Positions 1 through 35,927 of a DNA stretch of 35,927 bases are shown one piece after another. The DNA is from SAR202 cluster bacterium AG-426-M11 (GTDB lineage Bacteria > Chloroflexota > Dehalococcoidia > Lucifugimonadales > UBA826). Each line of letters starts with the position of its first letter. The first letter of the stretch is position 1. Below the pieces are notes generated by a model. The model searched no databases, was not told the DNA's origin, and worked only from the letters and a program-made list of their open reading frames with translations. The translations under genes and the position numbers were made by a program. The stretch spans positions 1 through 35,927 of the forward strand of contig QCNV01000012.1 in assembly GCA_003213095.1 (NCBI GenBank), written 5' to 3'.

Positions 1-399
1 TAATAACCTGCCGGGACATGCTATTAGTATGTCCACACGCCTCTGTAATCGTGTGACTTCAGGTTTTTTATTTACACCCCCATAAACTGTTAGGCTTTTT
101 AATTTAGTATATTTTGATAAATGTTTAACAGTTTCATTGATTTGATCAGCTAACTCTCTAGTAGGTGCAATTATCAAAGCTTTTATACTTCGCCCATCAG
201 AATTAATTAATTTTTGAATAATGGGAATTGTGAAAGCTGCAGTTTTCCCTGTACCAGTTTGGGCTAATCCCAAAACATCCCTACCCTTTAATGCAATAGG
301 GATAGTACGTTCTTGGATAGGTGTAGTAGTTTCATAGCCAACAGATTCGATAGCATCCAAAATTCTAGAGGAGATATTTAATTCATTAAAAGAAGTCAT
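1..399 (-). CDS. DEAD-box ATP-dependent RNA helicase, N-terminal part (runs off left edge)
   Basis: The minus strand reads without a stop from an ATG at 399 to the left edge, giving 133 codons. The start MTSFNELNIS is followed by helicase motifs in order: Q motif TPIQ, Walker A AQTGTGKT, motif Ia PTRELA, a GG pair, and motif Ib CPGRLL (more often TPGRLxD). This is the first half of RecA-like domain 1 of a DEAD-box RNA helicase of the RhlE/CsdA kind, enzymes that unwind short RNA duplexes in ribosome assembly and mRNA decay. The DEAD box and the second RecA domain lie outside the window, so the subfamily cannot be settled. It is divergent from the MFS gene at 475, and the 75 bp between them must hold both promoters. 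Confidence 0.93.
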   Translation of the reverse strand, partial: MTSFNELNISSRILDAIESVGYETTTPIQERTIPIALKGRDVLGLAQTGTGKTAAFTIPIIQKLINSDGRSIKALIIAPTRELADQINETVKHLSKYTKLKSLTVYGGVNKKPEVTRLQRRVDILIACPGRLL

Positions 400-474
400 A
401 TTGTTATTTAAATAGCATAACAGTCAATTAAGTACTTAGATAGCAATAAATATTTAAAGATATACAATGTCTCC

Positions 475-1692
475 ATGTCTCAACAGATGCATTGGAAAAA
501 CATTCTAAAGATTAAGGATTTTCAGAACTTATCATTCTCAACATTTTTACATTGGATGGGGTTTGGAATGGAGCATGTTGCATTAGGATGGCTGGTTGTT
601 GAAATGACAGATTCTCCATTTATGGTTGGAGTAGGAATGGCAATTCGCATGCTTCCAATGTTTTTGTTCGGAGTGTTCTCAGGATTTTTTGCTGATAATT
701 TTGATAGAAGAATTATGTTGCGTTTAGTTACTTTTATTTCTGGGACTATACCTATAATCCTAGGGTTTTTGTTAATAATAGATCAAGTAAATATCATTAT
801 TCTATTAGTGTTTTATATGTTTTCTGGAACAGCCTTTGCTTTTATTCTTACTTTAAGGCAAACATATATTTATGATGTTGTTGGTGAATCAGGTGTAGTA
901 ACCGGTTTATCTTTATTACAAATATTCTCTCAGTTTGGCGGTATTTTTGGGTCATTTTTATCAGGTTGGTTGATTCAGGAATTTAATGTTGGTATTCAAT
1001 ATATTGCTATTGGTTTATTTTCTTTTGGGTCATTTTTAATTTTACTGAATGTTCGAACACCTGGAGAATTCCGAGGAGATCAATCAGATAGTTTTATTGA
1101 TAGCATGACGAATTATTTTAAACTGTTAAAAAATCATTCAATCTTAATTACATTGATGATATTGGTTTCTATGTCAGAAATTTTTGGATTTACTCATATG
1201 ACATTAGTCCCTGTTTTTTCTAAAGATGTTTTATATCTAGGAGCATTTGGTTTAGGAGTTTTAACATCAATTAGGCAACTAGGCGGGTTTGCTGGATTAG
1301 TCGCTTTAACTGTTTTTCAATCATACAAATTTAAAGGGTTATTGGTTTTATTAATTACAACTATTTTTGGTCTTACACAAATTGCTGCTTATTTTTCCTC
1401 TTCATTTATTTCTTTCGCTATTATTTTATTTTTAATTAATGCTTCTGCTATGTCAGCTGACACATTGTTCAAATCTTTAATGCAAGTTTCTGTTCCTAAT
1501 AAGGATCGTGGGACAGCAATGGGCTCTTGGGTTCTTAGTATCGGTACTGCTCCGTTGGGGCATTTGGGATTGGGAGCAATAGCAGACATGAGGGGCGCAA
1601 AATTTGGTTTTTTATTTAACGGTGTCATATTGTTCGGAACAGGGTTGATATCTTTAACTTTGCTAAAAAATGTTAAAAAAATAGTTTTATAG
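475..1692 (+). CDS. MFS transporter, EntS-like (MFS_3)
   Basis: A 405-residue polytopic membrane protein with about 12 hydrophobic segments. Segment 2 is followed by FSGFFADNFDRR, a version of the MFS loop 2-3 motif (GxxaDrxgRr) around residues 70-80, and segment 8 by the looser RQLGG. The N-terminus (LSFSTFLHWMGFGMEHVALGWLV) resembles the EntS/MFS_3 exporter branch, whose members expel siderophores, macrolides or other small molecules by proton antiport. The substrate cannot be read from sequence. The ATG at 475 is the only sensible start, although a Shine-Dalgarno site is not obvious. A second, unrelated MFS gene starts 32 bp downstream on the same strand, so the pair is probably co-transcribed. 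Confidence 0.85.
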   Translation: MSQQMHWKNILKIKDFQNLSFSTFLHWMGFGMEHVALGWLVVEMTDSPFMVGVGMAIRMLPMFLFGVFSGFFADNFDRRIMLRLVTFISGTIPIILGFLLIIDQVNIIILLVFYMFSGTAFAFILTLRQTYIYDVVGESGVVTGLSLLQIFSQFGGIFGSFLSGWLIQEFNVGIQYIAIGLFSFGSFLILLNVRTPGEFRGDQSDSFIDSMTNYFKLLKNHSILITLMILVSMSEIFGFTHMTLVPVFSKDVLYLGAFGLGVLTSIRQLGGFAGLVALTVFQSYKFKGLLVLLITTIFGLTQIAAYFSSSFISFAIILFLINASAMSADTLFKSLMQVSVPNKDRGTAMGSWVLSIGTAPLGHLGLGAIADMRGAKFGFLFNGVILFGTGLISLTLLKNVKKIVL

Positions 1693-1724
1693 ATATTAAA
1701 AATGAACACCTATAGAATATTCTG

Positions 1725-3197
1725 ATGCGGAATTCCATTCTTAAATCTTCAAATTACAAGTGGTATGTATTTTTTGCTATGGCTACTGGATCTCTTACTA
1801 ATGTGATTCATCATGGAGCTGTGAGTATTGCATTGCCTACATTAGCCAAAGAATTCGATGTTTCTTTAACTATTATTCAATGGGTAGTTTTGGCAGAAGC
1901 TTTAACGATTAGTTCTATGTTGCTTCCAATGGGTAAACTGTCGGACACAATTGGAAGAAAACCTATGTATCTTTTAGGATGCTTGTTTTTTGGATTGATG
2001 TCTTTGTGTTCTGGCTCTTCTACTTACATAGCTGCGATTATTGGAATTAGTTCTCCTATTTTCATAATGATTCCTTTTAGGGTGTTGCAAGGTTTTGCTG
2101 GAGCAATGATTCAAGCAAATGGAATGGCAATAGTAACTTCAGTTTTCCCAGATAATGAACGAGGTAAAGGACTCGGAGCTCATGGAAGTATCATAGGAAC
2201 TGGAGGAGTACTAGGGCCTATAATTGGAGGTTTTTTAATTACTTATGCTAGTTGGAATTGGATCTTTTGGATTAATGCCCCATTATGTTTATTGACCATA
2301 TCTGCTACATCTTATGTTTTAACTTCAAAACAATTTAACAAAACAAATCTTAAATCTGCGAAATTTGATTGGGTGGGAGCTACTTTATCTACACTGATAC
2401 TGTTATCTTTATTAGTTACGTTATCCAACGGAAGTAGTGTTGGGTGGAGTTCATTATCAATTATTGCCGGGTTTATAGTCTTTTTGATTTCTTTAATATT
2501 TTTTATATTTTGGGAATTAAAATTTTCTAACCCTATGTTAGATTTATCTTTATTTAAATCACCAGCTTTAAGTGTTGGAGTTGGTTCAAACTTTTTATCA
2601 TTTTTAGGTATTTCATCATTTAGATTTATTATTCCATTTTTTTTACAGGCAGCTTTGAAATATTCACCTGCACAAGTATCTTTAATATTGGTTCCTAATG
2701 CCGTCGCTAGAATATTACTTGGTCCTTTTACTGGAACATTATCAGATAAATATGGAATTAAAATTTTTACTACTAGTGGTTTAGTTTTGTCAGGAATTGG
2801 TTTGATTTTATTGGGCTTTATGCATGAGTCGACTTCATTTTTAAATTTGATGACTTATATCATGATATTTAGTTTTGGTTCAGCTATTTTTATGCCTCCT
2901 AATCAGGCATCAATATTTTCATCATCTTTAAAAAATAATCATGGAGTAGTATCTGCACTAGTGAATCTGTCTAGAAATTCAGGGAATGTTTCTGGAATAG
3001 CTATAGCTACAGCTATTGTAGCTGCCACTATGCTAGCTTTTGGTTTTTCATCAGATGTAGAGCCAGTAATAAATGCTAATGCAGGAAGTAATTTGTTAGG
3101 TTCATTTATTTTGGGAATGAAATATGTATTTATAACTATGGGGATAATTCAATTTATTGGAGCGATTGCACACTTTAGAGTCAAGAAAATTATTTAG
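1725..3197 (+). CDS. MFS transporter, DHA2 (EmrB/QacA) type, 14 TM
   Basis: A 490-residue protein with about 14 hydrophobic segments, the size and layout of the DHA2 drug:H+ antiporter family. Visible motifs are the DHA2-type N-terminus with ALPTLAKEF and IIQWVVLAEAL, motif A as MGKLSDTIGRKPMY near residues 67-80, and motif C-like GxxGPxxGG (TGGVLGPIIGG) in segment 5, typical of antiporters. It likely exports hydrophobic or cationic compounds; the substrate is unknown. No strong Shine-Dalgarno precedes the ATG, so translation may depend on the upstream MFS gene. Its last 8 bases overlap the end of the convergent SDR gene, leaving no room for a separate terminator between the two. Confidence 0.88.
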   Translation: MRNSILKSSNYKWYVFFAMATGSLTNVIHHGAVSIALPTLAKEFDVSLTIIQWVVLAEALTISSMLLPMGKLSDTIGRKPMYLLGCLFFGLMSLCSGSSTYIAAIIGISSPIFIMIPFRVLQGFAGAMIQANGMAIVTSVFPDNERGKGLGAHGSIIGTGGVLGPIIGGFLITYASWNWIFWINAPLCLLTISATSYVLTSKQFNKTNLKSAKFDWVGATLSTLILLSLLVTLSNGSSVGWSSLSIIAGFIVFLISLIFFIFWELKFSNPMLDLSLFKSPALSVGVGSNFLSFLGISSFRFIIPFFLQAALKYSPAQVSLILVPNAVARILLGPFTGTLSDKYGIKIFTTSGLVLSGIGLILLGFMHESTSFLNLMTYIMIFSFGSAIFMPPNQASIFSSSLKNNHGVVSALVNLSRNSGNVSGIAIATAIVAATMLAFGFSSDVEPVINANAGSNLLGSFILGMKYVFITMGIIQFIGAIAHFRVKKII

Positions 3198-3939
3198 CTG
3201 TTAGTCCACCATCAACAGGTAATTCAGCTCCTGTTATATACGATGATTCATCAGAGGCTAAAAACAATACTGCATTTCCTACTTCTTCTACTAACCCTGC
3301 CCGACCCATAGGTACATCGGAAATCATTCCTTTTCTAACTTCAGGATCAGCTGTTCCTTGTGATGTAGTCATAGGGGGTAGAATGCCTGGATGTACAGAA
3401 TTAGCTCTAATTCCCTTGGAGGCGTATTTTACAGCTACAGATTTGGTCATTAATCTTACTGCCGCTTTAGAAGCACTATATCCCATGTGAACATAATTTT
3501 GAGCTATAATTCCTGAAACAGAGGAGATGTTTACAATACTGCCCTTTGATTGTTTTACCATCAATGGAATTACTGATTTCATCCCTAAAAATACACTTCT
3601 AGAGTTAACATGCATTACTTTATCGAATTGTTCAGTATCTAGGAAATCTGGACCTGATGAGCTAATTCCAGCATTATTAACTAATACATCTAATCTACCG
3701 AATTCCTTTGTGATAAATGTGATTAATGATTCCCATTGATCTTCTTTAGTTACGTCTAGATGTACGTAATTGGCAGAAAAGCCAGATTCATTAATGTCAG
3801 TTGCTAAGGATTTGCCTAATTGATCTTGAATGTCACACAAGATCACCTGAGCACCTTCTTTAGCAAATAGTTTTGCTTCAGCTGCCCCCATTCCATTGGA
3901 CGCACCTGTGATGACACAAATTTTATCGACTAATCTCAT
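3190..3939 (-). CDS. SDR family oxidoreductase
   Basis: A classical short-chain dehydrogenase/reductase of 249 residues, the usual length. It has the NAD(P)-binding glycine motif TGASNGMG (11-18), the structural NNAG (88-91), catalytic Ser in NISSVSG (about 139), YSASK with Tyr154 and Lys158, and the C-terminal ITGAELPVDGG typical of the family. Asp36 at the end of beta-2 (ILCDIQD) suggests NAD rather than NADP. Substrates could be secondary alcohols, sugars or 3-oxoacyl compounds; sequence alone does not decide. The ATG is preceded by AAGGAAATTCA, a fair ribosome site. It stands alone, convergent with the DHA2 transporter and divergent from the phosphatase gene at 4115. Confidence 0.9.
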   Translation of the reverse strand: MRLVDKICVITGASNGMGAAEAKLFAKEGAQVILCDIQDQLGKSLATDINESGFSANYVHLDVTKEDQWESLITFITKEFGRLDVLVNNAGISSSGPDFLDTEQFDKVMHVNSRSVFLGMKSVIPLMVKQSKGSIVNISSVSGIIAQNYVHMGYSASKAAVRLMTKSVAVKYASKGIRANSVHPGILPPMTTSQGTADPEVRKGMISDVPMGRAGLVEEVGNAVLFLASDESSYITGAELPVDGGLTAK

Positions 3940-4114
3940 TGAATTTCCTTAATGAAATCATGGAAACATATCATATGTACGGAAATAATTATAATTTTAT
4001 GGCTGATTTACTAAATGGTCACCTAATTTTGAAACACCATTATCTTCACCATCATAAAAATAGAAAGTAAAAATATCTTATAGTATTGTTACTAGATTTT
4101 TGTAAGAGGTAAAT

Positions 4115-4876
4115 TTGAGTATAGAAAGAGAAGAAAACAGGTTACTTTTTGAAGGTAGTTATAATTTTCGTGATTTAGGGGGATTCGAAACTATTGACGG
4201 CTTCACTACTAAATATAATTTGATATTTCGAAGTGACGCATTACATGAAATGACTGACGCTGATTCTGAAATTTTTCAAAATGAATTGAAAATTACCACT
4301 GTGATTGATATGCGTACAGATAACGCTATTCAAAAAGAAGGCTTAGGAAAAGCTATTAATGAGAATATCAAAAGAATTCATATCCCTTTGTTTTCTGATA
4401 CTGATGCTACTGAATGGTCACAAAAAGAAAGGGCACCTGAAGAACCAGCAGATTTGGTAGCTTTTTACATATGGGTGATGGAAAAATCTAGTGATCAAAT
4501 TGTAGATGTAATTGAAAATCTCATCAAAACAGATGATTCTGTTCCAGTAGTTTTTCATTGTTTTGCGGGTAAAGATAGAACAGGAATCATTGCAGCTGTA
4601 GTTTTATCACTTCTAAACGTACATGAAGACCATATTGTTGATGATTACGCTGAAAGTCATAAGTACAAACATAAAATTTTAGAACGCATGAAACGAAGTA
4701 TGACTGAAGAGAATTATGAAAAATTCCCAAAAGAACTCATGGATGCATATCCTGAAACTCTTGTAGCTGTACTTCAATATATCAATAATACATATGGTTC
4801 TATGAAGGCATATGCTTTATCTAAAGGTTTATCAAATCATTCAATTATACGTATGAAAAATTTGTTTTTAGAATAA
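4115..4876 (+). CDS. Tyrosine phosphatase-like protein (Y_phosphatase3 family)
   Basis: A 253-residue protein with the cysteine phosphatase signature HCFAGKDRTG at 148-157: Cys149 nucleophile and Arg155 in the HCx5R loop. The N-terminal NFRDLGGFETIDG and the phrase LIFRSDALHEMTDAD are hallmarks of the bacterial protein-tyrosine/lipid phosphatase family (PF13350, LipA/PtpB-like). It should hydrolyse phosphotyrosine, phosphoinositide or a similar phosphomonoester. There is no signal peptide. The start is TTG, supported by GTAAGAGGTAAAT just upstream and by the absence of any other start codon before conserved sequence. It is convergent with the ThDP enzyme gene 4 bp away. Partner and substrate are unknown. 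Confidence 0.85.
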   Translation: MSIEREENRLLFEGSYNFRDLGGFETIDGFTTKYNLIFRSDALHEMTDADSEIFQNELKITTVIDMRTDNAIQKEGLGKAINENIKRIHIPLFSDTDATEWSQKERAPEEPADLVAFYIWVMEKSSDQIVDVIENLIKTDDSVPVVFHCFAGKDRTGIIAAVVLSLLNVHEDHIVDDYAESHKYKHKILERMKRSMTEENYEKFPKELMDAYPETLVAVLQYINNTYGSMKAYALSKGLSNHSIIRMKNLFLE

Positions 4877-4880
4877 TTTG

Positions 4881-6527
4881 TTAAGTTAGTAGACCTCTAT
4901 AAGAGAATTCTTGTTCTTCAGATGTGATAAATTCCAATAATGCTGCCTGACCGTTTTCTGTTGCAGACTTAGCTCTTAAAAATGCGTTACCTATATCTTC
5001 AGGATTAGAAACTTTTTCAGACCATCCGCCCATAGCTCTCGCCATTTCTGAGTAATCACCACCTAGGTCTCTTGTATTGTAAAGTTCGTGTGATGTAGCC
5101 ATATGACTTGTTTCAATAGCCATTGTTGAATTGTTGAGCACTACGGTCAAAATAGGAATATTACTTCTAACAGCAGTTTCGAAATCTAGCCCAGTCATGC
5201 CAAATGCAGCATCGCCCATAAAATTCACTACAAATTTGTCTGGATCAGCTAATTTAGCTCCAATGTTTAATCCTAAACCAGTCCCTAGGCCGTGAGATTT
5301 ACCCCATCCTATGTATGTACCAGGTCCACCTGAATTGTAGAAAGGCATGATTTGATCTCTAGGACTACCTGAATCATGTGTAACTATAGTTTGAGAAGGA
5401 TCAGTAACATTCATGAATTCATGAATTACTCTATAGGGAGTCATAGGTTTCTGTTTAGATAAGAGTTTATTGTTCCATTCATTTAACCAGTTTTGTTTTA
5501 ACAATGATATGTTGCCTGCAGGAGATTCTCTTTTAGTGGTAGTGGATAATAAGTCTTTACATGCTTCGATTAATTGATTTATAACTAATTTCGAATCACC
5601 CATTAGGGAAACTTCGGGGTCGTAATAATTACCAATATCTATTGGATCATTAGTTGAATGAATAATCTTTTTACCTGTTGGAATAGTCGTAATCATGCCA
5701 TGCCTAGTAAGGCTTGTTCCAATAGCTAACAGTACGTCAGATTTTTTCATATACTCCAATACAGCACCATTCATCACTACAGAAGAACTTCCCAGAGATA
5801 AAGGGTGTCTTTCATCAATAGATCCTTTGCCAGCCATTGATGTAGTTACAGGTATATTTAATAATTCAGCTAATCCTGTTAATTCTTCAGATGCTTCAGC
5901 ATACAAAATCCCCTGCCCTGCATACAAAATAGGGTTTTTAGCTTCTAGTAAAAGTTTTGCTGCTGTCATGACATCTGTTGGATTAGCGGATGACAAAACA
6001 GGATTAGAATAAGAATAGTCTTTTAATATACTTGAATCCAATTCTGCATTAGCTATGTCAGAGGGGATTTCTACCATAACTGGACCAGGACGCCCATTTT
6101 TTAATCGCGAAAAGGCTCTTCTCATTGTGTCAATTACTCTATCTGGTTCATTGATTTGTTCCACACTTTTCGTAATTGTTTTAAAACTGTCTACAGAGCT
6201 AAAGTGAGGAAATACCCTGTCTCTTTTTAATGGGTGTCCTAACGGTAAAAATAATACAGGAACAGAGTCGGCGTAAGCAGTGGCAACTCCGGCATAAGCA
6301 TTTTCTGCACCTGGGCCATATTGCATAGCAAAAACTCCAGGAGGATTTCCTCTAGTAGTTCTAGCGTAGCCGTCTGCAATACCTACTCCGACACGTTCCT
6401 GTCTACATATGACCGGTTTTATACCAGCTGCTGCAGCTGCTTCAATGACTGGAGTGGTAGGAAATGCACTAAGGTAATTTACCCCTTCAATTTTTAAAAT
6501 TTGAGAGATTGCATCAATTACTTTCAC
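4881..6527 (-). CDS. Thiamine diphosphate-dependent enzyme (acetolactate synthase/benzoylformate decarboxylase-like)
   Basis: A 548-residue protein with the three-domain layout of the ThDP decarboxylase/carboligase superfamily. The N-terminal Pyr domain has the cofactor-activating Glu44 in CRQERVG, a central domain (about 190-330) resembles the FAD/ADP-binding-type fold, and the C-terminal PP domain has GDAAF (438-442) about 25 residues before LNNS (464-467). The diphosphate/Mg motif therefore reads GDA rather than the usual GDG. The reaction is likely decarboxylation or condensation of a 2-oxo acid. No acetolactate synthase small subunit or ilv neighbour is visible, so biosynthetic AHAS is unlikely. 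The GTG start follows TTAAGGAGTATTCA, a strong ribosome site. Confidence 0.85.
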   Translation of the reverse strand: MKVIDAISQILKIEGVNYLSAFPTTPVIEAAAAAGIKPVICRQERVGVGIADGYARTTRGNPPGVFAMQYGPGAENAYAGVATAYADSVPVLFLPLGHPLKRDRVFPHFSSVDSFKTITKSVEQINEPDRVIDTMRRAFSRLKNGRPGPVMVEIPSDIANAELDSSILKDYSYSNPVLSSANPTDVMTAAKLLLEAKNPILYAGQGILYAEASEELTGLAELLNIPVTTSMAGKGSIDERHPLSLGSSSVVMNGAVLEYMKKSDVLLAIGTSLTRHGMITTIPTGKKIIHSTNDPIDIGNYYDPEVSLMGDSKLVINQLIEACKDLLSTTTKRESPAGNISLLKQNWLNEWNNKLLSKQKPMTPYRVIHEFMNVTDPSQTIVTHDSGSPRDQIMPFYNSGGPGTYIGWGKSHGLGTGLGLNIGAKLADPDKFVVNFMGDAAFGMTGLDFETAVRSNIPILTVVLNNSTMAIETSHMATSHELYNTRDLGGDYSEMARAMGGWSEKVSNPEDIGNAFLRAKSATENGQAALLEFITSEEQEFSYRGLLT

Positions 6528-6650
6528 TGAATACTCCTTAATAAATTAATAATGGGAGTATATCAGCTAAAGTAATGTTCATTTTTCACTCGGAAAATAT
6601 ATGATTCACGTGTAAATTTATAGAATGATTATTCAACACAAAAAAACATA

Positions 6651-7883
6651 ATGCCAGACAGTTCAACATCTTATGACGTAATTATATTAGGCGCTGGTGC
6701 TGCAGGATTAATGGCAGCTATCACTGCTTCAAGACGTGGTAGAAAAGTTTTAATTTTAGAAAAATCGAATAAAGTCGGAAAAAAAATTTTAATGTCTGGA
6801 GGAGGTCGATGTAACTTTACAAATGAATTTGTGGAGGCTGAAAATTTTATTTCTGAAAACGAACATTTTTGTAAATCAGCACTTAATCAGTTTTTACCTA
6901 TAGATTTCATTCGTTTAGTAGAGACTCACGGCATAGAATATGAAAAAAAGAAAAACAATCAGTACTTTTGTATTCATTCTTCACGAGAAATTTTGGATAT
7001 GTTATTGAATGAATGTAAATATAACAATGTTCAAATCATGTGCGATATTAATGTAACTCAAATTCTCTCGACAATTAATACAACCAAAAAATTTAAAATT
7101 AATTGTGATGAAATTTTAAAAGATTCATCTAATTTTTTAACATTCGATTGTGAATCTCTATTAATAGCTACAGGAGCTCTATCAATTCCTACTTTAGGTG
7201 GTAGTGGATATGGTTATGATGTTGCCACTCAATATGCACTTGAGGTAACTGAAACTAAAGCTGGCCTAGTACCTTTTATTTTTACAGACAAATATCAATC
7301 AGTTTTCAAAAACCTTGCAGGCATATCCATATACTCAAAAGTAGAATGCAATAATCAAATCTTTTATGACAACATACTTTTTACACATAAAGGAATCAGT
7401 GGCCCAGCAATATTGCAGATTTCAAATTACTGGAATCCTGGGGATTCTATTAAATTAAATCTTGTAACCGATACCAATCTTTATGACAAACTAATTGATG
7501 CCAAAAATAATGGGGAAAAAATTTTATTAAAAACATTTTTACGTCAATATTTACCTAAATCTTTTTTAAAAGAATTCGAAAATATTTGGTGGGAAAAATA
7601 TAAAAAAACTCCTATAGAAAAAATTAACGAATCTGAATTAAAAACAATTGCTCATCAAATTCATAATTGGATATTAAATCCATCATCAACAGAAGGCTAT
7701 CGAACTGCAGAGGTGACTGTTGGTGGAGTGAAAACTTCTGGAATTAGTTCCAAAACTATGGAAGTAAAAGATTATCCTGGGCTATACTTTGCAGGAGAAG
7801 TAATGGATGTTACTGGGCATTTAGGAGGATTCAACTTTCAATGGGCATGGGCTTCAGGTTATTGCGCGGGATTAAATCTTTAA
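6651..7883 (+). CDS. NAD(P)/FAD-dependent oxidoreductase, BaiN/HI0933 family
   Basis: A 410-residue flavoprotein of the HI0933/BaiN (PF03486) family, normally about 390-420 residues. It has a Rossmann dinucleotide motif GAGAAGLMAA at 14-23, the family signature MSGGGRCNFTN at about 48-58, a central domain, and the C-terminal FAD-contacting FAGEVMDVTGHLGGFNFQWA. BaiN from gut clostridia was linked to bile-acid dehydroxylation, but most homologues have no proven substrate, so that role should not be transferred. The gene starts about 120 bp from the divergent ThDP enzyme; no clear Shine-Dalgarno precedes the ATG at 6651, which may be translated from a very short leader. The next gene starts inside its 3' end. 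Confidence 0.9.
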   Translation: MPDSSTSYDVIILGAGAAGLMAAITASRRGRKVLILEKSNKVGKKILMSGGGRCNFTNEFVEAENFISENEHFCKSALNQFLPIDFIRLVETHGIEYEKKKNNQYFCIHSSREILDMLLNECKYNNVQIMCDINVTQILSTINTTKKFKINCDEILKDSSNFLTFDCESLLIATGALSIPTLGGSGYGYDVATQYALEVTETKAGLVPFIFTDKYQSVFKNLAGISIYSKVECNNQIFYDNILFTHKGISGPAILQISNYWNPGDSIKLNLVTDTNLYDKLIDAKNNGEKILLKTFLRQYLPKSFLKEFENIWWEKYKKTPIEKINESELKTIAHQIHNWILNPSSTEGYRTAEVTVGGVKTSGISSKTMEVKDYPGLYFAGEVMDVTGHLGGFNFQWAWASGYCAGLNL

Positions 7884-8140
7884 CATTAATTATGTTTTTG
7901 TTTTTAATAATTATATTAATTAATTGTAATTCAACAAACAAACCTACATGTTTAGATATTTCAGAACGACCTGATGAAAGAAATTACATAATGAAAATTG
8001 AAAAAGAACGAGAAAGATATGAGCATGACTCAGATGAATATGTCAAATTGTATCGAGAAAAAATGGAAGAATTTAAATCTCACTATTCTGAACAAGAATT
8101 ATCAGAGTTAGGTGAAATTGAAATTTGTGAATCAAGCTAA
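7841..8140 (+). CDS. Small predicted lipoprotein of unknown function
   Basis: A 99-codon frame whose start overlaps the 3' end of the flavoprotein gene. The N-terminus has a basic stretch (RLLRGIK), a long hydrophobic core (LIMFLFLIIILIN) and then Cys29, which reads as a lipoprotein signal peptide, although the residue before Cys is Asn rather than Gly/Ala/Ser. The remainder is charged and probably helical (EKERERYEHDSDEYVKLYRE). Possible starts are ATG 7841, ATG 7847, TTG 7862 and ATG 7892. The first three keep the basic n-region, and 7892 would leave a signal with no positive charge, so I prefer an overlapping start. I recognise no domain. Function unknown; probably tethered to the outer face of the membrane. 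Confidence 0.5.
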   Translation: MGMGFRLLRGIKSLTLIMFLFLIIILINCNSTNKPTCLDISERPDERNYIMKIEKERERYEHDSDEYVKLYREKMEEFKSHYSEQELSELGEIEICESS

Positions 8141-8172
8141 TACGGCAAAATCTATTTACATCACATGTAGTT

Positions 8173-9375
8173 TCAATCAATAGCAGAGTATACCAATGTG
8201 CGCAATTCTCTTCGTATATTATATTGACTTGAAGGACGTAATTGAGTTAGGAATACTACTGCTAAATTCTCAACAGGGTCTATCCAAAAAGCAGTACTTG
8301 CTGCTCCACCCCATGCTAATTCTCCAACATTGCCTGATACTTGGGATGCTGCGGGATTTAACAAAACTGAAAAACCTAAACCAAATCCAACTCCAGTATA
8401 AGAAGTTTCGCTCCATCGACCATATGCACAACTTTTAAGGTCTGTACCATTTGTCAAATGATTAGAAGTCATAAGATCCAAAGTTTTGCGACTTATTATC
8501 ATGTGATCATTTAGTGATCCCCCATTTAAAATCATTTCACAAAAAGAAATGTAATCATCAAGTGTAGAAACAAGACCACCACCACCAGAAAACACTTTAG
8601 GTTTAGATATGAAAGTTCCTGAAATAGAATCGTCCACCAAAGTCAAAGAGTTGGATTGTTGATAAGAATAACATGAAGCAAATCTAGAAATTTTTTCAGG
8701 TGGAACATGAAAACTTGTATCTGACATCTGAAGAGGGTCAAAAATTTCGTTTTGGAAAAACACATCAAGAGTTTTACCAGAAATAACTTCAATTAAGTAC
8801 CCACATACGTCAGTAGAAACTGAATAATTCCAAGCAGTTCCAGGAGAGAATTCAATAGGAATGGTACTCAATGACTCAACAAATGTAGACAGGCTTTGTT
8901 GCGATTCTCGATCAATGCCCATGGTCCTATAGGCATGATCTACATTTGTTCTTTCTGTGTGACCATAGGTTAATCCAGATTGATGAGTTAATAAATCTCG
9001 AATTGTAATTTCTCTTTCTAAAGGAGTAGTAATAAAGTCTCCCATATTTCCCTGTTGATAAACTCCTAAATTTTTAAATGAAGGGATGTATTCTGATACA
9101 GGATCGTCTAATTGAAACATTCCTTTTTCATAAAGAGTCATTAATGCGATGGACGTAATTGGCTTGGTCATAGAATAAATACGAAAAATTGTATCTCGAT
9201 TCATAGGAATGTTTTGTTCTAGATTCATCATGCCTAAACTTGATATATAACCTAGTTCCCCGTTTCTGTACACTCCAGTCAATGTACCTGCAAATCTTTT
9301 TGTGTCTATATATTTTGTTTGTAAATGTTCATCAATAAGATTTAGTCTAGATTTAGAAAAACCAAAATAACTCAT
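8173..9375 (-). CDS. Serine hydrolase, class C beta-lactamase/esterase fold
   Basis: A 400-residue member of the Beta-lactamase (PF00144) family. Counting from the start used here, SMTK at 68-71 supplies the nucleophile Ser68 and Lys71, YSVSTDV is the YxN-like second motif (Tyr-Ser-Val, as in EstB-type esterases), and WGGAASTAFW near the C-terminus replaces the KTG strand. These features point to an esterase or peptidase rather than a true beta-lactamase. There is no signal peptide, so it is probably cytoplasmic. The frame stays open upstream to 9414, but the ATG at 9375 has AAAGGTGGATCGG in front and avoids overlap with the acetyltransferase gene, so I place the start there. It lies 22 bp downstream of that gene and is likely co-transcribed. 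Confidence 0.87.
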   Translation of the reverse strand: MSYFGFSKSRLNLIDEHLQTKYIDTKRFAGTLTGVYRNGELGYISSLGMMNLEQNIPMNRDTIFRIYSMTKPITSIALMTLYEKGMFQLDDPVSEYIPSFKNLGVYQQGNMGDFITTPLEREITIRDLLTHQSGLTYGHTERTNVDHAYRTMGIDRESQQSLSTFVESLSTIPIEFSPGTAWNYSVSTDVCGYLIEVISGKTLDVFFQNEIFDPLQMSDTSFHVPPEKISRFASCYSYQQSNSLTLVDDSISGTFISKPKVFSGGGGLVSTLDDYISFCEMILNGGSLNDHMIISRKTLDLMTSNHLTNGTDLKSCAYGRWSETSYTGVGFGLGFSVLLNPAASQVSGNVGELAWGGAASTAFWIDPVENLAVVFLTQLRPSSQYNIRRELRTLVYSAID

Positions 9376-9397
9376 CCGATCCACCTTTGGGTATATA

Positions 9398-10561
9398 TTA
9401 GAATTTTTCACCAATCCACGGTTTTGGGCCAGTAAATATTGTATTTGCTAAAGCGATTGTTTCTACAGAACCTTCAATAAGTCCCATGATTTTTAAATCT
9501 GTAGCTGAATAATGACTAGTGTATAAAGGTGCAAAACCACGTGGCCCTAATTTTAATAATTGTTTTGATGATGGTGATATAACCTTTTTAACATATCCTA
9601 TACCCTCATTTATACTTAAATTCCAAATTCCGTTATTTTCTGGTATCTCATTGTCGTTGAATTCAAAATCTATAGAGGCATTTACTCGAGCAGGATAACC
9701 TCTCTGCTCTAAAGCATCTGAAATATTTAACACTCTTACCATCCAGTCTGTAGATGATTTTAAATTTGTTTCTTGTTCCTCCATAGCGAAGTCAATAGGG
9801 TCACTCGGAGGACCATTCCAAGAAATTGTTTCTATAACTGTTCTATGGTCAGCAAAAAACCTTAAGATTCTTTCTGAAGACTGTTGAGTTGAAGAAACCA
9901 TGTCTCGAATTCTAATGTGGTCTCCTGATCTAGACTGTTGATAATTAATATATCCAACTACTTGGCTTTCATCGCGAATGTAATATTTGTAAATCGGTCT
10001 GCCATCACTTGTAGTGATTAGATCCCAAAGTAAACTTCCTCTGTCCAAATTGCCATTTCCTTGTTGAGCTCTTTCATTGAACAGTAATACCATTTCCTCA
10101 TCGTTTGATGCTTGTTCAACTTTAAGTTTATTCAGTGCTGCTCTCATTTCTTTTATGGGAGCTTCATATGTAAGCATAACTCCGGACCTTTCATATCCCT
10201 TAGATCTGTAGACTCTGACACTAGATGGAAAAAGGGTTGATATAGCCATACCGTTATTTCTCATTTCATTTAATGCATTTGAAAGCATTGTAGAGGCTGC
10301 ACCTATTCCACGACCTTCTGGAGCAACTCCCACTGATGTAACAGCTCCAGTGCGTACCTTTCTGCCACCAAACCATTGATACATATCTATGATTGCAATA
10401 CCACCTAATATGTTCCCATCGGATCTAATAGCCCTGAAATTTTCATAACCTACTTTCCTATTCCAATTTGGATCTCCATGTCTATGAAGCGCTTGCTCGA
10501 CAATTGACCATGTTAGTTCAGCTTCAGATTCTGAGATTTTCGAATAAGTAAGATTAGTCAA
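9398..10561 (-). CDS. GNAT acetyltransferase, Eis-like
   Basis: A 387-residue protein close to the length of Eis-family acetyltransferases (about 400). The acetyl-CoA pyrophosphate loop VGVAPEGRGIG lies at 77-87, followed by the Eis-type phrase STLFPSSVRVYRSKGYERSG. The rest fits a second GNAT-like domain and an SCP2-like C-terminal domain, and the protein ends in Phe, as Eis does with its C-terminal carboxylate at the active site. Eis enzymes acetylate amines of aminoglycosides, peptides or polyamines; the natural substrate here is unknown. The start is TTG with a near-perfect AGGAGG five bases upstream. It is probably the first gene of a two-gene unit with the serine hydrolase. Confidence 0.87.
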   Translation of the reverse strand: MTNLTYSKISESEAELTWSIVEQALHRHGDPNWNRKVGYENFRAIRSDGNILGGIAIIDMYQWFGGRKVRTGAVTSVGVAPEGRGIGAASTMLSNALNEMRNNGMAISTLFPSSVRVYRSKGYERSGVMLTYEAPIKEMRAALNKLKVEQASNDEEMVLLFNERAQQGNGNLDRGSLLWDLITTSDGRPIYKYYIRDESQVVGYINYQQSRSGDHIRIRDMVSSTQQSSERILRFFADHRTVIETISWNGPPSDPIDFAMEEQETNLKSSTDWMVRVLNISDALEQRGYPARVNASIDFEFNDNEIPENNGIWNLSINEGIGYVKKVISPSSKQLLKLGPRGFAPLYTSHYSATDLKIMGLIEGSVETIALANTIFTGPKPWIGEKF

Positions 10562-10679
10562 ATTTTCCTCCTAGTATTGTGTATAGCAAATATTATCAGT
10601 AATTAAGTAAAGGTAAAAATTGAAAATTTTCAAAAAGATAATGTATTCACAATTTAAGTAAAACCACTAATTCGTAGCT
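10562..10679. other. Intergenic stretch between the acetyltransferase gene and the tRNA-Lys-derived repeat
   Basis: AT-rich sequence that must contain the promoter of the minus-strand acetyltransferase gene. I see no open frame with a ribosome site. Its right end merges into the hairpin at 10659-10690. Confidence 0.5.
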
Positions 10680-10690
10680 AAATTAGTGGT
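10659..10690 (-). terminator. Hairpin with T-run at the distal tRNA-Lys copy
   Basis: On the minus strand ACCACTAATT pairs with AATTAGTGGT (10 bp) and is followed by TTTTAC, giving a rho-independent terminator shape. The stem starts inside the CCA/discriminator region of the truncated tRNA copy, as it does at the complete gene. The loop differs from that of the 12101-12132 terminator, so the identity of the two copies stops inside the hairpin. Confidence 0.6.
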
Positions 10691-10736
10691 GAGCCGGGAG
10701 GGGTTCGAACCCACGACCTAATGATTAAGAGTCATT
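10680..10736 (-). repeat. 57-bp direct repeat: 3' half of tRNA-Lys, distal att-like copy
   Basis: These 57 bases are identical to 12122-12178, which cover the 3' part of tRNA-Lys(CTT): anticodon arm, variable loop, T arm, acceptor 3' strand, CCA and the first bases of the terminator stem. The D arm and the 5' acceptor strand are missing; after GTCATT the sequence becomes unrelated. It cannot fold as a complete tRNA. It fits an attachment-site copy left when an element integrates into the 3' half of a tRNA gene. Confidence 0.85.
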
Positions 10737-10761
10737 ATACTACCTGTTTTTTGTCAGTAAA

Positions 10762-10880
10762 TACGTACAATTACGTACAACCTACGGACACTTCTAGGCA
10801 CGAATCCCCTACTCTAAAACCATTACGACAAATTACATACAATTATGTTCAACAAATTAGGACACATTTTGGACACATTT
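10762..10880. repeat. Two diverged copies of an iteron-like block, 72-bp period
   Basis: A block beginning TACGTACAATTACGTACAAC at 10762 and ending in GGACACTTCTAGGCAC reappears at 10834 as TACATACAATTATGTTCAAC followed by GGACACATTTTGGACAC. The two copies are similar but not identical and are 72 bp apart. They lie beside the truncated tRNA copy, where integrase arm-type or excisionase sites would be expected. There is no credible reading frame through them. Confidence 0.5.
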
Positions 10881-10940
10881 ATTGTTTTTTGATAGGTTAG
10901 ATATTTCAATTGTAAAAATTTGATCTAATGAATATTAATT

Positions 10941-11390
10941 ATGAAACATTTAACAGTATTAACCTTAAGTTTTTTTATAGCATTTATAGGGTGCGTATTT
11001 CAGAATGAAAAATCTATATATGTTTCAGACATAACTGATGCTGTAGAAGTATATTTATTTGTTGACACTGAAAAATGTGAAACATCAATATACCAAGCCC
11101 TATGTAGAGCAAATTCACTTAAAAAGTTATTGGATGTGATCAATCAAGCAGAACCACCTGAAGGATTAAGATTGGAACATAGATATTTGCAACAAGCTAC
11201 AAATAATGTGTATCAATTTCATCTAAAAGTGTTAGATGGTGAAATCAATTCTCAATTAGTAAATGACACTGAAGAAGCTCTAGATATTTGGAAAGACGCA
11301 TTTTTGATTGAATGGGTACAGGCTGCTGGCATTGAGGACATCATTATTAATGAATGGTTCCCCAAAATTCCCGATACATATAAAAATTAG
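10941..11390 (+). CDS. Predicted lipoprotein of unknown function (element cargo)
   Basis: A 149-residue protein starting MKHLTVLTLSFFIAFIGC: a short basic n-region, a hydrophobic core and Cys18 in a FIGC lipobox, so it is probably lipid-anchored outside the cytoplasmic membrane. The mature part is soluble and helical with several acidic stretches (EVYLFVDTEKCETSIYQ, EEALDIWKDAF), and Cys52 and Cys60 could form a disulfide after export. I recognise no family. It lies inside the tRNA-Lys element, opposite in strand to the other two cargo genes. The ATG has no clear Shine-Dalgarno. The frame and signal peptide are convincing, the function is not known. Confidence 0.6.
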   Translation: MKHLTVLTLSFFIAFIGCVFQNEKSIYVSDITDAVEVYLFVDTEKCETSIYQALCRANSLKKLLDVINQAEPPEGLRLEHRYLQQATNNVYQFHLKVLDGEINSQLVNDTEEALDIWKDAFLIEWVQAAGIEDIIINEWFPKIPDTYKN

Positions 11391-11423
11391 GGCACATTTA
11401 TAGTTTTTATAGTAGTAAAAATT

Positions 11424-11582
11424 CTATATAAAATTTCTAATCACTATTACATTAATTACCCATAAAGATATTGCTAATGCTGGGGCAATGTTTCTAGTTT
11501 TACTGTTAATTAAAAAATCTCTATAAAGAAGAAAGGTTATTAAAAAAGTCAAAATTAGAAAACTGATGTTAATCAGAGCCAT
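11424..11582 (-). CDS. Small membrane protein (element cargo)
   Basis: A 52-residue protein, MALINISFLILTFLITFLLY at its start, with two hydrophobic segments separated by a polar loop (RDFLINSKTRN) and a hydrophobic C-terminal segment ending in IRNFI. The frame extends upstream to a TTG at 11615, but the ATG at 11582 has AGAAGG seven bases before it, so I choose the shorter form. No family is recognised. It is one of three small surface or membrane proteins that make up the whole visible cargo of the tRNA-Lys element. Confidence 0.5.
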   Translation of the reverse strand: MALINISFLILTFLITFLLYRDFLINSKTRNIAPALAISLWVINVIVIRNFI

Positions 11583-11668
11583 CAAAAAACCTTCTGAGAT
11601 ATTATATTTCACCAATTCCCAAGAAATACAAGTACTAAATAAAAGAAAAATTCTAAATACTATAAAAA

Positions 11669-11983
11669 TTAATCATCTTCCTCAGGTTGTTTTTGGCCCC
11701 TAGATTCCATACGTTTCTCAATTAAATTGATTCCATCTGTAAGTAAATTACTTGAATATAGAGGAATAGTGAGAAACCCTACAATATTTATAATTATTAT
11801 GAATCCTACAGTAAACCAGGCAATATAAAATCCCCAATGCGCGTCAAATATTCCTAAAAGTGCTAGTCCTATCACCATGAAGACCACATATAATCCTCTT
11901 CTGATAAAATCTGCACGCCTTTGATTGTTGAAATGTTTTTCTAATAGGGCTTGACGTTCTAGTTCGTATTCTTCATTAGTCAT
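11669..11983 (-). CDS. Two-TM protein of unknown function (element cargo)
   Basis: A 104-residue protein with a charged N-terminal helix (NEEYELERQALLEKHFNNQ), two strongly hydrophobic segments (about 30-50 and 58-80) with a short HWG turn between them, and a charged C-terminus ending in QKQPEEDD. The layout resembles small 2TM-domain proteins, but I cannot name the family. The open frame reaches 12013; the ATG at 11983 follows AAGGATTTAGGT and gives a more natural N-terminus. It is the cargo gene nearest the complete tRNA and reads away from it, in the direction of tRNA transcription. Confidence 0.55.
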   Translation of the reverse strand: MTNEEYELERQALLEKHFNNQRRADFIRRGLYVVFMVIGLALLGIFDAHWGFYIAWFTVGFIIIINIVGFLTIPLYSSNLLTDGINLIEKRMESRGQKQPEEDD

Positions 11984-12049
11984 ACCTAAATCCTTTTTGA
12001 CGATTGTACACAAATTGATGAAATAAAAAAAATTTTAGTTGTAAAAATC

Positions 12050-12071
12050 AGGACACATTTTGGACACATTT
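12050..12071. repeat. 22-bp repeat, right copy (tandem GGACACATTT)
   Basis: The bases match 10859-10880 exactly. Each copy is two GGACACATTT units with an 11-bp period, close to one helical turn. A single degenerate version (AGGGCACATTT) is seen around 11390. The copies sit near each end of the tRNA-Lys element, which suits protein-binding sites such as integrase arm sites; this is inference. Confidence 0.65.
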
Positions 12072-12100
12072 TTTAAAATTAAGTGTCCGTCAAAACTACG

Positions 12101-12132
12101 CAAAACCACTAATCTAGCTATAAATTAGTGGT
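12101..12132 (-). terminator. Terminator of tRNA-Lys, stem beginning within the CCA end
   Basis: Reading the minus strand, ACCACTAAT (12132 to 12124) pairs perfectly with ATTAGTGGT (12113 to 12105), followed by TTTTG. The first stem bases are the discriminator A and the encoded CCA, so the terminator shares bases with the tRNA 3' end. Confidence 0.7.
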
Positions 12133-12204
12133 GAGCCGGGAGGGGTTCGAACCCACGACCTAATGATTAAGAGTCATTTGCTCTACCAACTGAGCTACCG
12201 GCCC
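12129..12204 (-). tRNA. tRNA-Lys (anticodon CTT)
   Basis: A full cloverleaf reads on the minus strand: acceptor GGGCCGG with CCGGCTC (7 bp, one G-T pair), D arm GCTC AGTTGGTA GAGC, anticodon stem AATGA/TCATT with loop CTCTTAA (anticodon CTT, decoding AAG), T loop TTCGAAC, discriminator A and encoded CCA. The T stem GTGGG/CCCTC has one T-T mismatch. It lies on the same strand downstream of the VOC-protein gene. Its 3' half is repeated at 10680-10736. Confidence 0.95.
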
Positions 12205-12243
12205 AAAGATAATATTTTATACTTAAAAACAAATTAATTAAAT

Positions 12244-12642
12244 CTAACTAGGTGGATTTACTAGTTCTATTACTACATTATCTGGTGCTTCAATATAAGC
12301 AATTTTTGCCCCTCCAGGAATATCTGTAACTGGCATAATTATTCTTACACCTGCAGCTTCAAATTTTTCGATATCACCATTTATGTCGTTTGTTTGAAAT
12401 CCAAAATGTTCCAATCCTAGTTGGTTGATTTCTGGTAATGCTGGGGTATCAGATCCATCAACAGGTTGAGAGGAGATCATAAGTTTACATGAACCATTTC
12501 CAGCTTCCATTCCGATTGTGATGGTTCCTGACATTACTTCTTTAGATGAAACTTTTTTTGCTCCAAAAAATTTCTCATACCATTCAGCAGATTTTTCTGG
12601 TTCTGTAGATCGAATATGAACATGATTAATAAAATATGCCAT
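12244..12642 (-). CDS. VOC (glyoxalase/dioxygenase) family protein
   Basis: A 132-residue single-module pair of the vicinal oxygen chelate fold: two beta-alpha-beta-beta-beta repeats (about 4-58 and 73-130). Likely metal ligands are a His in INHVHI (7 or 9), His79 in LEHFGF and Glu126 in VVIELVNP, matching glyoxalase I-type and dioxygenase-type sites. The substrate is not evident. Its ribosome site AGGAG overlaps the stop codon of the yajQ frame (TAGGAG), showing translational coupling, and it is the last protein gene of the aldo/keto reductase-cupin-yajQ run before tRNA-Lys. Confidence 0.85.
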   Translation of the reverse strand: MAYFINHVHIRSTEPEKSAEWYEKFFGAKKVSSKEVMSGTITIGMEAGNGSCKLMISSQPVDGSDTPALPEINQLGLEHFGFQTNDINGDIEKFEAAGVRIIMPVTDIPGGAKIAYIEAPDNVVIELVNPPS

Positions 12643-12653
12643 AAATAAATCTC

Positions 12654-13140
12654 CTAGTCTCTAAAATTTACATATTGAAGTGGTTGATCCAAATTCATTT
12701 TTTTTATGAATTCTATAGCTTCTTGTAAATCATCTCTTTTTTTACCAGTCACTCTTAATTCCTCACCTTGAATAGCAACTTGTACTTTTAATTTTGTGCC
12801 TTTAACAGACTTTGTAATGTTTTTTTGCTACTTCTTTATCGATTCCTTGTTTAATTGTGAGAGATTGTCTAAGGCTATCACCTGAGGCAGTTTGAGGTTC
12901 AGCAAAATCTAATGCCTTACTGTCAATTTTTCTTTTAACACAATTTTCTTTTATTAGTGCGTGTAGTTGAGTGAGTTTCATATTGTCGTCAGCTGTGATT
13001 GTTAAAGTATTATCTGTTCTTTGTACGTCACACTTAGTACCAGCCAAGTCAAATCTTTGTTTGATAGATCTTTGGACTTGATTAATTACATTGTCTATTT
13101 CCATTAAATCTGTTTTTGAAACTACGTCGAATGAAGGCAT
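12654..13140 (-). pseudogene. yajQ: YajQ (DUF520) nucleotide-binding protein, broken by one frameshift
   Basis: The first frame (start 13140, MPSFDVVSKTDLMEIDNVIN) matches the YajQ N-terminus but ends after 112 codons. The missing C-terminus continues in another frame: [13 protein letters not shown], then [15 protein letters not shown] and the family ending [12 protein letters not shown], stopping at 12654. Joined, the gene encodes about 161-162 residues, the normal YajQ length. The frame changes at a run of seven A (minus strand; T at 12820-12826) and would be restored by one A fewer. Everything else is conserved, so this may be a sequencing or assembly error, a fresh mutation, or a site of transcriptional slippage. 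YajQ proteins bind nucleotides and in some bacteria c-di-GMP. SD: CAGGAGTTTTTA before the ATG. Confidence 0.85.
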
Positions 13141-13155
13141 TAAAAACTCCTGTAT

Positions 13156-13938
13156 TTATGATTTAGGTGGTGGTGCATAATCGTCATCAGTTGTGTAAAT
13201 ATGTAAATCCTCTGGGGTAGTTATAGCTAATCTTAATGATGTTTCATCACTAACAGTAGTTATTTTATGTAAAAATCCTTTAGGAACAAATATTAAATCA
13301 CCTTTTTCTGCATGAATAATTGGTCTATTGTCTCCTACTTCCCATGTTAAAGATCCTTTTAAAATAGTCCACCATTCATGAAATGCCGGATGCCAGTGAG
13401 GATTATTACTCATTCCAGGATTGTGGCATATTAAATTTGCACGATTTCTTTCATCTTCCAAAATAGTGCTAGTCCAAGGAGAATTTTCAAATTCATTTAT
13501 CACATCATCTAAAGATATATGTGTAGTATTTGTAGATTTAGAAAAATATCTACTTTGGCTAGAATTTTCTATTTCTTCAGTATTAATTACTTGTTCTGAC
13601 CCTTGTAGAGTGACAACTAATCTCACGCATGGATCTAAATTGGTTGTAAATTGTATTTCATGGTTACCTGAGGGTATACGGATTATATCTCCAGATTTGG
13701 CAAAAATTTCTTGATCAGAATCTATACTAATACGTATAGATCCTTTTAAGACAACCCACCACTCGTTAAAATCATTTTGGACACTAAAATGTAGAGGGTA
13801 TTCAGGTGGTTCTCCAATAATTTTTGCGAGATTTCTACCATCTTCAAATGCATCGAATTCCCATATATCTCTATTATGATTTAGATCTATTAATTCGCTA
13901 ATTTTTAAATGATAGGGCTCACTATAAATTTCAGCCAT
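13156..13938 (-). CDS. Double-cupin domain protein
   Basis: A 260-residue bicupin. The first cupin (about 45-115) reads HFSVQNDFNEWWVVLKGSI and then GDIIRIPSGNHEIQF; the second (about 170-250) reads NPHWHPAFHEWWTILKGSL and GDLIFVPKGFLHKIT. The second domain has the fuller metal set (HWH, a Glu or His after it, and His of FLHKI), while the first has lost some histidines, so only the C-terminal domain is likely to hold a metal. Bicupins include dioxygenases, isomerases and decarboxylases; the substrate is unknown. Its ribosome site TTAGGAG overlaps the stop codon of the aldo/keto reductase gene, so the two are coupled. Confidence 0.85.
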   Translation of the reverse strand: MAEIYSEPYHLKISELIDLNHNRDIWEFDAFEDGRNLAKIIGEPPEYPLHFSVQNDFNEWWVVLKGSIRISIDSDQEIFAKSGDIIRIPSGNHEIQFTTNLDPCVRLVVTLQGSEQVINTEEIENSSQSRYFSKSTNTTHISLDDVINEFENSPWTSTILEDERNRANLICHNPGMSNNPHWHPAFHEWWTILKGSLTWEVGDNRPIIHAEKGDLIFVPKGFLHKITTVSDETSLRLAITTPEDLHIYTTDDDYAPPPKS

Positions 13939-13946
13939 TTTTGCTC

Positions 13947-14945
13947 CTAAGGACGGCCCAATACTGGGTTTGCAGGATCATTAAAACCAAATCCGGTATG
14001 TTCGCCTGGTGGAACTAATTGATCGATCAATTCTGAATGTTCCAGATTAATTTTCCATCCTAATGATCCTATATTGTCTTCATATTGTTCAATAGTCCTT
14101 GGGCCAATTATTGCTGTTGAAATAATCGGGTTTTCTAAAACCCAATTAACTGCTAATTGAGAAACCGATTTACCGTATTCTTCTGCTATAGGTTTTAATG
14201 ATTGAGCTACTTCCATACTATGTTGTCTCATGCCAGATTCAAGTATTCTTATATCTCCTCTACCTGCACGGGAATCTTTAGGAGGTTTTTGATTAACTAG
14301 ATATTTTCCTGTCAACATCCCCCTTCCTAAAGGACTATAAGCCATAAATCCAAGATTAAAATTTTCAGTAAAAGGGAGTAATTCGACTTCTACATCTCTA
14401 TCTACTATGTTGTACAAATCTTGAATACAGGCTACAGAATCTAAATTGTTTAATTCTGAGAACATTATAGAATTACAAATTTCCCATGCCTTATGGTTTG
14501 AAATACCTATGTATCTAACTTTTCCTGATTTAACTAATTGATCCATAGCCATAATTGTTTCTTCTAGTGGAGTATTAATATCTCTTCTATGAATGAAATA
14601 TACGTCTATATGATCTGTTTTTAATCTTTTAAGACTGTTTTCTACTTCTTTTAAAATATGAAACCGAGTTAATCCACCATCGTTAACTCCATTTCCCATT
14701 TTTGCATTTACTTTTGTAATTAATACAACATCATTTCTATACCCATCTAAAGCTTTTCCTACAATTTCTTCTGATAGACCATTGTTATAGCCATTTGCAG
14801 TATCTATTACGTTAATTCCATCACTAATAGCCCTATGAGTAAGTTTGATTGCATCATTTTCTGCACATGTACTTCCAAATAACATAGTTCCTAAACTTAG
14901 TTGAGAAACTTGTACTCCAGTAGAACCAAAATTTACATAATCCAT
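13947..14945 (-). CDS. Aldo/keto reductase
   Basis: A 332-residue (beta/alpha)8 NADPH-dependent reductase. The catalytic tetrad is visible: Asp48 (INVIDTANGY), Tyr53, Lys78 (VLITKV) and His119 (VYFIHRRD). The ending region carries STAIIGPRTIEQYEDN, the usual nucleotide-binding IxGxRxxxQ segment. The sequence resembles the YajO/Tas/potassium-channel-beta branch that reduces aldehydes or ketones, or acts in sugar metabolism. The start ATG follows GAGGTAAAA. It heads a run that continues with the bicupin, yajQ, the VOC protein and tRNA-Lys; no pathway is obvious from the set. Confidence 0.9.
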   Translation of the reverse strand: MDYVNFGSTGVQVSQLSLGTMLFGSTCAENDAIKLTHRAISDGINVIDTANGYNNGLSEEIVGKALDGYRNDVVLITKVNAKMGNGVNDGGLTRFHILKEVENSLKRLKTDHIDVYFIHRRDINTPLEETIMAMDQLVKSGKVRYIGISNHKAWEICNSIMFSELNNLDSVACIQDLYNIVDRDVEVELLPFTENFNLGFMAYSPLGRGMLTGKYLVNQKPPKDSRAGRGDIRILESGMRQHSMEVAQSLKPIAEEYGKSVSQLAVNWVLENPIISTAIIGPRTIEQYEDNIGSLGWKINLEHSELIDQLVPPGEHTGFGFNDPANPVLGRP

Positions 14946-15028
14946 TTTTACCTCTAATGTGATTTGACACCATTATATGTAAAATCAAGCAGATATATAA
15001 TTACCAAAATTTATCTTATGGAGTAGTC

Positions 15029-15466
15029 ATGTTATTTGTTTCAATATTCACGTCAGACCGAAAATTAGATCCAGAATTATGGGCCACAATCTGGCAAGGT
15101 AATCCTCCTCCATCCCTGAATTTAATCGGTGCTTACAACATGAGTAATGATAAACGTATTTATATTTGGGAAGGAGAGAGTGTTTTAGATATTCAATTTA
15201 TGGACAGATTTAATGAAATTGGTGTGATGGAAACCTCTCCTGCATTTGATAGGACAGTTGGATGGAGAATGGCTTTTAATAAAGAATTAGATGCATTCGA
15301 AGAGTGGTTTAGTTCTGGAAGAAATAGAAGCGGTAATAGTTCAGATAATAGTCAATATGAAATCGATTCAGCTATAGATTTAAGAAGAAGAGGAATGTTA
15401 GCACCAAACAGGCATGCAGCTAGACTAGAAGCTGCCAAATGGCGTGAAGAACAACAACAATCATAA
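15029..15466 (+). CDS. Small protein of unknown function, DUF3303-like N-terminus
   Basis: A 145-residue soluble protein. The first 75 residues (MLFVSIFTSDR, then PPSLNLIGAYNMSNDKRIYIWEGES) look like one ferredoxin-like alpha/beta unit as in DUF3303 or dimeric-barrel proteins, with a conserved-looking Trp-Glu-Gly. The C-terminal half is polar, with a Ser/Asn/Gly-rich linker (SGRNRSGNSSDNSQ) and a basic helix (RRRGMLAPNRHAARLEAAKWREEQQQ). GGAGTAGTC precedes the ATG. It lies upstream of the biotinyl carrier on the same strand with a hairpin in between. The family assignment is tentative and the function unknown. Confidence 0.65.
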   Translation: MLFVSIFTSDRKLDPELWATIWQGNPPPSLNLIGAYNMSNDKRIYIWEGESVLDIQFMDRFNEIGVMETSPAFDRTVGWRMAFNKELDAFEEWFSSGRNRSGNSSDNSQYEIDSAIDLRRRGMLAPNRHAARLEAAKWREEQQQS

Positions 15467-15479
15467 CTATATAAATTGC

Positions 15480-15507
15480 TTGAAACCTATTCTCAGATAG
15501 GTTTCAA
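15480..15507. terminator. Perfect 11-bp stem-loop without T-run
   Basis: TTGAAACCTAT and ATAGGTTTCAA form a perfect 11-bp stem with the 6-base loop TCTCAG, between the 15029 gene and the biotinyl-carrier gene. No T-run follows, so it may stabilise mRNA ends or cause partial termination rather than act as a full terminator. Confidence 0.5.
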
Positions 15508-15535
15508 TAGAACGGTAATTTATTAAGGAGTAAAT

Positions 15536-15760
15536 ATGGCTGAACAAAATATTGAATCGCCTATGACAGGGAATGTAATCGAAGTTTCAGTATCTGTTGG
15601 AGATACTGTAGCAATAGGCGATATGTTAATTGTTATAGAATCAATGAAAATGGAAAATGAAATATTTTCAGAGGTATCTGGAACAATTACTGCAATTCAC
15701 GTATCCGAAGATGATAATGTCAGCGAAGAAGACGTATTAATGTCAATTGATGTTAATTAA
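15536..15760 (+). CDS. Biotinyl/lipoyl carrier domain protein (BCCP-like)
   Basis: A 74-residue protein that is nothing but a biotinyl domain: IESPMTGNVIEV at the start, the biotinylation motif ESMKMENEI with acceptor Lys38, and the closing GTITAIHVSEDDNVSEEDVL hairpin. BirA-type ligase would attach biotin, and the protein would carry CO2 for an acyl-CoA or pyruvate-type carboxylase. Met-Lys-Met flanking favours biotin over lipoate. No carboxylase or carboxyltransferase subunit is in the window, so its partner is encoded elsewhere. A strong AAGGAGTAAAT site precedes the ATG. Its last 4 bases overlap the convergent gene. Confidence 0.92.
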   Translation: MAEQNIESPMTGNVIEVSVSVGDTVAIGDMLIVIESMKMENEIFSEVSGTITAIHVSEDDNVSEEDVLMSIDVN

Positions 15761-16095
15761 CCAAATCTAGCTGCCAGCTTTTCTTCTGTTGCTACCTCAA
15801 AAAACTCTATAGTATATTTTTTAACTAGTTGTGAAAGTTCTGTGTTGTCTTGAATAACTGTTTTAGGTACTGATTTAATATCATTGTATTCTATTGAATC
15901 TGTATACCATTCAGCACAAACAATTATTTCATCACCGGGCGTGCTAGCACCCCCAATATAAACAACAGCTTTTCCTCTATCGTTATTGTCTTCGTATGCA
16001 TTACAAACTTTTGAAAGTAAATTAGCAGCCTTCCAAGCTTCAGCTGATGGTAATCCGATAGTATTCAATATTGCAGTTCTTCTAACTAAAAACAT
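15757..16095 (-). CDS. Small conserved-looking protein, dimeric alpha/beta-barrel type
   Basis: A 112-residue soluble protein: strand (FLVRRTAILN), helix (EAWKAANLLSKVCNAYE), strand (KAVVYIGGAS), strand (DEIIVCAEWYTD), helix (DNTELSQLVKKYTIEFF). This alternation resembles ferredoxin-like dimeric barrel proteins (NIPSNAP, ABM, EthD superfamily), but I cannot name a family. The ATG follows AAAGGAGAC, a strong ribosome site. It overlaps the convergent biotinyl-carrier gene by 4 bp and is divergent from rsmI. Function unknown. Confidence 0.7.
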   Translation of the reverse strand: MFLVRRTAILNTIGLPSAEAWKAANLLSKVCNAYEDNNDRGKAVVYIGGASTPGDEIIVCAEWYTDSIEYNDIKSVPKTVIQDNTELSQLVKKYTIEFFEVATEEKLAARFG

Positions 16096-16173
16096 TTTTG
16101 TCTCCTTTGGATAATGAGCTATTGTACATATAATCTAGTTACATTACATTGGATACATTAAAAAAGGATTTGT

Positions 16174-17007
16174 ATGTCCAATCTATACGTTATAAGCACA
16201 CCTATTGGAAATTTGGGAGATTTATCTAGTAGAGCTATAGATACATTTTCCAGTGTAGATTTGATTGTGGCTGAGGACACTAGGGTGACTAAAAAAATAC
16301 TGTCACATTTCGATCTACATACACCTCTTTTGAGTTTCAATGATCATAATGCTACTGATAGGATTCCGGAAATCTTAAATCAATTATCAAATTATGACAT
16401 AGCAATAACGACAGACGCTGGAACTCCTGGAGTTAGTGATCCAGGCAATTTATTGGTTGATGCTGCTAGATCACAAGGACATACAATAGTTTCTATACCT
16501 GGTCCATCTGCGGTGACTTCAGCTATCTCTATTTGCCCATTTAGTATCAAAAGATTTCTGTTTCTAGGATTTCCTAGTAAAAACACAAAAGACACATTAG
16601 AGTTAATTAAGCAATCTGATTTGATTGAATCTCATACAATATTTTTTGAATCACCATTGAGAATACTTTCATTTTTGAAATCTATAAATGATAGTGATCC
16701 TGATAGATTAGTTTTTATAGCTAGAGAAATTACTAAAATCCATGAAGAATCTTTTACTGGCACAGCGCAAGATTGTATGAATTATATAAAAACTCCAAAA
16801 GGGGAATTTACTATAATTCTTAATCCAATTAAAGTTGATAAAATTTCTAATCATGAAGATTTGATTAAAATAATACATAAATTACATTTGGATGGATTAA
16901 AAACTAAAGAAATTGCTCGTGAGATATCTACAATTAGCCACATAACTAGCGGTGAAGCGTATAAACTAATTGTAGATAATTTGAAAGGACCTCAACAAAA
17001 TGACTGA
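16174..17007 (+). CDS. rsmI: 16S rRNA (cytidine(1402)-2'-O)-methyltransferase
   Basis: A 277-residue member of the tetrapyrrole-methylase fold, matching RsmI in length and motifs: YVISTPIGNLGDLSSRA at 5-21, VAEDTRVTKKIL, the SAM-binding TTDAGTPGVSDPG (about 86-98), SIPGPSAVTSA, FFESPLRI, and a small C-terminal helical domain (LKTKEIAREIS). It adds the 2'-O-methyl to C1402 in the decoding centre of 16S rRNA, together with the base methylase RsmH. The ATG follows AAAAAAGGATTTGT. The last 8 bases overlap metG, so the pair is translationally coupled. Confidence 0.95.
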   Translation: MSNLYVISTPIGNLGDLSSRAIDTFSSVDLIVAEDTRVTKKILSHFDLHTPLLSFNDHNATDRIPEILNQLSNYDIAITTDAGTPGVSDPGNLLVDAARSQGHTIVSIPGPSAVTSAISICPFSIKRFLFLGFPSKNTKDTLELIKQSDLIESHTIFFESPLRILSFLKSINDSDPDRLVFIAREITKIHEESFTGTAQDCMNYIKTPKGEFTIILNPIKVDKISNHEDLIKIIHKLHLDGLKTKEIAREISTISHITSGEAYKLIVDNLKGPQQND

Positions 17008-18685
17008 AAACATTTTGGTTTGTACAGCTTGGCCATATGCTAACGGTTCGTTACATTTAGGTCATATAGCAGGATGTTATTTACCCGCTGATATTTTTGC
17101 TAGATATCATAGGTTAATTCAAAACAATGTAATCATGGTTTCAGGTAGTGATGCTCATGGTACACCTGTAACAATTACGGCTGAAGCTCAAGGAATTACA
17201 CCTAATGAAGTTTCAGAAAATTATCAAAAAGAATTCTTAAATGACTGGTTAAATTTAGGTATTTCTTATGATTTGTTTACTACTACTCATACAGAAAATC
17301 ATACAAAAATAGTTCAGGAAATCTTTTTGAAACTTTATGAGAAAGATTTGATATATAAAGACATCATGTCTCAACCATTTTGTAATTCATCATCTTGTAA
17401 TCAGTTTTTGGCAGACAGGTATGTAGAAGGAACTTGCCCACTTTGTAATTTTGATCAAGCTCGTGGAGATCAATGTGATAATTGTGGAAACACATTAGAT
17501 CCTAAAGACTTGATTGATATTCGGTGTAATCGTCGCAAAGATTGTGGTGAATCTCCGGAATTTCGGAAAACTGAACACTTTTTTTTGAAGTTAAGTAATT
17601 TTGAAACAGAATTATTAGAATGGGTAAAAACTAAAAATCATTGGAAATCTAATGTTAAAAATTTTACTCTAGGATTTTTGGAAGGGGGATTGATTGATAG
17701 AGCTATCACACGTGATATCACTTGGGGAATCCCGATTCCCATAGAAGGATATGAAGATAAAAGAATTTATGTATGGTTTGAGGCTGTAATAGGTTATTTG
17801 TCTGCATCTATCGAATGGGCTTCTCAACAAGAAGACACAGACATTTGGAAGAATTTTTGGGAAGGATCATCAAAATCCTACTACTTTATGGGGAAAGACA
17901 ATATTCCCTTTCATACAGTAATATGGCCAGCAATTTTATTAGGCTATGAAAATTTAAATCTCCCTTTTGATGTTCCTGCTAATGAATATGTGAATATGGA
18001 ATCAAAAAAGATTTCTACTAGTAGAAATTGGGTGGTTAATCTCAAAGATTATTTAGAAAGATATGATCCAGATCCTTTAAGATTTGCATTAACATCTATT
18101 ATGCCTGAATCAAGTGATTCAAATTTTTCTTGGGAAGAATATTTACGACGTAATAATGATGAACTAGTGGCTACTTTTGGTAATTTAGTCAACAGAGTTT
18201 TTTCCATGTCTCATAGGTATTTTGATGGAATAGTTCAAAAACCTACTAGATTTAGTGATGATGACATTCAATTGATAGAATTCACAAAATCATCTATGGA
18301 TAATTTATCTAAAGAACTTTCAAATTGTAAATTTAGAAGAGGTTTAGAAATTTGTATGAATTTGTCTCAATCTTTAAATAAATACCTTGAACATCAAGCG
18401 CCATGGAAAACTTTTAAAGAAAACCCTGAAGATTGTGCTAGTACCCTCTATTACAGCACTAATGTAATCAATTGTCTCAAAATCATGTTTAATCCATTTA
18501 TGCCTTTTTCTACAGAAAAACTTAACACCCTTCTTGGATTTGATGAAACTATCCTTAATCAAGGTTGGGTATGGGATCCAAATGGAATTTCTGAAGGTAA
18601 TCAACTAAAAAGACCTGAACCATTATTCGTCAAACTTGATGATAGTATTGTAGATGAAGAAGTAGCTAGATTAGGAATAAATTAA
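17000..18685 (+). CDS. metG: Methionine--tRNA ligase
   Basis: A 561-residue class I synthetase. The HIGH signature reads HLGH (19-22) within PYANGSLHLGHIAG, and the KMSKS loop reads KISTS (337-341). The connective-peptide zinc knuckles are visible: Cys128/Cys133, Cys146/Cys149 and Cys159/Cys162. Next come the stem-contact-fold region and an anticodon-binding helical domain that begins near VATFGNLVNRVF. There is no C-terminal tRNA-binding (EMAP/Trbp111) domain, so it is the short form. It charges elongator and initiator tRNA-Met. It overlaps rsmI by 8 bp and abuts the polyprenyl synthase, forming a three-gene operon. Confidence 0.96.
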   Translation: MTENILVCTAWPYANGSLHLGHIAGCYLPADIFARYHRLIQNNVIMVSGSDAHGTPVTITAEAQGITPNEVSENYQKEFLNDWLNLGISYDLFTTTHTENHTKIVQEIFLKLYEKDLIYKDIMSQPFCNSSSCNQFLADRYVEGTCPLCNFDQARGDQCDNCGNTLDPKDLIDIRCNRRKDCGESPEFRKTEHFFLKLSNFETELLEWVKTKNHWKSNVKNFTLGFLEGGLIDRAITRDITWGIPIPIEGYEDKRIYVWFEAVIGYLSASIEWASQQEDTDIWKNFWEGSSKSYYFMGKDNIPFHTVIWPAILLGYENLNLPFDVPANEYVNMESKKISTSRNWVVNLKDYLERYDPDPLRFALTSIMPESSDSNFSWEEYLRRNNDELVATFGNLVNRVFSMSHRYFDGIVQKPTRFSDDDIQLIEFTKSSMDNLSKELSNCKFRRGLEICMNLSQSLNKYLEHQAPWKTFKENPEDCASTLYYSTNVINCLKIMFNPFMPFSTEKLNTLLGFDETILNQGWVWDPNGISEGNQLKRPEPLFVKLDDSIVDEEVARLGIN

Positions 18686-19654
18686 TTGGACCCTTTTAAA
18701 ATTATTTCTCCTGTATCTGAACAATTATCTGAAGTAGAACAAAAACTACATGATTTCTCTTCAAATGCTGAACTACCATTTTTAGATGAATTGCTTACTC
18801 ATGCATTCAATTCTCAAGGTAAGCTAGCTCGTCCGGCACTTACGTTATTAACATCTGGATTCCATGAACACAATTGGGACAAAGTTACAACAATGGCTGC
18901 TGCTGTTGAAATGCTACACATTGCAACATTAATTCACGACGATACTGTTGATGAAGCAGAAACTCGTAGGGGTCGTATTACTGTTAGCAATAAATATGGT
19001 CAGCATACAGCAGTTTTGTTAGGTGATTACATATTTGCGTCATCTGCTACATATGTTTGTGATACTGGAAATATAGAAGTTATTAAAATGTTTTCACAAA
19101 CAATTATGGATTTATCAGAAGGGCAAATACAAGAAACAGCAAATATTAAAAATCTAAAAACGGATATTAATGAATATTTACACCGAATTTACTTAAAAAC
19201 TGGATCACTTTTTACTACAGCAGGTGTATCTGGAGCTAAATTAAGTGGTGCTTCAGATGAGCAAGTTACATACATTAGAAAATACAGTAAAAACATAGGT
19301 TTAGCTTTTCAAATAATTGATGATATTTTTGACTTAAACAAAAATGAAACTCAATTAGGCAAGCCAGTTGGAAGCGACTTGATCAATGGTGTAGTAACCC
19401 TACCCACTTTATATGCAATGGAAAATCAAGATTTTAAAAGTTTAATTAAAGAATTTTTTAAAAACACATTTGATATGTCTTTACATAATGAAATTACTAA
19501 TTACATGAATAATTCAAATGCGATTGAAAGATCATATGATTATGCTAAACAATTAATTCAATCTGCCAAAGATTCTGTTGAGAATTTACATCATTGCGAT
19601 AGTAAAGAATCGTTAATAAATTTATGTGATTACATAATTACTAGAAATATTTAA
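18686..19654 (+). CDS. Polyprenyl diphosphate synthase
   Basis: A 322-residue trans-isoprenyl diphosphate synthase. The first Asp-rich motif is DDTVD (85-89) followed by ETRRGR, and the second is DDIFD (212-216); GKLARP (45-50) contacts the diphosphate. It extends an allylic diphosphate with IPP to a long-chain product, probably the side chain of a quinone (hepta- to nonaprenyl). Chain length cannot be read with certainty, though the small residues before the first DDxxD (HIATLIH) suit a long product. The TTG start lies directly after the metG stop with no gap, so translation is likely coupled. Confidence 0.92.
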   Translation: MDPFKIISPVSEQLSEVEQKLHDFSSNAELPFLDELLTHAFNSQGKLARPALTLLTSGFHEHNWDKVTTMAAAVEMLHIATLIHDDTVDEAETRRGRITVSNKYGQHTAVLLGDYIFASSATYVCDTGNIEVIKMFSQTIMDLSEGQIQETANIKNLKTDINEYLHRIYLKTGSLFTTAGVSGAKLSGASDEQVTYIRKYSKNIGLAFQIIDDIFDLNKNETQLGKPVGSDLINGVVTLPTLYAMENQDFKSLIKEFFKNTFDMSLHNEITNYMNNSNAIERSYDYAKQLIQSAKDSVENLHHCDSKESLINLCDYIITRNI

Positions 19655-19792
19655 TTATGAGTTGTTAGATAAATTTTTCGTAAAACTAATCAAATCATTT
19701 TTGAAATTTGATTGATCAATATTACCATCCAATACAGTCCAACAAATCATAAATAAAATTCCAATAACAGTAAAAAGAGTAACTTTATTCAT
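19655..19792 (-). CDS. Very small single-TM protein, 45 residues
   Basis: A short frame, MNKVTLFTVIGILFMICWTV then a polar tail (LDGNIDQSNFKNDLISFTKNLSNNS). The ATG follows TTAGGAAATC, a good ribosome site, and the stop codon lies directly against the end of the convergent polyprenyl synthase gene. One N-terminal membrane segment with a short external tail is predicted. It sits 15 bp behind a second tiny membrane-protein frame, and both start MNK. No family is recognised. Support comes from the ribosome site, the hydrophobic segment and tight packing, since the frame is too short for statistics. Confidence 0.45.
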   Translation of the reverse strand: MNKVTLFTVIGILFMICWTVLDGNIDQSNFKNDLISFTKNLSNNS

Positions 19793-19807
19793 GATTTCCT
19801 AATAAGA

Positions 19808-19909
19808 TTAAGTGAAAGATAAACAGCATATTCCCATTACAAATACGTATCCTATGAGTATAGTTAAGATACCTCCAACTATATATCCGAAAACTAAAAA
19901 TTTATTCAT
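19808..19909 (-). CDS. Very small single-TM protein, 33 residues
   Basis: The frame reads MNKFLVFGYIVGGILTILIG and then YVFVMGICCLSFT: almost entirely one transmembrane helix with a lone Lys at the N-terminus and a Cys pair at positions 28-29. The ribosome site is weak (GGATTCATCATA). It lies between the amidohydrolase gene (stop 19930) and the 45-residue frame, on the same strand, so it is probably the penultimate gene of the pyk-to-amidohydrolase series. Existence as a real peptide is uncertain. Confidence 0.35.
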   Translation of the reverse strand: MNKFLVFGYIVGGILTILIGYVFVMGICCLSFT

Positions 19910-19929
19910 TATGATGAATCCACATTATT

Positions 19930-21414
19930 TTAATTGATCCATTTAATTGGAGGGTTAATATTATTCAAGTACTTAGAATCTATATTATTAATATCTATAT
20001 CAATTAGCAACATTTTTGAGTTTTCTCCTATTTGTATCGCTCTTTCAGAATTGACACTTGTAAGAGTTTTATTATGTTCAGTCAGCATTTTTAATGTACT
20101 TTGAATACAAACTTTTTCTGCAGAATTCAAAATCTCTCCCAATCTTGTGGTTCTAGTGAAATTAGCATACATACCAATTAATGGATTTATCGAAGAAACT
20201 GGAGCATCAGATGAATATCCAACTGTTATACCTGAATTGATCAATGATCCAATTCTATACAAACTATTTATATATTCAGGATTTTTTTCTTTTAAATACA
20301 AATCTCCGCGCTCATATATAAAAGAAGGATGTGTAGAGACATTTATGTTGTTATTTTTTATATTTTCAATATCTTCATCAAATAATTCAGAAGCATGTTC
20401 AATGCGATCATTTTCAAAAGGATTCATAGAAATTGCTTTAATCGCTGCTTTGACACTTAAATTGTCTACGGCATGAATAGCTACAGGAAATCCTGCCATA
20501 TGACTTTTATTAACTTGTGCAGATAATGTTTCAATGTCAGGAACACATTGTCCTGATGAAGCTGTTAGCATAATTTTGCAGTGCCCTAAACTTAATGAAC
20601 CTATAGAAGATTTATAAAAGAGCTCCTCTCTGGAAAATTCGTGTAAATTTGAATATCCAGGCATAAAAATAATTTTTGGAAATTCTGGTTTATTTGAACC
20701 TATTGAAGAAAGAAATTGAAATTTCAACAAATCATTGGTAATAGAAGCATCATTGATAATCGAATAACCATTTTGTTGATAAAGATTTAATATTTTATCT
20801 AAAGATTTTTTAAGATCAGAAGATGATGATTTTGGCATATATTCATCAATTAATTGATCTCCCTCAAAAATATATCCTGATAATTTCCCATTTTGAACCT
20901 GTCTATCAAATGTTATTCCAGTTGGTTCATTTGTATATTCAGTAACACCAATGATTTCTAAAGCTTTGGAATTAAGCAAGTTTCCGTGTAAAGAATCTAG
21001 GTAGATGACTATAGGAACTTCATTGGAAATTTCATCTAAATCAGTTTTATTGATATAGATTTGACGGTCTTGCATTTGCAGACCATATATTTTAATCCAA
21101 TATTCTCTTGAGCTTTTTACTATATTTTCTATCTGATTTATTAAATCGGATTTTGATTTAATTGATTGATAATTTATATGAGGTTTAGTCAGATTTGATG
21201 CATAAGATAATATATGTGAGTGCGAATCTATAAATGATTCTGTAATCAGCTTACCTTGGCAATCTATAGTGTGATCAAAATAACTTGATTCAAAATCACT
21301 CGATTGACCAAACCCCATGATGCGACCATCACTAATTGCTAATGAATAGTTAGGATGGATTGTATTCCCATCAAATATATTGGCATTGGAGTATAAAGTT
21401 TTACCTAATGGCAA
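19930..21414 (-). CDS. Amidohydrolase, YtcJ-like (Amidohydro_3)
   Basis: A 494-residue metal-dependent amidohydrolase. The N-terminal TLYSNANIFDG begins the beta-sandwich, the HxH metal motif is His65/His67 in FIDSHSHI, and later ligands lie in VAIHAVDN, DRIEHASEL and the Asp of GYSSDAPVSS. The layout is that of YtcJ-type N-acyl or imidazolonepropionase-like enzymes, which hydrolyse C-N bonds in the cytoplasm; the substrate is unknown. The start is TTG, one base after the stop of the NIPSNAP gene, and it is supported by the conserved N-terminus and coupling rather than by its own Shine-Dalgarno site. Confidence 0.88.
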   Translation of the reverse strand: MPLGKTLYSNANIFDGNTIHPNYSLAISDGRIMGFGQSSDFESSYFDHTIDCQGKLITESFIDSHSHILSYASNLTKPHINYQSIKSKSDLINQIENIVKSSREYWIKIYGLQMQDRQIYINKTDLDEISNEVPIVIYLDSLHGNLLNSKALEIIGVTEYTNEPTGITFDRQVQNGKLSGYIFEGDQLIDEYMPKSSSSDLKKSLDKILNLYQQNGYSIINDASITNDLLKFQFLSSIGSNKPEFPKIIFMPGYSNLHEFSREELFYKSSIGSLSLGHCKIMLTASSGQCVPDIETLSAQVNKSHMAGFPVAIHAVDNLSVKAAIKAISMNPFENDRIEHASELFDEDIENIKNNNINVSTHPSFIYERGDLYLKEKNPEYINSLYRIGSLINSGITVGYSSDAPVSSINPLIGMYANFTRTTRLGEILNSAEKVCIQSTLKMLTEHNKTLTSVNSERAIQIGENSKMLLIDIDINNIDSKYLNNINPPIKWIN

Positions 21415-21415
21415 T

Positions 21416-21736
21416 TTATTGAATTACAGATTTTGGTGATGCCTCAATGTTTCTTACTACTATTTTGGATCGATCCATCATTTCAGGAATTTTAGGACCT
21501 ATTTCATTTTTCCAAGTATCACTTTCATATACAGCTGTATAAAGTGCTTCTTTATGATCATCATTTTCGAATCTTCTTATCCAAATATACAAATCTTCTT
21601 CGTCACGACTAACGAAGCTACCTAAAATCACCATTCCTTTAGAAACTTGAAAAGGGATTATGACGTTTTCCATATAATCTACCCAGTTCTGCTTTTGCCC
21701 AGGCATCATTCGATATTCTCTTAATTCAAAAAACAT
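21416..21736 (-). CDS. NIPSNAP family protein
   Basis: A 106-residue protein with the NIPSNAP pattern: FFELREYRMMPGQKQNWVDY at the start, then GMVILGSFVSRDEEDLYIWI, an Arg-Phe-Glu-Asn turn and a final strand. Such proteins form ferredoxin-like dimeric alpha/beta barrels; bacterial members are often next to catabolic enzymes but their activity is unproven. TAAGGAGCAATT precedes the ATG, a strong ribosome site. It is followed after one base by the TTG of the amidohydrolase, so the two are probably made together. Confidence 0.88.
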   Translation of the reverse strand: MFFELREYRMMPGQKQNWVDYMENVIIPFQVSKGMVILGSFVSRDEEDLYIWIRRFENDDHKEALYTAVYESDTWKNEIGPKIPEMMDRSKIVVRNIEASPKSVIQ

Positions 21737-21749
21737 AATTGCTCCTTAT

Positions 21750-22775
21750 TTAGTGGGGTCCCCCAATTTGAAATACTAATACACTCGATACTATATACAA
21801 ACTAATCAAAATTATCGATTCAATTGATATAAATCTTCCTAAATTTATAGGAATTGTTTTACGCATAGAAATCAGAACAGTCGAACTCATCAGTAATGCA
21901 ATTAATGCAGTAATTACATGTACCTGTGAAGTTTGTATCCATAATGGAGAGCTCGAATATGCTAAGTCATCAATAAACAAAACAAATCCCATATTAAACA
22001 AATTACTACCTAACAAATTTGTAACAGCTAGTTCGGGGGCTCTGATTCTAATAGCTGCTATTGATGCTGCTAATTCAGGAAGAGATGTGCTTAGGGCTAA
22101 AAATTGAGTACCCATAAAACTTTTACCCCAGCCCATTGCATCTGCAAGTTCATCTCCGGTTTGTGCTAACCAAATAGCAGCAATAACAACTATGATTGCT
22201 GAGAATGCATATAAAAATGAAGCTTTATATATGTTTTCTTTAGAGTAGTCCTCTTCATCGTTAAACTCAGATTGATTTTGTTCTCTGTAAATAAGAAATA
22301 AAGATATAATAAAAAATCCAATCAACAGAATTGAAATAGGACTAACTACTAAATTTGTTGTAAAACTAAAATAACCATGAAAAAAAACAGCACTACCTCC
22401 AAGAAATATGATTAAAGCTGACAATAATCCTGTTAGGCGTGTAGTGGAACCTAAACTAGATAATACTGAACCTTTTCGCCAGATTAAATCAATAATTCCT
22501 ATGATTAGTAAATTAAATACATTACTTCCAAATACACTACCAGCAGCTAAATCTGCTCCATCAGCTCCACCTATTAATGTGACAGCACTAACTCCAGTAC
22601 CTAATTCGGGAAAAGATGTTGCTGTAGCCAGTAATACAACACCAACAAAAGATCTTCCTAGTCCAGTTTTAAAAGCGATAATATCCGCATTTTTTGCAAG
22701 ATAAGTAGCTGCTATTAAAATAACTGTTGCTGTTAAGGCTAGCTGAGCCCATAAAAAAGGAAGTGAAGATGACAT
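21750..22775 (-). CDS. Sodium/calcium exchanger family membrane protein (CaCA)
   Basis: A 341-residue integral membrane protein with about ten TM segments in two inverted halves. Each half carries an alpha-repeat: ATATSFPELGTGVSA and GSNVFNL in the first, LSTSLPELAASIAA and GSNLFNM in the second. The two Glu residues in the PEL motifs are the cation ligands. A cytoplasmic loop rich in Glu and Asn (YREQNQSEFNDEEDYSKEN) separates the halves. It belongs to the CaCA superfamily of cation:H+ or cation:Na+ antiporters of YrbG/ChaA type. It follows cysS by 11 bp and has GAGGTCATAA before its ATG. Confidence 0.92.
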   Translation of the reverse strand: MSSSLPFLWAQLALTATVILIAATYLAKNADIIAFKTGLGRSFVGVVLLATATSFPELGTGVSAVTLIGGADGADLAAGSVFGSNVFNLLIIGIIDLIWRKGSVLSSLGSTTRLTGLLSALIIFLGGSAVFFHGYFSFTTNLVVSPISILLIGFFIISLFLIYREQNQSEFNDEEDYSKENIYKASFLYAFSAIIVVIAAIWLAQTGDELADAMGWGKSFMGTQFLALSTSLPELAASIAAIRIRAPELAVTNLLGSNLFNMGFVLFIDDLAYSSSPLWIQTSQVHVITALIALLMSSTVLISMRKTIPINLGRFISIESIILISLYIVSSVLVFQIGGPH

Positions 22776-22786
22776 TTATGACCTCA

Positions 22787-24967
22787 TTATTTACGTTCAG
22801 AAATTAATAAATCTGATCGATTCCTCCATTTTTTTAAAAATCTGCCATAATTTTTTCGACTTAACTCATCTCTTTCTGATTCAACCAAAGATGTCCAACC
22901 ACGATGTTCATGTAAAACCATCGGTAAATTATGATCAGCAAAAATTTTATAACCTTTTTCTTTAAACTGAAAACTGTAATCTATATCTAAGTTCCTATAA
23001 AACCTGAATGATTCTCTCATTAAGCCAACTTGAGATACATCATTTCTTCTAAAGGCAAAACAGTATCCTTGCATAGCATCCATTTCACCAGATTCTCCGT
23101 CCCCATCATGAAAATGCATTAAATCTGGAGTTTTCAATCCGGCAAAACCTGCTATTCCTATAGAAGTATCAGAGAGAATTAGATTTATTTGATTTAAAAA
23201 TTCTCCTGTGATTTCCACACTTGTATCTAAAAGTATAAAAATTTTACCGCTAGATTTTTTAATTAATATATTTTTTGCGGCTCCATCACCTAAAGAGTGA
23301 TCAGCATGAATAATTGATAATGCAGGAATTTGTTTGGACATTATTTCTAAGGCTTCACCTGTAGCTTCATCACAACCATTGTCTAGAGCTAAAATTTCAA
23401 AATTTTTGGAATCAGAAAATTTATTGACACTTAAAATACACCTTTCAGCATCTTCTAAATGGCTATTAATTAATAAAGCAACTGTAAAATCGATTTCATT
23501 ACTTACATTATTTGAAAACTGAATTTGAGAAGATGAAGAAATAGTAGGCCATCGTTCATTTCTAATTTCACATAAACTTTTTTTACGTAAAATTGAATGA
23601 GATTGGTAATCTTGGACTATATATCCTGAAGATTCTAGATTTGTTCGAATATCATCAGATTTTTTAAATTGTTTTTGGGCGCGCAATTTAGTTCTATCTG
23701 CACAAATATTCAAAATATCATCTGGAATTTCAAAAGAATCATTCGTATTTGGTAAATCAAATCCTAAAATCTGATCTATGTAGATTAATAATTCGTATTT
23801 GTCCTTAGGGTTAAGCTCTGATTCTAATAATCTCCATACAAGATTCAAAACTTCTGGCATATTTAAATCATCGGAAAAAGAATTTTGAAATTTCATTTTC
23901 CAAGCATTGAATTTTTCTGTATCTATTTGATTTGTATGAGAAGAACGACGAAATTCATGGAATTTGATTTTTAGTTTGTTTAATGCATTCTCAGAAGCTT
24001 TAAGTGAAGCAAAGGTGAAATTGATTCTAGTTCTATATCTAGCAGTCATACAAAGATAACGGAATGCCAAAGGATCTATACCTCTATTAATCAAATCAGA
24101 TATCAGATACGCGTTGCCAGAGGATTTTGCCATTTTTACGCCATCAGCTAGCAGATGTTGGCCATGAACCCAATGATTAACTACTTTTCTGCCCGTAAAT
24201 CCCTCACTTTGTGCAATCTCACCTTCATGGTGAGGGAAAATGTTATCAACTCCACCAGTATGAATATCGATATTTTTACCTAAATATTTTATAGACATAG
24301 CAGAACATTCTATATGCCAACCTGGAAATCCATATCCCCAAGGACTATCCCATTTTAATAATCTACCTTCTTCCGCTTTTTTCCATAAAGTAAAATCTCT
24401 GGGATCTTTTTTTAGAGGATCGATTTCTACACGAATAGCATCTTTTAAAGTGTTTTCATGAATATTTCCCGATAATTGACCATATTTATGAAAATTTCTT
24501 ACATTAAAATATAAATTACCTTCAACTTCATAAGCTAATTTGTTTTTTTCTAATTGCTCAACTATTTTGATCATTTCTGTAATGTGATCTGTAGCTTTAG
24601 GGAACTCATCTGCAGGTAAAATGTTTAATGTTTTTTCATCATTAAGAAATCTTTGTGTGTAAAAATCAGCAATTTGCTGAGGAGTTTGCCCCGATGCTAT
24701 TGCTGCAGCAACAACCTTGTCTTCACCGCGCTCTAGTACTTCTTGTCTCATATGACCTACATCAGTAATATTTTTGATGTGGATCACTTCATAGCCCAAA
24801 AGTATTAAAGATCGCTTGATCCAATCAGCCATCAAATAAGACCTTAAGTTTCCAATGTGAGCGTCTCTGTATACGGTTGGTCCGCAAGTATACATACGTA
24901 CTACCCCTTCTTCGAAGGGAATAATTTCATTTTTCTGGCGTGTAAGAGTATTAAAAAGCTCTAACAC
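22787..24967 (-). CDS. cysS: Cysteine--tRNA ligase fused to a GT2-like glycosyltransferase domain
   Basis: A 726-residue protein. Residues 1 to about 470 are a complete cysteinyl-tRNA synthetase: Cys28 in TCGPTVY, HIGN (37-40), Cys221 in GWHIECS, FPHHEGEIAQSE with the His/Glu zinc ligands, KMAKS (278-282), and the alpha-helical tRNA-binding end KKSDDIRTNLESSGYIVQDY. From about 490 a GT-A-like domain follows: IDFTVALLINSHLEDAERC, ILALDNGCDEATG, LLDTSVEITG in place of a DxD, GYCFAFRR, FYRNLDIDYSFQ and HEHRGW. The GT acceptor and donor are unknown. The GTG at 24967 follows GGGAG at the right distance and gives the usual MLELFNTLT start; an ATG two codons upstream has no room for a ribosome site. 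Confidence 0.92.
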   Translation of the reverse strand: MLELFNTLTRQKNEIIPFEEGVVRMYTCGPTVYRDAHIGNLRSYLMADWIKRSLILLGYEVIHIKNITDVGHMRQEVLERGEDKVVAAAIASGQTPQQIADFYTQRFLNDEKTLNILPADEFPKATDHITEMIKIVEQLEKNKLAYEVEGNLYFNVRNFHKYGQLSGNIHENTLKDAIRVEIDPLKKDPRDFTLWKKAEEGRLLKWDSPWGYGFPGWHIECSAMSIKYLGKNIDIHTGGVDNIFPHHEGEIAQSEGFTGRKVVNHWVHGQHLLADGVKMAKSSGNAYLISDLINRGIDPLAFRYLCMTARYRTRINFTFASLKASENALNKLKIKFHEFRRSSHTNQIDTEKFNAWKMKFQNSFSDDLNMPEVLNLVWRLLESELNPKDKYELLIYIDQILGFDLPNTNDSFEIPDDILNICADRTKLRAQKQFKKSDDIRTNLESSGYIVQDYQSHSILRKKSLCEIRNERWPTISSSSQIQFSNNVSNEIDFTVALLINSHLEDAERCILSVNKFSDSKNFEILALDNGCDEATGEALEIMSKQIPALSIIHADHSLGDGAAKNILIKKSSGKIFILLDTSVEITGEFLNQINLILSDTSIGIAGFAGLKTPDLMHFHDGDGESGEMDAMQGYCFAFRRNDVSQVGLMRESFRFYRNLDIDYSFQFKEKGYKIFADHNLPMVLHEHRGWTSLVESERDELSRKNYGRFLKKWRNRSDLLISERK

Positions 24968-25001
24968 AATCATCTCCCGATTGACAAATTATATCTAATT
25001 T

Positions 25002-26453
25002 TTAGTTTAACTGAAGAACTCTAAGTAAGTTAGTAGATCCAGGAACTCCAATAGGAGTTCCTGCAACCAGTACAACATTTCCAGTTGCATCGTTACCTAA
25101 GATTTTAATTGATTCTCTTTCACCAAGACTGAAAAAATCATCAAGATTTGTCAGATTATCAGTCACAACAGGAAATACTCCCCAACTTAATGTAAGTTTG
25201 TTTTTAACATTATCCCATCTGGTTAAAGCCAGAATTTTTGATTTGGGTCTGTAGCGAGACACCCTACCTGCAGAATTACCCGATTCTGTAAAAGCTACAA
25301 TTAACTCAGAGTCTAATTGAAATGCTATTTGACAAGCCGCAAAGCTTATAGAATCTTCAGTTTGTGGTTTTAAGTTTGTGTATCTATCAGACATCATGGA
25401 TTCATAAGGCAATGAATTTTCTGCTTCTATTGCTATTAAAGACATGAATTTTACTGACTCTACTGGATAGTTACCCACAGAAGTTTCTGCAGATAACATT
25501 ATTGCATCAGTTCCATCAAATACTGCATTCGCAACATCTGTAACTTCCGCTCTAGTAGGTGAAGAAGATTTAATCATTGATTCAAGCATTTGTGTTGCCG
25601 TAATCACTGGCTTGCCTGCAGCATTGCTTCTTCGAATCAAATCTTTTTGAATAACAGGGACTTGATGTAATGGTACTTCAACGCCCATATCGCCTCTTGC
25701 TACCATTAGAGCATCACTTACCTCTATCACTTCATCCAAGTTTTCTATAGCTTCAGCTTTTTCAATTTTAGAAATAATAAATGGTTGTTTCATACCATGT
25801 TCTCTAAGTATTGAACGAGCAATCCAAATTTCTTCTCGTCTTGTAACATTAGATAATGCAACAAAATCGGCACCATTTTCAGCAGCAAATTTCAAGCATT
25901 CATAAGCTTTAGGATCGGGGAATTTTTGTGAAGATGCTTTACCAGGGGTGACAACTCCTCTCCTAGGAGTGATTTGACCACCTCTTACGACTGTACAAAT
26001 CACATCCAAATCTTGAACTTTGATTACTTCCAATTCTATTTTGCCATCATCTACCAAAATAGTTCGACCTTTATCAGCATCAAGATGGATTCCAGATGGC
26101 AAAACACTTAATCTTGATAAGTCACCTTTAATCTCTTCACTAGTTAAAATTAACTGAGAATTTGTTTCTATATTTATAGATTCAGTGGTTAATTCACCAG
26201 TTCTGTACTTTGCACCTGGTACATCAACCATAATCCCAACAGGACGTTTGAGTTTTTCTGTCACTTCTTTGACTCTTTGAACAACTCGGGTATGAGTCTC
26301 AATGTCGCCGTGGGACATATTTAGCCTGGCAACACTCATTCCAGCATTAACTAACTGTTCTAATGTCTCTAAGGAGTCACTAGAAGGTCCCAAAGTACAT
26401 ACAATTTTTGTTTTTGCATTAGTATTTATATAAGAAGGCTCTGAATTAGGCAT
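25002..26453 (-). CDS. pyk: Pyruvate kinase
   Basis: A 483-residue pyruvate kinase with all main signatures: TKIVCTLGPSS, VARLNMSHG, the active-site IISKIEKAEAI with catalytic Lys, ALMVARGDMGVEVPL, ATQMLESMIKSSSPTRAEV and DAIMLSAETSVGNYP. The B domain (about 85-180) and the C-terminal allosteric domain are present. It converts PEP and ADP to pyruvate and ATP, the last step of glycolysis. The frame continues upstream with TTG and GTG codons, but the ATG at 26453 follows GGTGAAACAT and starts closest to conserved sequence. It is the first gene of the minus-strand series that continues with cysS, and is divergent from the zinc-ribbon gene. Confidence 0.96.
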   Translation of the reverse strand: MPNSEPSYINTNAKTKIVCTLGPSSDSLETLEQLVNAGMSVARLNMSHGDIETHTRVVQRVKEVTEKLKRPVGIMVDVPGAKYRTGELTTESINIETNSQLILTSEEIKGDLSRLSVLPSGIHLDADKGRTILVDDGKIELEVIKVQDLDVICTVVRGGQITPRRGVVTPGKASSQKFPDPKAYECLKFAAENGADFVALSNVTRREEIWIARSILREHGMKQPFIISKIEKAEAIENLDEVIEVSDALMVARGDMGVEVPLHQVPVIQKDLIRRSNAAGKPVITATQMLESMIKSSSPTRAEVTDVANAVFDGTDAIMLSAETSVGNYPVESVKFMSLIAIEAENSLPYESMMSDRYTNLKPQTEDSISFAACQIAFQLDSELIVAFTESGNSAGRVSRYRPKSKILALTRWDNVKNKLTLSWGVFPVVTDNLTNLDDFFSLGERESIKILGNDATGNVVLVAGTPIGVPGSTNLLRVLQLN

Positions 26454-26571
26454 ATGTTTCACCAAAATCGATCATAGTATCAGTTTACACAAGTAATCAA
26501 ATGTATCCAAATTTCACATGATTTTAATAAGTTTTTTTGTTATTAATATATAAATAAGATAAGGATTTTAT

Positions 26572-27279
26572 ATGCCCGATCAAAATTCATTAATAAATCT
26601 TCAATATCAATTCTCAATAGTGAATGATCTAAAAATTGAAATTAAAAAATTAAAAGAAAAAATTTCAGATAATTCTCAAATTATTGAAACAGATCAATTG
26701 ATGCAACCAGTTACTGAAAAATTCCACTCTTTAAGCGTATCCAAACGTCAACAAGAAACCATTTTAGGTGATTTAGAGGCTAATCAAAAAAAGTTAAAAG
26801 AAAAAATGTTTGATGGAAGTATTTCAAACGAGAAAGAATTTTCTGCTATTGAAGATGAAATCAAACAAAATGAATTAAAAATCTCTAAATGTCAAGATTC
26901 AGTATTGGCAATCCTAGATGAATCTGACAAATATGAAAATGCATTAGATCAAGCTAACAAAAAATTAACTAAGCTAAAAAACGATAAGCAAATTCAAGAT
27001 CAAATTGATACTGAATTAATTAAGAAATATGAATCAGAACTCGCGAAAGAACAAGTGCTTCTGGAAATGGAAATAAAAAACAATGACCAAATATCTATTA
27101 ATTTATTTAATAAGATAGCCTCTCAAAATTCTTATATAGCAGTTTCCGAAGTTAATAATGATAGGTGTGGAGCTTGTAAAATTTTGATTCCTAAGTCCAA
27201 AATTAATCAAATTAAAGAAAATAATGATTTTGTTATATGTGATTCCTGCCCTGTTATTTTATGCATGAAAGGTAAATAG
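26572..27279 (+). CDS. Coiled-coil protein with C-terminal C4 zinc ribbon (CT398/FliT-like zf-RING_7)
   Basis: A 235-residue protein. Residues 10-190 are a long Lys/Glu/Gln-rich antiparallel coiled coil, and the end forms a C4 zinc ribbon: CGACKILIPKS followed by VICDSCPVILC, with two CxxC pairs about 23 residues apart. This is the layout of the CT398/DUF164 zinc-ribbon family, found in most bacteria and usually of unknown role, with nucleic-acid or protein binding suggested. TAAGGATTTTAT precedes the ATG. Its TAG stop is directly followed by the ATG of the recombinase-like gene, whose ribosome site lies within this gene, so the two proteins are probably made in step. Confidence 0.85.
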   Translation: MPDQNSLINLQYQFSIVNDLKIEIKKLKEKISDNSQIIETDQLMQPVTEKFHSLSVSKRQQETILGDLEANQKKLKEKMFDGSISNEKEFSAIEDEIKQNELKISKCQDSVLAILDESDKYENALDQANKKLTKLKNDKQIQDQIDTELIKKYESELAKEQVLLEMEIKNNDQISINLFNKIASQNSYIAVSEVNNDRCGACKILIPKSKINQIKENNDFVICDSCPVILCMKGK

Positions 27280-28611
27280 ATGAGAGCTATCGGGTATTTT
27301 GATTCAACTATATCTTCTCAAATGAACCCAGAAGAATTTGAAGAATTTTATCAAAATTATTGCAACCTATATGTTCATATGAATCAAGGATTGTATATAG
27401 ACACTAACAAAAAATACACGGAAAAAGAAAATCTATTCCAATTAATTCAAAATTCTGAATCTGGTTATTTGATTTTAGTTCCTGATTCACGACATATTTC
27501 TGAAGACTTAGAGGTTTTAGTCACGACAATTATTAAAATTGAAGAAAGCCAATCTTCTATTCAATGTATGGATGAAGATTTTCCAGACATTTTACAAAAT
27601 GCATTTCAGCATACTTTAGGATCCGGTGGATCTGTGCAGAAAAGTAAAAACATTAAAACGGGCATGCAGCCTCGAGCGATAATAGGTAAAGCCTTAGGTA
27701 AGCCTCCTTTTGGATACGGTATTTCAGATTCTGGAGAATTTGAAATCATTCCTTCTGAATCAGAGGTTGTGTCAAAGATTTTTAGTCTTTATGTAAACGA
27801 AAATATGGGACTTAGAAAAATAACTCAATATTTAAATGACGCAAAAATTTTTACCAAAAAAGGTAATCCCTGGAATATCGTTTCAGTTAGAGAAATATTA
27901 AAGAATTCTGCTTATATTGGCACATATTTGAGATTTGGATTAAGACTTCCAAGAAATCATGAATCTATTATTAGTCCCGATATTTTTAGAAAGGCTCAGG
28001 ATATGACGAGAGCAAGAAGATCATATCAAGCTTTCGCAACAAATAATCCATACTTATTATCAGGTCTATGCTTATGCTCAGACTGTAATAACACAATGAT
28101 AGGGTCAAAAAGAGTCCAATCTTGGAATAGATCTAACGGTGATAGAGTTAGCCATACCTATCGATATTATCAGTGTCAATCTAAAAACAATTTAAACCAA
28201 TGTGGGTATCACACTTGGAAATCTGAAAAGCTAGAATCATTAGTAATTTCTAAGCTTTCTGATTTATCACAATCTGGTGATCTACAGGCAAGTATGCTGG
28301 GAGATAAAGGTTCTTTGAAACAAGAAGAAGCAGCTAGGCAACGATTGTCGAATGTAGAAAAAATGGAAAAAAGATTTATTGATTTCGCAAAAAAAACTTC
28401 TCAAGGCAAATCTGTTATTGCCAGATTATCGCTATATCTCGATGCTCTGAATTCAGCCAGAGAACAAGCTTTTTTTTCTGTTTCTCCTGATCAAGTACAG
28501 TCATTTCTTAATAAATGGGATGAGCATGATTTCCCTCAAAAACAGTCTTTTTTAAAGGAATATGTAAAATCAATCATCGTAAAAAAAAGATCAATTCAGA
28601 TCAATATTTAA
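27280..28611 (+). CDS. Serine recombinase-family protein with degenerate catalytic domain
   Basis: A 443-residue protein with large-serine-recombinase architecture. Residues 130-240 are a Recombinase domain (GKPPFGYGI, EVVSKIFSLYVNENMGLRKI, GNPWNIVSVREILKNSAYIGTY). Residues 258-310 are a zinc beta-ribbon with Cys266, Cys269, Cys299 and Cys308. A coiled coil and an IIVKKR ending follow. The N-terminal resolvase domain is short and abnormal: the usual YxRVSTxxQ reads YFDSTISSQ, so the conserved Arg becomes Asp8 and the Ser nucleophile position is Thr10, and the DRLsR motif reads DSRHIS. It is probably a DNA-binding protein that no longer cuts. It is coupled to the zinc-ribbon gene and ends 5 bp before the rnpB promoter -10. 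Confidence 0.82.
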   Translation: MRAIGYFDSTISSQMNPEEFEEFYQNYCNLYVHMNQGLYIDTNKKYTEKENLFQLIQNSESGYLILVPDSRHISEDLEVLVTTIIKIEESQSSIQCMDEDFPDILQNAFQHTLGSGGSVQKSKNIKTGMQPRAIIGKALGKPPFGYGISDSGEFEIIPSESEVVSKIFSLYVNENMGLRKITQYLNDAKIFTKKGNPWNIVSVREILKNSAYIGTYLRFGLRLPRNHESIISPDIFRKAQDMTRARRSYQAFATNNPYLLSGLCLCSDCNNTMIGSKRVQSWNRSNGDRVSHTYRYYQCQSKNNLNQCGYHTWKSEKLESLVISKLSDLSQSGDLQASMLGDKGSLKQEEAARQRLSNVEKMEKRFIDFAKKTSQGKSVIARLSLYLDALNSAREQAFFSVSPDQVQSFLNKWDEHDFPQKQSFLKEYVKSIIVKKRSIQINI

Positions 28612-28621
28612 ATGTTATAAT
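28593..28621 (+). promoter_or_regulatory. Likely rnpB promoter
   Basis: A perfect -10 box TATAAT at 28616-28621 lies 11 bases before the predicted 5' end of RNase P RNA. The -35 around 28593 is weak and overlaps the end of the recombinase-like gene. Confidence 0.5.
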
Positions 28622-28632
28622 TCATTTCTGAG

Positions 28633-28970
28633 ATTCAGGTGAACGGACGGCCGCTAAATTTGATTTAGAGGAAAGTCCGAGCTCCACTCGGAATGATGCC
28701 CGTTAACGACGGGGCGGGGTGACCCGACGGAAAGTGCCACAGAAAATAACCGCCGTTTTACGGTAAGGGTGAAAAGGTGAGGTAAGAGCTCACCGCGCAA
28801 ATGGTAACATTTTGCGGCTAGGTAAACCCCATCTGGAGCAAGGCCTAATAGGGGTTATAGGACCGAGACTGACCCGGGTTGGCTGCATGACTGTTACGGC
28901 AACGTAATAGCTAGATAGATGGTCGTCACTTTGTAAAAAGTACAGAACTCGGCTTATAGTTCACCTGAAT
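28633..28970 (+). ncRNA. rnpB: RNase P RNA, bacterial class A type
   Basis: The catalytic RNA that matures the 5' ends of tRNAs. Conserved segments appear in order: GAGGAAAGTCCGAGCTCC (P4 5' side and J3/4), ACAGAAAATAACCGCC, GGTAAGGGTGAAAAGGTG, the GGTAAGAGCTCACCGC hairpin, TAAACCCCATCTGGAGCAAG, and the 3' P4 strand region TACAGAACTCGGCTTATAG. The ends pair as P1: ATTCAGGTGAAC with GTTCACCTGAAT, which defines the boundaries given. It reads in the same direction as the recombinase-like gene but has its own -10 box. The convergent small gene at 28977 begins 6 bp from its end. Confidence 0.96.
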
Positions 28971-28976
28971 ATTCAG

Positions 28977-29246
28977 TTAAGCTACCCTGCCCAAACTTAC
29001 AGAATATATTTCATGCTTATCAACTATATCTGATGATTTTTCTATGTAACTATTTGGTAGTACATTTTCTGCAGATATATTTGAATCTACATCGTACAGT
29101 GCTATAAGAGCAGCATTCTTACCTATTTGACCTACAACAGTTTTCTGATCATCACAAAACATATTAATTTCTGTACTAGTTGAATCGAATAACTCTTTCC
29201 AATTATTGTAATCAGTCTTTAATCTAGCAATAAACTTTATATCCAT
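28977..29246 (-). CDS. Small protein of unknown function, dimeric-barrel-like
   Basis: An 89-residue soluble protein. It begins MDIKFIARLKTDYNNWKELF, the strand-helix opening seen in EthD/ABM-like barrels, then KTVVGQIGKNAALIALYDVD and a final strand HEIYSVSLGRVA. The open frame reaches back to 29276, but the ATG at 29246 has AGGAGAAACC just before it. Its ribosome site lies directly downstream of the stop of a 58-residue frame on the same strand, so the two are likely co-translated. No specific family named; function unknown. It ends 6 bp from rnpB on the opposite strand. Confidence 0.7.
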   Translation of the reverse strand: MDIKFIARLKTDYNNWKELFDSTSTEINMFCDDQKTVVGQIGKNAALIALYDVDSNISAENVLPNSYIEKSSDIVDKHEIYSVSLGRVA

Positions 29247-29254
29247 GGTTTCTC

Positions 29255-29431
29255 CTATATGTGTGTTGCTTCCCAAAATATATTTTCATTAATCAAAGAA
29301 CTTCTAAGTTCTTGAGAATTTGATATCTTCATAGTTTTTCGTGATGGCACGTTGTATTTTGGCTTTCCCAAATAATGCAATCCAACCAACATTCCAATAC
29401 TAAGAACCGGTACAACACTCATCAAATCCAT
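29255..29431 (-). CDS. Small N-terminally anchored membrane protein, 58 residues
   Basis: The frame MDLMSVVPVLSIGMLVGLHY continues with LGKPKYNVPSRKTMKISNSQ and ends NENIFWEATHI. It has one hydrophobic N-terminal segment and a basic, polar tail. A good ribosome site (AATAGGAGTAAAAA) precedes the ATG, and the stop falls within the leader of the 89-residue gene, eight bases before its start. These features support a real small gene just under common length cut-offs. No family recognised. Confidence 0.55.
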   Translation of the reverse strand: MDLMSVVPVLSIGMLVGLHYLGKPKYNVPSRKTMKISNSQELRSSLINENIFWEATHI

Positions 29432-29571
29432 TTTTTACTCCTATTTTTTAATTTTCCTTAATTATAGTATTCGATATAATGATGGTCAACAGGAAAACCC
29501 ATTAAATTTTATAATACTAAGTTTTGTTAAAAACGATTCTAAATGTAATATATGAATTAAGAGGTGTAACA

Positions 29572-30336
29572 ATGAGTAAAAAAATTCTGATAACCGGAAT
29601 GAGCGGACTAATAGGTGGCCTATTAAAAGATCGATTAATTAAAGATGGGAACTACAAATTAACAGCATTAAATAGATCATATGTAGATGGTGTAGACAAT
29701 TATCAAAAAGACATAACAAATTTGAACGAAATAAAAGATGCTTTTAAAGATCAAGATGTTGTAGTGCATTTAGCAGCTAACTTAGATTCAAATGACTGGG
29801 AAATGCAACAAGCAGTCAACGTCACTGGGACTTATAACGTATTTGAAGCTGCCAGGCAAGCAGGTGTAAAAAAAGTTATTTTTGCATCTAGCGGAAGCAC
29901 TATAAATGCATTTGAAAATATTTCCCCATACAAAGAAATTGCTACAGGTGATTATGAAAATGCACCAGAAAAATACCCTTTAATCACTCATGAACAAATC
30001 AGGCCTTTAGGGTTATACGGAGCTACTAAAGTTTGGGGAGAAGCATTAGCCAGACATTTTACAGAAGAATATGGCATGTCTATTATCTGTGTAAGGATCG
30101 GAAATGTTAAAAAAGAAAACCGCCCTCAATCTATTCGCGAAAATGCAATCTATCTAAGCCATAGAGACATAACTGAAATGCTTTATTTATGTATAGAGGC
30201 AGATTCAAGCATCCAATATGATGTTTTTTATGCTGTATCTGATAACAAATGGAATTACAGAGACCTATCCAGGGCTAAAGAAATTTTAGGTTATGTTCCG
30301 CAAGATACTGCTGATGACAAGATGTTTATAAAATAA
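29572..30336 (+). CDS. NAD-dependent epimerase/dehydratase family protein
   Basis: A 254-residue extended SDR. The Rossmann motif is GxxGxxG with Gly9, Gly12 and Gly15 (ILITGMSGLIGG); Asp pairs follow (QDVVVHLAANLDS), then FASSGSTIN with the catalytic Ser and YGATKVWGE with Tyr and Lys. The size and the phrase RIGNVKKENRP resemble uronate dehydrogenase-like and short NAD epimerases that act on sugars, but the substrate is unsure. The frame is open from 29524; the ATG at 29572 follows AAGAGGTGTAACA, so I start there. It ends exactly where the convergent amidohydrolase ends. Confidence 0.87.
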   Translation: MSKKILITGMSGLIGGLLKDRLIKDGNYKLTALNRSYVDGVDNYQKDITNLNEIKDAFKDQDVVVHLAANLDSNDWEMQQAVNVTGTYNVFEAARQAGVKKVIFASSGSTINAFENISPYKEIATGDYENAPEKYPLITHEQIRPLGLYGATKVWGEALARHFTEEYGMSIICVRIGNVKKENRPQSIRENAIYLSHRDITEMLYLCIEADSSIQYDVFYAVSDNKWNYRDLSRAKEILGYVPQDTADDKMFIK

Positions 30337-31191
30337 CTACCACCCATAAATATTCTTTAAATTTTCACCCATTAACTGAGATTTCTCATCTTCAGACAAT
30401 TGGTCTGTTTCTATAAATGCATGTACAGATTCTTTAAAGGGCAAAATTTTCACAGCTCTAGTCCAATCAGTCCCCCAAATACAGCGATTCAAACCATATG
30501 AATCTATGATTTTATGAATAGGATCCCAGATATCTTGGTATGGGTAAGGCAACTTGGACAATGTACATGCCCCAGAAACTTTAATAGCAACATTATCAAA
30601 TTGAGCTAATTCTAATACTGTAGATAATGATCCAAATGGTATGTCTGGAACTGGAGGAACATGTGGCTGCATTAAACCTAGATGATCAAGAACAAGTTGA
30701 GTATTAGGATTAGATTTTGCAATTGCTGCAAAGTGATCTAATTGTCCAGAGGCCATAACATTTATAGCTATGCCAATATCTGCAGCTTTCTTCATAAATC
30801 TAGATACACCTTCGTGCGATGAATCAACAGATGTATCAATTAATTGCTCGTTGGCTGTCAACATCAATCTAGCACCTACAACACCATTGATTTTGGACCA
30901 AGATTCTAGATCACTCTCGATAGTTTCTGACCACATATCAAAAGGCCTAATTACACGAAATTTATTAGGGAATTTTTTATAAACATCTAAAGCATAACTT
31001 GGATCAAAGCCATACTTGTTATAAGACGATACTAATATTGATCCATCAACTCCAACTGCATCCATCTCTTTTACTAGAGTTTCACCTGACGCTTCATCAG
31101 GACCCTCTAAATGCCCTACCCATGGACGACCAGGATGATTATGTTCATAAGGATGCATTTGAGCATCTATAATTTCAAATCTTTGTTTCAT
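30337..31191 (-). CDS. Amidohydrolase family 2 protein (PF04909)
   Basis: A 284-residue TIM-barrel metal hydrolase or decarboxylase. It opens IIDAQMHPYEHNHPG, where the usual HxH is QxH (Gln11, His13), then has GVDGSILVSSYNKYG, the strand LVLDHLGLMQPH with His, and CIWGTDWTRA with the catalytic Asp. Members include 2-pyrone-4,6-dicarboxylate lactonase, ACMSD-like decarboxylases and many uncharacterised enzymes. The altered first metal motif is seen in some lactonase-like members and argues against ACMSD. AGAGGTGAGAT precedes the ATG. Substrate unknown; tail-to-tail with the epimerase without a gap. Confidence 0.85.
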   Translation of the reverse strand: MKQRFEIIDAQMHPYEHNHPGRPWVGHLEGPDEASGETLVKEMDAVGVDGSILVSSYNKYGFDPSYALDVYKKFPNKFRVIRPFDMWSETIESDLESWSKINGVVGARLMLTANEQLIDTSVDSSHEGVSRFMKKAADIGIAINVMASGQLDHFAAIAKSNPNTQLVLDHLGLMQPHVPPVPDIPFGSLSTVLELAQFDNVAIKVSGACTLSKLPYPYQDIWDPIHKIIDSYGLNRCIWGTDWTRAVKILPFKESVHAFIETDQLSEDEKSQLMGENLKNIYGW

Positions 31192-31220
31192 ATCTCACCT
31201 CTAGCAAAACATAACACAAT

Positions 31221-31250
31221 TTATTGAATGTTTTCTTACTCATGTATAAT
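31221..31250 (+). promoter_or_regulatory. Likely tRNA-Trp promoter
   Basis: A perfect -10 TATAAT at 31245-31250, with TTATTG at 31221 (18-bp spacing) or TTGAAT at 31224 (15 bp) as -35. The -10 lies 14 bases before the mature tRNA 5' end. Confidence 0.55.
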
Positions 31251-31264
31251 AAAGCGCTGACTTT

Positions 31265-31340
31265 AGGGGTGTAGCTCAGTTGGTAGAGCGTTGGTCTCCA
31301 AAACCAAAGGTCGTGGGTTCGATCCCTGCCACCCCTGCCA
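31265..31340 (+). tRNA. tRNA-Trp (anticodon CCA)
   Basis: A complete cloverleaf: acceptor AGGGGTG with CACCCCT, D arm GCTC AGTTGGTA GAGC, anticodon stem TTGGT/ACCAA with loop CTCCAAA (anticodon CCA), T loop TTCGATC, discriminator G and encoded CCA. The 3' end points into the accessory region that carries integrase relics. Confidence 0.96.
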
Positions 31341-31369
31341 GTCATTTAGCTACGAAATCGACTGGTTTT
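31338..31369 (+). terminator. Terminator of tRNA-Trp, stem beginning in the CCA end
   Basis: CCAGTCATTT pairs with AAATCGACTGG (one bulged C), followed by TTTT. The first three stem bases are the encoded CCA. The loop region ATTTAGCTACGAA closely resembles that of the hairpin at 10659-10690. Confidence 0.65.
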
Positions 31370-31402
31370 AGCTCCTACCACAAATCAAATTCGTGTCAAA
31401 GG

Positions 31403-31426
31403 CGACAATTGGGCGACAATTATTCA
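31403..31426 (+). repeat. Tandem 11-bp repeat downstream of tRNA-Trp
   Basis: GGCGACAATTG is followed directly by GGCGACAATTA, two units with 11-bp period. The position, just beyond the 3' end of a tRNA, and the spacing match the GGACACATTT pairs of the tRNA-Lys element, so an integrase arm-site role is possible. Confidence 0.4.
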
Positions 31427-31500
31427 CACAGGTGTTTTTTCTCTATTCAATAAAACTGGGAGATATATAATTCCAATAATTGATAAAAAGGAGATTGGGC

Positions 31501-32142
31501 ATGAAATTCTTTATAGCAGTTTTTTTTCTAATGGTTTTAACAGCTTGTGCAGTACAGACTGAAGAAATAGAAGAGTCTGTTCAAGAACTTGTTTCTTCTG
31601 CAATTAGCCTACCAATTATCCCAACTGCACAATCAGTTGAGGCTCTTACTGTTCCAACTGAAACACCTACAGAAGTACCTCCCAGAGATGTAGTTGAAAC
31701 TTCACCGAAATTTGCTCCTGGTGAGGCAACGGCATTAGTAAAAGACAGGATTAGAAAAGATTTGCATGAATTTCCTGAATTTGGATTTGAAAGACTAGTG
31801 CAATTAGAAGGTGATGGATATTATTCGATACATGATCTTTTTAATGATCAAGTGGCATTACGAAAACCTTGTTTACCATTAGTTTTATTTGTTTTTGGAT
31901 TGAAAGAGGCTGATGTTTATGATCGTGATGGAGAGAAAGTAAGAAACCGATATCACAAGAGAGTATGGGATGATCCAGTAAACTTCAGAGAGATCTACTA
32001 TGAAGAACTCCAAGCATGGGCAGTAATTATGGACAATGAACCTTACACGATTAAATGGGAACTTTTTGATGAATCGTACTCGTGGTTTGTTTATGAATCC
32101 ACTGGTACAGTCGAAAGACGTGGAGTTAGAGATTACTGTTAA
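31501..32142 (+). CDS. Predicted lipoprotein with Thr/Pro-rich linker
   Basis: A 213-residue protein: MKFFIAVFFLMVLTAC is a lipoprotein signal with Cys16 in the LTAC lipobox. A low-complexity linker (TVPTETPTEVPP) follows, of a kind common in Chloroflexota lipoproteins, then a soluble domain (about 75-213) with several Trp and Tyr and a pair of Cys (KPCLP and the final DYC) that may bridge. The frame stays open to a TTG at 31480, but the ATG at 31501 has AAAAGGAG at the right distance. No known domain is recognised. It is the first gene after tRNA-Trp. Confidence 0.75.
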   Translation: MKFFIAVFFLMVLTACAVQTEEIEESVQELVSSAISLPIIPTAQSVEALTVPTETPTEVPPRDVVETSPKFAPGEATALVKDRIRKDLHEFPEFGFERLVQLEGDGYYSIHDLFNDQVALRKPCLPLVLFVFGLKEADVYDRDGEKVRNRYHKRVWDDPVNFREIYYEELQAWAVIMDNEPYTIKWELFDESYSWFVYESTGTVERRGVRDYC

Positions 32143-32157
32143 TCGTTAATAACTAGT

Positions 32158-32877
32158 TTAATCTTCTTTGTTATAAATTACAGGCATTTTGCCTTTCCAT
32201 TCAACCCATATCTTTTCATTTGATATTAGTTCTGAAATAAAATGAGCCACATTTATCCTGCTAGTTTTTCCAGGTTTGAATAATGTGTGAATAGGAGACG
32301 AATGAGTAGTGTATGGACTTATTTCTTCTTCATTAATCAAACTGTCTGGCCTTACTGCTACCCATTCAATATTTGAATGATTTTGACCAATTAGAGTCCT
32401 TAGATAATTTGCTGCATTTTCATTGTCCGAGTGTGGTGGAATTAGATAGCGTAATACAAAAAAAACACAATTTTCAAAAAAAGAAACTTTCTCTTTTAAG
32501 TCCTCATTTTTACATCCAACGGAATTCATTAATATTATTTTTACAGGTTTGTTTTTTGTATTTTCCCTAACCTTACACAGTTTCTTAATAGAATCAGTAA
32601 CAAGTTGTCTTGGATTTCCAAACATACCTTTAAAGCTAAGGTTATGCCCTAAAGTTGATACTATCGCATCACATCCTTTAGTATGATTTTCTAATTCTTC
32701 CTTACTCATATCTAAAACTGAAGTACCAATTACATTAAACTTTTTATGGTTTATGATTTCTGTACTAAATTTTGTATTATTACGAGCAAATGCTTTAACT
32801 TCATGACCTTTCTCGAGAAGTTGATTCACAAGAAGTTTTCCTGTGGCACCTGTGGCACCTGTAACTAAAATATTCAT
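32158..32877 (-). CDS. NAD(P)-binding SDR-like protein (NmrA/atypical SDR)
   Basis: A 239-residue atypical SDR. The nucleotide motif is TGATGATG (6-13) in MNILVTGATGATGKLLV, followed by VKAFARN, where Arg suggests NADP, then CDAIVSTLGHN and KIILMNSVGCKN. It lacks a clear YxxxK, as usual in NmrA-like and BLVRB/TMR-type proteins. These may act as redox sensors, flavin reductases or assembly factors. A strong ribosome site, AAGGAGCTAAA, precedes the ATG. It is convergent with the lipoprotein gene. Role unknown. Confidence 0.82.
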   Translation of the reverse strand: MNILVTGATGATGKLLVNQLLEKGHEVKAFARNNTKFSTEIINHKKFNVIGTSVLDMSKEELENHTKGCDAIVSTLGHNLSFKGMFGNPRQLVTDSIKKLCKVRENTKNKPVKIILMNSVGCKNEDLKEKVSFFENCVFFVLRYLIPPHSDNENAANYLRTLIGQNHSNIEWVAVRPDSLINEEEISPYTTHSSPIHTLFKPGKTSRINVAHFISELISNEKIWVEWKGKMPVIYNKED

Positions 32878-32955
32878 TTTAGCTCCTTAGAATAATAATT
32901 ATGAAAATAATTTACTATAGTTTTTTAAATCGTGTGAATTTATTGAAACAGAGAA

Positions 32956-33222
32956 CTAAAAAATAGAAGTAATCCATTCATACATAGAAGTAATCCATTC
33001 ATACAATTTCGGAAGAATTATTTGATGAAAATGAGTCCATAGCTTCTTTCTGCTCCCGGCCGCAGAAACATATAGGAACAACCCTCCCAACACAGCTATA
33101 AGAATTCCAGATAAAAATATCCACCAAACAATATACGCGAAAGTAGAAACGACTAAAATAAATATTTGCAATAATATATTAAGGATTTGCGGAAAACTTT
33201 TTTGAAAAGCTTCCATCTGCAT
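32956..33222 (-). CDS. Small membrane protein with duplicated C-terminal heptad
   Basis: An 88-codon frame (ATG at 33222 or 33216). Two hydrophobic segments (about 14-34 and 35-53, VVSTFAYIVWWIFLSG and ILIAVLGGLFLYV) are followed by a basic turn (GSRKKLW), then LPKLYEWITSMYEWITSIF, in which seven residues are repeated because 21 bp of DNA are tandemly duplicated. No ribosome site precedes either ATG. A 41-codon frame overlaps its start in another frame and looks equally coding, so the true gene may be longer and frameshifted. Function unknown. Confidence 0.45.
   Translation of the reverse strand: MQMEAFQKSFPQILNILLQIFILVVSTFAYIVWWIFLSGILIAVLGGLFLYVSAAGSRKKLWTHFHQIILPKLYEWITSMYEWITSIF
32963..33004. 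repeat. Exact tandem duplication, 2 x 21 bp
   Basis: The unit ATAGAAGTAATCCATTCATA plus C occurs twice in a row without mismatch. It is in frame in the 88-codon gene and adds the second YEWITSM heptad. Perfect identity suggests a recent slippage event. Confidence 0.85.
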
Positions 33223-33304
33223 TTCTGTAATAGACTTTTAATTCCTCAGTTGAAAGCTTTAGTTGTTGAATCCTTTCTTTAATTTCGTAATACCCTTTTG
33301 ACAT
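33179..33304 (-). CDS. Possible 41-residue frame, or 5' part of the frameshifted membrane-protein gene
   Basis: MSKGYYEIKERIQQLKLSTE continues ELKVYYRNADGSFSKKFSANP and stops. The composition is that of a soluble helical segment. The start lies two bases after the stop of the integrase relic, and the 3' end overlaps the 88-codon membrane frame. A single-base change in the AAAAAA run near 33190-33200 would join this segment to the transmembrane part as one protein of about 110 residues. Which reading is right cannot be decided here. Confidence 0.3.
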   Translation of the reverse strand: MSKGYYEIKERIQQLKLSTEELKVYYRNADGSFSKKFSANP

Positions 33305-33305
33305 A

Positions 33306-33641
33306 TTATTCATTCACCACTAACTTTGTAATATTGTCAGGGTGTTGCTGTGGAGATTCTCCATTCATCAATCTTTCTAAGTTATCTATATGCATTTCTT
33401 GAATGTTTGGTGCTACATGAGTATAGAGATCAGCTGTTATAGCAATAGTTGAATGCCCTAGCCTTTCAGAGACCACTTTTAATGGTGATCCAGAGGATAA
33501 CACAATGCAGATGCATGGGAATGTCTCAAACTATGACAACTCGCATCTCCCCTACCCATCTGTTTTAATTGTTGAAAATGACGAAGAATAAACCTTATCT
33601 CTAGAGTTCTATTATCTGGATAAATTTTTTCTTATAAAAAA
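33306..33641 (-). pseudogene. Tyrosine recombinase/integrase, C-terminal remnant with frameshift
   Basis: The minus strand encodes the end of a phage-type integrase catalytic domain: NRTLEIRFILRHFQQLKQMG, then CHSLRHSHASA (HxxR box) in one frame, and after a one-base shift near 33500 SSGSPLKVVSERLGHSTIAI (GHS box) and LYTHV with the nucleophile Tyr. It ends IDNLERLMNGESPQQHPDNI and KLVVNE. The N-terminal DNA-binding domains and the first catalytic Arg are missing; a stop lies at about 33639. It cannot encode an active recombinase. It shows that an integrating element once occupied the region downstream of tRNA-Trp. Confidence 0.85.
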
Positions 33642-33739
33642 TTTAACAATCTGTTAACTTTTTGGAAGTTCTAACATATAGAGCCGGTGATAATCTGTAT
33701 CAAATATCCAGAAGGTTAGTATTAATAAGGGAGATAAAC

Positions 33740-34399
33740 ATGGCTAATTATAAATATGGGATGAATCTAATTAGAGTATCGAATACTACTGATTGGTCTA
33801 CTTTGGTTCCTGATGTTGTAAAGGAATTTAATATGCCAATGCAAAATTCTGGTAAACAATATCCTGGAGTTATCACGTTTGGCCCAAGGTGGAATATTAA
33901 TGACGGTGGAGGACCAGCTTTTATTACTACTAGATTATTTGAAAGTGTGGAAGAAGTTGAAGATTATAATCAAGCAGGTATGAATCAAATTAAAGAAAGA
34001 AGTGAATTGGTAAATTCCATACATGAAAGGTGCCGATCCTTTACCTTTGTATTATCAAAAATATTGATTAATGCAGAATATAAAGGATCAGGGAAACCTG
34101 GAGTACTGTCTCGTACAATTTTTAAGGCTAAGGTAGGTAAGATCGATGAAGTAATTCGTTTTCTGACTTCATACATAGAATCATTACCCTCAGATGCTTC
34201 AGTCCCTCAGCTTTCAGAAGTTAGAACTGGCCCTATCGGTGTAGTTAGGCTAGTGACAGGATACGAGAATGCTGCTGAAGCTGAGCTTGGTTACGATAGA
34301 TCTAGATCTAATTGGGAATCTCCAGAAGTTCAAAAAGCATCCGAATCAATTGAATCAATGACTAGAAACGTGTCAAGAATATTAGATAACAGCATTTAA
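33740..34399 (+). CDS. Protein of unknown function, probable two-unit alpha/beta barrel
   Basis: A 219-residue soluble protein. Two similar strand-helix units can be seen: KYGMNLIRVSNTTDWSTLVP with PAFITTRLFESVEEVEDYNQ, and then TIFKAKVGKIDEVIRFLTSY with IGVVRLVTGYENAAEAELGY. This suggests an internally duplicated ferredoxin-like (dimeric-barrel) fold. No family name can be given. The frame is open from 33662, but AAGGGAGATAAAC before the ATG at 33740 fixes the start. It is followed after 5 bp by the SnoaL-like gene. It lies in the accessory region after the integrase relic. Confidence 0.65.
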   Translation: MANYKYGMNLIRVSNTTDWSTLVPDVVKEFNMPMQNSGKQYPGVITFGPRWNINDGGGPAFITTRLFESVEEVEDYNQAGMNQIKERSELVNSIHERCRSFTFVLSKILINAEYKGSGKPGVLSRTIFKAKVGKIDEVIRFLTSYIESLPSDASVPQLSEVRTGPIGVVRLVTGYENAAEAELGYDRSRSNWESPEVQKASESIESMTRNVSRILDNSI

Positions 34400-34404
34400 A
34401 TGAA

Positions 34405-34830
34405 ATGTATATGAATAATTCCGAAAAAGAAGCTATTGAAACGGCACTTTTATGGCACGGAGAAGGATTTAATAAACGAGATCGAAAAATTTTAGTAGAT
34501 TTGATGCATTTTCCTCATGTCAGATTATGGAATAATCAATTTTCAATATTTAATTCTGAAGAGGAGTTTTTAAAAGGATTTGATCTACAAACACAAAAAC
34601 TCGATCAAGAGGGATGGACACACACTGTTACTAAAGATATTCAAGCAGTACAATCTGATGAATCCAAAGTTCACCTACTGCTTCTACAATCTACACGAAA
34701 CAAAGATGACATTGAGATTGAAAATTTTCAAACATTATGGATTATGACAAAAATTGATGGAAAATGGGGCATTAAATTTAGATCATCATTTGTTGCAGGA
34801 TCATTCCAAATTTCAGAAATCACTACTTAA
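34405..34830 (+). CDS. NTF2-like (SnoaL-like) protein
   Basis: A 141-residue protein fitting the cone-shaped NTF2/SnoaL fold: N-terminal helix (AIETALLWHGEGFNKRD), LVDLMHFPHVRLWNNQF, a pattern of long strands (KVHLLLLQSTRN, FQTLWIMTKIDGKWGIKFRS) and a C-terminal SFQISEI. Members act as isomerases, cyclases, dehydratases or only as binding modules; no catalytic set is clear. ATG at 34405 or 34411 are equally possible; neither has a good ribosome site, so translation may be coupled to the gene 5 bp upstream. Confidence 0.65.
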   Translation: MYMNNSEKEAIETALLWHGEGFNKRDRKILVDLMHFPHVRLWNNQFSIFNSEEEFLKGFDLQTQKLDQEGWTHTVTKDIQAVQSDESKVHLLLLQSTRNKDDIEIENFQTLWIMTKIDGKWGIKFRSSFVAGSFQISEITT

Positions 34831-34836
34831 TGATAT

Positions 34837-34886
34837 TCATGCATTGTTTGGCTGTTGCTGTGGAGCATCTCCATTCATCAATCTTA
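34837..34886 (-). pseudogene. Second relic of an integrase C-terminus
   Basis: The minus strand reads RLMNGDAPQQQPNNA and a stop, closely matching RLMNGESPQQHPDN at the end of the broken integrase at 33306. The DNA of both is alike (TGTTGCTGTGGAG followed by CTCCATTCATCAATCTT). It is about 1.5 kb away in the same orientation, so it is either a duplicated fragment or the trace of a second related integrase. Confidence 0.7.
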
Positions 34887-35048
34887 GTCTTTTGTACCTA
34901 AGGCATTCAAAATATTTGTGAATCGTAAGGTAATCTTGTCTAGCTCTGGACCTTCTAATAGAACGTTATGATCCCATATATCATCAGACAATAGTTCATC
35001 GGGGATTTCTGGATAAAACTCCCTTACAGTTTGAGATATGGAAAGTAC
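34884..35048 (-). pseudogene. Fragment of an unknown gene (3' end only)
   Basis: A 54-codon open stretch ends with LEGPELDKITLRFTNILNAL then GTKD and a stop; upstream it reads SQTVREFYPEIPDELLSDDI. It looks coding in composition but begins after a stop with no ATG, GTG or well-placed TTG. It abuts the integrase relic. I do not recognise the family; possibly the end of a gene cut by recombination. Confidence 0.35.
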
Positions 35049-35183
35049 TTAACAGTCTCTAATCAATAAATTGATTCATGAACTAATGTTTTAATGTCAT
35101 CTGATCATTTTTATAAACCAAAAAAAATTGGTGGGGCAACAGTAAATCACTGCGCATAGTGGAATCCATAGATATTTGATAAT

Positions 35184-35927
35184 TTATAATTTCACAGGCA
35201 TGCCGCCATCAATATTCATAATTTCACCAGTCACAAACCTCGAATCGTCACATGACAAAAAAAGAACTGCATTAGCTACATCTTCAGGGAATCCAGCGCC
35301 TTCGAGTATCTGGGTGACATCAAATAATTTTTTTAAACCATGCTCACCTTTACCATCCCTATCAGTCATGGGACTCAAAATCTGACCGGGGCGAACGCCG
35401 TTTACTCTTATATTTACTTTGCCACCCATACTTGCAGCATATCTAGTCAACGCATCAACACCTGCTTTTGCCACAGAATAGGCAGCAGGCGGAACCCTTC
35501 CACTAGTATTTTTCAAATACTCAGAAAAACCAAAAGTCGCAGCACCAGAAGACATATTAACTATACAGCCCCCACCTGAACTAACCATGTGTGGCCATAC
35601 TTCTGAACACATATTAAAAACCCCATTGAGGTTCACATCCAATATATAGGACCAATCTTCGAAAGTTTCATTCGGAAAATTTCCAGGTCCGGCTACACCA
35701 GCATTATTAAACAAAACATCTACTCTTCCAAAAATTTCAATAGTGCTTTTAATTGATTGTTTTATATCTTCAGGATTAGATACATCGCACTTAATAAATT
35801 CTGCGGTACCACCAATATTTCGCACATTGTCCCTAACTACAATTCCCTGCTCTTCTCTTCTAGCCATTATCACTACACTAGCTCCCTCTCGAGCATATGC
35901 ATGAACCGTTGCTTCACCAATTCCACT
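35184..35927 (-). CDS. SDR family oxidoreductase (N-terminus beyond right edge)
   Basis: The frame is open from the stop at 35184 to the right edge, 247 codons visible. At the edge SGIGEATVHAYAREGASVVI is the end of the TGxxSGIG nucleotide motif, so only about 15-20 residues are missing. Further on are CDVSNPED, FNNAGVAG, NMSSGAATFG with the catalytic Ser, YSVAKAGVDAL with Tyr and Lys, and the C-terminal FVTGEIMNIDGGMPVKL. It is a classical SDR of glucose-dehydrogenase/3-oxoacyl-reductase type; the substrate is unknown. Any start inside the window (for instance near 35873) would remove the cofactor site. Confidence 0.88.
   Translation of the reverse strand, partial: SGIGEATVHAYAREGASVVIMARREEQGIVVRDNVRNIGGTAEFIKCDVSNPEDIKQSIKSTIEIFGRVDVLFNNAGVAGPGNFPNETFEDWSYILDVNLNGVFNMCSEVWPHMVSSGGGCIVNMSSGAATFGFSEYLKNTSGRVPPAAYSVAKAGVDALTRYAASMGGKVNIRVNGVRPGQILSPMTDRDGKGEHGLKKLFDVTQILEGAGFPEDVANAVLFLSCDDSRFVTGEIMNIDGGMPVKL

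Follow-up and report, generated by a model that had tools for sequence, protein, structure and literature searches.

An integrase-less insert at a SAR202 tRNA-Lys gene ends in phage-type attachment arms

The short insert at tRNA-Lys(CTT), here called unit A, ends in complete attachment arms of the phage type and contains no viral genes. We consider it probable that the insert is an integrase-less cassette that goes back to the int-attP-xis junction of a temperate phage and was integrated in trans by a matching phage tyrosine integrase. This suggests that small gene packages can use the integration enzyme of a virus to enter a genome without having an enzyme of their own. Coordinates refer to the window, which is the whole 35.9-kb stretch of DNA analyzed, unless another contig is named.

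Results

Structure of the insert at tRNA-Lys

Unit A is enclosed by a 58-bp direct repeat with 100% identical copies (10679-10736 and 12121-12178), spaced 1442 bp apart. The initial annotation had reported a perfect repeat of 57 bp; the perfect identity stands, but the measured length is 58 bp. The annotation had also placed a complete tRNA-Lys at one copy and only a 3' half at the other, which agrees with the recovery by ARAGORN of a complete tRNA at the right copy only. RF00005 scores the left copy as a partial tRNA (10690-10749), and this copy breaks off exactly past the anticodon stem-loop AATGATTAAGAGTCATT. Because the identity of the copies stops just beyond this stem-loop, the crossover was placed in the anticodon loop. 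The parts of unit A are listed from left to right.

10663-10690, minus strand: distal (left) hairpin, which overlaps with the CCA end of the displaced 3' half of the tRNA (CCACTAATTTAGCTACGAATTAGTGG)
10679-10736, minus strand: left 58-bp copy, the displaced 3' half of tRNA-Lys (attL core); exact repeat
10725-10731, minus strand: anticodon loop, putative 7-bp crossover region (left); identity of the copies ends just beyond
10737-10859, plus strand: conserved left att arm (xis-side arm of phage attP), aligned with phage L201
10860-10880, plus strand: left tandem 11-mer pair, GGACACATTTT twice (putative arm-type sites), 135 bp from the core
10881-10895, plus strand: relic of the xis 3' end (ATTGTTTTTT; the L201 equivalent is the last codons EIKKQ and the stop)
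10941-11390, plus strand: cargo ORF of 149 aa with a lipoprotein-like signal (..FFIAFIGC)
11424-11615, minus strand: cargo ORF of 63 aa, hydrophobic; may not be a gene
11669-12013, minus strand: cargo ORF of up to 114 aa with two membrane-like stretches by inspection
12035-12049, plus strand: relic of the phage int stop region (TTAGTTGTAAAAATC; the L201 int stop TAG lies within TTAGTTGTAAAAATT)
about 12051-12072, plus strand: right tandem 11-mer pair, GGACACATTTT twice (putative arm-type sites), 95 bp from the core
12073-12104, plus strand: conserved right att arm (AGTGTCCGTCAAAACTACG), matching phage L201
12105-12132, minus strand: element-borne hairpin fused to the tRNA CCA
12121-12178, minus strand: right 58-bp copy inside the complete tRNA-Lys (attR core); exact repeat
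12129-12204, minus strand: complete tRNA-Lys(CTT) (ARAGORN), its 3' half supplied by the element

The right hairpin is likely a tRNA terminator supplied by the element. A Pfam profile search found no integrase inside unit A, and the only Pfam integrase hits of the genome are located elsewhere, which bears out the initial view of an insert without integrase. Contig C10 encodes one of them, a protein of 327 aa, and the other is a decayed fragment located at 33408. Neither was retained as a helper, the intact protein being of Xer size and the other a fragment. At the integrase loci of the family that were examined, no arm-type period-11 pair was found nearby.

Cargo

The cargo region of unit A spans about 1.1 kb. 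The predicted content of one lipoprotein and two small membrane-like proteins agrees with the ORFs found, with the reservation on the 63-aa ORF given above. The 149-aa protein matches no family in Pfam, PHROG or PADLOC, and no relatives besides itself were found across 250 genomes of the order. The 63-aa ORF has no family in Pfam or PHROG, and the 114-aa ORF has only sub-threshold Pfam matches. By inspection, lipoprotein-like signals are present in the 149-aa protein of unit A, the 455-aa protein of unit B and a 220-aa protein at tRNA-Trp (see below for both loci). The cargo of the cassettes would consist mostly of putative lipoproteins, and the proteins may be surface-exposed. Ltp, a superinfection-exclusion lipoprotein encoded as an accessory gene in the lysogeny modules of temperate phages, provides a precedent (PMC3952083), and by analogy a role of the lipoprotein cargo in phage exclusion might be guessed at.

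Tandem 11-mer pairs at both ends

The GGACACATTT pairs mentioned in the initial annotation are real and located near both insert ends, with the full pair GGACACATTTTGGACACATTT present at 10860-10880 and 12051-12071. With up to three mismatches allowed, the full pair has no further match in the 1.16-Mb genome. Exact period-11 tandem pairs are found three times in the window, i.e., the two of unit A and one at tRNA-Trp (31401). Among shuffled inserts, 101 of 20,000 trials produced at least one exact period-11 pair, whereas the real insert has two, identical in sequence and one per end. A chance origin of the unit A structure was rejected. Across 93 distinct tRNA loci of three genomes, an 11-bp pair at most 70 bp from the tRNA 3' end is found only at Lys(CTT), Glu(TTC) and Trp(CCA) of the same genome as unit A. 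The hairpin at the CCA has the same distribution among the 93 loci, and because it is confined to pair-bearing loci, it was brought by the elements.

Related units and an empty site

The initial annotation had proposed looking for the same insert elsewhere, and related units are present at a second tRNA of the same genome. Contig C8 carries two further units with the same ends, arranged in tandem at its tRNA-Glu.

L035, about 7785-9453: unit C (outer), about 1668 bp
L035, 9453-11150: unit B (adjoining tRNA-Glu), 1697 bp

Unit B carries the 11-mer pair TTTTTGCCGTG at both ends and encodes a 455-aa lipoprotein-like nuclease with SNase and DUF3761 domains. The left arm of unit A is 97% identical over 106 bp to that of unit B and 85% identical to that of the sister species G001. 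The right-arm sequence AGTGTCCGTCAAAACTACG occurs exactly at three places, all within the same genome. Unit C is older than unit B; its tRNA fragment is degenerate, and its TTTTACCATTTTTTTACCAG-like pairs are eroded on one side. As cargo, unit C encodes a multi-span membrane protein of 433 aa for which Pfam gave no significant match, and the right end of the unit closely matches phage L201, including the pair.

The sister species G001 (SAR202 MAG ALOHA_A2.5_119; same genus) is about 92% identical in the flanks of tRNA-Lys. Its tRNA-Lys carries the end of another unit (unit D) with the 11-mer pair TTTTTGCCTAC and different cargo, so the relatives do not all hold the same three genes at this locus. 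The contig ends inside unit D, and the cargo protein begins with Cys at the contig edge. The tRNA-Glu of G001 is an empty site, where the stop codon of a serine hydrolase gene is followed directly by the tRNA, with no hairpin and no arms. The same serine hydrolase gene neighbors tRNA-Glu in the genome of unit A. A strictly empty tRNA-Lys, which the initial annotation had proposed to look for, was not seen within the genus: the site is occupied in G001, the G002 assembly has no tRNA-Lys(CTT), and G015 belongs to a diverged genus. A search with the left end across the order returned, outside the genus, only rpsC or other chance matches. The sample covers MAG and viral contigs and four units in one genus, of which one is truncated by the end of its contig. 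The three complete units, none with phage genes (1442, 1697 and about 1668 bp), all come from one genome.

The loops of the two hairpins of unit A differ. For the right hairpin, the match is with the distal hairpin of the G001 unit, and for the left hairpin it is with the tRNA-Glu units and the phage. This pattern suggests an earlier insertion at tRNA-Lys.

Phage contigs with matching attachment regions

A scan of IMG/VR with the left-arm pattern recovered the 8.4-kb contig L201 (IMGVR_UViG_3300030090_005687). This contig encodes a tyrosine integrase (PHROG 1, E 1.6e-50), an excisionase-like HTH protein (PHROG 1840, E 3.9e-8) and a small terminase. The order is int, an 11-mer pair, the conserved ends together with the 3' half of tRNA-Glu, the pair again, and xis. 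The pair TTTTTACCACT (TTTTACCACTTTTTTACCACTTTT) is located on both sides of the attachment region, which contains the tRNA 3' half only and no complete tRNA. The int stop codon of L201 lies inside TTAGTTGTAAAAATT, and this stretch persists in units A and B. Units A, B and D retain the last xis codons ATTAAAAAACAATAA, either completely or partially. Since the int stop region and the xis 3' end are kept at the unit ends, the cargo occupies the place of the whole phage interior. The parent of the units' attachment region was thereby found, and the host of L201 would be the one pointed to by its attachment site.

A search of 250 genomes of the order, run without positive control, gave no relative of the L201 integrase with an E-value of 1e-25 or lower. 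No other viral locus of this integrase was found, and GenBank phages hold only distant relatives of at most 29% identity. Scans of IMG/VR with other attachment patterns returned L201 again or glycosyltransferase-like chance hits only.

A scan of IMG/VR for the pair of unit A itself retrieved a single contig, L217, from an unrelated phage of 54% G+C. The stop codon of its tyrosine integrase is followed by GGACACATTTTGGACACATTTT, a tRNA 3' half cut at the anticodon loop, and GGACACTTTTTGGACACTTTTT. The initial annotation had proposed looking for an integrase flanked by GGACACATTT pairs, and L217 provides such a case on a viral contig. No phage was found that combines the GGACAC pair with the exact ends of unit A, and the hits of a short GGACAC query in GenBank phages did not exceed chance level. 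A match to a GCC-type pattern, the virus L218, which has no integrase in the 8.2 kb seen, was not counted as evidence. L218 has 11-bp period repeats at 700-790 (TTTTTGCCTAG), which resemble the 11-mer of G001.

Other features of the window

In the window at 31265-31421, a tRNA-Trp(CCA) is followed by a hairpin at the CCA that is related to those above (CCAGTCATTTAGCTACGAAATCGACTGG) and by an 11-bp pair of another sequence, GGCGACAATTG twice (31401), and then by a 220-aa lipoprotein-like ORF. Contig C44 (L214) starts with the distal end, i.e., a tRNA-Trp 3' half and hairpin. The contig break probably falls within a larger and older tRNA-Trp element with a length of at least 4.6 kb. A decayed tyrosine integrase is found at 33309-33620 (minus strand), consisting of the C-terminal 65 aa (PF00589, weak) and an upstream piece, HSLRHSHASAL, in another frame. 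The end of contig C11 of G001 shows a similar integrase remnant next to a degenerate 3' fragment of tRNA-Trp. A large serine recombinase (27280-28611, plus strand; PF07508, Zn ribbon) directly follows a 235-aa coiled-coil/zinc-ribbon-like ORF and has no link to the tRNA-Lys insert. A 728-aa ORF (22787-24973, minus strand) joins the catalytic domain of a cysteinyl-tRNA synthetase to a glycosyltransferase family 2 domain. The YajQ-like gene at about 12680-13140 (minus strand) appears to contain a frameshift in a stretch of seven T near 12820, which might be an assembly error.

Discussion

The ends of unit A share the organization of lambda-type attachment sites, with repeated arm-type sites on both sides of a core. 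Distances from core to pair are 95 and 135 bp in unit A, 95 and 132 bp in unit B, 96 and 132 bp in L201, and 101 and 130 bp in L217, with the same geometry beside int in both phages. The core is common to the target gene, and the crossover falls at a tRNA sublocation that is the same for Glu as for Lys. The 11-mers were identified as putative arm-type sites because of their position, pairing, symmetry and conserved geometry beside int, and they would be bound by the N-terminal domain of the integrase. Phage types among Oenococcus prophages differ in the direct repeats of their attP arms, and the N-terminus of the integrase varies along with these repeats (PMC8074189). A covariation of this kind would explain how near-identical arms can carry different 11-mers.

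We suggest the following mechanism. The cassette keeps a complete attP, with a tRNA 3' half, a hairpin, arms of about 95 and 135 bp, and an 11-mer pair per end. A phage with matching arm specificity (the GGACAC type for unit A) would supply the tyrosine integrase in trans. The circular cassette would then recombine with tRNA-Lys through a crossover in the anticodon loop, and its own 3' half would rebuild the tRNA and contribute the hairpin. Other units with other 11-mers and cargo might have arrived likewise at tRNA-Glu and at tRNA-Lys of G001, and repeated insertion at tRNA-Glu could have pushed the older unit outward. The proposal of tRNA-targeted integration by a tyrosine recombinase without a resident integrase is supported by four independent results, namely the tRNA-Glu units, the empty tRNA-Glu of G001, the different tRNA-Lys unit of G001, and the phage attachment region between int and xis.

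In the main rival reading, the units would be decayed prophages, i.e., full temperate phages with int that were reduced to attachment ends and one or a few accessory genes kept by the host, with nothing moving at present. Tandem att-bounded remnants from the decay of integrated elements are well documented (CIMEs; PMC5704250), and the tRNA-Glu array is tandem with a degenerate tRNA fragment in the outer unit. The older tRNA-Trp island holds a decayed integrase, lipoprotein accessory genes of the Ltp kind occur in the lysogeny modules of temperate phages (PMC3952083), and a resident integrase deleted after integration would leave identical ends. However, the complete units (1.44, 1.70 and 1.67 kb) retain no trace of phage genes, and the comparable ends stop at the same points, namely the int stop and the last xis codons, although pairs and cargo differ between units. 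Remnants of random deletion should vary. Moreover, units A and B have both of their arm pairs intact, and a dead remnant needs none. We regard prophage decay as a serious but less likely rival. Integration in trans is preferred because the three full units have similar sizes, no phage gene and the same end boundaries with different cargo. The units may still move, for example in phage particles or through the uptake of free DNA.

The units might alternatively be small satellites with their own replication or packaging signals, of the PICI or tycheposon kind, which lost only the integrase. Their small size, tRNA target, cargo and marine host would be in line with known marine satellites, including tycheposons (PMC11389934, PMC10872708). 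Yet no unit has a replication, packaging or regulatory gene, and all are smaller than the 4-200 kb given for tycheposons (PMC10872708). The cargo regions share no sequence with one another and, in terms of a PICI/PICMI-type satellite, no significant sequence with L201, and no packaging-like sequence common to cargo and L201 was found; L201 need not be the helper of unit A. Such an origin appears very improbable. A segmental duplication of the tRNA-Lys region followed by the loss of the 5' half of one copy would account for the 58-bp exact direct repeat alone. The same ends are found at tRNA-Glu with a different tRNA half, in G001 with different cargo and in a phage contig between int and xis, though, and we give this origin almost no credence. 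The phage attP refutes a duplication, and the left copy is not the ordinary segmental duplicate that the initial annotation had considered.

If the proposed trans integration of phage-derived cassettes holds, a broader scheme is possible, which we put forward tentatively. Units of one to few genes with a complete phage attP would form a cassette system, inserted serially behind tRNAs. The 11-mer would act as an address code read by phage integrases and would diverge far more rapidly than the remaining parts of the attachment site, possibly because phages escape being used and cassettes follow. Such cassettes could be a route by which streamlined, hard-to-culture ocean bacteria acquire genes for surface proteins singly or a few together, with no integrase of their own. 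The exact attachment sites also link SAR202 to temperate phages. The succession of pair, about 95 bp, tRNA half, about 130 bp and pair provides a signature for matching cassettes with helper phages computationally.

Comparison with known systems

The nearest known kind are cis-mobilizable elements (CIMEs), defined by retained att sites, missing genes for integration and transfer, and tandem accretion (PMC5704250). Like CIMEs, the units keep related attL and attR (the 58-bp repeat and arm pairs on both sides), have neither an integrase nor transfer genes, and form tandem arrays at a tRNA by accretion. CIMEs, however, arise from ICEs or IMEs by decay, whereas the attachment region of the units is a phage int-attP-xis junction, and the units measure 1.4-1.7 kb with the interior fully replaced at constant boundaries. 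The units were not filed as CIMEs because their attachment region is that of a phage. In the attP of Oenococcus prophages (PMC8074189), direct repeats likewise flank a tRNA core beside the int stop codon, and their sequence varies by phage type, but the attP described here is not accompanied by a phage. Tycheposons and other marine satellites (PMC10872708, PMC11389934) are similarly tRNA-targeted cargo elements of marine bacteria thought to depend on others. Tycheposons differ in having a tyrosine recombinase and a size of 4-200 kb (PMC10872708), compared to 1.44 kb and no recombinase in unit A. CALINs (integron cassettes without integrase) and MITEs, as hitchers (PMC11389934), resemble the units in relying on a recombinase in trans, as presumed here, and in being short single-gene (CALIN) or non-coding (MITE) units. 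In contrast to both, the units described here use a full two-arm phage attP that targets tRNA anticodon loops.
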